This document shows positions 1-64,000 of a stretch of DNA of 64,000 nucleotides, one piece after another. The notes under the pieces are model-generated. The model ran no database searches, had not been told where the DNA came from, and worked only from the letters and a program-made list of their open reading frames with translations. The DNA is taken from positions 1-64,000 of the forward strand of contig JAISIA010000040.1 of NCBI GenBank assembly GCA_031262295.1, in the 5' to 3' direction. The position numbers were made by a program, and so were the translations under genes. How positions within the stretch are numbered: position 1 is the stretch's first letter; each line of letters begins with the position of its first letter. Source of the stretch: Bacteroidales bacterium (GTDB lineage: Bacteria; Bacteroidota; Bacteroidia; Bacteroidales; P3).

Positions 1-315
1 CATTCCAAGTTTTTTAATGTAATACGGCTTTTCAGTTCCGCTGGCAAATGTAATTTTTATTACATCTTTAGATTCTATAGTATCTACTGACACATCAAAC
101 AATCCCATACAAGAAGGCATAATGTTGTGTTTTAAGCGATCTTTTATTTTGAGCATATCACCATCAATATCAGAAACGCCAATAGGAATACCTGTTTTGT
201 CAATTCCTATATATATTACGCCTCCTTCGTGATAATTCAAAAAAGCAATAGCTTCCTTTTCTAAATTATCTGTAAGTTCTCGTTTATATTCTATACGGTT
301 GGTTTCAGGATTCAT
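1..315 (-). CDS. AlbA_2 (Schlafen-like) ATP-binding/putative regulator domain protein, C-terminus cut off by the window edge
   Basis: Reverse-strand reading from ATG at 315: MNPETNRIEYKRELTDNLEKEAIAFLNYHEGGVIYIGIDKTGIPIGVSDIDGDMLKIKDRLKHNIMPSC..., open to the window edge. The EYKxxL...AFLNxxEGGxIYIGI pattern is typical of AlbA_2. Absent from the ORF track. Confidence 0.8.
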   Translation of the reverse strand, partial: MNPETNRIEYKRELTDNLEKEAIAFLNYHEGGVIYIGIDKTGIPIGVSDIDGDMLKIKDRLKHNIMPSCMGLFDVSVDTIESKDVIKITFASGTEKPYYIKKLGM

Positions 316-662
316 AATATAATATTATTTAATATTGTTGAAGAAATTTTTACTTTGTTTTAATTATCTGAACTGCGTAACCTTTATTAATATTTATCTT
401 TATTTAAAAAAAAGAATTTATTAAAACACAAAAATACACTATTTTTATAACTTATAATTTTTTTGATTAATTTATGTAGTTATTCTATTATAACGGAATG
501 CTTGTATTTACTTAATGAAACTTATGTTTATATCTATTTAAAATAGTTTTTATAGATTTGCAATACAAAGGCGATATAATAATTTACAATATGGTAAATT
601 TTAAAAGCATTAAGAAATAACATTAAGAAATCAATTATATTTACATAATAATTCAAAGACTA

Positions 663-1787
663 ATGATAACAAAACATCAAAATTTTGATCAATTAATCAA
701 TAACATTTATCAAACACATAATGTCTTACAAGAAAATGCAAAGAGGGCGATAAATCAAAATCTAACTATCCGCAATTGGCTTATAGGATACTATATTGTA
801 GAGTATGAACAATACGGAAAAGACAGAGCTAAGTATGGTACAATGCTTTTGGAAGAACTTGCTATAAAATTAAAATCAAAAGGAATTAAAGGATTAAGAA
901 AACGTGAATTAAACACTTGTCGGAAATTTTATATAACCTATCCTCAAATTTGGCGGACAGTGTCCGCCAAATTGAAAGAAGAAAATAATCAATATAGTTT
1001 GCCAATAAATATAAATGAAATTGAAATTTCTCAAACAATATCTGTAATAGCCAGCAACGAAATTGAAATTTCTCCCGAAATATTATTATCAAAACTATCT
1101 TATTCTCATTTTATTGAATTATTACAATCTGATGACTCTTTAGAAAGATTCTTTTACGAAGTTGAAACAATAAAAAATAACTGGAGTGTTAGAGAATTAG
1201 AACGTGCTATTAACACGGCTTTATACGTTAGAACTGGTTTATCTAAAAACAAAAAAGCTATTATTGATAAATTCAAAAATCAAAAACCAGTACAAAGCAT
1301 AGATATTATTCGTGATCCATACTTCTTGGAATTTCTTGGAATGGAAGAACGTTTAGAATATAGTGAATCAGAATTAGAACAAGCTATTTTAGATCATTTA
1401 CAAAAATTTTTGATGGAACTTGGTACAGGATTTTGTTTTGAAGCTCGGCAAAAAAGAATCACATTTGACAATACACATTACCATATAGATTTAGTATTTT
1501 ATCATCGTATCTTAAAGAGTCATATACTGATAGATTTGAAGATTGGCAAGTTTGACCATGCTGATGCTGGACAGATGAATGTTTATCTCAATTATTATAA
1601 AAATAATGAAATGTCGGAAGATGACAATCCACCAATTGGACTTATTCTTTGCGGAAGTAAAGGTAAGGCATTAGCAAAATATGCTACCTCAGGAATGGAT
1701 AATCAACTATTTGTTTCTAAATACTTAATCCAATTACCTGATAAAAACGTTTTGGAAAATTTCATCAAAAAAGAAATTTATAAATAA
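663..1787 (+). CDS. DUF1016 / YhcG-type PDDEXK nuclease domain-containing protein
   Basis: ORF of 374 aa with DUF1016 signatures (YGKDRAKYGTMLLEELA, FLELGTGFCFEARQKRITFDNTHYHIDLVFYHRILKSHILIDLKIGKFDHADAGQMNVYLNYY). Confidence 0.9.
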   Translation: MITKHQNFDQLINNIYQTHNVLQENAKRAINQNLTIRNWLIGYYIVEYEQYGKDRAKYGTMLLEELAIKLKSKGIKGLRKRELNTCRKFYITYPQIWRTVSAKLKEENNQYSLPININEIEISQTISVIASNEIEISPEILLSKLSYSHFIELLQSDDSLERFFYEVETIKNNWSVRELERAINTALYVRTGLSKNKKAIIDKFKNQKPVQSIDIIRDPYFLEFLGMEERLEYSESELEQAILDHLQKFLMELGTGFCFEARQKRITFDNTHYHIDLVFYHRILKSHILIDLKIGKFDHADAGQMNVYLNYYKNNEMSEDDNPPIGLILCGSKGKALAKYATSGMDNQLFVSKYLIQLPDKNVLENFIKKEIYK

Positions 1788-2083
1788 GATACTTTATGGT
1801 AACGGCTTATTATATAATTAATGTAGATTCAAAATGCTTTAATGAACATTTTTTAGAAAATAAAACGAATTTAAAATTTCTTAATCCTCTAACCTCTATC
1901 CAATTATTCAAAACACGATCAAAAATTTTTCAATTTTTGAAGCAAGTAATCCTCTCATTGATAAAGAGATTCAAACCATTATCAGCAAGTTATGATGCCT
2001 AAATTTTGCGTTCTTTTCCTCTTGCCTTACCATTGGGCGTGAATATCGCAAGGAAATGGCATTAGAAAATGCAGGAAAAAGAT

Positions 2084-2130
2084 AAAAACGCTGTGTTTTT
2101 TGTTGTTTTTTGCTAAAAGGGAGCGTTTTT
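2084..2130. terminator. Possible terminator-like inverted repeat
   Basis: AAAAACGCT (2084-2092) and AGCGTTTTT (2122-2130), 9-bp arms with a long loop. Confidence 0.3.
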
Positions 2131-2262
2131 ATTCTATTTTTTCTTGCTTTTTTATGGATTTTTCAAAGAGAATTTTCTGAAAAAATTTTATTTTTCGTAA
2201 ATAGTTTAATCGGATAATAATGATAAAAGATAAAAAATTAATGCTTTTTTATTGTAGTTTAG

Positions 2263-2292
2263 TTGGTATATTTAGAATAATTAGTAATTTTG
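2263..2292 (+). promoter_or_regulatory. Bacteroidota-type promoter for rimP-nusA-infB
   Basis: TTG (2263-2265), 19 nt, TAATTTTG (2285-2292), matching TAnnTTTG. Confidence 0.55.
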
Positions 2293-2314
2293 CAGCGAAA
2301 TAGGATAATAGAGT

Positions 2315-2335
2315 GGGGCGGTGACGCCCCTTTTT
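2315..2335 (+). terminator. Terminator-like hairpin in the rimP leader (candidate attenuator)
   Basis: GGGGCG-GTGA-CGCCCC perfect stem-loop followed by TTTTTGTTTT, 20 nt upstream of the rimP ATG. Confidence 0.6.
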
Positions 2336-2355
2336 GTTTTGAAATATAAGATTTA

Positions 2356-2799
2356 ATGATAGATAAAGATAAGCTAACTAAGGTGGTAGAGGAATATTTA
2401 AAGGATGGGGAAATATTCTTAGTGGGCATAAAAATATCAAAGGACAATAAAGTATCCGTAATTATTGATGGTGATAATGGGGTTTTGCTACAAGATTGCA
2501 TAGACTTATCAAAACATATTGAGAAAAACTTTGATAGAGACAAGGAAGACTTCCTTTTAAGCGTCCTATCCTCAGGAGTTGGAGAGCCACTTGTATTAAA
2601 ACGTCAATACAAAAAGAATGTTGGAAGAAGAATTTCCATAAAAACAATTGACGAAGAAACAATTGAAGGAAAACTTCTTGAAGTAGGAGAGGATAATATA
2701 TTAATTCAAACTAAGAAGAAAACTAAGGATAAGGGTGAAAAGGCGGAGGGGTTATCCTTTGAAAATATTAAAGAAGCGAAAATATTAATAACTATATAG
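2356..2799 (+). CDS. rimP: Ribosome maturation factor RimP
   Basis: 147 aa, DUF150-like pattern, immediately upstream of nusA-infB. Confidence 0.9.
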   Translation: MIDKDKLTKVVEEYLKDGEIFLVGIKISKDNKVSVIIDGDNGVLLQDCIDLSKHIEKNFDRDKEDFLLSVLSSGVGEPLVLKRQYKKNVGRRISIKTIDEETIEGKLLEVGEDNILIQTKKKTKDKGEKAEGLSFENIKEAKILITI

Positions 2800-2850
2800 T
2801 AAATATTATAAATAGTAATATAAATTAAGGCAAAATAATTTTTTTAATTT

Positions 2851-4089
2851 ATGGAAAATCTAAATTTGATTGATACATTTTCTGAGTTTAAAGAGTTTAA
2901 GAATATAGAAAGAGAAACTCTTATGCGTATATTAGAAGATGTGTTCAAAGGATTGATGCTTAAAAAATATGGATCTGATGAAAACTTTAACATCATTGTC
3001 AATATAGATAGAGGAGATTTGGAAATATGGCGTAATCGTCTAATTGTAGAAGATGGCAGTGTTGAAGATGAAAATACTCAGATCTCATATTCAGAAGCCA
3101 TAAAAGTGGAACCTGACTTTGAAATTGGAGAAGAATTGACAGAAGAAATTAAGTTCTCAGACTTTAATCGTAGAGACATCCTAACTATTCGTCAAGGCTT
3201 GGCATTAAAAATTCAGGACTATGAACGCCTTAATATATACACAAAATATAAGGAAAGAGTTGGGGAAATAATAGTATGTGAGGTCTATCAAGTTTGGAAA
3301 AGAGAAATTATGGTTTTAGATGAGGAAGGTATGGAATTATCTTTGCCAAAGACAGAACAAATTCCGGGAGATTTCTATCGCAAAGGAGATACAATAAAGG
3401 CAATAGTACTAAGAGTAGAAATGAAAAATGGAGTACCTCAAATAACTCTTTCAAGAACATCTCCTATATTCTTAGAAAGACTTTTAGAACAAGAAGTACC
3501 TGAAATATACGATGGATTAATTACAATAAAGGATACGGTTAGAGATCCGGGCGAAAGAGCAAAGGTTTCTGTTGAATCATACGATGATAGAATAGATCCC
3601 GTTGGAGCATGTGTTGGTATGAAGGGTAGTAGAATACATGGTATTGTTAGGGAATTAAGAGGTGAAAGTATAGATGTAATAAACTATACTCCAAATATAG
3701 ACCTTTACATATCCCGTGCATTATCTCCTGCTAAGATAACCAACGTTGTTTTAGATAAAGAAAAGCAAAGAGCAGAGGTTTATATGCCAACAGATCAAGT
3801 TTCTTTGGCAATAGGTAAACAGGGAGCTAATATTAAACTTGCAAGTAAGCTAACAAAATATGAAATAGATGTATTTAGTGATACAGATATGGATTATGAA
3901 GATGTGGATTTAAGAGAATTTGCAGATGAAATAGAGGCTTGGATAATTGATGAGCTAAAAGCCATTGGTTGTGATACTGCAAAGGATGTATTAAGTTTGA
4001 CTCAAAAGGAATTGGTTGAAAGAACAGACTTGGAAGAAGAAACAATAGCTGAGGTATTAAAAGTTTTGAAAGCAGAATTTGAAGAATAG
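2851..4089 (+). CDS. nusA: Transcription termination/antitermination factor NusA
   Basis: [39 protein letters not shown] and ...[21 protein letters not shown] motifs. Confidence 0.97.
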   Translation: [412 protein letters not shown]

Positions 4090-4146
4090 AAAACTAAGGA
4101 AACTGCAAAAACAATAAATAAATTCAACAATAAAGATACAAAGTAG

Positions 4147-7100
4147 ATGTCAGAAGAGAATAAAAGCATAAGATTAAGTAAGATTTCAAAGGATTTTAAT
4201 GTGGGAGTCTCCACCTTAGTTGAATATCTTGCTAAAAAAGGTAAGGTTATAGATAATAATCCCAACACAAAAGTTGATGCTGAGATATATGATATTCTTT
4301 CTGCTGCTTTTCAATCGGAAAAAAAGGTGAAAGAAGAGGCAAGCAAGCTAACCTTTGTTGCACCTAAACCTGAAAAAATAAAGATTGAAGTAAAACAAGA
4401 GCATATAAAAGAAGATGCTATTGAAGATATTGTTGTTGAAAAACCTATTGAAGAAGTTATAATAAAAACAAAAACTATAGAATATAAGGAAGAGACTTCT
4501 GAAACAAAGAAAGAAGAATTGCCTCAAAAGAATGAGGTGAAGAAGGAAAAAGAAAAAAATGTTGCATCAACTCCTATAATAGAAAAAGAAAAAGAGAAAA
4601 AACAAGAACAAAAAGAAGAAGAGGAAGAAAAACAAGAAATTTCTCAAAAGGAAAATCAAATAAAGACAACAGAACAAGAAGTTTTAGAAGAAAATAAAGA
4701 GGAGAAGAAAAACAAAAAAGAGGAAAAAAAGGATGGAGATGAGGTATTGTCCTTTAATATTGTTGGAAAAATTGATTTAAGTGCAATTAATTCAAAAGTA
4801 AAACCTGATAGAAAAACAAAGCAAGAGAAGAAAACAGAAAAGGATGAGAAGAGGAAATTAAGTAAGGAAGCAGCCTTTAAGCAGAAAAATAAAAAAGAAG
4901 ATGATGCTTTCAAGAAAAAGGATACTTACAATAAGGATAATTCTACTTCTTTTGCAGAAGGAAAGGATAATAAAAAAGATGAAAAACCAATAAATGCTTC
5001 TGCCCCTACAAAAGAAGCAACAGAGACAAATAAGGATAACTTCATAGAAACACAATATACAAAACTTACAGGACCTAAGGTTTTAGATCAAAAAATTGAT
5101 TTATCTCAATTCAATAAACCAAAAAAGCAATCATCATCTCAAAATGGTGAGAACAATCAAAACAAGGATAAGAAAAAGAGAAAAAGAATTAAACAGCCTT
5201 CAAATAACAATAATTCTCAACAAGGAAATGCTCCTTCTTCACAAGGAAACAAGAATAGGAATAAGAAAGATGATAAGAAAGGAGATTTTCACAATAAGAA
5301 AAAGGTAATAAAGAAGGTTGAGGTTAATAGTGAAGAGATAGAAAAACACATAAAAGAAACTCTTGCTCGCCTTTCTCCTTTGGGAAAATCAAAAACTTCA
5401 AAACACAGAAGAGAAAAACGTCAAACCATATCTCAACAACACAAACAAGAATTTGAACAAGAGATAGAAAATCAAAAGATATTAAAAGTAACAGAGTTTG
5501 TTACAGCAAACGAACTTGCCACAATGATGAATGTACCTGTTACAAAAATCATAGCATCGTGTATGTCTTTGGGTATGTTTGTCTCAATTAATCAAAGAAT
5601 AGATGCAGAGGCAATACAACTTATTGCAGAAGAATTTGGGTATCAAGTAGAGTTTGTTGGAGCAGAGGTTATAGAAGCATTGGAAAATACAGAAGAGGAA
5701 GATAGATTAGAAGATTTAGTACCAAGAGCTCCTATTGTAACTGTTATGGGACACGTAGATCATGGTAAAACATCCTTATTAGACTTTATTCGTAAGACTA
5801 ATGTAATTGCAGGAGAAGCAGGAGGTATTACTCAACATATAGGAGCATACGAGGTAGAATTAAAAAATAATAGAAAGATAACTTTTTTAGATACTCCAGG
5901 TCATGAAGCCTTCACTGCAATGAGAGCACGTGGTGCTAAATTAACTGATATGGCTATTATCGTAATTGCAACAGATGACAGGGTAATGCCTCAAACAATA
6001 GAAGCGATAAACCATGCACAAGCAGCAGGTGTTCCAATAATTTTTGCATTAAATAAAATAGATGCTCCGGGGTCAGACCCTGAAAAGATAAAAGCAGAAT
6101 TAGCTAATATGAATATATTGGTTGAGGATTGGGGAGGAAAATATCAAAGTCAGGAAATCTCAGCTAAAAAAGGTATAAACATAACAGAGCTTTTGGAGAA
6201 GGTTCTTTTGGAAGCAGACATATTAGATTTAAAGGGTAATCCTTCAAAAAGAGCAAAGGGAACAGTAATAGAATCTTCATTAGACAAGGGAAGGGGATAT
6301 ATAGCAAAGCTTTTGGTTCAAGATGGAACAATAAGACAGGGAGATTTCCTTTTAGCAGGTTCAGCCTTTGGTCGTGTAAAGGCTATGTATAATGAAAGAA
6401 ACCAACTAATAAAAGAAGCAGGTCCTTCAACTCCACTATTGGTTTTAGGATTAAATGAAGCTCCTCAGGCAGGAGATAATTTTAATGTTATGTCTTCTGA
6501 AAAAGAAGCCAAGGATTTAGCTAATAGAAGAATTCAATTAAAAAGAGAACAAAGTTTAAGAACGAAAAAACATATAACTCTTGATGAAATAGGACGAAGA
6601 ATCGCTATTGGCGATTTCAAACAATTAGATCTTATTGTTAAGGCTGATGTTGATGGATCAGTAGAAGCACTATCTGATTCCCTACTTAAACTATCTACAC
6701 CAGAGGTTCAAGTTAATGTAATTCACAAATCCGTTGGTCAAATAACAGAAAGCGATGTTTTGTTAGCAACAGCTTCAAATGCCATTATAATAGGTTTTCA
6801 AGTGCGTCCTTCTGTTGGAGCAAGGAAATTGGCAGAAGCAGAACAAATAGACATTAGACTATATTCCATAATATACACTGCAATTAATGAATTGAAAGAT
6901 GCTATTGAAGGTATGCTTTCTCCTGAAATAGAAGAAAAGATTGTTGCAAACTTAGAAATAAGAGAAGTATTTAAAATCTCCAAAGTTGGATCTATTGCAG
7001 GATGTTTCTGTTTGGATGGAAAAATAAATAGAAATACAAAGGTTCGTATAATTAGAGATGGTATTGTTGTCTATACAGGAAAACTTGCATCCTTAAAACG

Positions 7101-7230
7101 TTTCAAAGATGAAGTGAAAGAAGTTGTTGCAGGACAAGAATGCGGATTAAATATAGAAAACTTCAACGATATAAAAGTAGGAGATATAGTTGAGGGTTAC
7201 GATGAAATAGAAGTTAAAAGACATCTTTAA
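4147..7230 (+). CDS. infB: Translation initiation factor IF-2
   Basis: GTPase motifs [34 protein letters not shown]; long Lys/Glu-rich N-terminal linker. Confidence 0.98.
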
Positions 7231-7291
7231 TCATTAAATACAAAAATCAAGTAAAAATATATTAAATAATATATCTTAATAATAAGAAAAC

Positions 7292-7363
7292 GCCCCTGTA
7301 GTTCAACGGATAGAATGGAAGTTTCCTAAACTTTAGATAGCAGTTCGATTCTGCTCGGGGGTA
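7292..7363 (+). tRNA. tRNA-Arg (anticodon CCT)
   Basis: Cloverleaf by eye: GCCCCTG acceptor, GAAGT/ACTTT anticodon stem with loop TTCCTAA, AGCAG-TTCGATT-CTGCT T-arm; CCA not encoded. Confidence 0.88.
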
Positions 7364-7398
7364 CAATTTTTAAAATAATTAGTTAAAAACTATATATT

Positions 7399-8400
7399 AT
7401 GGATAGCAATAAAAACAAAGATGATTTTAATTTGAAAAACGCAATTAATTTTATTGTAAAACACTTCTTAGCATTGGCAATAACTTTTATAGTATCTACA
7501 ATTGTTATAGGAGGTTTATCTTTGCTTTTACCCAATTATTATAAATCCCAAGTAACCTTAATTCCTGCTGATAGTAATGCAGTATCAAAGGCAGTGCTTT
7601 CTCAAATGGACAACTATGATGTTTTAAGTTATGGTAAGGAAAAGAATACTGAATACATATTAGAGCTTATAAATTCAAGTACTGTCATTTCAAAAACAAT
7701 AGAAAAGTTTGAATTGGATAAGCACTATGGAATAGAAAAGGAAGAAGGACAACAAAAGAGCGACAAATTAAATCAAAGACTTGTTTCAAATATAAAAGCA
7801 AAAAGAACAGATAATTTAGGCGTAAAAATAACTGTTTGGGATAAAGATCCATTTTATGCTGCAAATATAGCCAACTATATGGTGGAGCAAATGCAAGTTT
7901 TAAGAAATGATATGAAAAAGGCTAAGATGGATTCCATAGTTAGTACTCTCATTGTTTCAAATGCAAGATTGAGAAGAGATATAGATATTTTGGCAGATAG
8001 TTTATCTGTTTTGGCTCAACAAAGCAAGATGCTTGACCCCGAAAAGATGTCAGATAGATTATCACAAGAACTTGCAAAACAAATAGCCGTAGGAAATCAA
8101 GGAGCAATTTCAAGATTGGAAAATAAACTTGCTCAAATTTCAAAGGATGGTCCTAAAATAATAGAAATGAAAGTTCTTTTAGAAAGAAAAACAGAATCAT
8201 TAAGGATATGGGAAGAAAAGTTAGAGCAAGTCAGAGTTGATGCTCAAAGTAATATTCCTGTTGATTTCATTGTCGATACTGCCTATCCATCACAATTAAA
8301 AGATAAACCAAAACGTTCAATCATTGCTATTGTTGGTGGATTGTGCTGTATGCTATTGGCATTGTTCGTTCTAATATTAAAAGATAATAATAAAGCCTAA
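7399..8400 (+). CDS. Wzz/chain-length determinant family protein
   Basis: N-terminal TM, SLLLPNYYKSQVTLIPADSN, C-terminal P-K-P-K-R-S...TM; next to an O-antigen ligase gene. Confidence 0.75.
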   Translation: MDSNKNKDDFNLKNAINFIVKHFLALAITFIVSTIVIGGLSLLLPNYYKSQVTLIPADSNAVSKAVLSQMDNYDVLSYGKEKNTEYILELINSSTVISKTIEKFELDKHYGIEKEEGQQKSDKLNQRLVSNIKAKRTDNLGVKITVWDKDPFYAANIANYMVEQMQVLRNDMKKAKMDSIVSTLIVSNARLRRDIDILADSLSVLAQQSKMLDPEKMSDRLSQELAKQIAVGNQGAISRLENKLAQISKDGPKIIEMKVLLERKTESLRIWEEKLEQVRVDAQSNIPVDFIVDTAYPSQLKDKPKRSIIAIVGGLCCMLLALFVLILKDNNKA

Positions 8401-8415
8401 AAAACAATTAGGATA

Positions 8416-9918
8416 ATGCAATTGGTTAATCAATTATGTGATTATCTTAAAAAACTTTTTTCTCCTATAAAACAATTATGGGGGAAGATAAATGATAATA
8501 CCAAAACATTTATTATCATATTTTCTCTATGTGCTATATATATAGGAGTAGGTTATTCATATATTGATTATGAATATTACTACTATGGCATAATTCCTCT
8601 GCTTTTAGTTGGTTTGCTTCTATACTATTTCCATTTGGATAAGGTGCTTTATCTAATTTGTTTTTTAACTCCTCTTTCAATAAGAATACTTCTTGGTGAG
8701 ACATTTGCTATGTCAATACCTGTTGAACCTATGTTAATACTATTTTTCTTGTGTTTTATCATAAAAAGTTTTTTAAAAGATGCTTATCCCAAGAAAATAC
8801 TAACTCATCCTGTTACAATAGCAATATCTTTCTACCTTATATGGATGTTTATAACTTGCTTTTCAAGTACCCATCCTCTTGTTTCCTTCAAATATTTTGC
8901 ATCTAAACTACTATATATTGTAAGTTTCTATTTTGCAACAATACCTCTTTTTGCAAAGGTTGGAAATATAAAAACAATGTATTGGTCTTATAGTGCAACA
9001 CTTTTATTGGTTGTCTTCTATGCAACAATTAGTTTTGCATCAAAGGGCTTTGAATTTAATGATTCCTTCTATTCAATGCAACCTTTCTATAATGACCACA
9101 CAGCATACGGAGCCATACTTGCCATGTTTTTAATTCTTGTTTCCTATTTTCTTTTCTTTGAAAAAACAACAATAATTAAAAAAATAATATATTTTATTTT
9201 CTTCTGCGTTTTCCTAATGGGCTTGGCTCTTTCTTATTCTCGTGCAGCTTGGCTTAGCGTTTTGCCCGCCTTTGGTGTGTTTTTAATATTAAAACTAAAA
9301 ATAAAATTCAAGTATATCATATATGCTTTTTCCCTATTTGTTATAGTATTTTTTGCTTTTAGGGGAACGATAATGGAAAAGATTTCAGGCAATGAACAAG
9401 ACTCCTCTGGAAATATATCAGAGCACATTTCCTCAATTTCAAATATTAGTACCGATGCCTCAAATGTGGAAAGACTTAATCGTTGGGCTTGTGTTTTTAG
9501 AATGTTTGATGAAAAACCTATTTTAGGATGGGGTCCTGGAACATACCAATTTGAATATGCAGCTTTTCAAAAGTCCTATCAACTTTCTACAATAAGTACT
9601 AATGCAGGAAATCTGGGTAATGCCCATAGTGAATACTTTGGTCCCTTGGCTGAAAGTGGTATTTTTGGAATGTTAAGTTTTATAATAATTGTATTAGTTG
9701 TTATCTATGTAGGCATACAAACCTATAATAAAACCCAAGATAAGCAAGAGGCTAACTTAGCTCTATTTTTAACTATGGCTTTAATAACATATTATATACA
9801 TGGAGGATTAAATAATTTTCTTGATACAGACAAACTATCCATTCCTTTTTGGTTTTTCACCTCTGCAATTGTATCTTTAAATATTTATTCTAAGAAAAAG
9901 TCGGCAACCGACCTTTAA
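8416..9918 (+). CDS. O-antigen ligase/polymerase family membrane protein
   Basis: Multi-TM protein with a Wzy_C-like GWGPGTYQFEYAAFQ...NAHSEYFGPLAESGIFG motif. Confidence 0.85.
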   Translation: MQLVNQLCDYLKKLFSPIKQLWGKINDNTKTFIIIFSLCAIYIGVGYSYIDYEYYYYGIIPLLLVGLLLYYFHLDKVLYLICFLTPLSIRILLGETFAMSIPVEPMLILFFLCFIIKSFLKDAYPKKILTHPVTIAISFYLIWMFITCFSSTHPLVSFKYFASKLLYIVSFYFATIPLFAKVGNIKTMYWSYSATLLLVVFYATISFASKGFEFNDSFYSMQPFYNDHTAYGAILAMFLILVSYFLFFEKTTIIKKIIYFIFFCVFLMGLALSYSRAAWLSVLPAFGVFLILKLKIKFKYIIYAFSLFVIVFFAFRGTIMEKISGNEQDSSGNISEHISSISNISTDASNVERLNRWACVFRMFDEKPILGWGPGTYQFEYAAFQKSYQLSTISTNAGNLGNAHSEYFGPLAESGIFGMLSFIIIVLVVIYVGIQTYNKTQDKQEANLALFLTMALITYYIHGGLNNFLDTDKLSIPFWFFTSAIVSLNIYSKKKSATDL

Positions 9919-9934
9919 TTTTCCTTACGGAAGT
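9900..9934 (+). repeat. REP-like element copy 1 (overlaps the 3' end of the O-antigen ligase CDS)
   Basis: GTCGGCAACCGACCTTTAATTTTCCTTACGGAAGT. Confidence 0.85.
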
Positions 9935-9983
9935 AAAAAATAAATTTCTATATTAATTTTTTTACATAAATAAAACGTTGTTT

Positions 9984-10016
9984 GTCGGCAACCGACCTTT
10001 AATTTGTCCTGACGAA
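9984..10016 (+). repeat. REP-like element copy 2 (diverged 3' part)
   Basis: GTCGGCAACCGACCTTTAATTTGTCCTGACGAA, preceded by ATAAAACGTTGTTT. Confidence 0.75.
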
Positions 10017-10391
10017 AATATAGTTTTTATAAAATAAATTCTTGTTTGGAAAAATTAAAACGGGGAAAAAATTTTTTAAAACGGCGTTTTGCCTTTTTGG
10101 TAATTTATTTTGGTGAAATTCAGAAAATAATTTGCTCATCCTACTCAAAAAATTGAAAAAACTAATATAAAAATTAAAAAAAAATACAATAGAATAATAA
10201 AATTTTTTAAACAACGTTTAATGGGGCAAACATTAGATTGTATATGGCAAGTAAAAGATTTGATTGAATTAATTTTATGATATTTTTATCCTTTTTTATA
10301 AAAAAAGCATCCTAAAAATTGTTATGTAAAATAAAAGGTCTATCTTTGCCGAGTTAAAAATTTAATAACGTTTTAAAAAAAATTATAAAAA

Positions 10392-11846
10392 ATGAAAAAG
10401 TTACTTTATTTATTTATTGGAGTGTTTGCCTTAGCCTCATGTAGCGTTAAGGACGATACAGATCAAAACACTCGAGATGCAAGTAAATTTTCTCTTTCTG
10501 AGGAAATAACAGTAAATGTTAAAACAGCTACCGATGGCGCTTTATGTTATCTTTATGTAGGAAATCCTTATGAAGATGGTCATATTGCAAAAGAACCTGT
10601 TCTTACTGCACAAGCACCCTTTAATGTAAAGGTTAGAATACCTAAATCAACAGAAACATTGTATTTGATGTGCAATGGGGAAATGAAAACATTTCCTAAG
10701 GGTAATATAAAAGTAAGTGAAACAGCTAAGAAAGACGGATACGTTCTTACTGATGCTTTAAAAACAGCTGTTAATAATTTATATCCAGAAGGAGATCATT
10801 CAATTTACGATCCTCCAAAATATACTTTAAGTTCAGACTTAGTTATTGGAGATTCTGCAACAGAAGTTTGGATTACCTTTGTTGGAACAGGTGGTTCAAC
10901 TTATGACAACGCCCTTTACTACTATGTTTACACTGATACAACAGATGTAATTGAACCTATAGCATTGGAAGGTTTTGAAGGAAATCAAAATGTAGGCTCA
11001 ACAGTAAAATTACCTGGTGTTTTCCAAAATTGTAAAATAGGTTTTGCTTGTAGATGTGTTTCTCCTGGTGGATCACAATTTGATTACCTAAAATATTCAA
11101 CACCTCATTACAATATGTTATATAATAACCAATATGTATCATCAGGTGTTATGAGAACATTGAATTATCAAGGTAACGTATATCAAACTCTTGGTATGGA
11201 AGATCAACTTCCTGGTGAATGGTTTGATCAAGATTACAACGACTTGTTGTGTTTAATTGAATCAACACCTGTTGCTACTCCTGAAAATCCAATAGATCCT
11301 CCAACAATTGACCCAGGTAAGGTCGTTTGGCAAGGAATGTGGTTATTTGAAGATAACTATCCAGAAGAAGGAGACTATGATTTCAATGATGTAGTTGTTA
11401 AGTTCCGTATTGAAACCCCTGTTGAACCAGAAAAAACAGAAGCAATAGCTTACTTGGAAGTAGCTGCAATTGGAGCAGGATTCCATAATAATTTTGGTAT
11501 TAATGGTAAAACTTACCTTGAAGACTTAACAGGATTTGTTAATGTACATGCTGATGAAGATAAAGTTCCAACACAAGTTATACAATTCCCTATTCCAAAG
11601 GCAACACGTTATGTTCCTATGTTGAATAATGGTTATGCTACATTCAATTTGGATACTTATAATGATAATAATTTAAGATTCCCTAATGTATTTGAAATAC
11701 CTGATGCTAACTACAAATGGTGTTTGGAATCAATAAGAATAGACTCTGCTTACACAAGATACAATGATTGGGTAAATAGCGGTTGTACAACAAATACTGA
11801 TTGGTACACAGGACCAAGAAATGATAATATGGTTTTTATGAAGTAG
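10392..11846 (+). CDS. LruC/DUF4842 domain-containing lipoprotein
   Basis: Lipobox FALASCS; DQDYNDLLCLIE and MWLFEDNYPEEGDYDFNDVVVKFRI signatures. Confidence 0.85.
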   Translation: MKKLLYLFIGVFALASCSVKDDTDQNTRDASKFSLSEEITVNVKTATDGALCYLYVGNPYEDGHIAKEPVLTAQAPFNVKVRIPKSTETLYLMCNGEMKTFPKGNIKVSETAKKDGYVLTDALKTAVNNLYPEGDHSIYDPPKYTLSSDLVIGDSATEVWITFVGTGGSTYDNALYYYVYTDTTDVIEPIALEGFEGNQNVGSTVKLPGVFQNCKIGFACRCVSPGGSQFDYLKYSTPHYNMLYNNQYVSSGVMRTLNYQGNVYQTLGMEDQLPGEWFDQDYNDLLCLIESTPVATPENPIDPPTIDPGKVVWQGMWLFEDNYPEEGDYDFNDVVVKFRIETPVEPEKTEAIAYLEVAAIGAGFHNNFGINGKTYLEDLTGFVNVHADEDKVPTQVIQFPIPKATRYVPMLNNGYATFNLDTYNDNNLRFPNVFEIPDANYKWCLESIRIDSAYTRYNDWVNSGCTTNTDWYTGPRNDNMVFMK

Positions 11847-11885
11847 TCAATGCTACAAAATAAATAATAATATTAATAAAAATAA

Positions 11886-11918
11886 AAAAGGCACAAGTTT
11901 TTTTGTGCCTTTTTTGTT
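11886..11918. terminator. Intrinsic terminator (likely bidirectional)
   Basis: AAAAAAGGCACAAG TTTTTTT GTGCCTTTTTT hairpin with A/T flanks. Confidence 0.8.
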
Positions 11919-11946
11919 TTTATATGACAACAATGATAAAATAAGT

Positions 11947-13314
11947 TTATTTTGATAATATAATCTTTCCAGACTTTATTACCTTGTTTTGCGTATTTGT
12001 TATTCTATAATAATATGCTCCTGAAAAGAATTTTCTTGTATCAATATTTGTTTTGCTATTATTTAATTCTTGTGATAGAACATTTATTCCTTTATTATCA
12101 TAAAGAGTAAAAGTAAGTATCTCTTTGTTTTCTAATAAACAATCAATAATTATATAATCTTTTGCAGGATTTGGATGAATCTTTATTTTATTTTCATTAT
12201 TATTTGCATCTATTAATCCAGAATTAAAGCATTGCTTTTTGAAACTATCTACTTGTCCATAGATAATACCATTACTATTTACAATAAAAGGTTTAAAGAA
12301 ATAGGTAGTATCACAAAGAATACTATCAAAAGATATTTCATAGTTATAAACTCCTTGTCCTTCTATAAAAGTAGAAGAAATAATATTACATAAAGGATTA
12401 TTAATATCCAATAAAGAAGAATCACTTTTAATATAAACAACACCCAAACTATCAGGTAAAGGATAACCTAAATCCAAAGGGAATATAGAAATATTCATTG
12501 AAGAAGTTATTTCATTATATTCAGCATTAGTCGCCTCAACAATAGCATCTCTTCTATAAACTAAGGTATCTAATATTGGAAAGATACATAAGGTGCTATA
12601 CTTGGAAGCAGAATCAAAAACAAAATTTGCTGTTAGCATTTCAGAAAATGAACTCCACTTATTACCATTTAATGCACTTGGAAGTTCTGTAACAAAACAA
12701 GTATCATTACTAAAAAAAGATAATATATGTAATTCTATTAAACAACTACCATAATAAGGAACTGTTACACTTGCATAAAACTTAGAGGGAGTAATAAATA
12801 TAGTTGAATCAAAGAATAATTCTCTATAAGCATTAGCTACTCCATTGTTTATAAGGTAAGCACTTGTTGTGTCATATCTTGTTTGTGCCAATACATTATA
12901 TGCAGAATCTCTTATTTGAAAATAATATGCACTATCTTGATAAGGACTTTCTCTTTCGCAAAATACATCTTTCTCTATAAAATAACCAACTACTGCTACT
13001 CCTTTTATTGAAATTACTGAATCAATAAAATATGGTTGAGCTAATGAAGTAAAGTAAGTAAGCTCAGGCAGCCCTCCTTGACCTTCAAAACCAATAGTAG
13101 GAGATCCTATATATGCAGGAGCATTATTGTGAGTAGGATCAAACCAATCCATATAAAACTCGGAAGGATCAACAGGTAATGATGCACATCCCTGATCAAA
13201 AAATTCAGGGAAAAGCCAAGAATCATAATGTTCAGGAGGCCAAGAGCCATCTATCTGACTCATTAAAGCACCTGTGCAAAATAAAAGACTAATTAATATT
13301 ATTATTTTTTTCAT
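11947..13314 (-). CDS. Secreted protein with T9SS type A sorting domain
   Basis: Signal peptide MKKIIILISLLFCTGALMSQ; C-terminus KIKIHPNPAKDYIIID...LYDNKGINVLSQEL...SGAYYYRITNTQNKVIKSGKIILSK. Track start is 13335; the ATG at 13314 fits the signal peptide better. Confidence 0.85.
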   Translation of the reverse strand: MKKIIILISLLFCTGALMSQIDGSWPPEHYDSWLFPEFFDQGCASLPVDPSEFYMDWFDPTHNNAPAYIGSPTIGFEGQGGLPELTYFTSLAQPYFIDSVISIKGVAVVGYFIEKDVFCERESPYQDSAYYFQIRDSAYNVLAQTRYDTTSAYLINNGVANAYRELFFDSTIFITPSKFYASVTVPYYGSCLIELHILSFFSNDTCFVTELPSALNGNKWSSFSEMLTANFVFDSASKYSTLCIFPILDTLVYRRDAIVEATNAEYNEITSSMNISIFPLDLGYPLPDSLGVVYIKSDSSLLDINNPLCNIISSTFIEGQGVYNYEISFDSILCDTTYFFKPFIVNSNGIIYGQVDSFKKQCFNSGLIDANNNENKIKIHPNPAKDYIIIDCLLENKEILTFTLYDNKGINVLSQELNNSKTNIDTRKFFSGAYYYRITNTQNKVIKSGKIILSK

Positions 13315-13327
13315 GATTATGTTTTTA

Positions 13328-14716
13328 TTATTCACAAATAGTATTTATAATTTTATAATCCAAATGCACACTTTCTATTTCCCAAGAATAACCATTATGA
13401 TACAATCTATCAACAGAATTTAAAGGAGAAAAAAATTCTACTGTATCCATCATGTCTAAGCCTTCATCTAACATATTATTGCAAATAGTTGAATCTATAT
13501 CAGTAGGATCACCTTTAAAAATATTTATATTATGATTAGAAGCTCTAATTCCTGATAATAAAATTTTTGTTCCACTACTTTTAGCAATAGAGTTAAAAGT
13601 CCAATGCGGCATAAAAAATGAATTTAGATGATAACCAAATCTTACTCCTAAATCAATATCTAATGAACGTATAGAATTTGAAGGTGGTTGTAATGAAGTT
13701 AATGGAGCATTATCTTCTAAAATTAAAATTGAATGATTTGGTGAATTATTATTCGGATAATACAGCATCAAATCTCTTATTGATGCCAATCCTATAGGAT
13801 AATTTCCATACAATCTTCTTTGATGAATTGTAAAAGGATTTGCGTCTATATCTATTGCAAATATAACTGTCATTTCAACGTTTGATATACCTGTAGTAGT
13901 TCGCATAATTCCTGCCAATGCAATATATTTTGCAATTAATGAATCTGCAATTAATGGATATGGAGCACGTATTGACATATTAGAAGCTATAGAATAATAT
14001 CCTCCAGTATTAGAAGTAAGATTAAACATATTGAATTTTCTTACAAATATATAACCAAAATTATTAATAGGGTTTCTTCCTATTACATAAATATTATTTG
14101 TTTGAGGAATTTGTGCTGTGTCTCGCTTTATTATAATATCATCCAAAATCTCATAAGAATTAGTATCAGCATAAAAAAACATAGTATCTAAATATCCATC
14201 ATAATAGCATAACACATCTCTACTTCCAACACTTGGAGCCTCAGGTCCTATACCTACAATATTTATTTTATTTGTTGTTGCATGTCTATAAATCTCCATT
14301 TTATTTACTGTTGTCATTGGTTTTGTGTAATAATAATGGAATCTATGATTAACAAATAAATCATTTAAACTCGCATAAGCAAAAAATCCAAGCGGAGGAC
14401 CTACAGATTCAGTCTCTCCTCCACAAAACCATATCTTATCTTCAAATATTTTGAAATCTTTAATTGTATCTGTTGGGTTTAACATTGCTTGCCTAACAGT
14501 ATCATTACCTTCTATTATAAGATAAAAATCATAATGACTACCATCTGCAGCACGAGACAAAACAATTAAAGTATCTTGATTCCAAACTTCAATTTGTTGA
14601 TCAAATTTAGTACCAAGCCCACTTATCTCTTTGATGATACTTTTCATTCCAAGATTTTGTCCGAAAGCATTAATAACTATTGTAATTAATGCAAAGAAAA
14701 CAATTATTTTTTTCAT
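13328..14716 (-). CDS. Secreted hypothetical protein
   Basis: 462 aa with signal peptide MKKIIVFFALITIVINAFGQ, next to a T9SS cargo gene; no family recognised. Confidence 0.7.
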   Translation of the reverse strand: MKKIIVFFALITIVINAFGQNLGMKSIIKEISGLGTKFDQQIEVWNQDTLIVLSRAADGSHYDFYLIIEGNDTVRQAMLNPTDTIKDFKIFEDKIWFCGGETESVGPPLGFFAYASLNDLFVNHRFHYYYTKPMTTVNKMEIYRHATTNKINIVGIGPEAPSVGSRDVLCYYDGYLDTMFFYADTNSYEILDDIIIKRDTAQIPQTNNIYVIGRNPINNFGYIFVRKFNMFNLTSNTGGYYSIASNMSIRAPYPLIADSLIAKYIALAGIMRTTTGISNVEMTVIFAIDIDANPFTIHQRRLYGNYPIGLASIRDLMLYYPNNNSPNHSILILEDNAPLTSLQPPSNSIRSLDIDLGVRFGYHLNSFFMPHWTFNSIAKSSGTKILLSGIRASNHNINIFKGDPTDIDSTICNNMLDEGLDMMDTVEFFSPLNSVDRLYHNGYSWEIESVHLDYKIINTICE

Positions 14717-15108
14717 TTTTTAATATTTTTTTAGTTTAATTAAAATAAAGTTTTTTCATTTGTTTGGTTTTTATTTATTTTTTTTCTGTTTTTTTGGACA
14801 AAACTTATTTTTACACAAAATAAGCCTTGCCCATTATAGTGCTAAATTTGTTTTGCACAAAAGGAATATACTTTTAAAATGTATAAATTGGTTTAATATA
14901 AATTCTTTATTTGATAAAATACATCTTAATTTATAGGAGTATGTATTAGACAAAAGGGTATTAGTCCTTTTAAAAAGGAAGTAAAGTTTATGAAGAAGAA
15001 TACTAATGAATTTCATATTTTTTACTTTTTTATTGGAGACAAAATTATAAAATTTATTCAATAGCAACCAAGTTTTTAACAATTTTTTAATCAAATTAAA
15101 ATTTAATA

Positions 15109-15146
15109 GCCTGCAACCGATCTTTATTTTATCCTAATTCAATAGG
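15109..15146 (+). repeat. Degenerate REP-like element
   Basis: GCCTGCAACCGATCTTTATTTTATCCTAATTCAATAGG resembles GTCGGCAACCGACCTTTATTTTTCCTAACGGAAGT. Confidence 0.45.
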
Positions 15147-15283
15147 GACAATCAGCAAAGGAAATCACACAAAACAATCAATAATAAGCGGATTTAACCC
15201 CTTGTAAGCATTGTTTCTTTAAATAAATTCCCATTATTTGCGTATAATATTATTTTTACAAGAAGATGAATCCCATTGTTTTG

Positions 15284-15873
15284 ATATATGAAAAATGTAA
15301 TTTCAAAAAATATTTAACATTTTTTCCTTCAAATGTTAAAAGTCCAAACCTCCCAAATTGGAAACCCCCATTTGCATATATCAAATCTTTTTTGTACCTT
15401 TGCCAAAAGCAATCGCTTTTAAGGCAAAAGCATAATAATTTCCACATAACTTATATTTATTTTTTATTGTAAGATAATCATCTTATTATTAAGTTATTAC
15501 CTCCGACTAAAACTTCGTTTTAGAAAAATAAAACGAGGTTTTAGGAAATTATTTCTTCGTTTTAGCAAAATAAAACAGCGTTTTATTTTTGGAAAATTAG
15601 GTTTTCGTTTTTTTAATTAAAAATATAGAAAAACGGATTAAAATTTGCTTGTAGTGTGTTGAGGATTAATTGATTAAAAATTTGACAAAATTTTAACAAA
15701 TTTTGGTGCTCTAAAATTGAAAAATTGAGTGAAATGTTAAAAATTCGGCAAATTTTGTGTTTTTTTGATGAAAATATGTTAAAATTTGTCAAAAAATGGG
15801 GTTGGAAATGTTAAAAAAATTTGAAAAATGAAAAAGCTAAAAAATGGTGTATTTTTTTCCCTATTGTTTTTTC
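15284..15873 (+). repeat. Dispersed promoter-bearing intergenic element, copy A
   Basis: TTTAACATTTTTTCCTTCAAATGTTAAA palindrome (15313-15340); TTTG (15371)-N20-TACCTTTG (15395-15402); hairpin 15399-15428; CTAAAACTTCGTTTTAG micro-hairpins; conserved 3' half to GGGGTTGGAAATGTTAAAAAAATTTG. Aligns with copies B, C and D. Confidence 0.85.
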
Positions 15874-16156
15874 TAAAAATATTCCTTAGAATAAAAAATT
15901 TGATTTAATCTTTTAGAAAAAAGAGAAATAGGAAAAAGTGAGATTATATTTTAAAAAGGTGGAATAATTTATTATAAACCTTATATTTATTAGCAATAAT
16001 AAGGAATTAGGAGGTATTTTTTTTAGAAAAATAAAAATAAATTCACAATATAATAAACTACAAATTTGTTTGTTAATGAAATAATATTACTTTTGCAAAA
16101 AATTTGCTAAGGATTTTTAATATATAATTAAGTTTAATTTTAATATTTACAAGACA

Positions 16157-16378
16157 ATGTATTGGACATTAGAACTTGCATCTAAGTTAGAAGATGCTCC
16201 ATGGCCTGCAACTCGGGAAGAGTTATTGGATTATGCTCAAAGAAGCGGAGCGCCATCAGAAATTATAGAAAATCTTACAGAAATGGAAGATGAAGGAGAA
16301 ACATACGATAGTATAGAAGATATATGGACGGACTATCCGACTAAGGAAGATTTCTTTTTTCACGAAGACGAATATTAA
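16157..16378 (+). CDS. DUF2795 domain-containing protein
   Basis: MYWTLELASKLEDAPWPATREELLDYAQRSGAPSEIIENLTEMEDEGETYDSIEDIWTDYPTKEDFFFHEDEY. Confidence 0.85.
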   Translation: MYWTLELASKLEDAPWPATREELLDYAQRSGAPSEIIENLTEMEDEGETYDSIEDIWTDYPTKEDFFFHEDEY

Positions 16379-16384
16379 AAAAAG

Positions 16385-18544
16385 ATGAAAAAAATAATTG
16401 CCTTTCTCATTTTAGTTTCATTAAATAGCCTTGTCTTTTCACAAGATGTGGGATTATTGATGAAAAGTTTTATTAGTAGCAATAAAACAAAGGGAGATTT
16501 ATCATTTCCTCAAAGATATTCTATAAAAAACCTTAATAATGAGGATTACTTATCTGTAATCTTAAAGACAGATAAAAAGGTTTTTGATAAGGAAAGTATT
16601 GAAAAATTGGGCTGCATCATTCGTTCCGATATAGGAGGCATCCTTTCTGTTAATGTTCCTGTAGATATGGTTGAAAAACTGCAAAATATTAAGGGAATAA
16701 TCGCTATGGAAGCATCAAAAAAGATTGGAGGCGTTTTTTTAGATAAGGCAACGAGTGATGTTAGCAGCGATTTGGTTTGGCAGGGTTATTCCCTTGCTCA
16801 GGGATATTCAGGAAAGGATGTACTAATTGGTGTAACAGACTGGGGATTTGATTATACCCACCCTATGTTTTATGATACTTCAATGGTTAATTATAGGATA
16901 TTTGCTGCTTGGGATCAGTTTGCAACAAGGGGACCAGCACCACAAGGGTTTAATTATGGCACATTGTATAATACAAAGCAAGATTTACTTTCGGCACAAT
17001 GCGATACCTTCAATATTTATAATCATGCCTATCATGGCTCTCACGTTGCTGGTATTGCCGCAGGTGGAGGTGCTGGAACAAAATATCGTGGTGTAGCTTA
17101 TGATGCAAACCTTCTTTTTGCCACATTCCTAATCGAAGAGGCTGCTGTTTTGGATGCATACGTATGGATGCGTGATGTAGCAAAACAAGAGGGCAAACGT
17201 CTTGTTATAAATGGAAGTTGGGGTTTGTATCATTTTGGAGCTATGGATGGGACTTCTTTATTTGATCAGGCAATAGATTCGTTATCCTTAAATGATAGTA
17301 TAGTTTTTGTTACAAGTGCGGGCAATAATGGGACGGAAAAGTTTCACCTATTGGCAGAATTTGATAATAATGACACAGTGACAAGCGTAATTGGATTTGA
17401 TAAGTTAAATTCCAATGCAGATTATTGGGGAGAAAGCATAACAATGACGGGGGATAGTACTGATAGATTCTCCTCTTGTTTGGAAGTTTATAATAATCTG
17501 GGAGAACTTCTATTTAGAACTTCTTGGGTAAATACTCTTGATGAGGATTTTATTTTAGATACCGTTGTATTTGTTGGTGGAGATAGTGTGTTTTATAGGG
17601 CAAATTCCAAAACAACATCCCTAATACAAGCACGTCCTTCAACACAATGGGAGGTAAGAAACAATAATGTTAGAACTACAAACAACTATATTGTTCTTTC
17701 AATTATTTCTCCCACTGGAAAGGTTCATTGTTGGAATGTAGCAGAACTAACAACGGGTGTTGGCAATTGGGGATTGGATTTTTTAAGATATAATGCTAAG
17801 GATGTAGGAGGAGATAGTAATTATGGAATAGGTGAGCCTGCTGTTTGCAAGAGTGCAATTTCTGTTGGTGCATATCTATCTCAACCAAGAGGAACCTATA
17901 TTGGGGGAACAAGATCCAGCTTTTCAAGTATTGGACCAACTATTGACGGAAGACTAAAACCTGAAATTTCAGCTCCCGGACAAGGAATGTATTCTTCAAT
18001 ATCTTCTTTTGCAACTGATGATTTCTCATCATATAACTTAGTTAATTTTGAAGGAAGAGACTATCCTTTTGCTCCGCTTTCGGGAACAAGTATGTCCTCT
18101 CCTATGGTGACAGGAATAGTTGCCCTAATGCTTGAAGCTAATAGGACATTAACGCCAGAGAAGATAAAGGAAATAATAATTGAAACAGCAAGAAAGGATA
18201 ATTACACAACAGAAAATCTACCAAATTATCTTTGGGGTTATGGAAAGATTTCAGCTATTGATGCAGTTAAGAATGCAGAAATTTTAATTTCCTTAGATAA
18301 GGAAGCAGAAAAGAATTGTGATATTAAGGTATTCCCTAATCCAACAACTGATTATTTGAATATAGAATCAGGAGATATTATTGATTATATGAGGATAACA
18401 GATGCTCTATCAAGAGTTGTTATGGAAAAAAGTATGAAAACTACAAGTCAAGAAATAGATATTTCTTCATTAGAAAAGGGTATATATGTCCTATCCTTAA
18501 AAAGGGGAGATAGACTTTATAATTATAAAATAGTAAAAAGATAG
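16385..18544 (+). CDS. S8 family (subtilisin-like) peptidase with T9SS C-terminal domain
   Basis: GVTDWGFDYTHPMF (Asp), HAYHGSHVAGIAAG (His), LSGTSMSSPMVTGIVALMLEA (Ser); C-terminal DIKVFPNPTTDYLNIE...KGIYVLSLKRGDRLYNYKIVKR. Confidence 0.95.
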   Translation: MKKIIAFLILVSLNSLVFSQDVGLLMKSFISSNKTKGDLSFPQRYSIKNLNNEDYLSVILKTDKKVFDKESIEKLGCIIRSDIGGILSVNVPVDMVEKLQNIKGIIAMEASKKIGGVFLDKATSDVSSDLVWQGYSLAQGYSGKDVLIGVTDWGFDYTHPMFYDTSMVNYRIFAAWDQFATRGPAPQGFNYGTLYNTKQDLLSAQCDTFNIYNHAYHGSHVAGIAAGGGAGTKYRGVAYDANLLFATFLIEEAAVLDAYVWMRDVAKQEGKRLVINGSWGLYHFGAMDGTSLFDQAIDSLSLNDSIVFVTSAGNNGTEKFHLLAEFDNNDTVTSVIGFDKLNSNADYWGESITMTGDSTDRFSSCLEVYNNLGELLFRTSWVNTLDEDFILDTVVFVGGDSVFYRANSKTTSLIQARPSTQWEVRNNNVRTTNNYIVLSIISPTGKVHCWNVAELTTGVGNWGLDFLRYNAKDVGGDSNYGIGEPAVCKSAISVGAYLSQPRGTYIGGTRSSFSSIGPTIDGRLKPEISAPGQGMYSSISSFATDDFSSYNLVNFEGRDYPFAPLSGTSMSSPMVTGIVALMLEANRTLTPEKIKEIIIETARKDNYTTENLPNYLWGYGKISAIDAVKNAEILISLDKEAEKNCDIKVFPNPTTDYLNIESGDIIDYMRITDALSRVVMEKSMKTTSQEIDISSLEKGIYVLSLKRGDRLYNYKIVKR

Positions 18545-18627
18545 TATCAGCAACAAGGAATAAGAAAAAAAATATGTACCTTTGACGTCTGATTTTTAAT
18601 GAAAATAAAACAAATTTTAATAATAAA

Positions 18628-19008
18628 ATGAACATTCCAGAAAACTTAAAGTATTCAAATGACCATGAATGGTTGAGAATTGAAGGTGAAGAAGCTTTCG
18701 TTGGTATAACTGATTTTGCACAACATGAATTAGGAGATATAGTTTTTGTTGATGTAGATACAGTTGGAGAAACCTTAGATAAGGAAGAAACTTTTGGTTC
18801 TATTGAAGCGGTGAAAACTGTTTCAGACCTAATGATGCCTGTTTCAGGGGAGATATTAGAATTTAATTCAGCTTTGGAAAGCAATGCCTCAGCTATTAAT
18901 TCAGATCCTTATGGAGAAGGTTGGATAGTAAAGATTAGAATTACATCCTTAGAAGAGGCAGATTCACTAATGGATCAAGCCGCTTATTCTTCTTTTATTG
19001 GATTATAA
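18628..19008 (+). CDS. gcvH: Glycine cleavage system H protein
   Basis: [36 protein letters not shown], lipoyl-Lys motif [20 protein letters not shown]. Confidence 0.97.
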
Positions 19009-19030
19009 GGATTTCCCTTAGCAAAACAAT

Positions 19031-19070
19031 AAAAAAAAGATGCTTAATTTCTTTAAGCATCTTTTTTTAT
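19031..19070. terminator. Intrinsic terminator
   Basis: AAAAAAAGATGCTTAA TTTC TTTAAGCATCTTTTTTT between convergent gcvH and pnp. Confidence 0.85.
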
Positions 19071-19092
19071 TTGTATTCTTTTCAAAAAGATT

Positions 19093-21252
19093 TTAATTTT
19101 CTTTCTTTACATAAAACTCGTCATCCAAAGGTCTTTTATCTTGAGGTTTTGGAATAAGAACTTTGTGAGATAGTTTATACTTTCCTGTCTTTTTATCTAT
19201 GTCAATAAGTTTTACTCTTATCTTATCCCCTGTTTTTAGAATATCTTCTACATTATTTACTCTTTGCCATGAGATTTCAGAAACGTGTAATAAGCCATCC
19301 TTTTGAGGAAGAAACTCAACAAAAGCTCCAAAAGGTTGAATGTTTTTAACAACACCATCATATTCTTCTCCTATTTCAGGAACTGCTGTTATTGCTTTTA
19401 TTCTTGCCAAAGCTGCATCTATTCCTTCCTTATTAACAGATACAATATCTATAACTCCAACATCTCCCTTTTCTTCTATAACTATAACTGTGTTTGTTTC
19501 CTTTTGAAGTTCTTGAATTATCTTTCCACCAGGACCAATAACTGCTCCAATAAATTCTTTTGGTATTGTAATTTTAACAACTCTTGGTACATGAGGCTTG
19601 TAATCTTCTCTTGGTTTGTCAAGAGTTTGTTCTATTATATTTAGGATATGCATCCTTCCTTGGTTAGCTTGGTTTAGTGCCTTTGCTAATATCTCGTAGG
19701 AAAGTCCATCGCACTTTATATCCATTTGACATGCAGTAATACCATCTTTAGTTCCTGTCACCTTAAAGTCCATATCTCCTAAATGGTCTTCATCTCCTAA
19801 AATATCTGAAAGCACAGCCCACTTTCCGTCCTTTGCAATTAAGCCCATAGCAATTCCAGATACAGGTTTTTTGATTTGAACACCTGCATCCATAAGAGCT
19901 AAACATCCTGCACAAACAGTAGCCATTGATGATGAGCCGTTGGATTCTAAAATGTCGGAAACAATTCTAATTGTGTATGGACATTCTTCTTGTGAAGGAA
20001 GAACTTGTTTAAGTGCTCTTAGAGCTAAATTGCCATGTCCAATCTCTCTTCGTGAAACTCCTCTATTTCCCTTAACCTCTCCTGTTGCAAATCCCGGAAA
20101 ATTGTAGTGTAGGATAAAGTTATTCTTTCCCTCTATCATAGCTCCGTCAATGATTTGCTCATCTAATTTGGTTCCTAATGTACATGTGGTTAAGGATTGT
20201 GTTTCTCCACGAGTAAAAACAGCTGAGCCATGAGGAGAAGGCAAGTAATTAACCTCTGCCCAAATAGGTCTTATCTCGTCCAATTTTCTTCCATCCAAAC
20301 GAGATCTTTCATTTAAGACCATATCTCTCATAGCTTCTTTTTCCACATTATGGAAATATCTATCTATAAGCGGTTGTTTTTCTTCTAAGTCTTCTTCTGC
20401 AATTGTATCAACGAAGGCTTGTTTTATTGCTTCAAAGCCTTCTTGCCTTTGAGTCTTTGAGGCAATACCTTCTTTTGCTAAGTCGTAGCATTTTTGATAG
20501 GTTTCTCTATGAATATCTTCTTTTAATTGTTCGTCATTTACCTCGTGAGAATATTCTCTTTTTTCAGTTTTTCCAACCAATTCTTCCAATTGACTAATTG
20601 CCTCGCATTGTAGTTTGATTGTATTGTGAGCAAATTTCAAAGCATCAAGCATTGTGTCCTCTGAAACCTCTTTCATTTCCCCCTCAACCATCATTATATT
20701 GTCTTTTGTTGCTGCAACAATCAAATCTAATTCTGCTTTTTCGGTATCTTCTATTGAAGGGTTTATTACAAATTCTCCATTAATTTTGGCAACTCTTACC
20801 TCTGAGACAGGACCATTAAAAGGTATGTCTGAGACAGCCAAAGCTGCTGAGGCTGCAAGTGCAGCTAAAGCATCGGGAGGCGTTGTTTTGTCCCCTGAAA
20901 TTAATGTTATTTGAACTTGAACTTCTGCATGAAAATCCTCAGGAAATAGAGGGCGAAGTGCCCTATCAACTAAACGAGCTATTAATATTTCATATTCCGA
21001 AGGGCGAGCCTCTCTTTTGAAAAATCCACCAGGGAAACGCCCAACGGAAGCGTACTTTTCTTGGTATTCAACTGTCAAAGGCATAAAGTCAATGTTTTCT
21101 CCTGCCTCTTTTTTTGCTACAACTGTTGCGAGCAACATTGTATCATTCATTCTTACAACAACAGATCCATCGGCTTGTTTTGCTAATTTACCTGTTTCAA
21201 TTTCAATTTGTCTTCCGTCTTCTAAGGAAAAGACCTTTTTAATTCCTTGCAT
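19093..21252 (-). CDS. pnp: Polyribonucleotide nucleotidyltransferase
   Basis: RNase PH domains, KH motif [16 protein letters not shown]1 domain; 719 aa. Confidence 0.98.
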
Positions 21253-21275
21253 CTTCTATTTTTATTTATCATCTC

Positions 21276-21296
21276 TCTAACGGGAGCCTCGTTAGA
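21276..21296 (-). other. Leader hairpin upstream of pnp
   Basis: TCTAACG-GGAGCCT-CGTTAGA perfect 7-bp stem about 24 nt upstream of the pnp start. Confidence 0.5.
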
Positions 21297-21346
21297 TACT
21301 TTTATTTTTTGCTCCAACCAATAAGGAGTATATACAAAATATATAC

Positions 21347-21381
21347 AAAAAAAGGCAATTAGAAGCTAATTGCCTTTTTAT
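21347..21381. terminator. Intrinsic terminator after rpsO
   Basis: AAAAAAAGGCAATTAG AAG CTAATTGCCTTTTTA. Confidence 0.8.
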
Positions 21382-21397
21382 ATTGTCTTGATATTAA

Positions 21398-21667
21398 TTA
21401 TTTCCTAATACCAAGTTGTTTTATCAATTCACGATACTTTACTATATCTTTTTCTTTTAGATAATCTAACAAACGTCTTCTCTTTCCAACCAATCTTACC
21501 AAAGAACGTTCTGTAAATTTATCGTTTTTCATTTGACGAACGTGTTGTGTTAGATGTTGTATTCTGAATGTGAATAACGCTATTTGTCCTTCTATAGAAC
21601 CAGTATCTGCTTCTGATTTGCCGTATTGTGCAAAAATTTCTTTTTTCTTTTCAGCGTCTAAATACAT
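21398..21667 (-). CDS. rpsO: 30S ribosomal protein S15
   Basis: 89 aa, GSIEGQIALFTFRIQHLTQHVRQMKND...RLVGKRRRLLDYLKEKD. Confidence 0.97.
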   Translation of the reverse strand: MYLDAEKKKEIFAQYGKSEADTGSIEGQIALFTFRIQHLTQHVRQMKNDKFTERSLVRLVGKRRRLLDYLKEKDIVKYRELIKQLGIRK

Positions 21668-21749
21668 ATCTTTTTTACCTTTTGTTGTTACCTTTTATAA
21701 ATTTATTTGAGTTTGCAAAAATAGGAATTAATTTGTTATCTCCAACATT

Positions 21750-22172
21750 TTATATATTTTTTTTGCTTTTTCTATGTCTTTTTTTCTTAACCCAACCCTT
21801 TTTTATAATAAAATAACATAGCAATAGGGCAAGCAAAATTCCTACCTCATCGGCAATAAAATCTCTAAAATCACCTGTGCGATTGATAATAGAAGCAAAT
21901 ATATATTGCATTACCTCTGTTATAATTCCAAAAAAAGAGGCAATAATAAAAACTTTTATCATTGAAGCCTTGAAATGTTTTTCCCAAGAGAAAAGCCAAA
22001 AAAGAAAAAAAGAAAATCCACCAAACATTATTGAATGAACAACCTTATCCAAAAAAGGAATATTAAAAAAGAAACTTAAATCCTTTGGCATAGAATCCGC
22101 AGGCAATAAAATTCCATAGAACATTAATGCACTCCAAATTGCAAAAAGAGATATGTTTAATTTTCTATTCAT
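21750..22172 (-). CDS. VanZ family membrane protein
   Basis: 140 aa, FLDKVVHSIMFGGFSFFLFWLF...FRDFIADEVGILLALLL. Confidence 0.8.
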   Translation of the reverse strand: MNRKLNISLFAIWSALMFYGILLPADSMPKDLSFFFNIPFLDKVVHSIMFGGFSFFLFWLFSWEKHFKASMIKVFIIASFFGIITEVMQYIFASIINRTGDFRDFIADEVGILLALLLCYFIIKKGWVKKKRHRKSKKNI

Positions 22173-22202
22173 ATTTTTTTATAAGATTCCCTATTAATAT
22201 GT

Positions 22203-23477
22203 TTAAGAATTTTTATCATTAATTGAAACCAACACCTTGTCAATTCTTGCTATATCCATATCCATTATCTCAAAACAAAACATTTCCCAATAAACCTTAT
22301 CCCCTTCCTTAGGAATTCTTCCCATAAGATCAAGGATTAATCCACTTAGAGTGTTGTATGACAATTCAGGATACTTATCTTCCAAAGCAAAATAGTGAAG
22401 AAAGTCAAAGAAAGGATATTGTCCATCAACCAAAAACGTATTATCATCCCTCTTTATTAGCTCATACTCATTTTCAGATGCTCCAATTTCATCAGCAGAA
22501 CCAACTAATGATTCCAAAATATCGTTCATTGTCACCATGCCAATTATTAGACCAAACTCATCAATAATCATAGCATAGCTTATCTTCTTTTCTTTAAAGA
22601 CCTCCAATGCGTGATATGCACTTGAACTTTCAGGAATAAATTGAGGTTCTCTTACAATATCTTTTATTGAACCCTCACTTTTGTTGAACATATCCTGCAA
22701 ATAGACAACTCCAACAATATTATCCAAAGATTTATCTGCAACAGGATATACATAATGTATATGAGATTCTATCTTTTTTGTGATTTCCTTATAACTATCA
22801 TTTACATCTAACCAATCAAAATCATTACGATGAGTCATCAAAGATGAGATATCCCTATCTCCTAACGAAAATACCCTTTCAACAATGTCTTGTTCTATTT
22901 CTTGAATTTCCCCCTCTTCTGTACTTTCATTAATGATTTGCTTTATCTCATCCTCTGTTATAACCGAATTATCATTTGATTTTATTCTAAAAATTTTCAT
23001 AAGAGAATTTGTGCTAAAAGAAAGTAGTAGGACAAAAGGATAGGTTATCTTTGTTAGAAAGTTCATAAAGGAGATTAATTTGCTTGCTATCTTTTCTGGA
23101 TTATTTAATCCCACCTTCTTAGGAAAAAGTTCTCCCAAAACCAAAGTTAGAAATGTTATTACAACAACAACTAAAACATTTGATGCTATTGCAGAATAGT
23201 ATCCAAAACCTATACTTTCAAAAAAATCTTTTAGGGGAATGGTAAGACTTTTTCCTGAATACAAACCCGTAATTAGCCCAATTGTTGTTATTGCTATTTG
23301 AACTGTTGATAGGAAATATTCGGGATGCTCTGCTGTTTTTAGGATTTTCTTAGCACGAGTATCACCTTTTTGTTTTAGAGCTTCAAGTTTTGATTTTCTT
23401 GATGAAACAACGGCAATTTCAGCCATTGAAAATAATCCATTAACTATAATTAGTGCTAATATAATAACAATTTCCAC
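22203..23477 (-). CDS. CNNM/CBS-domain hemolysin family transporter (CorC/HlyC-like)
   Basis: DUF21 region, GELFPKKVGLNNPEKIA, two CBS segments (VVYLQDMF, MIIDEFGLIIGMVTMNDILESLVG), CorC_HlyC domain. Confidence 0.9.
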   Translation of the reverse strand: MEIVIILALIIVNGLFSMAEIAVVSSRKSKLEALKQKGDTRAKKILKTAEHPEYFLSTVQIAITTIGLITGLYSGKSLTIPLKDFFESIGFGYYSAIASNVLVVVVITFLTLVLGELFPKKVGLNNPEKIASKLISFMNFLTKITYPFVLLLSFSTNSLMKIFRIKSNDNSVITEDEIKQIINESTEEGEIQEIEQDIVERVFSLGDRDISSLMTHRNDFDWLDVNDSYKEITKKIESHIHYVYPVADKSLDNIVGVVYLQDMFNKSEGSIKDIVREPQFIPESSSAYHALEVFKEKKISYAMIIDEFGLIIGMVTMNDILESLVGSADEIGASENEYELIKRDDNTFLVDGQYPFFDFLHYFALEDKYPELSYNTLSGLILDLMGRIPKEGDKVYWEMFCFEIMDMDIARIDKVLVSINDKNS

Positions 23478-23731
23478 TATTTTATTTATTTCTTATTGGT
23501 TTTTTATTCTAAGAGTTATTTATTTTTTTTGCAACTTGCAAAATTACATATTTTATAGTACATATAGACAAATATTGCTTTTAAAGCTATATTTCCAAAG
23601 GTTTTATTTGCCATTTTACTATAAAATTTGCCATTTTTTTAACTTTTTTCTTATAAAAAGCTATATTTCTATAAGATATTTATTATTTTTATGGCAAATC
23701 AAGGTTATAAATAAGGGAGTTTTATAAAAAA

Positions 23732-23766
23732 GTCGGCAACCGACCTTTATTTTTCCTAACGGAAGT
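23732..23766 (+). repeat. REP-like element copy 3
   Basis: GTCGGCAACCGACCTTTATTTTTCCTAACGGAAGT. Confidence 0.88.
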
Positions 23767-23817
23767 CGGGATATTATATTTATACATTAATAATTCAATA
23801 AAAATAAAACGCTGTTT

Positions 23818-23852
23818 GTCGGCAACCGACTTTTATTCGTCCTTACGGAAGT
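23818..23852 (+). repeat. REP-like element copy 4
   Basis: GTCGGCAACCGACTTTTATTCGTCCTTACGGAAGT, in tandem with copy 3; the following spacers share ATATTTATACATTAATAATT and end in ATAAAACGCTGTTT. Confidence 0.88.
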
Positions 23853-23990
23853 CTGGTTTTATATTTATACATTAATAATTTCATAAAAATAAAACGCTGT
23901 TTAAAAAAATTATTTCTTCGTTTTAGTAAATTAAAACGCTGTTTTTTCTCTACTATTTTATAGTTATTTTTCTTTAAATTAAGGTATTTT

Positions 23991-24641
23991 TTATTCTTTT
24001 GTTGTATTTTCTTCCTCTGGAACGAGGACTGATGTATCTTTTGGTGAGGTTTCCTTATTTTTTGGAATAAATGCAAACCAAATAAGTAGGATTATGCCAA
24101 TTGTTATTGAAGCATCTGCAATATTAAAAACTGCATTGAAGAATTGGAAATGATTTCCTCCAATAATTGGAATCCACTCTGGGAGGGTTGTATTTATTAT
24201 TGGAAAATAGAACATATCTACAACCTTGCCAAAAAGAAAGGGTGCGTACCCTCCTTGAAATATTGTTGCAACATTAAACAAGGAACTGCTTGAAAATATT
24301 AAGCCATAGAATAGAGAATCTATAATATTTCCAACAGCACCTGCAAATATTAGAGCCATAGAATATATAAGCAGTTTTGGCTCTTTCTTTTTTATAATCT
24401 TTCTTAGGTAAATAAATATTAGGATAGATGCAATAATCCTAATTAGAGTAAGGATAAGTTTTCCCCAATTGCCGCCAAAGGACATACCAAAAGCCATTCC
24501 TTCATTCTCCAAAAAATGAATCCTACACCAAGAACCAATTAAATTAATCTCCTCTCCAATACTAAAGTTGAGTTTTATAAAAAATTTTAATGCTTGATCA
24601 ACTATTAGGATTAAAAAAATTAGGATTAGGGGTTTTTTCAT
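23991..24641 (-). CDS. lspA: Lipoprotein signal peptidase
   Basis: LIVDQALKFFIK, LENEGMAFGM, AGAVGNIIDSLFYG, FNAVFNIADASITIGI. Confidence 0.96.
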   Translation of the reverse strand: MKKPLILIFLILIVDQALKFFIKLNFSIGEEINLIGSWCRIHFLENEGMAFGMSFGGNWGKLILTLIRIIASILIFIYLRKIIKKKEPKLLIYSMALIFAGAVGNIIDSLFYGLIFSSSSLFNVATIFQGGYAPFLFGKVVDMFYFPIINTTLPEWIPIIGGNHFQFFNAVFNIADASITIGIILLIWFAFIPKNKETSPKDTSVLVPEEENTTKE

Positions 24642-25106
24642 TTAATTTTTCTTATTTTCTTTAGAAACTTTATCTTTATTTTTTCCTGAAAATGCAGATA
24701 AATTCTTTAATTTCTTTCTTTGTGCTTCAAGATTTTTTGCCTCAACAGTAAGTGTTGCATGAGGAACTAAACGAAGTCTTTCCTTAGGAATTAATTCCCC
24801 ACTTATACGACAAATACCATAGGTTTTGTTTTGTATTCTTACTAAGGCAGCTTCCAAATCTTTTATAAATTTTTGTTGCCTTGCAGCCATGCTTGCGTTG
24901 TATTCCTTAGATTGAACACTGCTTCCTTCTTCCAATATCTTAAATGTAGGAGAGGTATCTCCTAAATCGTTTGCATCATTTGAAAAAGCCTCTAAAAGCA
25001 TTGCAAGATTTTCTTTTGCCTTTTCTAATTTCTCTTCAATAATAAGACGAAATTCATTTAGTTCTTCATCAGAATATCTTCTGGTAATTTTTTTCTCTTG
25101 GCTCAT
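24642..25106 (-). CDS. TraR/DksA family zinc-finger-like regulator
   Basis: YGICRISGELIPKERLRLVPHATLTVEAK; adjacent to lspA as commonly seen in Bacteroidota. Confidence 0.85.
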   Translation of the reverse strand: MSQEKKITRRYSDEELNEFRLIIEEKLEKAKENLAMLLEAFSNDANDLGDTSPTFKILEEGSSVQSKEYNASMAARQQKFIKDLEAALVRIQNKTYGICRISGELIPKERLRLVPHATLTVEAKNLEAQRKKLKNLSAFSGKNKDKVSKENKKN

Positions 25107-25166
25107 AATAAACTTTCTTTAAAAATTATTAAAAGAATTATAAATCAACACTGCAAAGATATATAT

Positions 25167-26426
25167 TTATTTTGTCTTTTTTAAATGTTTCATCTTTTCT
25201 TTGCCAATAAAAAGATTTATAACTACAAGAATAAATGAAAAAGCATAGACTCCCATAATTCTTTCTAACATTGCCTCAAAAAGAAAACCAATTGCAAAAT
25301 TTATTAATATTATGACTAATACATAATGTTTAGACCTAATAGCATAAATTATTGGAATTATAAATAGAGAAAGCAAAACCAAAAGTCCAATTCCTCCAAT
25401 GGAAAGAGCGGTTTGGAAGAATTGATTGTGGGCATTTAATGAATTTAAATATGAATCCCTACTATCTTTTAATCTACTTTTTAAAACATCTTTTGCATCT
25501 CCTGAGCCATATCCAAATATTGGGGATTGAACAAAAAGATTGATACTGCTTTTATATAAATCCAATCTTTCAGAGGTGCTATTATGTGTTTTTTTTGTAT
25601 CATTTTCTTCTTTTATTACCTCTATTGCATTTACATATCTGCCATTTAAAGCCTTTACATTAAAGTTTAGGAAAAATGAAACAACAACTAATAAAAGTAC
25701 AACAATCGAATAAATTCTTTTTTTCTTAATAAACCAAATATCCCACACTATAAACAAAAGAGAAATTCCCAATAGGATAATTCCACTTTTAGATTGTAGC
25801 ATAAATATGAATACTCCAATTATTGCAATTAATGTGGCTTTTATTCCATTAATGCAATTGATGATTTTAAAAAATGAAATTGATAATGGAAGTTTATATA
25901 ATAGGACTATGGATATTGAAGCAAATAAAGATAAATAGGAAGGGTGATTAGGAGAAGATAGTCTAACGTATGTTAAATTATATAGTAAGTCAAAGGAAGA
26001 ATTATTCCAAGAAATTATTCCCTTAGTAAAACAAAAGATAATATTTATTAATAGACCAAAAACAATAACCCAAGAAATTATATTAAAATTCTTAGTAGAA
26101 AAAATATGTTTTGGCACAAAGAAAAATAGGAAAGGGAATATTATAATTGGAAGTTTTACCTCTAAATCAAATAATGCTTCCTTTGTATTTTGAGAATAGA
26201 AAGTGCCAATAATATATAGCAAGTACAGAACAATCAATAGGGAATTAGTCCTATTGAAATTAAACTCTGGTTTTTTTGCATTAAGGATATAGTATAATAT
26301 TATAGAGAATGCAAAAAGGGTTATGGAAAGAGATTTGAATATAGTGGGAAGATAAATTGATAGAGAGCAAATAATAATTGATGCAATTAGAATATTGTCT
26401 TTAAATTTTTGTAAGTAATAATTCAT
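25167..26426 (-). CDS. O-antigen ligase/polymerase family protein
   Basis: Multi-TM protein with IFGYGSGDAKD...SLNAHNQFFQTALSIGGIG. Confidence 0.8.
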   Translation of the reverse strand: MNYYLQKFKDNILIASIIICSLSIYLPTIFKSLSITLFAFSIILYYILNAKKPEFNFNRTNSLLIVLYLLYIIGTFYSQNTKEALFDLEVKLPIIIFPFLFFFVPKHIFSTKNFNIISWVIVFGLLINIIFCFTKGIISWNNSSFDLLYNLTYVRLSSPNHPSYLSLFASISIVLLYKLPLSISFFKIINCINGIKATLIAIIGVFIFMLQSKSGIILLGISLLFIVWDIWFIKKKRIYSIVVLLLVVVSFFLNFNVKALNGRYVNAIEVIKEENDTKKTHNSTSERLDLYKSSINLFVQSPIFGYGSGDAKDVLKSRLKDSRDSYLNSLNAHNQFFQTALSIGGIGLLVLLSLFIIPIIYAIRSKHYVLVIILINFAIGFLFEAMLERIMGVYAFSFILVVINLFIGKEKMKHLKKTK

Positions 26427-26522
26427 AAAGTAATTTAATTAATTTGCAAAAATAGACATTTTGAATAAATGTTTATATATTTGTAGCTTGTAATTAAGTT
26501 TTAGAATTAAAAATTCTTTAAA

Positions 26523-27299
26523 ATGAAAGTTGTGATATTTGCAGGTGGAATGGGAACACGTATATCTGAGGAGTCTCATTTGAAACCTAAACCAATGATA
26601 GAAATTGGAGATAAGCCAATACTATGGCATATTATGAAAATATATTCCTTCTATGGCTTTAATGAATTTATTATTTGCTTGGGCTACAAGGGGCATATAA
26701 TAAAGGAATACTTTATAAACTACTTCCTATATAATTCAGATGTTACAATAGATCTTTCTTCTAATGAGGTGGAGATTCACAAATGTTTTTCCGATAATTT
26801 CAAAGTTACTTTGGTTGAAACAGGATTAGAAACAAAGACTGCGGGAAGACTACAAAGAGTTCAAAAATATATAGGCGACGAACCTTTTATGCTGACTTAT
26901 GGAGATGGAGTGGCAAATATTAATATCAATTCTTTATTAGAATATCACAAAGAGAAAGGAAAGATAGCCACTGTAACGGCTGTACAAACCGAAGGTAAGT
27001 TTGGCGGAATGGAACTTTCAAATAATTGCGATGTAGAAGTCTTTAAGGAAAAACCAAAAGGGGATGGCTCTTGGATTAACGGAGGTTTCTTCGTTTTAGA
27101 GCCTAAGGTCTTTAACTATCTTAAAGGAGATATGGACCAAGTTATGTGGGAGGATGCTCCTTTGGAAACTTTGGCTAAGGACAATCAGCTTACAGCTTAT
27201 AAACATAATGATTATTGGCGTTGTATGGACGCTTTAAGAGATAAAAACGTCTTGGAAGAGGCTTGGAAAACAAATAATGCTCCTTGGAAAATATGGTAG
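26523..27299 (+). CDS. rfbF: Glucose-1-phosphate cytidylyltransferase
   Basis: MKVVIFAGGMGTRISEESHLKPKPMIEIGDKPILWHIMKIYS...MLTYGDGVANIN. Confidence 0.95.
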   Translation: MKVVIFAGGMGTRISEESHLKPKPMIEIGDKPILWHIMKIYSFYGFNEFIICLGYKGHIIKEYFINYFLYNSDVTIDLSSNEVEIHKCFSDNFKVTLVETGLETKTAGRLQRVQKYIGDEPFMLTYGDGVANININSLLEYHKEKGKIATVTAVQTEGKFGGMELSNNCDVEVFKEKPKGDGSWINGGFFVLEPKVFNYLKGDMDQVMWEDAPLETLAKDNQLTAYKHNDYWRCMDALRDKNVLEEAWKTNNAPWKIW

Positions 27300-28378
27300 A
27301 TTTGGAAAAAACATATAAAGGAAAAAAGGTTTTCTTAACAGGACATACAGGATTTAAGGGAGCATACCTTACAAAGATACTTTCTTTACTTGGAGCAGAG
27401 GTTATGGGTTATAGTTTAAAGCCTAATACAAACCCAAACCTATATTCAATACTTAATATAAAAGATTTATGTTGTAGTATCATTGCTGATGTAAGGCAAA
27501 AGGAGGTTCTTAAAAAGCATATAATGGACTTTCGTCCCGATTTCATTTTTCACTTAGCCGCACAGCCCCTTGTATTAGATTCTTATAAAGAACCCGCCTA
27601 CACCTTTGATGTAAATGTAATTGGAACGGCTAATTTGTTGGAAGCAGTTAGGGATATGAATAAGCCTAATTGCAATACCCTAATAGTAACTACTGATAAG
27701 GTATATAAAAATGAAGAAAAAAACTATGCATATAAAGAAACTGATCTTTTAGGAGGCTACGATCCTTATTCTGCATCAAAGGCTGCAACAGAAATACTAA
27801 TAAATTCTTTTCGTTCTTCCTTTTTTAATCCTAAGGAAAAGGAAAAACACAACAATAATAAGGTTGTTTCCCTAAGAGCAGGTAATGTTATAGGAGGAGG
27901 AGATTGGGCAGAAAATAGATTAATACCTGATATTGTTAGGGCAATTCATCAAAATATAGAAATTGAAGTTAGAAATCCTGAGGCTATAAGACCATGGCAA
28001 CATGTTTTTGAGCCGTTATATGGATACCTTTTTGCAGGAAAATTTATGGAAGAGGAGAAATTGTTTGAAGAGGCAATAAATTTTGGACCCTACCAAAAGG
28101 ATACACTTAAAGTAAAAGATATAGTTGAAATGGCAATTCTTATTTGGGGAGAAGGAAAATATAGAATAATTCCTCAAAATAATGCTTTGCATGAGGCAAA
28201 TAATCTACAATTGGATATTAACAGGGCAATTTCTTTGGGGTGGAAGCCTCTTTGGGATGCTAAAACAGCAATAGAAAATACTATAATATGGTATAAGACC
28301 TATTATAGTAATGAGGCGGAAATAGAAAACCTCACAACAAATCAAATATGTCAATATTTTAAAATAAAAAAGGACTAA
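27284..28378 (+). CDS. rfbG: CDP-glucose 4,6-dehydratase
   Basis: GKKVFLTGHTGFKGAYL, HLAAQPLVLDSYKEP, TTDKVYKNEE, YDPYSASKAATE; overlaps rfbF by 16 nt. Confidence 0.95.
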   Translation: MENMVDLEKTYKGKKVFLTGHTGFKGAYLTKILSLLGAEVMGYSLKPNTNPNLYSILNIKDLCCSIIADVRQKEVLKKHIMDFRPDFIFHLAAQPLVLDSYKEPAYTFDVNVIGTANLLEAVRDMNKPNCNTLIVTTDKVYKNEEKNYAYKETDLLGGYDPYSASKAATEILINSFRSSFFNPKEKEKHNNNKVVSLRAGNVIGGGDWAENRLIPDIVRAIHQNIEIEVRNPEAIRPWQHVFEPLYGYLFAGKFMEEEKLFEEAINFGPYQKDTLKVKDIVEMAILIWGEGKYRIIPQNNALHEANNLQLDINRAISLGWKPLWDAKTAIENTIIWYKTYYSNEAEIENLTTNQICQYFKIKKD

Positions 28379-28402
28379 TTGAAAAATTAGCCCTTTTTAT
28401 TT
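28366..28402. terminator. Intrinsic terminator between convergent rfbG and tsf
   Basis: AAAAAGGACTAATT GAAA AATTAGCCCTTTTTATTTTT; the rfbG stop codon lies in the 5' arm. Confidence 0.75.
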
Positions 28403-28420
28403 TTTATAAATTTTCTTTAC

Positions 28421-29248
28421 TTATTCACCTAAGATTAAGCGATAGAATTTTGTTGCTTTAAGTTCCTTATCCTTACTTTGAAGATATTGCAATACGGTTT
28501 GCTTAGATTCTTTTATAAAATCTTGATTTAGCAAAGTATTTTCTTTAAAGAATTTGTTTAATTTTCCTTCTGCAATCTTTTCTATCATATTTTCAGGCTT
28601 GCCTTCTTCTTTAATCTGTTCCCTATAAACTTTCATTTCTTTTTCTATAACATCAGCAGGAACATCTTTTTGATCCAAAGCCAAAGGAGCCATTGCTGCA
28701 ATTTGCATAGCAACATCGTGTCCTTGTTCATCAAAACCCGGTTTATTGAAAGCAACTAATGTAGCTAAGCGATTACCATTATGAATATATGAATAAACAG
28801 CTGGAGCTTCTAAAGACTCATAGTGAGAAATTGTAATTTTTTCTCCAATCTTTGCAATTTGATCTACAATTAAGTTTTCAACGCTTGAACCATCTAAAAT
28901 CATTGCATTGACCTTTTCAGCATCTGCTATTCTATTTTCTATTGCTGCATTAAGTACTTTTTGAGTAAAATTGATGAAATCTTCATTTTTTGCTACGAAG
29001 TCAGTTTCGCAATTTAGCATTATTATTGCTCCAAAAGTTTTGTCCTTATTCGTTCCCGCTAAGACACAACCTTCACTTGCATCCCTATCTGCTCTTTTTA
29101 CAGCCAATTTTTGACCTTTTTCACGTAGATAATCAATAGCTTTATTCATATCGCCATCGCATTCCACCAATGCTTTCTTGCAATCCATCATCCCAACGCC
29201 TGTTCTTTGACGAAGTTCATTAACAGCCGCAGCAGTTATGTTTGCCAT
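28421..29248 (-). CDS. tsf: Elongation factor Ts
   Basis: LRQRTGVGMMDCKKALVECDGDMNKAIDYLREKG. Confidence 0.98.
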   Translation of the reverse strand: MANITAAAVNELRQRTGVGMMDCKKALVECDGDMNKAIDYLREKGQKLAVKRADRDASEGCVLAGTNKDKTFGAIIMLNCETDFVAKNEDFINFTQKVLNAAIENRIADAEKVNAMILDGSSVENLIVDQIAKIGEKITISHYESLEAPAVYSYIHNGNRLATLVAFNKPGFDEQGHDVAMQIAAMAPLALDQKDVPADVIEKEMKVYREQIKEEGKPENMIEKIAEGKLNKFFKENTLLNQDFIKESKQTVLQYLQSKDKELKATKFYRLILGE

Positions 29249-29281
29249 AATTTTTTCCTTTCTTTTATTTATTTGTCTTTC

Positions 29282-30169
29282 TTACTTTTTTACTATAGGT
29301 TTTTTTGCAGGAGCTTTTCTTGGACGAGGTTTCTTTTCAGAATTGTCATCTTCTGCAACAGCCTTTACTTTCTTTATCTTTGCAGAATCTTTTCCCAATT
29401 CCTTTTCTTCCTCATCTAAAAGTTCAGAAGCCAAAGCTTTTTCATGCATTTCTTCTGCTTCTTCTGCCTCACGTGCATCTTTATCCATCTTCTTTTCAAT
29501 AAGACCTTCTTCAATTGCCTTACAAAGATAACCAACTATAAGTTCTATTGATTTAGCTGCATCATCGTTTGCAGGAATAGGAAAATCTATTAAATCAGGA
29601 TTACAATTAGTATCAACCAAAGCAAAGGTTGGAATATTTAAACGTCTTGCTTCTGCAACAGCTATATGTTCTTTGTTTATATCAACAACAAATATTGCAG
29701 AAGGCAAACGATTCAAATCTGCAATTGAACCTAAATTCTTTTCCAACTTAGCTCTTTCACGAGATATTTGTAAATGTTCCCTTTTTGAAATACGATTTGT
29801 TTCCTTTTCGTTTATTAGTTTGTCAAGCACATTCATCTTTTTTACGCTCTTGCGTATAGTTACAAAGTTTGTAAGCATACCTCCTGGCCAACGTTCTGTT
29901 ACAAATGGCATACCAACTTTTGAAGCTAATTGTGCAACAACTTCTTTTGCTTGTTTCTTTGTTGCGACAAACAATATTCTTTTATTGCTTTTGGCAATTT
30001 GTCTTAGGGCATTAGCTGCCTCTTCTGCCTTTTGAGCAGTTTTGTTTAGGTCTATAATGTGAATACCATTTTTCTCCATAAATATATAAGGAGCCATTTT
30101 TGGATTCCACTTTCTTTTCATGTGTCCAAAATGAACACTTGCATCTAACATTTGATTAAAATCTAACAT
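29282..30169 (-). CDS. rpsB: 30S ribosomal protein S2 with charged C-terminal extension
   Basis: LDASVHFGHMKRKWNPKMAPYIF; acidic then basic C-terminal tail. Confidence 0.97.
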   Translation of the reverse strand: MLDFNQMLDASVHFGHMKRKWNPKMAPYIFMEKNGIHIIDLNKTAQKAEEAANALRQIAKSNKRILFVATKKQAKEVVAQLASKVGMPFVTERWPGGMLTNFVTIRKSVKKMNVLDKLINEKETNRISKREHLQISRERAKLEKNLGSIADLNRLPSAIFVVDINKEHIAVAEARRLNIPTFALVDTNCNPDLIDFPIPANDDAAKSIELIVGYLCKAIEEGLIEKKMDKDAREAEEAEEMHEKALASELLDEEEKELGKDSAKIKKVKAVAEDDNSEKKPRPRKAPAKKPIVKK

Positions 30170-30281
30170 CTTTTGTCTTCTTTTTTGTTTACATTCCTTT
30201 AATTAATTCAATTGATAAGTAGTTGGAGGAAAGCCAAATCTTACCAATTTGGATACTAAACCAGAGATCCAATATCTGATA

Positions 30282-30668
30282 TTAACGTTTGCTGAATTGA
30301 AAACGCTTACGTGCTTTCTTTTGTCCAGGTTTCTTTCTTTCAACCATACGTGGGTCTCTACGAACTAACCCTTTTGCTTTAAGAGCAGGACGATATTCTA
30401 AATCAACTTCGCACAAGCAACGAGCAATAGCCATACGCAATGCCTCAGCTTGTCCATTTATTCCACCTCCGTCTAAATTGGCTTTTACATCATATTGACC
30501 TAATAAACCAACTGTTTCAAAGGCTTGTCTGCAAACATACTGTAATGTTGGAGTTGGAAAATATTCCTTATAATCTCTTCCATTTACTGTTATACTTCCA
30601 TTGCCTTGACTCATATAAACACGAGCAACAGCACATTTTCTTCTACCTATTTTGTTTATTACTTCCAT
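30282..30668 (-). CDS. rpsI: 30S ribosomal protein S9
   Basis: GRRKCAVARVYMSQGNGSITVNGRD...GQKKARKRFQFSKR. Confidence 0.98.
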   Translation of the reverse strand: MEVINKIGRRKCAVARVYMSQGNGSITVNGRDYKEYFPTPTLQYVCRQAFETVGLLGQYDVKANLDGGGINGQAEALRMAIARCLCEVDLEYRPALKAKGLVRRDPRMVERKKPGQKKARKRFQFSKR

Positions 30669-30670
30669 TG

Positions 30671-31126
30671 TTATCTGATTGTATTTATATTAACGACTTG
30701 TGGTTGTTGTCCTTGATGTGGATGCTCACTTCCTGCATATACATAAAGATTTCTGTATAGCTGAGCACCTAATTTATTCTTAGGTAACATACCTTTAACT
30801 GCGTGTTCTATAACTCTAATTGGATGAGACGCCAAAACTTCCTTTGGAGTTGAGAATCTCTGTCCTCCAGGATAGCCTGTGTGACGCACATATACCTTAT
30901 CAGTTAATTTCTTTCCTGTTAAACGTATTTTATCTGCATTTATAATAATAACATTGTCTCCACAATCAACATGGGGAGTAAAATATGGCTTGGTTTTACC
31001 TCTTAAAACATTCGCCACTCTTGTAGCTAAACGTCCCAAAACTTGGTTTTCAGCATCTATTACTATCCACTGCTTATCCACACTTGCACTATTTGCAGAG
31101 ATAGTTTTATAACTTAATGTATTCAT
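30671..31126 (-). CDS. rplM: 50S ribosomal protein L13
   Basis: [41 protein letters not shown]. Confidence 0.98.
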
Positions 31127-31226
31127 CTAAATTATGTTTTACTAACATTTAATAATACTAAAAATATCGTCTTAAATTAGGATTCCAACGGGCAATTAGA
31201 ACAATTCAAAACAATGATATTCACCG

Positions 31227-31279
31227 CCCTAAATGCAAAAACTATTGGATAAAAGCCTTCGCGTAGCCTACATTTAGGG
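31227..31279 (-). other. Candidate rplM 5' leader stem-loop
   Basis: 9-bp arms CCCTAAATG (31227-31235) / CATTTAGGG (31271-31279), just downstream on the minus strand of a TATATTTG promoter-like box. Confidence 0.5.
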
Positions 31280-31505
31280 GTTGCAAATATACAACTCTTT
31301 ATTTTATTTACAACAAATTAAGTATTTTTTTAATAAAAAATGCAATTATTTTTCCCAAATACAAGGAAAAACTTATCAAAACTTTATTTATAAACACATA
31401 TTATTTATAAACAAAGAATGTTAGTTATAACGAAAAATAGGCATAATTTATTATTGAAAGACAAATATCAAATAGCAATTAATTAGACATTTAATTTTTG
31501 GTTTT

Positions 31506-32087
31506 ATCACAAAAAAAATATATTTAACATTTTTTCCTTCAAATGTTAAATTCTCAATTTCCAAAATTGAAAATCGCCATTTGCATTTGTAAAATATTTT
31601 TTATATCTTTGCCGAAACAAAGTTTCCTTCTTAGGGCAATAAAGTCTTAATTCTCCCAATACTTATTTTTCATTTTTATCACAAGATAATCATCTTATAA
31701 TTAGTATATTATCTTTAACTAAAACTTCGTTTTAGTTAATTATTTCTTCGTTTTAGAAAAATAAATCTTCGTTTTAGCAAACTAAAACAGCGTTTTATTT
31801 TGGGAAAATGAGGATAAATTTTAAAAAATTAAAAATATAGAAAATCATATTAAAATTTGCTTGAATTGTATTGAGGATTAGTTGATTAAAAATTTTAGAA
31901 AATTTTAACAAATTTTGAAGCTCTAAAATTGAAAAATTGAGCAAAATGTTAAAAATTCGTCAAATTTTGTGTTTTTTTGATGAAATTATGTTAAAATTTG
32001 TCAAAAAATGGGGTTGGAAATGTTAAAAAAAATTTGAAAAATGAATAAGCAAAAAAATGGCATTTTTTTCCCTTATTGTTTTTTTTT
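31506..32087 (+). repeat. Dispersed promoter-bearing intergenic element, copy B
   Basis: TTTAACATTTTTTCCTTCAAATGTTAAA; TTTG (31580)-N20-TATCTTTG (31604-31611); TTGCC-GAAAC-AAA-GTTTC-...-GGCAA (31609-31639); three TTCGTTTTAG units; 3' half nearly identical to copy A. Confidence 0.87.
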
Positions 32088-32160
32088 ATAAAAAAGTGAC
32101 ATGTATCATAAATTCCATTTGTGAAGAAAAAGCCGTAATATTGCAAATTATTTTTTTTAG

Positions 32161-34986
32161 ATGAAAGAAGAAAAACTTGAGATTTTCGGAGCAAAGGAAA
32201 ACAACCTTCAAAACATAAGTTTGTCCATTCCACGTAATGCTTTGGTGACAGTAACGGGTTTAAGCGGAAGCGGAAAGTCGTCTTTGGTTTTCAATACCAT
32301 ATATGCCGAAGGACAAAGAAGGTATTTGGAAACCTTCTCTGCATATATAAGATATTTTATTGGTAATATACAAAGACCTAATGTTGAAAAAATAACAGGG
32401 CTTTCTCCTGTTATAGCCATAGAACAAAAGACCACAAATAAGAATCCTCGTTCAACCGTTGGGACAACAACAGAAATATACGACCTTTTAAGACTTTTGT
32501 ATTCAAAAATTGCAGATGCCTACTCCATAAACACAGGAGAGAGGATGATTCAATATTCCCAAGAGCAGATAATTGAAATAATTAAAAATACATATAGCAA
32601 TAGGATGATTATTGTCCTTTCTCCTATAATTAAAGGTAGGAAGGGACATTATAGGGAATTGTTTCAAGATGCTCAAAAGAAAGGATTCTTAAAGGTTAGA
32701 GTTGATGGAAAAATAGAAAACATTATTCCACAAATGCAATTGGATAGATATAAAATCCACGACATAGAGTTGGTTATAGATAAATTGAAAATCACATCCG
32801 ATATAGATAATAGACTAAAAAAGACTATTGAACTTGCCTTTAAGAAAGGCAATGGCACATTAATGATATTGGAAGAGGAGACAAATAATGTAAAATATTT
32901 CTCCAAGGATTTGATGTGTCCCACAACGGGAATATCATATCCAGAGGCTCAACCCAATACTTTTTCTTTTAATTCTCCTTATGGAGCATGCCCTAATTGT
33001 AATGGATTGGGTGAGGTGACACAAATAGATATTGAAAAAATAATACCTGATAATACAAAGTCATTAAATCAAGGCGGATTAATTCCTTTGGGCAAACCAA
33101 ATAAAAATTCTTGGTTTGTAAAACAGGTAGAGGCTCTTGGAAAGAAGGAAGGCTTTACTTTGGATACTCCTTTAAAGGATTTTTCTCAAAATGCTATGAA
33201 GATTTTACTTTATGGCTCAGATATGGATATTGAAACCTTTGATGAAAGTTTTGGAATTAGAACAAGTAGTAATTCGTTTCAAGGGGTGATTAATTTTATA
33301 ACCTCTCAAATGGGAGAGAATATGCCCGCCTCAATCCTAAAATGGGCAAATTCTTTTACCAATAAGGTTGTTTGCCCTCTTTGTAATGGAACAAAGCTAA
33401 AGAAGGAATCCTTGTGTTTTAGAATAGAAGATAAAAACATTTATCAATTATCCACAATGGATATTATTGCTCTTTCCTCTTGGATAAATAATCTATTAAA
33501 TCTTCTTGATGAAAGAAAGAAAGAAATTGCCAAAGAGATAATAAGAGAGATTTCAACAAGGATAAATTTTCTTTTAGATGTAGGCTTGGGTTATCTTTCT
33601 TTGGATAGACAAATGCGTTCCCTTTCAGGGGGAGAAAGTCAAAGGATAAGGCTTGCAACACAAATAGGGTCAAAACTTGTAAATGTTTTGTATTTATTGG
33701 ATGAACCAAGTATAGGATTGCATCAAAGGGATAATGAAAGATTGATAGAATCATTAAAAAAACTTAGAGATAGCGGCAATAGTGTAATAGTTGTTGAGCA
33801 TGATAAGGAGATGATGTTGGAATCTGATTGGATAGTTGATATAGGTAAAGGAGCAGGAGTAAATGGAGGAAGAGTAATATTTAATGGTCCTCCAAAACAA
33901 CTATTAGAATCTAATGTAGAATCTCTAACAGCAGACTATCTTAGAGGGAAAAGAAATATAGAAATTCCAAAGACTTTACGCAAGGGTAATGGAAAAGAAA
34001 TAAAACTCTTTGGTTGTAGAGGTAATAATTTAAAAAATATAGATTTTACTTTGCCTTTGGGAGTTTTTGTTTGCATAACAGGGGTTTCAGGCAGTGGAAA
34101 ATCGTCCCTAATTAATGGTACCTTACATCCAATTTTGTCAAAGTATTTCTATCGTTCTGATAAGAATCCTTTACCATATAATAGGATAGAAGGAATAGAA
34201 AATATTGATAAGGTAATTGAGATTAATCAATTTCCTATAGGGAGAACACCAAGATCTAATCCCGCAACTTATATAGGAGTCTTTGATGAAATAAGAAAAG
34301 TCTTTGCTTCTTTGCCCTCAGCAAAGATAAGAAACTATTCTTCGGGAAGATTTTCCTTTAATGTAAAGGGAGGAAGATGCGAAGAGTGTCAAGGTTCTGG
34401 CGTAAAACAAGTGGAAATGAATTTTCTTCCCGATGTATATGTAAGATGTCAGCAATGTAATGGAAAGAGATATAATAGGGAAACCTTAGAGGTAAGATAT
34501 AAGGGAAAGAGTATAAGTGATGTTTTAGATATGAGCTTTAATGAAGCTGTTGTTTTCTTTGAGAACTATCCTAAGATAAAAAGACAACTTTCAATAGTAA
34601 AGGAAGTAGGATTGGGATATTTAAATCTTGGACAAAGTTCCACTACTCTTTCAGGAGGAGAAAGCCAAAGGATAAAGCTCGCAGCCGAATTGGGGAAAAA
34701 GGATACAGGTAATACATTATATATATTAGACGAGCCAACAACGGGATTACACTTTGAAGATATTAGAATTTTGCTTGAAGTATTAAACAAATTACTTGCA
34801 AAGGGCAATTCAATTGTTGTAATAGAGCATAATTTGGATGTAATAAAAACAGCAGATTATATAATAGACCTTGGAAAAGAGGCAGGAGAAGAAGGAGGAA
34901 GAATAGTCTTTGAAGGATTACCAAAAGATATAATAAAAAATCCAGATTCCATAACAGGACAATACCTCAAAAAAGAGTTTGAATAA
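32161..34986 (+). CDS. uvrA: Excinuclease ABC subunit A
   Basis: VTVTGLSGSGKSSLVFNTIYAEGQRRYLETFSAY; two LSGGESQRI signatures; CPLCNG and CEECQGSG zinc motifs. Confidence 0.98.
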   Translation: MKEEKLEIFGAKENNLQNISLSIPRNALVTVTGLSGSGKSSLVFNTIYAEGQRRYLETFSAYIRYFIGNIQRPNVEKITGLSPVIAIEQKTTNKNPRSTVGTTTEIYDLLRLLYSKIADAYSINTGERMIQYSQEQIIEIIKNTYSNRMIIVLSPIIKGRKGHYRELFQDAQKKGFLKVRVDGKIENIIPQMQLDRYKIHDIELVIDKLKITSDIDNRLKKTIELAFKKGNGTLMILEEETNNVKYFSKDLMCPTTGISYPEAQPNTFSFNSPYGACPNCNGLGEVTQIDIEKIIPDNTKSLNQGGLIPLGKPNKNSWFVKQVEALGKKEGFTLDTPLKDFSQNAMKILLYGSDMDIETFDESFGIRTSSNSFQGVINFITSQMGENMPASILKWANSFTNKVVCPLCNGTKLKKESLCFRIEDKNIYQLSTMDIIALSSWINNLLNLLDERKKEIAKEIIREISTRINFLLDVGLGYLSLDRQMRSLSGGESQRIRLATQIGSKLVNVLYLLDEPSIGLHQRDNERLIESLKKLRDSGNSVIVVEHDKEMMLESDWIVDIGKGAGVNGGRVIFNGPPKQLLESNVESLTADYLRGKRNIEIPKTLRKGNGKEIKLFGCRGNNLKNIDFTLPLGVFVCITGVSGSGKSSLINGTLHPILSKYFYRSDKNPLPYNRIEGIENIDKVIEINQFPIGRTPRSNPATYIGVFDEIRKVFASLPSAKIRNYSSGRFSFNVKGGRCEECQGSGVKQVEMNFLPDVYVRCQQCNGKRYNRETLEVRYKGKSISDVLDMSFNEAVVFFENYPKIKRQLSIVKEVGLGYLNLGQSSTTLSGGESQRIKLAAELGKKDTGNTLYILDEPTTGLHFEDIRILLEVLNKLLAKGNSIVVIEHNLDVIKTADYIIDLGKEAGEEGGRIVFEGLPKDIIKNPDSITGQYLKKEFE

Positions 34987-35030
34987 GTTTTTCTTATTCT
35001 TTGTTCCTTAAAAAAGCGAATAAATTATGT

Positions 35031-35231
35031 TTAATTAGAATTGGATAATTCTAATGTTATCTTATCTACATCTTCATCCACTTCTTTAAGTGCTTTTTTG
35101 CATTCTTCTAAAAGCAAAGATGCTTTTTTTATGCTAACAATAATATCATCTATATTTATATCTCCTCTTTCAAGGTCTCTAATAATTGATGTTAGTTCGT
35201 CAAAGTTTTCTTTGTATGTCTTTTTTTCCAT
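35031..35231 (-). CDS. xseB: Exodeoxyribonuclease VII small subunit
   Basis: YKENFDELTSIIRDLERGDINIDDIIVSIKKASLLLEECKKAL; adjacent to xseA. Confidence 0.9.
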   Translation of the reverse strand: MEKKTYKENFDELTSIIRDLERGDINIDDIIVSIKKASLLLEECKKALKEVDEDVDKITLELSNSN

Positions 35232-35233
35232 AT

Positions 35234-36361
35234 CTATCTTTTTATCTTCTTAATTGTGGATTCTATTTCTCCATCTTCCATAAGCGTAGTAATACTATCT
35301 CCCTCTTTGAGCTTAGAAAGAGATTTAATAATCTCATTATTCATAAGTGTTATTGTGTATCCCCTTTTTAGGAGGTTTTTAGGATTAAGCAATTCCAATG
35401 TTTTTTCATATTGAGATAGCCTTTGCTTTTCTCTTTCCATCCTATCCTTGGCAATAAGAACTATGTTTTGTCTAATATTATTAAGGTTATTGTTGAAGTT
35501 TTTAAATTTGGAAATTATGAAGTCAGCTAAATTTGTTGGCGTAATTGTACTTTGGAAAGAAACCATTTCACAAACCGTTTCATTAGTTGAATGTCCTATT
35601 CCTGTAAGAACGGGAATAGGAAATGTGGCTATACGTTTTACTAATTCATAATTATTATAACAAGAAAGCCCAATATCTCCTCCTCCTCCACGAATTAAAA
35701 GAACACAATCAAAGTGATGCTTTACTATTTCAATATTATTTAATGCCATTAATATGCTTTCAACTGCGTGATCTCCCTGCAAAAGGGAAGGAAAAATATA
35801 GGTAAATATTGAAAAATTTTCCTTTTCCTTATATATTATATTAAGGAAGTCGGAGTATCCTTTGCTTGATTTAACAGAAATTATTGCAAGTCTTTTGGGT
35901 AGTAATGCAAAAGGAAGTTCTTTATTTTTATTCCACAATCCTTCTTTTTTAATTTTTGCGATTGTTTCCATTTTTTCCTTTTCCAATTCTCCTAAATATA
36001 GGGATGGATCCATATCAATTATCCTTAGGGATAGTCCATATAGGGGATCAAAATTTATTCTACAATAAATCAAAACGCTTATTCCGTCCTTTACAGGCTC
36101 CTTTATTGTTTCAATAAATCGGCGATTTATTCTAATAAAGTCATCCTTCCATATAATGGCTCTTGTTTGGGCAACTATCCTATTATTGGTTTTTTCTACC
36201 AAATCGGGATAACAATGCCCTGAATGTTCATAATGATTTAGCTTTAACATTTCAGCTTTAACCCAAAAGGAAGAAGTATAGCGATTGAGTAAGGTTGCTT
36301 GTATGCTATGTAGGGCTTCTAAGAGTGAGAAATATTTAATTCCGTTTTTTTCGTGGGGCAT
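35234..36361 (-). CDS. xseA: Exodeoxyribonuclease VII large subunit
   Basis: VLLIRGGGGDIGLSCYNNYELVKRIATFPIPVLTGIGHSTNETVCEMV. Confidence 0.95.
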   Translation of the reverse strand: MPHEKNGIKYFSLLEALHSIQATLLNRYTSSFWVKAEMLKLNHYEHSGHCYPDLVEKTNNRIVAQTRAIIWKDDFIRINRRFIETIKEPVKDGISVLIYCRINFDPLYGLSLRIIDMDPSLYLGELEKEKMETIAKIKKEGLWNKNKELPFALLPKRLAIISVKSSKGYSDFLNIIYKEKENFSIFTYIFPSLLQGDHAVESILMALNNIEIVKHHFDCVLLIRGGGGDIGLSCYNNYELVKRIATFPIPVLTGIGHSTNETVCEMVSFQSTITPTNLADFIISKFKNFNNNLNNIRQNIVLIAKDRMEREKQRLSQYEKTLELLNPKNLLKRGYTITLMNNEIIKSLSKLKEGDSITTLMEDGEIESTIKKIKR

Positions 36362-36362
36362 T

Positions 36363-38576
36363 TTAATTATTTTTTCTCCATTTTATAAGATATTTCTTAT
36401 AGCTTTTGTAGAAGTATTTAAACCATTTATCATTTTTATACTTATCATCAACCATATTACTTTGATGTATCTTATCCGAACGCTTAACAAGGTCCAAAGA
36501 CATCATCATTCCTATTTTCTTTTGTGCCTTTTTGGTTTGTTTTCTCTTATATCCCAAATCCTTTAATGCACCTAATGCTTCCAAAGATCCAAAATATAGA
36601 CGATATTTTACAAGCTCTTCAATACTTTTTATTATCAAATCCTCATTCCCAAAATTAACTAATATACTTCTTAATGGGGTATGCTCAACTCCTGTTTGCG
36701 ATAGGGCGTTATTTGTCCAGAAATCCTCTGCCTCGGCGTAGGATTTAATGAAATCTAAGGTATCTTTATATTCTAATTTTTTTAATATCTCTTCCTTTAA
36801 TTCAACATATTGCAAAGGTTTTTCAATTTGTCGTTTTAGTTGTCTAACCTTTTGTTTATCCAATCTACATTCAGAAGAGCCTTTAATTTGCATTGCCGTT
36901 GAAATAAGTAGGTCTGCCTTATAGAAGTCATTATTTTTTATGCTCTCAATAATATTATAGACATAGCCATCCACTTCATCCTGCTTTTTTTGGCAAACTT
37001 TCTGATCAATAACCTTCAAATAGCTATTCATTATCTTAACTATCGTTGGGTCATCCTCCATTTTATAGGTCTTAATTAGGTCATCGGTTATTGAAACTAA
37101 GCTATCAGCCTTTTCAACCTCACCTTGGAATATGCAATATTCAGCCTTTGACATTCTCTTTGCAGTAATTTCTCTTATAGCAGAGGTATACATCTTATCA
37201 ACTTCCGATTTCTCAGCATCAATTCTTGCTAAACGATTTGCCTTTTCTAATACCTCCAAAGCCTTTTCATAATTGTTCACGCTCATTAAAGTCCTACTTT
37301 CATAGAATTTATCATCTATTTCCTTCCTTAGTGTTTTGGTCTTTGTTTGTTCAACTAAAAGAGATTTTTCTGGCAAAGGATTATCTGAGGAAACTATATA
37401 TTCTTTTTCTATTTCTTTTACCTGCTTTTGAGCTTGCTCATTTGAGATTTCCTGATTGTATTGTGCATAATCCTTATTGAAGGTTTCCTTGTTTGGAGCT
37501 GCATTTTCAATGGAATCTAATTTTATATCAATAAAAGCATCCTTTCCTTGCAAAGAAGCAATTTCTCTTAATATTTCATCTTCATCTTTTCCTTGAAGCA
37601 TTGAGGCTAATTCCTTAGTTTTTCTTATTAGATCTAACTTAGCCTCATCATTGTTTGTTAGGGATAATTCCCTAATTTGTCCCATATAGGAAGAGACAAC
37701 ACTCTTAACTAATCCTTCAAAAGAGGTAGTATCTGTTATTGATTCCCTATTTTTTTGAAAATAATCGTAGGTATTTTGAACAAAGTCTCCTGCAATATCA
37801 TCTCTTTTTATATCCATTGCCTTTTGACTAATCTTAATATGGTCCTTATATATTCCGTTTTTGCAAAAATCAAGGTTCTTTTTCACTATTGCCTTATTGC
37901 AAATAGAGTATATATCTTTTTGACAAAAGGCATCCAATTCATTTAATATATCAACAGCGAAGGCAAACTTACCTTGATTTATTAGGGAAAGAGCTTGCAA
38001 GAGATTCTTATCGTATGCAAAGGCAATGAGGTTTTGACATAGAAGCTCCTCTTGTTTTGTTGGGTTCATCCTTGAAAGTATTCTTTCCAGTCTATCTGTT
38101 GCACGAACAATGCTACCGCTATCTAAACTTATTTTTGAAAGTTCATAGTTTGCCATTACATTATTTGGCTCGTATTTTATTGCCTTATTAAGATAGTCAA
38201 TTGCATTTATACTATCATTATTTGATAATGCTCCAACTGCTTTTATGTAGAACCAAGAACCAATGCGGGGTTTTAGGAAATTAATCATTTCTTTGTTTTG
38301 TTCCAATATAGTTTTTAGCTCTATCCATTTAGCATAAATTTCATTGATTGAAGTATATTCTTGGTATTTATTAAGGATATTTTCTGCTCCTTCTATCTGA
38401 AATTCATATACAGGTAGCATTTCTAAGTTCTCAGATGAGAAGGCAGATATGGTTTTTATCTGTTTTTTTATATCAGATAATATGTCATCTTTTTCTCTCT
38501 GGGAAATAGTTTGAGAAAATAGGACAAAGGAAGTTAAAAATAAAAATAGAGTTAATCCAAAACGCTTAAAAAACAT
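36363..38576 (-). CDS. TPR-like hypothetical protein with signal peptide
   Basis: 737 aa, FGLTLFLFLTSFVLFSQ signal; helical repeats (AIDYLNKAIKYEPNNVMANYELSKISLDSG). Confidence 0.65.
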   Translation of the reverse strand: MFFKRFGLTLFLFLTSFVLFSQTISQREKDDILSDIKKQIKTISAFSSENLEMLPVYEFQIEGAENILNKYQEYTSINEIYAKWIELKTILEQNKEMINFLKPRIGSWFYIKAVGALSNNDSINAIDYLNKAIKYEPNNVMANYELSKISLDSGSIVRATDRLERILSRMNPTKQEELLCQNLIAFAYDKNLLQALSLINQGKFAFAVDILNELDAFCQKDIYSICNKAIVKKNLDFCKNGIYKDHIKISQKAMDIKRDDIAGDFVQNTYDYFQKNRESITDTTSFEGLVKSVVSSYMGQIRELSLTNNDEAKLDLIRKTKELASMLQGKDEDEILREIASLQGKDAFIDIKLDSIENAAPNKETFNKDYAQYNQEISNEQAQKQVKEIEKEYIVSSDNPLPEKSLLVEQTKTKTLRKEIDDKFYESRTLMSVNNYEKALEVLEKANRLARIDAEKSEVDKMYTSAIREITAKRMSKAEYCIFQGEVEKADSLVSITDDLIKTYKMEDDPTIVKIMNSYLKVIDQKVCQKKQDEVDGYVYNIIESIKNNDFYKADLLISTAMQIKGSSECRLDKQKVRQLKRQIEKPLQYVELKEEILKKLEYKDTLDFIKSYAEAEDFWTNNALSQTGVEHTPLRSILVNFGNEDLIIKSIEELVKYRLYFGSLEALGALKDLGYKRKQTKKAQKKIGMMMSLDLVKRSDKIHQSNMVDDKYKNDKWFKYFYKSYKKYLIKWRKNN

Positions 38577-38691
38577 TATAAAATAAAATTTTTTGGGTTA
38601 ATAAACAAGATTACAAAAGTAAGAAAATTCAATATATAATGAATAATCCTATAATTAAAATATTGTATCTTTGCAGGAAATTTGCATTTTT

Positions 38692-41600
38692 ATGAAAAAA
38701 CTATATTTATTAATATTTTTTTGTTTTATAGTCCTTTTTTCTAATGGACAGAACAATATTCTATCTAAGGATAGTTGCAATACTGCCTTCAATATAGAAA
38801 CATCCATTGATAGGATTTCTCTTAGGGGGGAGGTTAATTTTCTTTCCATTGACACTATTTCAAATAGAAATGGAGAGTTTATTTCCTTTTCTTTGGGCAA
38901 AAACTATGAAACAAGTAGAAAAATTGCTTTTCCTACACTTCCTACCTACTATAAATTAGTAGAAATTCCTCATAATAGTAGTATAGAAATAAGATATAAT
39001 AATGTAGAGGCAGATACCATTTTCCTAAATCCTTATACTAAATTGAAGGTTATTCCTTATCAAAAATCTCTTTCAAAAAGTGGAAAAGAAGAACCTTTTC
39101 TTATGGATAAAAAAATCTACTCTTCCAACTCCTATATAGGAGATGATTTAATTAGTGTTGAGAATTTGGGATATAAAAACAATGATTACTTGGCTCGTAT
39201 TGCAGTTTCCCCAATAAGATATAATCCTTTAAATAATTCAATAATAGTTGTAAGAAGTTTTTCTCTTGAAATTCTTTTTAATGAAAAGAGAATTGAAAAA
39301 ACTATTTCCACTAAGGCAAATATTCCTTATACAAATCGCCCACTAAAAATGATTATTCTTTCCGATCCAATCTTTAAAAACGTTTTAAAACCCTTTATTA
39401 AATGGAAAAGAGAAAAAGGATTTGAAATTGTTGAACTTTACAAAGGAGAAAATAATGTTGGAAATACTCCAGAGCAGATGAGAGAATATTTGCTTTCATA
39501 CTACAATTCCCACAAGGATGATAATCTTTGTGCCGACTATTTGCTTATATGTGGAGATGTAGAACAAATTCCTGCCTTTGCAGCTACTACTGAGGCTAAC
39601 ACATATACCGATTTATACTACGGAGAATATACAAATGACTTTCTTCCTGACCTATATTATGGTCGCTTTTCTGCACAAGACACCCTTCAAATGAAGAGTA
39701 TTGTGGAAAAGACAATAAATTATGAGAAGTATTTATTGGAAGATACTACTTTTTTAAGCAAAACCTTACTTGTTGCAGGGAAAGAAACTGCTCAAACTAC
39801 AATAACAAATGCTCAAATAAATTATTTAAAACGCTATTTAGCGGAAGAGTTTTCTGTAGATACATTAATATATTATAACCCTTCGTCCGATAATTTTGCA
39901 TCGCAGATTAGGGATAGTATATCTAAAAATGGATACTCCCTAATAAACTATTCAGCACATTGCTCCTCCTCTGGCTGGGCTTATCCTTCGCTTACTTCAA
40001 CAAATATAAACTCTCTTTCAAATTATGGAAAGTTTCCTTTCTATATAAACAATTGTTGCTTGGCTGGAAAGTTTGATGAAGGAGAGTGTTTTTGCGAATC
40101 AATAATAAGAGCTGACGATAAGGGAGGAATAGGTGCAATAGGTGCAAGCAATAATACTTATTGGAGGGAGGATTATTATTGGTCCTGTGGTAATAAATCA
40201 GTAAATATAAATCCAAGTTATGATGCCAATAATATAGGAGCATACGATAGATGGTTTCATTCTCATAATGAATCATACGATAAATGGAGTGTAACTATGG
40301 GACAAATTCTCCAAGCAGGAAATTTAGCAGTTACTCAATCCAATTCAGAACTGACAAACTACTATTGGGAAATTTATCATCTTTTTGGAGACCCTTCCCT
40401 AATGCCTTATTTAGGCACACCGCTGCAACTTCAAGTTACTTTTCCTGATTCAATATCCTTAGGAACTTCTCAAATAACAATTAGTGCTCATCCTCATTCC
40501 TACGTTGCACTTTCTCAAAACGATGTTCTTCTTTCAGCTTGTTTTATGGGAGAAAATGAAAGTTTAACACTACAATTAAATAGTCCTATAAATGACACAA
40601 GCAGTTTAATGCTTGTTGTCACAAATCAATTTACAAAACCTTTTATTGGCACAATTAAAACCTTTATTCCAAATGAGCCTTTTGTGGATATAAACACCAT
40701 AAAATACTTTGATGAAAATGGAGAAGAAGTAACAAAACTAAAAAATAACCAAGAGTATAGTGTTAAACTAATGGTTAAAAATTTTGGATCACAACCTTTG
40801 GATAATGTATCATTAAAAACAAGTAGTGATTTAAGTTTAATATTTTTTGACTCCACAGAAAGCATTGGACAAATTGAGCCTAATGAAGAAAAAACCATAG
40901 TTTCAGCTTTTGTTTTTAGGATAGAAGATGGAGTAAGGGATAGGACAGAATTGCAATATGAAATAGAAATTTTAGGGGATAATAATTTTTCCTCTTTAAG
41001 GACTTTTTCCATAAATGTAAATTCTCCAAAAATTTCAATAGAACAAATAAAACTTACTCCTGTCATAGAGGATGAAGAAAGTAATAATGAAAAAACTTAT
41101 GATTTAAGTTTTATTATAAGAAACATTGGAAGGAATTTCCTTTCTGAGGGCGAGGTTTTCTTAGAGGATATTTCAAGTAATGTTATATTAGAACAAGAAA
41201 ACGTAAATTCTTTTCCTCTTTTGCAAGAGGGGGGAACATTCCCTATACTATTTACTCTTAGAGTTAATGAAAGTGATTTAAATGATAAGTACATATTTTT
41301 TAAAATACGTGCCGTTGCAAACCAATATTTAAACACTATAATAGTAGATTCAATAGATGTAAGAAAGGAAATGGAAGACTTTGAAACAGGAGATTTAAGC
41401 CGTTTTCAATGGATAAATATTTCGGAACATCCTTGGGTGATAGAAAATCAAAGTGCAAATGTATTGGAAGGAAACTATTCTTTGCGTTCAGGAGGGATTT
41501 CAGATAATGAAAAGACAACATTATCTTTGGAAATAAACACTATAATGAACGATAGCATATCTTTCTTTCTTAAAACCTCAACAGAAAATGGCTTTGATTA

Positions 41601-42048
41601 CTTTTGTTTTTATATAGACGGAGAGCAGCAATATTCTTCCTCAGGAATTAAGCCTTGGAAAAAGTGTAGCTACCCTCTTTTACAAGGAGAGCATACCTTG
41701 GTTTGGGAATATGTAAAAGATATTTCTGATAATGGAGGAGAGGATGCTGTTTGGATAGACAATATATCCTTGCCTTTAAAGGCTAAAATAATATTAAATA
41801 ATCAGAAAACACTTCCTAAGGACAATATTTCCGTATATCCAACTCCTGCAAATGATATTATTTACCTTAAAGGTTTAACTTCTAAGGTAGAGGTTAAGAT
41901 ATTTGATTCTTTTGGAAGGCAGGTTATGGCTTTTGATAAAAGAATTATAAATAGTATAGATGTTTCAAAACTATTAGAAGGAGTTTATTTCCTTTGGATA
42001 AAAACGTCTAATGAAATTAAAACAACGAAAATAATTATTGCAAGATAA
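38692..42048 (+). CDS. C25 (gingipain-like) family peptidase with T9SS C-terminal sorting domain
   Basis: PLKMIILSDPIFKNVLKPFIKWKREKGFEIVEL; LLICGDVEQIPAF; YSAHCSSSGW (His); NNCCLAGKFDEGECFCE (Cys); C-terminal ISVYPTPANDIIYLKG...LEGVYFLWIKTSNEIKTTKIIIAR. Track start 38671 is TTG; the ATG at 38692 starts the signal peptide. Confidence 0.88.
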   Translation: MKKLYLLIFFCFIVLFSNGQNNILSKDSCNTAFNIETSIDRISLRGEVNFLSIDTISNRNGEFISFSLGKNYETSRKIAFPTLPTYYKLVEIPHNSSIEIRYNNVEADTIFLNPYTKLKVIPYQKSLSKSGKEEPFLMDKKIYSSNSYIGDDLISVENLGYKNNDYLARIAVSPIRYNPLNNSIIVVRSFSLEILFNEKRIEKTISTKANIPYTNRPLKMIILSDPIFKNVLKPFIKWKREKGFEIVELYKGENNVGNTPEQMREYLLSYYNSHKDDNLCADYLLICGDVEQIPAFAATTEANTYTDLYYGEYTNDFLPDLYYGRFSAQDTLQMKSIVEKTINYEKYLLEDTTFLSKTLLVAGKETAQTTITNAQINYLKRYLAEEFSVDTLIYYNPSSDNFASQIRDSISKNGYSLINYSAHCSSSGWAYPSLTSTNINSLSNYGKFPFYINNCCLAGKFDEGECFCESIIRADDKGGIGAIGASNNTYWREDYYWSCGNKSVNINPSYDANNIGAYDRWFHSHNESYDKWSVTMGQILQAGNLAVTQSNSELTNYYWEIYHLFGDPSLMPYLGTPLQLQVTFPDSISLGTSQITISAHPHSYVALSQNDVLLSACFMGENESLTLQLNSPINDTSSLMLVVTNQFTKPFIGTIKTFIPNEPFVDINTIKYFDENGEEVTKLKNNQEYSVKLMVKNFGSQPLDNVSLKTSSDLSLIFFDSTESIGQIEPNEEKTIVSAFVFRIEDGVRDRTELQYEIEILGDNNFSSLRTFSINVNSPKISIEQIKLTPVIEDEESNNEKTYDLSFIIRNIGRNFLSEGEVFLEDISSNVILEQENVNSFPLLQEGGTFPILFTLRVNESDLNDKYIFFKIRAVANQYLNTIIVDSIDVRKEMEDFETGDLSRFQWINISEHPWVIENQSANVLEGNYSLRSGGISDNEKTTLSLEINTIMNDSISFFLKTSTENGFDYFCFYIDGEQQYSSSGIKPWKKCSYPLLQGEHTLVWEYVKDISDNGGEDAVWIDNISLPLKAKIILNNQKTLPKDNISVYPTPANDIIYLKGLTSKVEVKIFDSFGRQVMAFDKRIINSIDVSKLLEGVYFLWIKTSNEIKTTKIIIAR

Positions 42049-42055
42049 TTTCATT

Positions 42056-42835
42056 ATGATAGAAGATAGTCTTGCTATTGAAAAAACAGATTCTGCTATA
42101 AATTCTTTTGAAAACTACATAGTAGATACTTTTTATGAGGAAAATAATTCCATTATCTTTCGCCCCACCCTATTCAAACACAAGACATATATAGACAGAA
42201 ATATGAATATTATTCCAAAAGAAAAACCTCAAACACAAGGTTGGGTTTATGGAATATTCATATTTGTTGCCTTGCTTTATTGTCTTATAATAAGATTTAT
42301 TAATCGTAGGGTAGAATATCTTATAAAAGGAAAACTAAATCATACAATAACTTTCTTGGTCAGCATATTTTGTTTTTGTCCCCTATTCGCCCTTTTACTT
42401 TATGGCTTTATTACACAATATAATTATATAGACCTATTTGTAATAAAATCTCATTTCCTTATATTTATAATACTATATATTTCAACAATACTCTATTGCA
42501 TTTTGAAATATATACTATTCTTCTTCTTTGGAATAGTATTTCGTAGTTCAAAGATTTGTTTTAAATATAATTCTATTATATTAGGCTCCTATTTTTTTTA
42601 TGGTTTAGTAATTTTTATACCAATATTATTATTCTACTACTTGCCTGAAAACTACAAAACAACGATGCTAATAATTACAGGGGGAATCCTGATTATTTTT
42701 TTCCTAATAAGACTAATAAGATGTATGAAAATGGTTTTACAAAACACAAAATGGTCAAAATTCTATTTATTTGTCTATCTTTGCATCGTGGAATTTATAC
42801 CATTTATAGTAGTATTAAAAATGTTAAACTCCTAA
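42056..42835 (+). CDS. DUF4271 domain-containing membrane protein
   Basis: Multi-TM protein immediately upstream of hemD, a usual Bacteroidota arrangement. Confidence 0.7.
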   Translation: MIEDSLAIEKTDSAINSFENYIVDTFYEENNSIIFRPTLFKHKTYIDRNMNIIPKEKPQTQGWVYGIFIFVALLYCLIIRFINRRVEYLIKGKLNHTITFLVSIFCFCPLFALLLYGFITQYNYIDLFVIKSHFLIFIILYISTILYCILKYILFFFFGIVFRSSKICFKYNSIILGSYFFYGLVIFIPILLFYYLPENYKTTMLIITGGILIIFFLIRLIRCMKMVLQNTKWSKFYLFVYLCIVEFIPFIVVLKMLNS

Positions 42836-42859
42836 AAAAGACATAGAATAAAGCAATCT

Positions 42860-43801
42860 ATGAGTAAGTCAAAAATAAAAAATGTTCTTATTTCACAACC
42901 GGCACCTGCTGATTTGGAGAAATCTCAATACAAGGTCCTAATAGATAAGTATGGACTCAATTTCACATTCAATAAACTCTTTGATGTCGTTGGGCTAACC
43001 AACAGAGAATACAGGGAATCTAAGATAAATATCTTGGATTATTCGGCTGTGATTGTCACAAGCAAGTTGGCAGTGGATAATTATTTTCGTTTGGCAAAAG
43101 AACTTAGAATAACTATCCCTGAAACTATGAAATTCTTCTGCGTCACAGAAGGAATAGCCAACTATTTACAAAACTACATACAATATAGAAAAAGAAAAAT
43201 TTTCTATGGTAAGCTACAATTTGTCCAAATGATGGATTTAATTGTAAAACATAAGGATGAAAAATATCTATATCCTTGTTCTGAGGATACCTCAACAGAT
43301 AATTTTAAATTACTTGATGCATCAAAGATAAACTATACTAAGAGTGTAATGTATCGTTCTGCACCAAAAACTTTGACAGATGTGGATATAACGCAATTTG
43401 ATATGATTGTTATGTTCAGCCCTATTGGAGTTAAATCCTTCACTCAAAGTTTCCCTTCTTACGATCATAATAATATAGTTTTTGCAGCATTTGGTAGCAA
43501 TACCCAAGCCACATTAAAAGAGGCTAAGATAAAGACTATGATTCCTGCACCAACAACTTCAACCCCTTCAATGATTATGGCAATTGACCAATATCTTAGT
43601 TTGGAAGGACAAGAAAAGATAGACTATGAAGAAGAAAGAGAAAAGGAATTTCTTGCAAAGACGCCAAGTAAGGCTGCATTAGCAAAAGCTGCTGCAAAGG
43701 CAAAGGCTTTGAAAAAGAGAAGCACCCCTTCAAAAAAGAAAACTGCAACAAAACAAGTAAAACCTTCAACAAAACTTAGCAATACTTCACAAAAGAAGTA
43801 G
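42860..43801 (+). CDS. hemD: Uroporphyrinogen-III synthase with Lys/Ala-rich C-terminal tail
   Basis: VLISQPAPADLEKSQYKVLIDKYG...VMFSPIGVKSFTQSFP...FAAFGSNTQATLKEAKIKTMIPAPTTSTPSM. Confidence 0.85.
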   Translation: MSKSKIKNVLISQPAPADLEKSQYKVLIDKYGLNFTFNKLFDVVGLTNREYRESKINILDYSAVIVTSKLAVDNYFRLAKELRITIPETMKFFCVTEGIANYLQNYIQYRKRKIFYGKLQFVQMMDLIVKHKDEKYLYPCSEDTSTDNFKLLDASKINYTKSVMYRSAPKTLTDVDITQFDMIVMFSPIGVKSFTQSFPSYDHNNIVFAAFGSNTQATLKEAKIKTMIPAPTTSTPSMIMAIDQYLSLEGQEKIDYEEEREKEFLAKTPSKAALAKAAAKAKALKKRSTPSKKKTATKQVKPSTKLSNTSQKK

Positions 43802-43817
43802 TTAGGTATGTAATTAG

Positions 43818-44186
43818 ATGTATAAATTCCCCAAAAAAGAAAGGCTTTGCAGCAAAATAGATATAGATAATCTATATATTAAGGGGGATAAGTTTATGAT
43901 ATACCCTTTTAGTGTAAGATTTATAATCAAAGAAAATAATTCTGGAGTTAAAATTCTTATTTCCTCTCCCAAAAGATACCAAAGGCTTTCTGTTAATCGC
44001 AATAGGGCAAAAAGGATAATGAAAGAAGCATATAGATTAAGTAAGGAAGAATTGATTAAAAAAACAATAGAAAACAATAAAGAAATAATTTTTTCCGTAT
44101 CACTAATAAGTAAAACCATTCCAAATTTCAAAGAAACTAAGAGAAGTTTAGAAAAAATTTTAAGCAAATTAGGTGAAAAACTATAA
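43818..44186 (+). CDS. rnpA: Ribonuclease P protein component
   Basis: [20 protein letters not shown]...[28 protein letters not shown]. Confidence 0.9.
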
Positions 44187-44436
44187 AATTATTGCAAAAA
44201 AAATATTTATCACCCTATTAAAACCAATAGAGTATATATTCTTAGCCATAATTTGGCTATATAGGACTGCTATTTCTCCTCATACTCCAAGCGTTTGCCG
44301 TTTTTCTCCTTCTTGTTCCCAATATGCCTTTGAAGCAATAAAGAAATATGGACCATTAAAGGGAGGTTATTTAGCAATAAAAAGAATATTTCGTTGCCAT
44401 CCTTGGGGAGGGAAAGGCTATGACCCCGTTCCATGA
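44173..44436 (+). CDS. yidD: Membrane protein insertion efficiency factor YidD
   Basis: [58 protein letters not shown]; overlaps rnpA. Confidence 0.96.
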
Positions 44437-44449
44437 TACTTAAATCTTA

Positions 44450-45003
44450 TATTTTCAAAAAAATTTTAACAAAATTTACCCGCAAAATCATCAAATTTTA
44501 ACATTTAAGCCTTGTAAAAAACACATAATTTCACGATTTTTTAACATTTCAGCTTTTTTTCAATTTTAGAGCATCAAAATTTGTTAAAATTTTGTCAAAT
44601 TTTTAATTCATTAATTTTCAATATAATCCAAGCAAATTTTAATATAATTTTTCAAAATTTTAATTAAAAAATAAAAATCCTTATTTTCCCAGAAAAAAAC
44701 GAAGAAATATTCAAATAAAACGCTGTTTTATTTTGCTAAAACGAAGAAATAATTTACTAAAACGAAGATTTATTTAAAGATAATAAACTAATAATTAAAT
44801 GATTATCTTGCCATTAAAAATAAAAATAAGTATTGGGAGAATTAAGACTTTATTGCCCTAAGAAAGAAACTTTGTTTCGGCAAAGATATAAAATTATTTT
44901 GACAAATGCAAATGGCGTTTTCCAAATTGGGGTGTTCGGAACTTTAACATTTGAAGAAAAAAATGTTAAAAATTTTTTGAAAATACATTTTTCATACAAG
45001 GGG
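44450..45003 (-). repeat. Dispersed promoter-bearing intergenic element, copy C (reverse)
   Basis: Minus strand: TATGAAAAATGTATTTTCAAAAAAT...TTTAACATTTTTTTCTTCAAATGTTAAA; CCATTTG-N20-TATCTTTGCC; GAAAC-AAA-GTTTC hairpin (+ 44852-44883); AAATCTTCGTTTTAG and AAAACAGCGTTTTA units; GACAAAATTTTAACAAATTTTGATGCTCTAAAATTG. Confidence 0.85.
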
Positions 45004-45149
45004 ATTGTAGAAAAAAAACTATAGAGAAATTCCTATTTAATAAAAACTTTTATAAGTAATTAAGGAATATAAAATTTTAAATTTTCTTTTTAGATTTGGC
45101 AGATAATAAAATTGTGCTTAATTTTGCAGCTGCTTTTAAAGCGGATTAC

Positions 45150-45224
45150 GGTATGCGTAGCTCAGTTGGTTAGAGTAGCGGATTGTGGTTCCGTTGGTCG
45201 TGGGTTCGAGTCCCATCGCGTACC
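45150..45224 (+). tRNA. tRNA-His (anticodon GTG)
   Basis: GGTATGCG...CGCGTACC acceptor with encoded extra 5' G, anticodon loop ATTGTGGTT, TTCGAGTC T-loop. Confidence 0.93.
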
Positions 45225-45252
45225 CTTTTTTTCATATTTAATGTTTGTTTGG

Positions 45253-45275
45253 ACGCCCACTTATGTGGGCGTTTA
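45253..45275. terminator. Intrinsic terminator between tRNA-His and kpsF
   Basis: ACGCCCAC-TTAT-GTGGGCGTTTA perfect 8-bp stem. Confidence 0.75.
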
Positions 45276-46247
45276 TTATATTATACCTTCTTTTAGCAAA
45301 TCATGAAGATGTATAACCCCAATATAGTTTTCTTTTTCATCAACAACCAAGAGTTGGGTTATGCTATTATCTTTCATAATGTTTAATGCCTCAACAGCAA
45401 GACTATCCTTATCTATTGTTTTTGGGTTAAGGCTCATAATATCCTTAGCTTTTGTTTGCTTATTATATGTATTTTTTGATAGCATTCTTCTTAAATCCCC
45501 ATCGGTTATTATACCTTCTATCCTATTATCCTTACTTACCACTGCTACACAGCCCAATCGTTTGGAAGAAATCTCTAATATTGTTTCATCCAACAAGGCA
45601 TCCTCTCTGACAAAAGGTTTTTCGTTGTTGGGATATAGGTCACTTACTTTTAGATAAAGTCGTTTTCCCAAAGCACCTCCTGGATGGTATTTGGCAAAAT
45701 CCTCAGAAGAAAATCCCCTACATTCCAAAAGACACATTGCTAAGGCGTCTCCCATAACCAATTGAGCAGTTGTGGATGTTGTTGGTGCAAGATTATTTGG
45801 ACAAGCCTCTCTTTCAACATGAGTATTTAAGAAATAGTCTGCCTTTTTTGCTAAATCAGAGTCCTTCTCTCCACATATTGCAATTAGTTTATTTCCTAAA
45901 TTTTTTATAAGAGGAATTATTGCTTTTATTTCAGGAGTATTCCCGCTTTTGGATATACATATTATTATGTCATCTTTTTGTATTATTCCCAAATCTCCGT
46001 GTATTGCATCGGCGGCATGCATAAATATTGAAGGGGTTCCAGTAGAATTTAGGGTAGAAACAATCTTTGTTGCAATATTTGCACTTTTACCAATTCCGCT
46101 TATAACAACCCTTCCTTTTGAATTAAAAATTAGATTTACGGCATCAGAAAAATTATCATCTATACTATCTTTTAATTTTTCTATTGCCAAATATTCCTTT
46201 GTAATAGTTTGGATAGCAATTTCTTTTATTTCAGCTTTTGTCTTCAT
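45276..46247 (-). CDS. KpsF/GutQ family sugar-phosphate isomerase (SIS + CBS)
   Basis: GRVVISGIGKSANIATKIVSTLNSTGTPSIFMHAADAIHGDLGII...NLAPTTSTTAQLVMGDALAMCLLE...FAKYHPGGALGKRL. Confidence 0.93.
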   Translation of the reverse strand: MKTKAEIKEIAIQTITKEYLAIEKLKDSIDDNFSDAVNLIFNSKGRVVISGIGKSANIATKIVSTLNSTGTPSIFMHAADAIHGDLGIIQKDDIIICISKSGNTPEIKAIIPLIKNLGNKLIAICGEKDSDLAKKADYFLNTHVEREACPNNLAPTTSTTAQLVMGDALAMCLLECRGFSSEDFAKYHPGGALGKRLYLKVSDLYPNNEKPFVREDALLDETILEISSKRLGCVAVVSKDNRIEGIITDGDLRRMLSKNTYNKQTKAKDIMSLNPKTIDKDSLAVEALNIMKDNSITQLLVVDEKENYIGVIHLHDLLKEGII

Positions 46248-46387
46248 TTTTAAATTTTTTAAATTTTATTTCTATGTTTTATATAAAAAAATTGTAATTT
46301 AGCATTTCCAAATTGTGGGAATGCTTCTATTTTTGAAGCACAAAAATAGAATATATTTTTATAAGGATATAGATAATAGAGTAAAAA

Positions 46388-48604
46388 GTGAGTTATAATA
46401 AAATGGGAACAAAGAAAATTGACCTTCATAAGGAATTAAAAACAATATTTGGATTTGACAAATTTAAAGGTAGGCAAGAGGAAGTTATTGAAAGTTTGAT
46501 GTCAGGACACAATACCTTTGTTATAATGCCAACAGGTGGAGGTAAATCCTTGTGTTATCAATTACCAGCATTGGTTTTGGATGGGTGTGCTATCATAGTA
46601 TCACCCCTAATTGCTTTAATGAAGAATCAGGTTGATTCAATTCGTGGTTTTGGTTCTTTAAAAGGAGTGGCACATTTCCTTAATTCGTCACTATCGCGTC
46701 CAGAAATTCAACAAGTCAAAGATGATTTAAAAAGTGGTATAACAAAGCTTCTTTATGTTGCTCCTGAGAGTTTGAATAAGGAAGAGAACGCTGAATTTCT
46801 TAGAGGCATTAAAATATCTTTCTATGCCATAGATGAGGCTCATTGTATTTCAGAATGGGGACATGATTTCCGTCCTGAGTATAGAAGAATGAAGCCAATA
46901 ATTGATGCAATTGGGCAAAAGGTCCCTATAATTGCTCTAACTGCAACTGCAACTCCAAAGGTTCAACATGATATAATGAAGAATTTGGAGATAAATGATG
47001 CAAATATTTTTATCTCTTCTTTCAATAGGCAAAACCTATACTATGAAATAAGACCAAAACCTAAGAAAGAGGTGGATATTCACAGGGAAATAATTCGTTT
47101 TATTAAGGATAATGAGGGCAAAAGTGGAATAATCTATTGTCTATCTCGCAAAATGGTGGAAGAATTAGCAGAAACCTTAGTGATAAATGGAATAAAAGCT
47201 TTGCCATATCATGCAGGATTGGATGCCCAAACAAGGGTTGCCAATCAAGATAAGTTCATAATGGAAGAGGCAGATGTTATTGTAGCTACAATTGCTTTTG
47301 GAATGGGAATAGACAAACCTGATGTTAGATTTGTTATTCACTATGATATGCCTAAGAGTTTAGAGGGCTACTATCAGGAAACAGGAAGAGCGGGAAGGGA
47401 TGACGGAGAAGGAAAGTGTATTGCCTTTTATTCTGAACACGATATTGTGAAGTTTGAAAAGTTTTTAAGCGATAAGCCTGTTGCAGAAAGAGAAGTTGCA
47501 TTGCAATTGATGAATGAGACAATATCATACGCTGAAAGTTCTGTATGTAGAAGAATAAATCTTTTGCTATATTTTGGAGAAGAGTATAACCAAACCAATT
47601 GTGGGTCTTGCGATAATTGCTTAAATCCAAAACAAAAAGTTGATGCAACAGAGGATATTCAAATTGTGCTTGAAACAATATTGGATGTAAAACAGATTTT
47701 AAAATCAATTGATATAGCAAATATTTTAATTGGAGTTAGCACTGCTCAAACTAAGCCTTTCAAAAAAATATCTTCATGGGGCGTTGGGCAGGATAAGAAA
47801 TATATATATTGGAAAGCTGTCGTTCGTCAAGCAATAATAGAGGGTCTTTTGATTAAAGAGGTAGAGAATTATGGAATATTAAAGCTAACACAAGAAGGAT
47901 TTAGGTTCTTAAAAAAGACATATACTATATTGGTTCCAGAGGATCACGACTACTCAAATGAGGAAGAAGAAGAAAATATTGCAATTGTAGGCTCCTCAGA
48001 TGGAGGAGGTGTTGATAAGGTTCTTTTTAGTATATTGAAGGATATTAGAAAAAAGATTGCAACAAAAGAAAATCTCCCTCCTTATGTAATATTTGAAGAT
48101 CGTTCTTTGGAAGATATGACTATCCAATACCCAATTTCTATGGATGAAATGGGGCAAATAATTGGTGTAGGTGCATCTAAGGCTCAAAAATATGGGGATT
48201 CCTTTATTAAAGTCATTAAAAAATATGTTGAAGAAAACGAAATAGAGCGTCCTCAAGACCTTATAGTCAAGAGTGTCGTTAATAAGTCGGGCTTAAAGGT
48301 GTATATAATTAAGAGTATTGATAAAAAACTTCCATTAGAAGATATTGCTATGGCAAAAAATCTTACAATGGAAGAGCTACTTGATGAAGTTGAAAGTATA
48401 GTTGCCTCAGGTACGAAATTGGATATACAATATTATATAGACGAAGCAGTAGATGAGTATCATCAAGAAGAGATTTTGGAACATCTAAGAGAGAGTGAAA
48501 ATGACAATATTCACGAAATATTGGAAGAATTGGGAGAAGAGGAATACACAGAAGAAGAAGTTCGTTTAATGAGAATAGTTTTCCTTTCAAAGTTTGGCTG
48601 TTAG
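46388..48604 (+). CDS. recQ: ATP-dependent DNA helicase RecQ
   Basis: [66 protein letters not shown]. GTG start in the track; the ATG at 46403 is an alternative. Confidence 0.95.
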   Translation: [738 protein letters not shown]

Positions 48605-48628
48605 GTATTTTTCATAACCTCTTTTCTT

Positions 48629-49645
48629 ATGGACGTATTAAAAAATGACCTATCGGAATTAAATAAATATCTTTCTCAATTTCCGTTAAGCAAAAAGTTT
48701 ATATTACTTGATGAAAATACGTATTCATTATGTCTTCCACATCTAATAGAAAATGTAGAGGAAGTCTTAGGTGCAGAGATTTTAGAAATAGAGGCAGGTG
48801 AAAAAAGTAAGAACCTATCAATAGTTGAACAACTATCTGAGGCATTACTTTCTTCTTGTGCCGACAGGGATTCAATATTAATATCCTTAGGAGGAGGAGT
48901 TATTACCGATATAGGAGGGTTTTTAGCCTCCATATACAAAAGAGGAATTAAACATATTGCCGTTCCAACCACACTACTTGCTATGGTTGATGCATCCATT
49001 GGAGGAAAAACAGGTGTTAATGTAGGAGAAATAAAAAATTCTGTTGGAACTTTTAACTTCCAAACAAAGGTTTTCTACCATAAAGACTTTCTAAACACTT
49101 TGGATTATAAACAAATATTAAACGGAACAGCAGAGATGATAAAGATAGCTCTTGTTTCTGATGCCTTGCTTTGGGAAAATATGAAACAAAGTAAGCCTAT
49201 TGGTGAAAAGGGATTTAATTTTGACTTTATTCAAAGATGTATTGATTTAAAACAAGACATAGTTTCAAGGGATGAAAAAGATAGAAATGAAAGAAAGATT
49301 CTAAATTTCGGACATAGTTTTGCTCATGCAATAGAGACCTTTTGCTTAAAAAATGAAATTGATATTCTACATGGACAGGCTGTTATTTCAGGAATATTCT
49401 ATGCAATTAAACTTTCAGTTTCTCTTTTAAACTTTTCAAAAACAAAGAGTGAAGAAATTCTAAACTACATTACTCAATATTATGATATTTTTCCAATAAA
49501 AGATAATATAGATGTCTTATTATCTTTTATGAAAAACGATAAAAAAAATAGGGAAAATGGCTTTAATTTTGTTCTTTTGGAAGATATTTCAAAGCCAAAG
49601 ATTGATGTAGTGGTGCAAAAGGAAGATATATTAGATATTTTATAA
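48629..49645 (+). CDS. aroB: 3-dehydroquinate synthase
   Basis: SLGGGVITDIGGFLASIYKRGIKHIAVPTTLLAMVDASIGGKTGVN; LNFGHSFAHAIE. Confidence 0.96.
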   Translation: MDVLKNDLSELNKYLSQFPLSKKFILLDENTYSLCLPHLIENVEEVLGAEILEIEAGEKSKNLSIVEQLSEALLSSCADRDSILISLGGGVITDIGGFLASIYKRGIKHIAVPTTLLAMVDASIGGKTGVNVGEIKNSVGTFNFQTKVFYHKDFLNTLDYKQILNGTAEMIKIALVSDALLWENMKQSKPIGEKGFNFDFIQRCIDLKQDIVSRDEKDRNERKILNFGHSFAHAIETFCLKNEIDILHGQAVISGIFYAIKLSVSLLNFSKTKSEEILNYITQYYDIFPIKDNIDVLLSFMKNDKKNRENGFNFVLLEDISKPKIDVVVQKEDILDIL

Positions 49646-49693
49646 GCATTTCTTTAATTTTTTTCTTAATTGGAAATAAGAAAAAGACATTTT

Positions 49694-49728
49694 GTCGGCA
49701 ACCGACCTTTATTTCTCCTAACGGAAGT
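49694..49728 (+). repeat. REP-like element copy 5
   Basis: GTCGGCAACCGACCTTTATTTCTCCTAACGGAAGT. Confidence 0.88.
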
Positions 49729-49750
49729 AAAGAATAAAGAAAATAAATAA

Positions 49751-49785
49751 AAAATCCTGAGAAAATTTTTCTCAGGATTTTTTAT
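49751..49785. terminator. Bidirectional intrinsic terminator between aroB and ferredoxin
   Basis: AAAATCCTGAGAAAA-TTTTTCTCAGGATTTTTTA. Confidence 0.85.
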
Positions 49786-49799
49786 TGAATTAAGACGTT

Positions 49800-49967
49800 T
49801 TATTCTGGATGAATTGCTTCCACAGGACAAACGTCAGCACATGTTCCGCAATCTGTACATTTTTCAGGATCTATAACATAGATATCACCTTCTGAAATTG
49901 CCCCAACAGGACATTCATCTATACAAGTGCCACATGCAGCACAATCTTCTGAAATCTTATAAGCCAT
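49800..49967 (-). CDS. 2[4Fe-4S] ferredoxin (55 aa)
   Basis: Below track cutoff; reverse reading MAYKISEDCAACGTCIDECPVGAISEGDIYVIDPEKCTDCGTCADVCPVEAIHPE* with two CxxCxxCxxxCP motifs. Confidence 0.96.
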   Translation of the reverse strand: MAYKISEDCAACGTCIDECPVGAISEGDIYVIDPEKCTDCGTCADVCPVEAIHPE

Positions 49968-50053
49968 TTTTTTTTAATTTTGGTTTGTATTTAGGCTGCA
50001 AATATATAATATATTTCTTAAATTTGCCCAAAATTTTAATCTAAAAAATAATT

Positions 50054-50842
50054 ATGATTTCTAAGAATACAAAACAAGGAATAATATATTGCTTTATCCT
50101 ATTTACTTTTAGTCTTATTATTGGTTGCAAAGGCACTAATAAGGAAGTTATATCAACTTATGAAAATGGTAATCCAAAGAAAGTTTATTACACAAAACAG
50201 GAAAATGGAAACAAAATTAAGGTCAAAGAGGTGATGTATTATGAAAATGGATATATAAGATATGAAGGAGCATTTCTTAATGGAGAAAGAACGGGAGTTT
50301 GGATGTTCTATTTTGAGAATGGAACGCTATTTGCCCTAGCAGACTTTACGAATAATTCTAACGGAAACAACTGGGAAGTGTATAAAACAGATAAAACAGT
50401 AATTGCAAAGAAGAGTAATAAGGTAAAAACAATATCTTTCTTTTCCGATGGATGCTTAGCTCTAATTAGAATAATAAATGATAGGGACGAAGAAACAGAA
50501 TATAAGTTCTACCCTTCCTTTAATATCTCCCAAAAGGCATTATACAAAAACGGAAAGTATAATGGAGAAGTTATTGCACTATTTAATAATGGTAGAATAA
50601 ATTCAAAGAATTTCTTTAAAGAAGGTTTGCAAGATAGCATATATAATTTGTATTATGAAAATGGGAATATTCAAGTGGAAGGACAATATAATAAAGGAGA
50701 AAAGATAGGAGTGTGGAAATATTTTAATGAAGATGGATCTTTAAAAGGAGAAGAGGAGTATGCCTTAGATGGATCTATAATAAAGGCTTTGTCTTTGGGG
50801 ATAAAATATTATGATAAGGAAGGTAAAGAAATAAAGATGTAA
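50054..50842 (+). CDS. MORN-repeat (YwqK-like) lipoprotein
   Basis: YYENGYIRYEGAFLNGERTGVWMFYFENG, YYENGNIQVEGQYNKGEKIGVWKYFNEDGSLKGEE; lipobox-like LIIGCKG. Confidence 0.85.
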   Translation: MISKNTKQGIIYCFILFTFSLIIGCKGTNKEVISTYENGNPKKVYYTKQENGNKIKVKEVMYYENGYIRYEGAFLNGERTGVWMFYFENGTLFALADFTNNSNGNNWEVYKTDKTVIAKKSNKVKTISFFSDGCLALIRIINDRDEETEYKFYPSFNISQKALYKNGKYNGEVIALFNNGRINSKNFFKEGLQDSIYNLYYENGNIQVEGQYNKGEKIGVWKYFNEDGSLKGEEEYALDGSIIKALSLGIKYYDKEGKEIKM

Positions 50843-50853
50843 CACAAAATATT

Positions 50854-51438
50854 ATGAAAAAAGCATTTTTAATAGTTATATTAACAACTCTAATAGGCAT
50901 ATCTGAGGTTTTTTCACAAAGTCTTAGCCCAATAGAATTAAATAAACAAGGTAGTCAAACCTTATTTCAAATAAATAAAATCCCATATAAAGCAATTTTT
51001 GGTGAGGATGAACAATCCTCTCGTCCTTATATAGAGTTTAATGGGAAAAAGACTTTCAAATACAATTCCATATTTCAAGATGCAATATTAGACTTTCAAA
51101 TCTTTTATAATCCTAAACTAAACTTCCAATACCTTATAATTAATAACTATGTTGATCTTTCCTTAGGGGCAGACCTATTTCTAATAAAGGATGGTGAGTT
51201 TTCCTATATTGGAAATCTAAATTTAGGAGCATATAATTCCATAAACGGAAACAAAATGAATTATAATAGCATCCTACCCTATATTTCTGTTTTCTATACT
51301 AAGGAAAAAACCTATTTTTCCTTTGAAGTACCTTTGGTTGTTTTGAATCCTGCTCAAAAAGATGAACAAATATTTAAAGGAAACGAACTTCACTATATCC
51401 TAACTGACAATAAACTCTCTTTGGTCTTTTCAAAATAG
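50854..51438 (+). CDS. Secreted hypothetical protein
   Basis: 194 aa with N-terminal signal MKKAFLIVILTTLIGISEVFSQ. Confidence 0.6.
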   Translation: MKKAFLIVILTTLIGISEVFSQSLSPIELNKQGSQTLFQINKIPYKAIFGEDEQSSRPYIEFNGKKTFKYNSIFQDAILDFQIFYNPKLNFQYLIINNYVDLSLGADLFLIKDGEFSYIGNLNLGAYNSINGNKMNYNSILPYISVFYTKEKTYFSFEVPLVVLNPAQKDEQIFKGNELHYILTDNKLSLVFSK

Positions 51439-51441
51439 GAA

Positions 51442-52689
51442 ATGAATTATACAGATATTGAAATAATGTCGCCTGTTGGCTCTTATGAAGCTCTAATGGG
51501 TGCCATACAAGGAGGAGCCGATAGCATTTATTTTGGAGTTGGAACCCTAAATATGCGAAGTGGTTCAGCAAATAATTTTACCATAGATGACATTAAGCCA
51601 ATTGTTGAAACTGCAAAACAACATGGAGTAAAGACATACTTAACTCTAAACACTATTGTCTATGATGAGGAGTTGGATTACTTAAAACAGGTTATTGATA
51701 GGGCAAAACAAAACAATATAGATGCAATTATAGCCTCCGATATGGCAGTTTTGTCTTATGCAAAAGAAAAACAAGTGGAAATTCACCTCTCTACCCAATG
51801 CAATATTACCAATATAGAGTCAGTAAAATTCTTTTCCTCTTTTGCAGATGTTATTGTAACTGCAAGAGAGCTTTCTTTAAATCAAGTAAAAAATATAATT
51901 GATAAAATAGAAGAACAAAATATAAGGGGACCAAAAGGAGAACTTATAAGAATTGAATGTTTTGTTCATGGCGCTCTATGTATGGCTGTTTCGGGTAAAT
52001 GTTATATTTCTTTGGATAATGCAAATAAGAGTGCAAATAGAGGAAGCTGTTTGCAATATTGCAGACGCCCATATAAGGTGACAGACTTGGATGGAGGCAC
52101 AGAGCTTTTGGTGGATAATAAATACATAATGTCTCCAAAGGACTTAAAGACTATAGATTTCTTAGATAAGATTCTTTCCTCAGGAGTTAGGGTTTTGAAA
52201 ATTGAAGGCAGAGGTCGCTCAGCAGAATATGTAAAAACCGTTACTCAAACCTACAAAGAAGCTGTCAAGGCATACTTTTCCAATTCTTTTAATGAAGAAA
52301 ACAAGAAAAAATGGAATGAAAAACTACGCTCAGTCTATAATAGGGACTTCTGGGATGGCTACTACTTGGGACAAAAAGTTGGAGAATGGACTACAAAATA
52401 TGGATCAAGAGCAACAAAAGAAAAAGAATTTATAGGCATAGTTACTAATTATTTCAAGAATATTGGTGTTGCTGAAATAAAAATTCAAACAGGGGAATTG
52501 TCCTTAGGTGATGAGATTTTGGTTTTAGGTCCCACAACGGGGGTTTATCAAGATATTGTAGGAGAAATAAGAGTTGATTTACTAAAAGTAGAAAAGGCAA
52601 TAAAGGGAGAGGCGTTTTCCATTGCCACAAAAGAAATTCTAAGGCGTGGAGACAAACTATACAAGATGAAAAACAAAGAAAATGATTAA
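51442..52689 (+). CDS. Peptidase U32 family protein
   Basis: EIMSPVGSYEALMGAIQGGADSIYFGVG...ECFVHGALCMAVSGKCYIS...ANRGSCLQYCRRPY. Confidence 0.93.
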   Translation: MNYTDIEIMSPVGSYEALMGAIQGGADSIYFGVGTLNMRSGSANNFTIDDIKPIVETAKQHGVKTYLTLNTIVYDEELDYLKQVIDRAKQNNIDAIIASDMAVLSYAKEKQVEIHLSTQCNITNIESVKFFSSFADVIVTARELSLNQVKNIIDKIEEQNIRGPKGELIRIECFVHGALCMAVSGKCYISLDNANKSANRGSCLQYCRRPYKVTDLDGGTELLVDNKYIMSPKDLKTIDFLDKILSSGVRVLKIEGRGRSAEYVKTVTQTYKEAVKAYFSNSFNEENKKKWNEKLRSVYNRDFWDGYYLGQKVGEWTTKYGSRATKEKEFIGIVTNYFKNIGVAEIKIQTGELSLGDEILVLGPTTGVYQDIVGEIRVDLLKVEKAIKGEAFSIATKEILRRGDKLYKMKNKEND

Positions 52690-53518
52690 ATTTAACTACC
52701 ATAGCCATTCCTTTTTCTGCGATGGGAAGAATACTTTGGAAGAAATGGCTATTTCTGCAATAGAAAACAAAATGCAATATTTTGGATTTTCTGCCCATAG
52801 CTCACTTCCTTCAATAAGCAATTTCGGCTTACAGGAAAATGAAATTAAGAATTACTTAGATGAGATTAATCGTTTAAAGGAAAAATACAAAGACAAAATT
52901 AAACTTTTTGCCTCAATGGAGTTTGATTATATTCCTTCCATCACAAAGGATATTAGAGAAAAGGCAAGGTTATATAATTTGGACTACATTATTTGTTCTG
53001 TTCATTTAGTGGAATCCAAAAGTGGAGGATATTGGTTTATTGATGGGTCAAAGCAAGAAAGCTATGATGAGGGACTAAAAGAATATTTCAATGGAAATAT
53101 TAAAGAAGGCGTCACTGCATTTTTTCAACAAACCATTTCCATGATAGAGAATGTAAAGCCCGATATTGTGGGACACTTTGACAAGATAAAGATGCACAAT
53201 AGGGACAGATACTTTTTGGAAACTGACTCTTGGTACAAAGACCTTGTTATGGCAACAATTGAAGCTATGAAAAAGAATAACTCCATTTGTGAGGTCAATA
53301 CACGTGGGCTTTACAAGGGAAGAAGTAATGATTATTATCCATTGACTGCTTGGTTAAAGATAATGGCAAAAGAGAATATTAGAGTTACTATCTCAACAGA
53401 TGCACATAAGAAAGAGGAAGTATCATCCTTGTTTTTGGAATGCAGAAACCATATTAAGGATTGCGGATATAAGGAAGTATATTATTTTGATGGAGCTTGG
53501 AAAGCAGATAAACTATAA
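52682..53518 (+). CDS. PHP-domain histidinol-phosphatase (HisJ-like)
   Basis: FNYHSHSFFCDGKNTLEEMAISAIENKMQYFGFSAHSS...VGHFDKIK...ISTDAHKKEEV; overlaps the U32 gene by 8 nt. Confidence 0.85.
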   Translation: MIKFNYHSHSFFCDGKNTLEEMAISAIENKMQYFGFSAHSSLPSISNFGLQENEIKNYLDEINRLKEKYKDKIKLFASMEFDYIPSITKDIREKARLYNLDYIICSVHLVESKSGGYWFIDGSKQESYDEGLKEYFNGNIKEGVTAFFQQTISMIENVKPDIVGHFDKIKMHNRDRYFLETDSWYKDLVMATIEAMKKNNSICEVNTRGLYKGRSNDYYPLTAWLKIMAKENIRVTISTDAHKKEEVSSLFLECRNHIKDCGYKEVYYFDGAWKADKL

Positions 53519-53527
53519 AAGAAAAAA

Positions 53528-54202
53528 ATGGATAACTCCATAGAAAATAATATAGAAATAATTAAAACCTTAGATGGGTCATATTCCCTACAAAGAAATG
53601 ATATAGAAGAAACCTATCATTCTGTTTTTGGAGCAAGGAATGAAAGTGAGCATATATTCATTAATGCAGGCATAAAGCAAATAGAAAAACCAAATATTAA
53701 TGTTTTGGAAATTGGTTTTGGCACAGGCTTAAATGCAATCCTAACCTTGCTTTATGCAAAAGAAAACAAAAAGAAAATATTCTATCAAGCCATAGAAAAA
53801 TATCCATTAGAAGAGGAGATTATATCCAAGTTAAACTATGGAGAAATTTTGGATAATAAAGACCTATTCCTTAAAATACACTCTTCAAAGTGGGGAAATG
53901 AAAATAGGATAGATGAGTTTTTCTTATTGAAAAAAATTTTTTCATCTGCCCAAAGCATAATTTATCCCGATAATTTCTTTGATATAGTATATTTTGATGC
54001 CTTTTCTCCCGAAAAAGAACCCTCTTTATGGGAAAAAGATATTATTCAAAATATGTATAATACCCTAAAGCAGGGAGGAATATTTATTACATATTGCTGT
54101 AAGGGGCAGGTGAAAAGAACACTTAAAGAGTGTGGATTTTCTCTTGAAAAACTTCCCGGTCCCAAAGGAAAACGTGAGATTTTAAGAGCAGAGAAAAAAT
54201 AA
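53528..54202 (+). CDS. mnmD: tRNA (5-methylaminomethyl-2-thiouridine)(34)-methyltransferase MnmD
   Basis: YHSVFGARNESEHIFINAGI...NVLEIGFGTGLNAILTLLYA...YFDAFSPEKEPSLWEKDII...TYCCKGQVKRTLKECGF. Confidence 0.9.
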   Translation: MDNSIENNIEIIKTLDGSYSLQRNDIEETYHSVFGARNESEHIFINAGIKQIEKPNINVLEIGFGTGLNAILTLLYAKENKKKIFYQAIEKYPLEEEIISKLNYGEILDNKDLFLKIHSSKWGNENRIDEFFLLKKIFSSAQSIIYPDNFFDIVYFDAFSPEKEPSLWEKDIIQNMYNTLKQGGIFITYCCKGQVKRTLKECGFSLEKLPGPKGKREILRAEKK

Positions 54203-54250
54203 TCCTCTTTCTTTTTTCTTTTTACTATATTTGCAAAAACTTTTTTTATT

Positions 54251-55531
54251 TTGATAAGATATATTATTCATACATTCTTTACCAAGACTCTTGTCTCATC
54301 ATTAGGTTTTTTAACCATAATATTGATAAGTCATATTCTTGGACCAGAAGCAAGAGGAGAACAATCCATATTCCTTTCCAACGTTGTTCTTCTTATACTT
54401 TTTACAACCCTAATGGGCAACTCAACACTTGTTTATTTAGCTCCTCGTTACGACTTTTCTGAATTATTTATTCCCTCCTTTCTTTGGACAATACTCTCTC
54501 TTATAATTGGCTTTTTACTACTTCCCCTCTTTAATAATGTTGTCACCTATCCAATATACCTACTACTAATTGTGTTTTTTGCATCAATAAATGATACAAA
54601 TAGCTTTATTCTCTTAGGGAAAGAAAGAATTAAAGAGAGTAATTATCTAAAAATAATCCCTCCTCTTTCAACCATTTCTATTCTTTTTGTCCTATTTCTT
54701 TTAGGAAAATTTTCTTCAACATTCAATTATGTCGTCTCTCTCCTTATTGGATATGCCCTAAGTTTTCTCTTTGGAATATTTTTTCTAAGAAAGGATTTTC
54801 TTAAACTGCATTTATTAGAAAAAAAGGCATTTATTTATATACTTCAAATGATGCTTTTCATTGGAGGAATTAAACAATTTGGAAGCATATTCCAAATGCT
54901 AACTTCAAGATTATCTTTCTATATTATTGCTATTTATTGTGGAGATAAAATATTGGGAAACTTTTCCAATGGCATTAGTCTTTTGGAAGTTGTCCTAATC
55001 TTTGGAACCTCTTTGGCTATGGTACAATATTCCATTTTATCCAACACCGAAGATAAGGTCTTTGAAAAAATGTTCTCTCTTATAATGACAAAGCTAAATA
55101 TAGTTTTCACTTTTTTTGCTCTATTAGTGCTTTGTCTTTTACCCTCTGAGGTTTATACCTTTATATTTGGCTCAGGATTTAATGAAATAAAGAATGTTAT
55201 AATTCTTCTAAGCCTTTCAACCTTCCTTTTAAGTATTTCTTCAACCTTTACCCAGCATTTTGCCTCAAAGGGTAACTTTACAATCTCTGCATTTTCCTCT
55301 TTTGTTGCATTTTTAGCAACATGCCTTTTTGGCTTTTGGCTTATTCCTCTCTATGGTATAATTGGAGCTGCAATAAGTACAACAATATCATACGCAATTT
55401 GCCTTCTAATAGAAGGATATTACTTTAAGAAATGGACAAAACTAAAATTCTCCGACTTTATAATAAGAAAAAGTGATATTCCACTTATTAAAGATTTTCT
55501 CTCTAATAAATTTGAAAAAAATAAATATTAA
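54251..55531 (+). CDS. Polysaccharide flippase/oligosaccharide exporter (MATE/Wzx-like)
   Basis: Multi-TM protein starting LVSSLGFLTIILISHILGPEARGEQSIFLSNVVLL; TTG start. Confidence 0.8.
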   Translation: MIRYIIHTFFTKTLVSSLGFLTIILISHILGPEARGEQSIFLSNVVLLILFTTLMGNSTLVYLAPRYDFSELFIPSFLWTILSLIIGFLLLPLFNNVVTYPIYLLLIVFFASINDTNSFILLGKERIKESNYLKIIPPLSTISILFVLFLLGKFSSTFNYVVSLLIGYALSFLFGIFFLRKDFLKLHLLEKKAFIYILQMMLFIGGIKQFGSIFQMLTSRLSFYIIAIYCGDKILGNFSNGISLLEVVLIFGTSLAMVQYSILSNTEDKVFEKMFSLIMTKLNIVFTFFALLVLCLLPSEVYTFIFGSGFNEIKNVIILLSLSTFLLSISSTFTQHFASKGNFTISAFSSFVAFLATCLFGFWLIPLYGIIGAAISTTISYAICLLIEGYYFKKWTKLKFSDFIIRKSDIPLIKDFLSNKFEKNKY

Positions 55532-55566
55532 AAATCATATATACACACTTTTAAGTTATTTTACTT

Positions 55567-56101
55567 ACACAAAAATATTTTTTTTAACATTTTTTCCTTC
55601 AAATGTTAAATTCAAAATTTAAAAACTGAAAATTGCCGTTTGCTTTTTTGAAAATAATTTTATATCTTTGCCGAAACAAAGCCCCTTTTTAAGGGCAATA
55701 AAGCTCTAATATTCCCAAATTTTATTTTCATTTTTTCTTTCAAGATAATAATCTTATTATTAGTTTGTTATCCTTAAATAAATCTTCGTTTTAGTAAATT
55801 ATTTCTTCGTTTTAGCAAAATAAAACAGCGTTTTATTTGAATTTTTCTTCGTTTTTTTCTGTAAAAATTAGAATTTGGTTTTTTTAATGAAAAATCTGAA
55901 AAAATAAATTAAAAGTTGCTTGAATTGTATTGATAATTAGCGAATTAATAATTTGACAAAATTTTAACAAATTTTTGTGTTGCAAAAATTGAATTTTTGA
56001 ATGAAATGTTAAAATTTGTTAAAATTTGGCGAAAAAATTTACTAAAGTGTTAAAAAAGGGGTAAAAAAAGGGGGTTGAAATGTTAAAAAAATTGGGAATT
56101 T
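55567..56101 (+). repeat. Dispersed promoter-bearing intergenic element, copy D
   Basis: TTTAACATTTTTTCCTTCAAATGTTAAA; TTTG (55639)-N20-TATCTTTG (55663-55670); TTGCC...GGGCAA with inner CCCTT-TTT-AAGGG; TTCGTTTTAG units, AAAACAGCGTTTTA; GACAAAATTTTAACAAATTTT. Confidence 0.85.
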
Positions 56102-56153
56102 TAATAAATTCTTCCTTTCTTTTCAATAAAGTGTAGTAAAATAAAGGTGTTTC

Positions 56154-57071
56154 CTATATTATACCTCTTATTTCTGAAAGATTTTTTATATTGTTTTTAT
56201 CCATATATTCTTTTATTCCCTCAACAACTTCAAGTGATACCATTGGGTTTATAAAGTTAGCAGTCCCTATTTCAATGGCTGATGCTCCAACTAATATAAA
56301 TTCAATTGCATCTTGTGCAGATATTATTCCTCCCATGCCTATTATTGGGATGGAGACTTGTTTATAGGTTTGCCAAAGGCAGCGAAGTGCCACTGGTTTT
56401 ATTGCAGGACCAGAAAGACCTCCTGTTATTGTGGATAGCAATGCTTTTTTTCTATTAGCATCAACAGCCATCCCCAAAAGGGTATTTATCATTGAAAGAG
56501 CGTCTGCACCAGAGTCTTCAACGCTTTTAGCAATTTCTACAATACTTGTAACATTTGGACTAAGTTTTACAATAAGAGTCTTTTTATAAACCTCTCTTAC
56601 CTTCTTTACAACCTCTTTTGCCATCTTGGGATCGGTACCAAAGACCATACCTCCCTGCTTTACATTGGGACAGGATATGTTTAATTCAATACCAACTATG
56701 TTTTCTAATTCATTTATTCTTTGAGAAACCTCAACGTATTCCTCTATTGTTGATCCAGAAACATTAACAATAAGGTTGGTTTTTATATCTTTTATCCTTT
56801 TATATATGCTTTTACAGAAGAAATCTACGCCCTTGTTTTGTAATCCTACTGCATTTAGCATACCCGATGGAGTTTCTGCCATTCTTGGATAAGGATTACC
56901 TTCTCTTTTTTCTTTTGTTGTTGCCTTAACAACTATGCCTCCTAAGTTTTCAACAGGGAAAAAATCTTCAAATTCTTCACCATAGCCAAAGGTTCCTGAG
57001 GCTGTTAGAACGGGATTCTTTAATTTAATTTTCCCTATCTCTACTTCCAAGCCACTATTATTTATATTCAT
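56154..57071 (-). CDS. pyrD: Dihydroorotate dehydrogenase catalytic subunit (class 1B-like)
   Basis: [46 protein letters not shown]...[13 protein letters not shown]; partner pyrK adjacent. Confidence 0.96.
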
Positions 57072-57085
57072 CTTCTTTCCTTTTA

Positions 57086-57847
57086 TTAAAAATTTTTCAA
57101 CTCGCTTGAAAGAAAAACTGGACCATTAATGCAGGTTCTCTTATTTCCCGTGTCGGTATCCACAACGCAGCAAAGACAAACGCCAAAGCCGCAAGCCATT
57201 TTATGTTCCAAAGAAACAAAACATGGGATGTTACGTTTTTCCATAATGGATGCAACTTTTTGCATCATAATTGTTGGACCGCAGCAATAAACTGCATCAA
57301 AGTCTTCTTCCATTATGGGATGTTCTGTCACCAAACCCTTAAATCCGCAACTTCCATTTTCAGTTGCAATATGCAAAGGACCTAAATCGGAGAACTTATC
57401 CTTATTGAAGAGTTGTATTGTGTCCCTACTGCCAATTAAGGTGTTAAAGGCAGTGCCTTTTTCTTTTAAGCATCTTGCTAAATATAGTAGTGGTGCTGCT
57501 CCAACGCCTCCTCCAATTAATAATACCTTATTTCCAATTAGAGAAAAGCCATTACCTAAGGGAAAAATTAGATTTAGGCTATTGCCCATCTCAATTTTAG
57601 ATAATTCTTCTGTGCCTTTGCCAACAATTTGTATGACTAAGCTTATTTGGTTGTTTTCTTTTGAAACATCATGTATGGAAATGGGACGGCGAAGTAAAAC
57701 ATCTTTTTTGTCTTTTATTAGTATTTCAACAAATTGTCCCGGTTTTATCTCTGGAAGAACTTCTTCTTGGTATTGAAGTTTTAAAATAAAGAGATCGGAT
57801 CTTATCATTTCCTTTCCCACAACTATAAAGTCCTTGCAATATTTCAT
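57086..57847 (-). CDS. pyrK: Dihydroorotate dehydrogenase electron transfer subunit
   Basis: FAD/NAD reductase fold; iron-sulfur motif [27 protein letters not shown]. Confidence 0.94.
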
Positions 57848-57985
57848 CTACCCCTTGTTTTGTTTTTATGTTTAAGCGACTTTTTTATTTGGATAAAATT
57901 CCAAAGTGCAAAAATAGCATTTTTCCTCTTTTTAAACAAAAACTTCATATATTTGCATCCTTGCAAACCATATATATATATTTTT

Positions 57986-59008
57986 ATGAAAAACATCTTT
58001 TTCTCTTTTTTAATCCTATTTAGCATGGCATTTATCTCTTCATGTGAGGTAGAATTTAATCCTAATGGCTCTTGGAAAGAAACAACTGTGGTTTATGGAG
58101 TATTGGATCAGGATGCAGATACAAATTTTGTAAGGATTGAAAAATGTTTTTTGGGGGAAGGAAACTATGTTAATTTCTCTAAGGTTAAGGATTCTGTATA
58201 TTATAAAGAGGAAGAACTTTCGGTTAATTTGTATGCCTTCTACTATTGGGAGACTAACGCTTGGGATACTACTAAGGCATTGGAAAAAATCCCTCTTAAC
58301 TACACTGAAACCTATAAAAAAGATTCAGGAGAGTTCTATTACGATGTTTCTCCTATCTATTTTACAACCCATAAGCTAAATTCCCAGATGGAATATTATC
58401 TTGTGATAAAGAATCTTATTACAGGCAATACTACAACTTCTCACTCTCGTTTGGTGGCAGATTATAAGGTGACAGCACCTTCGGGAAACTCCTTTGGTTT
58501 TAATTATAATTCAACCTACCAACAATACTTATTAAATTGCAAATGGACATCTCAAACCTCTGGTGCCTTAGGTGAGATGCCTAAGATGTTTCAACCTGCA
58601 ATAAGGTTTAACTTTTTGGAGAATGGACAAAAGGCTTTTGTGGATTTAAAGTTCAGTTCAATAAATAATCCCTTCACTTTGGAGGATAGAGAGATTTCTT
58701 TTTTGATATTTCACGATGAGGTGGTCAGCCAAATTAAGGATAAGGTTTCAAAAAGAGGGGTAGCACAAAGAAGTTTCCTTATGGACACTCCTACTTTTGA
58801 GATTTTTGTTTATTCTTGTGGCGAAAACTTGAAGAATTACATAGATAATAATGTCCCTATTGTCTCTTTAACAGAAAGACCTGTTTATTCCAATATAGAA
58901 AATGGTATAGGCATTTTCTCATCAAGAAGATTGAATATAAAGAAAAGCTATACTTCTTTTCCTGATTCTTTCAAAGCAGAAATTGAAGGTTTAAATATCG
59001 GTTTTTAG
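57986..59008 (+). CDS. Putative lipoprotein (DUF4249-like?)
   Basis: Lipobox FISSCEV when started at the internal ATG 57986; upstream TATATTTG box supports this start over the track start 57860. Confidence 0.65.
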   Translation: MKNIFFSFLILFSMAFISSCEVEFNPNGSWKETTVVYGVLDQDADTNFVRIEKCFLGEGNYVNFSKVKDSVYYKEEELSVNLYAFYYWETNAWDTTKALEKIPLNYTETYKKDSGEFYYDVSPIYFTTHKLNSQMEYYLVIKNLITGNTTTSHSRLVADYKVTAPSGNSFGFNYNSTYQQYLLNCKWTSQTSGALGEMPKMFQPAIRFNFLENGQKAFVDLKFSSINNPFTLEDREISFLIFHDEVVSQIKDKVSKRGVAQRSFLMDTPTFEIFVYSCGENLKNYIDNNVPIVSLTERPVYSNIENGIGIFSSRRLNIKKSYTSFPDSFKAEIEGLNIGF

Positions 59009-59109
59009 TTTAAAGAGATAAATTTTAAAAAAAATGTTAAATTTTTATAATAATACGCCTAATCTATGCGTTACATTAGTGTATTTAACAAACTAAAAGA
59101 AAAAGGAAA

Positions 59110-59607
59110 ATGAAACTAAACAAGAAATTAGAAGAAGCGTTAAACGCTCAAATCAATGCTGAATTATGGTCAGCTTATCTTTATTTGGCAATGTCAGCAG
59201 ACTTTTCTGCAAAGGGCTTAGGAGGTTTTGCAAATTGGATGTTTGTTCAGTTCAACGAAGAACAAGAACATGCAATGAAGATATTTAATTATATGGTTCA
59301 AAGAGGCAACAAACCAGATTTAAGACCTATTGCTAAGGTTGAAAAAACTTGGAAAACTCCTCTTGATGCTTTTAAGAGCACATTGAAACACGAGATTGAA
59401 GTTACAAAAATGATTAATGACCTTTATGCTTTGGCAGTAGAGGAAAAGGATTATGCAACTCAATCAATGTTAAAGTGGTTTATTGACGAACAAGTTGAAG
59501 AAGAAGAACAAGCACAAGAAATTATTGATTCTCTAACTCTAATAAATGGAGATGGTGTAGGAATATATCAATTAGATAAAAAATTATCTAAAAGAGAACA
59601 AGACTAA
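59110..59607 (+). CDS. Ferritin
   Basis: LNAQINAELWSAYLYLAMSADFSAKGLGGFANWMFVQFNEEQEHAMKIFNYMVQRG. Confidence 0.96.
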   Translation: MKLNKKLEEALNAQINAELWSAYLYLAMSADFSAKGLGGFANWMFVQFNEEQEHAMKIFNYMVQRGNKPDLRPIAKVEKTWKTPLDAFKSTLKHEIEVTKMINDLYALAVEEKDYATQSMLKWFIDEQVEEEEQAQEIIDSLTLINGDGVGIYQLDKKLSKREQD

Positions 59608-59631
59608 GAAATAGATTCTTTTTTATGTAAG

Positions 59632-59669
59632 AGGGGTGTTTTTATTTTAAAGACACCTTTTTTTATTTT
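59632..59669. terminator. Intrinsic terminator after ferritin
   Basis: GGGGTGTTTTT ATTTT AAAGACACCTTTTTTTA. Confidence 0.7.
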
Positions 59670-59711
59670 CAATAAATATAAAAGCTTATTACAGTTGCTT
59701 TGCTTTTATCG

Positions 59712-61493
59712 CTATAATGAATTGTATCTTTCTCTTGCTGGTGCAACAAATAAGGAAGAGGGGTATTCCAAAATAATTCTTTCATAGTATTGTTTTGCTT
59801 TTTCCTTATTAAGAAAATGTTCCTCTTGAAGTTTTGCAAGTAGGAAAAGTGCATCATCAGCCATTAGATCCGTAGGGTATTTAATTAATATTTCATTTAA
59901 AAGCTCCTCTGCCTTTAAGTAGTCGTTTTCCTTTATTGCAATTTGGCTTTTAAGATATAGGACCTCATCAAATAGGGGGTGATACAAATAATTTCTTTGC
60001 AGAGAGTCTAAACAAGAGGTAGCTTTTTTTAATTTATTTTGATATACCAACATTTCTGCCTTAGAATATATGGATAAACCATTGTAGGAGGAGTCTTCAT
60101 CAATATTATCTGATATTAACATTGAATATTTCATAGCATCATTGGCAATAAGTTTTGTTGTGCTACTTCTAAGAGCATCAAATTGGGAATTAGCCCAAGG
60201 GAAATCTCCATTATAATAGGAAAGCATTGCATTGCGAAACTTAGCTTGTGAGCCTAATACATCGTTTTTAAAATCTTTTTCAACTTGCAAATAAGTTAAG
60301 GAAGCCTCCCAAATGTCTCCATACATTAAATATATATCTGCTCTTAACAACTTACTCTCTGCCCTTTCTTCCTTATTTATCGTTTTCATTGAAATTATTT
60401 CATCCAATAAATCCACAGCCTCTTGTGGAGAGGACAAATAATATGCAAGTAAGAAAGCATATTGATACATTATCTTTACGCTATAAGTATTCTTTCCTAA
60501 GACTGATAGAACATTTTGATATTCTGCTTTTATTCTTTCAATTTCTTTTTGATTTGGAGAAGTTAAACTAATGAAAGGCTCATACAAACAATTTAGTCTT
60601 CCTATTAAACTATTCACATAATAATTGTTTTCTTCTCCTTTTGCAATTATGTAGGAAAAAGCATCTTTTGCCTCATTATAATCCTTATTGTTAAGGGCTA
60701 TGTTTGCAATTTCAAACATAGTTTCTCCACTTTCTTGTTCAAATCTTTTATCTACTGCCTTTGCTTGCAAAAAAGCCATCTTATAATCTTTTTCCTGTAA
60801 TAGTAACCATAGATAAAGATAGGTCATAGCCTTATTATTGGGATCCTTTTGCACCCTTTTCAAAATTTCTTTATTTAATTCAAGGGAATATTTCTTATCA
60901 TTATTGCTTTGTAATATATTAGAAAGGTAAATCTTTATTTGATTTAAAGAATTTGGGTTATAGTTTAAAAGATTTAAATACTCCTCTATTGCCTTAGAAA
61001 ACCTATCTTCCCTTATATATAATAGGGATAATTCATAAATAAAAGCATAAGGGTTTTTGAGAATTTCTTGTCCTTGTTTTATTATTTTAATTGCATAATC
61101 TATTTTGTCTTCTTTTACATAATAGTTTATTAGAAGAGATATATTGGAAGTATTGTTTTTTAAACCTAATAATACTTTTTCAAATTCTTTATCTGCTTTT
61201 TTGTTTTCTCCAATCCTTTTATAGTGAATAACCAAATGAGAAGGGTAATATGGAGAGGAAGGATTTTTCTTTATTGCTTTCTTAATAAGTTTTTCTGCAT
61301 CCTTATTTTCTCCTACTAAATAATATAGATTCTTTAAGGTATTGTAGTTTCCTTCGGAGAATGTTTTATCTAATTGATCTTCCAATATGCTTATATTATT
61401 TAATATTTCTTCCTTATTGTCTTGAGAAAAAACAATTGTGGAGTAAAGAAAGAAAACAAGAAAACAGAATATTGCCCTATTCATTATATTCAT
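59712..61493 (-). CDS. TPR-repeat protein with signal peptide
   Basis: 593 aa, IFCFLVFFLYSTIVFSQ; TPR-like repeats (DYLKAEELLNEILIKYPTDLMADDALFLLAKLQEE, AKQYYERIILEYPSSLFVAPARERY). Confidence 0.85.
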   Translation of the reverse strand: MNIMNRAIFCFLVFFLYSTIVFSQDNKEEILNNISILEDQLDKTFSEGNYNTLKNLYYLVGENKDAEKLIKKAIKKNPSSPYYPSHLVIHYKRIGENKKADKEFEKVLLGLKNNTSNISLLINYYVKEDKIDYAIKIIKQGQEILKNPYAFIYELSLLYIREDRFSKAIEEYLNLLNYNPNSLNQIKIYLSNILQSNNDKKYSLELNKEILKRVQKDPNNKAMTYLYLWLLLQEKDYKMAFLQAKAVDKRFEQESGETMFEIANIALNNKDYNEAKDAFSYIIAKGEENNYYVNSLIGRLNCLYEPFISLTSPNQKEIERIKAEYQNVLSVLGKNTYSVKIMYQYAFLLAYYLSSPQEAVDLLDEIISMKTINKEERAESKLLRADIYLMYGDIWEASLTYLQVEKDFKNDVLGSQAKFRNAMLSYYNGDFPWANSQFDALRSSTTKLIANDAMKYSMLISDNIDEDSSYNGLSIYSKAEMLVYQNKLKKATSCLDSLQRNYLYHPLFDEVLYLKSQIAIKENDYLKAEELLNEILIKYPTDLMADDALFLLAKLQEEHFLNKEKAKQYYERIILEYPSSLFVAPARERYNSL

Positions 61494-61527
61494 TAAATAA
61501 TATTATTTCTTTTATAACGAAAAAGGA

Positions 61528-62400
61528 TTATAAAACGTTTAGGATTTGTTCTTTTATTTTTTCTAATTCGTCTTTCATTTGTACAACTATTTGTTGTATT
61601 GTTGCATTTTGTGCTTTTGAGCCAAGAGTATTGATTTCACGATTTATTTCTTGAGCGATAAAGCCTAATTTCTTTCCTGAAAAGTCTTCTTTTTTTATGG
61701 TTTCAATGAAATAATCCAAGTGTTGAGCTAATCTAATCTTTTCTTCTGTTATATCTAATTTTTCAATATAGTATATCATTTCTTGTTCTAAACGATTATT
61801 ATCAATGGAAGCATCTTTTAATTCCATTAATTTTTGTTTTAATCTCTCCTTTATAAGAGAGGAACGTTGAGGTTCATTTTTCTCAACTTGCAATGAAAGC
61901 TCTTTGATAATGTTTATTCTTTTTACTATATCATTTTCTAATACCTCTCCTTCTTGACTTCTAAAAAGATTTGTATTTTCAATAGCTTCACTTATTAAAT
62001 TATTAACTGCAAGAATCTCTTCTTTTAGAGGTGGAACTACTTTCTCGTTATCGGAAATTTCAAAAAGATGAAGAGCTTGTGAAAATAAGTCTTCATTATT
62101 TGCTTCAACTTTTTTTGAGAGTTTTTCTAATTCTTTGTAGTAATTAATGAAGACTTCTTCATTAATATTTAAAGGAAGTGAGGTTTGATTTGTTTGAATT
62201 GTAATTATACAATCTATTTTCCCACGCAATAATCCATTTTGTAGAAGATTTTTTATTGAAATTTCTTGTGATTTATAGTTTGAAGGAAGTTTTAGGATTA
62301 TATCTGCTGCCTTACTATTTAGAGTTTTTATTTCAACATCTATTGTTTTATCTTGAAAATTTGCGGATACCTTGCTATATCCTGTCATTGACTTTAACAT
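61528..62400 (-). CDS. YicC/YloC family endoribonuclease
   Basis: MLKSMTGYSKVSANFQDKTIDVEIKTLNSKAADIILKLP...GKKLGFIAQEINREINTLGSKAQNATIQQIVVQMKDELEKIKEQILNVL. Confidence 0.95.
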   Translation of the reverse strand: MLKSMTGYSKVSANFQDKTIDVEIKTLNSKAADIILKLPSNYKSQEISIKNLLQNGLLRGKIDCIITIQTNQTSLPLNINEEVFINYYKELEKLSKKVEANNEDLFSQALHLFEISDNEKVVPPLKEEILAVNNLISEAIENTNLFRSQEGEVLENDIVKRINIIKELSLQVEKNEPQRSSLIKERLKQKLMELKDASIDNNRLEQEMIYYIEKLDITEEKIRLAQHLDYFIETIKKEDFSGKKLGFIAQEINREINTLGSKAQNATIQQIVVQMKDELEKIKEQILNVL

Positions 62401-62475
62401 ATATTAAGATTTTTTATCAGTAAAAAAGATTTAACCATACAAAGGTACGATAATTTACTCTTTTTGCAAGAATCT

Positions 62476-62516
62476 TAATTGAATAAAAAAAATAAAGACG
62501 CCTAAAAAAGCGTCCT
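62476..62516 (-). terminator. Intrinsic terminator
   Basis: Minus strand: GGACGC TTTTTTAG GCGTC TTTATTTTTTTTATT. Confidence 0.7.
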
Positions 62517-62526
62517 TATTGAGAAT

Positions 62527-63027
62527 TTACATTTGTAATAATATTTCATCATCCTTTTCTTGGTTTATAAATTTTTCATAAAATAACATTGTCACTTTTT
62601 TCCCAACAATTATAAACACCTTAGGTTCTCCTATTAAATCATATTTATATGAAAACAATTTAGCTTTGTCGCCACTTATATTAGTATTATAGAATATTTG
62701 TTGTTTTGTTAGTTTATCAAAATATGATTTAGCACTATTATAATAATGTTTTCTAAATGTTGCATTTGATATTGAAGTTTTATTTTCACTAACAACAATA
62801 AATATATTTATGTTTGAATTATTCCAAAATTTGTTTTCTTCTAAAAATTCAGATAATTCCTCATAGCATTGATGACAATTTTGAGAGGAGAATGTTATTA
62901 AATATGTAGTGTCAGAAAAAATTCCTTTTATTTTTTCGCCATAAATGTCTATAAATTCATATTTTGTTTGAGAAAAAGCATTAAAAGATGCTACAATTAT
63001 TGTAATTAAAAATATTATCCTTTTCAT
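62527..63027 (-). CDS. Secreted thioredoxin-like protein (CxxC)
   Basis: Signal MKRIIFLITIIVASFNAFSQ; TYLITFSSQNCHQCYEELSEFLEE with a CHQC motif. Confidence 0.6.
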   Translation of the reverse strand: MKRIIFLITIIVASFNAFSQTKYEFIDIYGEKIKGIFSDTTYLITFSSQNCHQCYEELSEFLEENKFWNNSNINIFIVVSENKTSISNATFRKHYYNSAKSYFDKLTKQQIFYNTNISGDKAKLFSYKYDLIGEPKVFIIVGKKVTMLFYEKFINQEKDDEILLQM

Positions 63028-64000
63028 TTTGCATCAATATGATATTTATCAATTGTTAAAAGACAATCATTGTCAATTTTATATTTATCCTCTGCCTTAT
63101 TAAATTCATTTTCGTTTTTATAATCTTCTCTTTTTAGAGGTGTCTTATAAGAAAATTTAAAAATTTCATTACCCCTTAAAACAAAATCACTAAAAGTGGA
63201 TAATTCGTCATCATTTTGGCTTATGGTTTCTTTACGCAAAACCCATTTATCATTTTCTTTTCGCCAAATATCATGAAAATATTTAGCTTCTTTATTTATA
63301 ATAAGTCTATAAAAAACAAGTAAATATTCATCCGATGCCTGAATTTTTAGTATAGCAGAAGAGCTATCCCATATATATTTTGACATTTCATATAGTCTTT
63401 CAACTGCAAATTCATATTTATTTAATGTTTTAAGTTCTTTTTCTTTGTCTATTGTCACCCAATTTGACTTTTTTGTCAAAGAAATAGAATCAATAATGTT
63501 TAGATTATAGTCATAAATATTTATTTTATATTCATTGGCAGGAGTATAAAACACATTAGTGCTATTAAAACACATTACTTTATTTGGACTATAATATGTT
63601 AATATTGGAGAAGGACAATCTAAATATTCTCTCTCTTTAATTATTTTTTGATCTTTTAAACTATACAAATACCAAAATGTACTTTTATCAAAATGCATAT
63701 TAGTGTTCAGATAATGTCTGTAAAATAAAAGAGTATCATTATTTAGTTTATATACATCAGCCGAGTATATATCACCTTTAAGAATAGGTTTTGTAATATA
63801 GGATGAATTTGAATAATAATTTTCGTCTTCATTTTTTTCATACCTATATACCCTATTCCCCAAAGAAGCATATATGTAATCATCATTAATCCAAAAATTA
63901 TGCAAAGAACTTCTACTTTTAACATAATTATCATTTAAAAAATTTAGATAGAACTTAAAAAAAATATTTGTTTTTATATCAAATCCATTAACAATTATTT
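63024..64000 (-). CDS. Hypothetical protein, N-terminus cut off by the right window edge
   Basis: The frame stays open upstream of the track's TTG start at 63905 (IIVNGFDIKTNIFFKFYLNFLNDNYVKSRSSLHNFW...), so the gene continues beyond 64000. Confidence 0.7.
   Translation of the reverse strand, partial: IIVNGFDIKTNIFFKFYLNFLNDNYVKSRSSLHNFWINDDYIYASLGNRVYRYEKNEDENYYSNSSYITKPILKGDIYSADVYKLNNDTLLFYRHYLNTNMHFDKSTFWYLYSLKDQKIIKEREYLDCPSPILTYYSPNKVMCFNSTNVFYTPANEYKINIYDYNLNIIDSISLTKKSNWVTIDKEKELKTLNKYEFAVERLYEMSKYIWDSSSAILKIQASDEYLLVFYRLIINKEAKYFHDIWRKENDKWVLRKETISQNDDELSTFSDFVLRGNEIFKFSYKTPLKREDYKNENEFNKAEDKYKIDNDCLLTIDKYHIDAK

Follow-up and report, generated by a model that had tools for sequence, protein, structure and literature searches.

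Copies of a dispersed intergenic repeat

The window analysed, a stretch of 64,000 nucleotides on contig JAISIA010000040.1 of a Bacteroidales draft assembly (G000; 2.04 Mb in 89 contigs), carries four related hairpins, A to D, all located within one intergenic repeat of ~540 bp. The four copies of this repeat can be aligned over ~540 bp, copies A and B being 82% identical. Copy A occupies positions 15305–15837 (+); copy B (31510–32050, +) lies between the ribosomal L13 gene and a UvrA-family gene; copy C is found on the minus strand (44492–44978, −); and copy D (55570–56091, +) is located between convergent genes, the downstream one encoding a dihydroorotate dehydrogenase family protein. From 5′ to 3′, the repeat is composed of an inverted repeat, TTTAACATTT-8-AAATGTTAAA (15313–15340, +, in copy A), a predicted promoter of the form TTTG-N20-TAnnTTTG, the hairpin, about 100 bp of further sequence, an array of 21-bp units, repeated TGTTAAA motifs and, at the 3′ side, AATGTTAAA, the inverted mirror of the 5′ TTTAACATTT end. 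The inverted AATGTTAAA is found near +495–515 in most copies, and in copy A the 3′-terminal AATGTTAAAA (15807–15816, +) is the inverted counterpart of the 5′ TTTAACATT.

Over the whole genome, 40 full or partial copies were scored at 75–100% identity. The 28-bp head TTTAACATTTTTTCCTTCAAATGTTAAA was matched 106 times at ≤3 mismatches, and a looser head pattern detected 107 intact 5′ heads, the reversed controls giving 0 in both searches. The head count is a lower bound for the number of repeat copies, because many copies are located at contig ends of the draft assembly. Contig ends were often found inside the repeat (e.g. C63, C12, C47, C68 and C82); the assembly was therefore probably broken by the repeat and the copies under-counted. 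About 107 copies of 540 bp correspond to roughly 3% of the 2.04-Mb genome.

The homology among nearly all copies spans position 0 to about +540 and the flanking DNA differs; upstream modules are optional, being present in about half of the copies. All 50 copies for which both flanks were usable are intergenic. The order of the parts is retained in the very diverged copies L113–L116 and L119. Pairwise identity is 0.997–1.0 in the head arms, 0.885 in the −7 region and 0.75 over the whole element, the values for the head being inflated because the copies were gathered via the head. In the AT-rich 3′ half, the MAFFT columns are uncertain and single substitution rates were not used as evidence. Among the 190 genomes of the family, the identical head is present only in this genome and absent from its 189 relatives; heads with one mismatch gave six matches across three relatives, with a different centre. 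No match was found in IMG/VR (exact patterns) or in the phage and plasmid collections, ruling out a phage or plasmid origin.

The 21-bp palindromic array

The array, made of CTTCGTTTTAG/AAAACGAAG units with AAAACAGCGTTTT as the final unit, is present in all four window copies, at 15508–15585 (+), 31720–31797 (+), 44696–44775 (−) and 55783–55855 (+) for copies A to D, respectively. As a 21-bp palindromic minisatellite, AAACGAAG-N12..14-AAACGAAG, it is dispersed in 27 of the 190 family genomes (reversed control near 0), with 210 matches in this genome, 107 in G186, 83 in G003 and 61 in G172. In the relatives, the AAACGAAG arrays occur in both orientations, the promoter repeat being absent. The distribution within the family is patchy: in the largest genus, g3, almost no genome carries the arrays. 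Being common to genera of the family, the AAACGAAG array is a separate lead.

The repeat might represent an immobile, selected family of regulatory or chromosome-organising sites, in which a protein binds to the 21-bp arrays and the TGTTAAA motifs, the role of the promoter being only local. The strong part-by-part conservation despite divergence, the 21-bp phasing of about two helical turns, the dispersal of promoter-free AAACGAAG arrays in the family and the failure to find a transposase (Y1, DDE_Tnp_1 or rve) all agree with such sites. However, nearly all of g3 does without the arrays, the copies are mosaic and variable, and no binding protein is known; we regard this reading as a minor but real possibility. 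It is rather unlikely that more than 100 selected, self-transcribed non-coding units, each made of an operator-like palindrome, a fixed-spacing promoter and a helically phased 21-bp array and spread within one lineage without a detectable transposase, form a genome-wide regulatory or chromosome-organising network with the AAACGAAG array of the family as its protein-binding core.

The promoter boxes and the outer arms

The primary sigma promoter of Bacteroidota consists of TTTG followed by TAnnTTTG (PMC7366714, PMC9723704), the boxes at −33 and −7 being separated by ~19–21 nt. The repeat copies carry TTTG and TAnnTTTG; where both could be located (72 copies), the spacer measures exactly 20 in all but one, that is in 71, and the stretch right after the −7 box varies in length. 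In copy A, the promoter covers 15371–15402 (+), with TACCTTTG at 15395–15402 as the −7 box, confirming that this box is overlapped by the 5′ outer arm of the hairpin. In Flavobacterium psychrophilum, TAnnTTTG spans −12 to −5 (PMC9723704), and transcription of copy A should accordingly start at 15407; the start-site geometry of the repeat is placed by analogy with that species. The likeness to the primary sigma promoters lies in the two boxes and their constant spacing, while the difference is that the promoter is here borne by a repeat, not set upstream of a gene. The next downstream gene is on the same strand for 26 and on the opposite strand for 24 of the 50 copies (p = 0.89), and this random orientation rules out a promoter of the downstream gene. 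Because the neighbour genes face either way, the predicted promoter appears to serve the repeat element itself, which it would transcribe. More than 100 transcription start sites, ignored by gene annotation, may come from the repeat.

Across 48 distinct variants, 97.9% of the outer-arm cells are paired and none shows a two-sided change, indicating that these arms are conserved, as proposed by the sequence-only reading, but do not covary. AAACAAAGTTT is retained by sequence in most of the very diverged copies, and the palindrome is therefore in part plain conservation. TTGCC-N8..30-GGCAA has six sites in the window, whereas shuffled sequence gave 1.15 ± 0.98; four of the six sites belong to the one repeat and are therefore non-independent, so that the excess reflects common descent, and the two remaining sites are near chance.

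Control of the promoter by a protein or an extruded hairpin at TTTGCC...GGCAAA would agree with the nearly complete pairing of arms that flank the start site. It would also agree with the presence of GGCA in nearly all copies, though the −7 box requires no more than TTTG, and with the lack of GGCA at an ordinary −7 site such as that at 10341. The arm spacing, however, differs among copies, which is unusual for a fixed operator, and the inner arms change. Moreover, the diverged copies L071 and L092 have GGCTC, L113 and L114 are without GGCAA, and an operator would more plausibly be placed at the other palindrome, TTTAACATTT-8-AAATGTTAAA, which precedes the −33 box. An operator or cruciform at these arms is thus considered improbable.

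Pairing and loss of pairing of the inner arms

The hairpin of copy A, TTTGCC (15399–15404)-AAAAGC-AATC-GCTTTT-AA-GGCAAA (15423–15428), lies on the plus strand over the −7 box and the predicted start site, and its sequence is exactly as claimed. TTGCC-GAAAC-AAA-GTTTC-...-GGCAA was found in copies B (31609–31639, +) and C (44883–44853, −). The hairpin region of copy D is present at 55668–55698 (+), but its CCCTT-TTT-AAGGG stem is off the inner-stem position of copies B and C, where GAAAC-AAA-GCCCC is unpaired; copy D is therefore classed as broken and forms another hairpin instead.

The set used for the stem analysis consisted of 77 copies with the promoter, giving 38 distinct loop-centred variants. 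The inner stem is at least 4 bp in 62 of the 77 copies and 5 bp in 34, and two-sided changes were identified, AAAGC/GCTTT, AAGAC/GTCTT, GAAC/GTTC and AAAAC/GTTTT against GAAAC/GTTTC. The statement that the inner arms change and still pair is thus valid for several copies; in 14 of the 77, however, corresponding to 12 of the 38 variants, the 3′ arm is swapped for GAGCC, GAGCT, GCTCG, GCCCC or GCTTT without compensation in the 5′ arm. In one further copy the stem measures 3 bp. The fifth inner-stem pair is mismatched in 17 of the 38 variants. The covariation-like pairing ascribed to the hairpin is only partly supported, the unpaired substitutions named as its refutation being largely present.

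After shuffling of the 3′ arms, the observed match of 144 of 190 cells stood above the shuffled level of 134.6 ± 2.3 (0 of 5000 shuffles). Such a better-than-shuffled match is also expected from selection for pairing, and the relatedness of the copies can produce the same. Of the 49 distinct 22-nt segments taken downstream of the −7 box in related copies, 44 have a stem of at least 4 bp (shuffled expectation, 9.9), as do 6 of 18 other −33/−7-like sites (4.0 expected). On a tree built from the element without the hairpin, which is unreliable if copies recombine, the broken-stem class required 12 changes, of which at least 7 were forced; shuffled labels likewise averaged 12.0. This scatter of the stem classes, like that of shuffled labels, fits mosaic exchange or rapid change, not maintenance.

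The 5′ outer arm is located in the −7 box, upstream of the predicted start, and the full hairpin should therefore be unable to form in RNA. With +1 at 15407, transcription would miss the entire 5′ outer arm as well as two inner-arm bases, in disagreement with the RNA hairpin that had been suggested for the case of a start farther upstream. The remaining 26-nt 5′-end RNA has a mean folding energy of −2.2 kcal/mol, and RNAalifold on 57 predicted transcripts gave six consensus pairs at −3.1 kcal/mol with a covariation term of −0.05. A search of Rfam yielded no family at the gathering score for the repeat, ruling out a known RNA family. RNA covariation was rejected on the basis of the broken stems, the outer arms without two-sided change, the scatter on the tree and the RNAalifold result, and the hairpin does not behave like a conserved RNA structure. 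That the hairpin forms the beginning of a structured non-coding RNA or leader, its arms covarying to maintain pairing, is very improbable: the two-sided changes seen in some copies at four positions of the stem, the arm match above shuffle and an own predicted promoter in 100+ copies speak for it, but the 14 broken copies, the outer arms without two-sided change and upstream of the predicted start, the weak folding, the transcript without consensus structure and the lack of an Rfam family at the gathering score speak against it. Arms that change yet pair among the copies of a repeat are, alone, not evidence of RNA structure; before RNA structure is called, stem breakage, the relatedness of the copies and the position of the start site should be checked.

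A composite repeat with arms probably varying at the DNA level

The hairpin probably corresponds to the region around the start site of a promoter carried by a strictly intergenic, MITE-like and BrickBuilt-like composite repeat of ~540 bp, its arms varying by DNA-level processes. Each copy combines an inverted-repeat head and a predicted promoter of the housekeeping type with the 21-bp palindromic minisatellite and, at the end, an inverted motif. As a component of the −7 box, the 5′ outer arm would be retained, and the inner arms would correspond to the variable stretch downstream of this box. Differences among the inner arms may arise from mosaic exchange together with hairpin-templated change at short DNA palindromes; complementary arms would therefore be kept in some copies and lost in others. 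A DNA-level process behind the arm changes is plausible, and we infer hairpin-templated change at the start-site arms. Inversions were observed in the arrays: one array slot is occupied by AAATCTTCGTTTT in ~32 copies and by its exact reverse complement, AAAACGAAGATTT, in 11, and between identical AAAAC/GTTTT arms the loop is AGC in 74 and GCT in 10 of the slots of all copies, indicating that palindrome-associated flips occur within the repeat.

The window also includes two tandem 85-bp units (23732–23902) of a second dispersed repeat, which start with GTCGGCAACCGACCTTTATT...CCTAACGGAAGTC and end with AAACGCTGTTT. Pieces of this repeat substitute for parts of many promoter-repeat copies. In mosaic copies such as L022, L051, L060, L074, L081, L090 and others, the head or the promoter of the repeat is joined to a GTCGGCAACCGACC module, which suggests that repeat families have recombined with each other.

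Relation to known repeat systems

With ~540 bp, no transposase open reading frame and 107 intact heads, the repeat agrees with the general description of MITEs (50–1000 bp, non-coding, AT-rich, high copy). The inverted ends, TTTAACATTT, are short (~10–16 bp), imperfect beyond and set in AT-rich surroundings. Inspection by eye of the AT-rich flanks, with no empty site for comparison, revealed no target-site duplication, and searches of this genome for Y1_Tnp, DDE_Tnp_1 and rve, with controls that matched, detected no transposase or insertion sequence with matching ends. Because of the short ends, the lack of a visible target duplication and the absence of the three transposase superfamilies, membership in MITEs proper is not established; for the latter two reasons mobility is unproven, and past mobility may be supposed. 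The genome has no Y1 HUH transposase, ruling out a RAYT/REP system; the repeat is dispersed and extragenic like REP palindromes but differs in this absence and in its units, which form 21-bp tandem arrays within a larger element.

The closest known system is BrickBuilt of Porphyromonas gingivalis, composed of a leader, 23-nt tandem repeats and a tail with small inverted ends, always intergenic and carrying promoters (PMC4596501). Both are non-coding, strictly intergenic and multi-copy, with tandem repeats between leader and tail and small inverted ends, and both have a narrow host range; the promoter activity of BrickBuilt is paralleled here by −33/−7 boxes that predict a promoter. In contrast to the 23-nt direct repeats of BrickBuilt, the unit is a 21-bp palindrome (AAACGAAG), and neither the BrickBuilt end sequence GAGACCTTTGCA nor IS5-like ends were found at the ends of the repeat, which are TTTAACATTT. 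The repeat is also several times more abundant (~107 intact heads against 19 copies). Unlike BrickBuilt, it has one strongly constrained inward TAnnTTTG promoter and an extra inverted repeat at the head, and no matching insertion sequence was found for it. Correia elements of Neisseria are short promoter-bearing repeats with inverted ends, present in >100 copies and largely intergenic (PMC10969869). The repeat resembles them in its promoter boxes, inverted ends, >100 copies and intergenic sites; Correia elements, however, are located mainly upstream of genes and have well-defined ends, whereas the repeat is randomly oriented and longer, with short and imperfect ends.

In a public genome collection, the head was detected on two contigs, L105 (JAISHK010000006.1), assigned to an Endomicrobium MAG, and L106 (JAISIT010000119.1), assigned to a Methanoflexus MAG. 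The isolate-name prefix Hm464, common to the two MAGs, may stand for the termite Hodotermes mossambicus, in which case the repeat-bearing genome would probably come from a termite gut symbiont. Close orthologues of their genes were not found in this genome. L106 has Bacteroidota-like TAnnTTTG boxes and a protein of L105 has a C-terminus resembling a Bacteroidota sorting tail; both contigs therefore look mis-binned.
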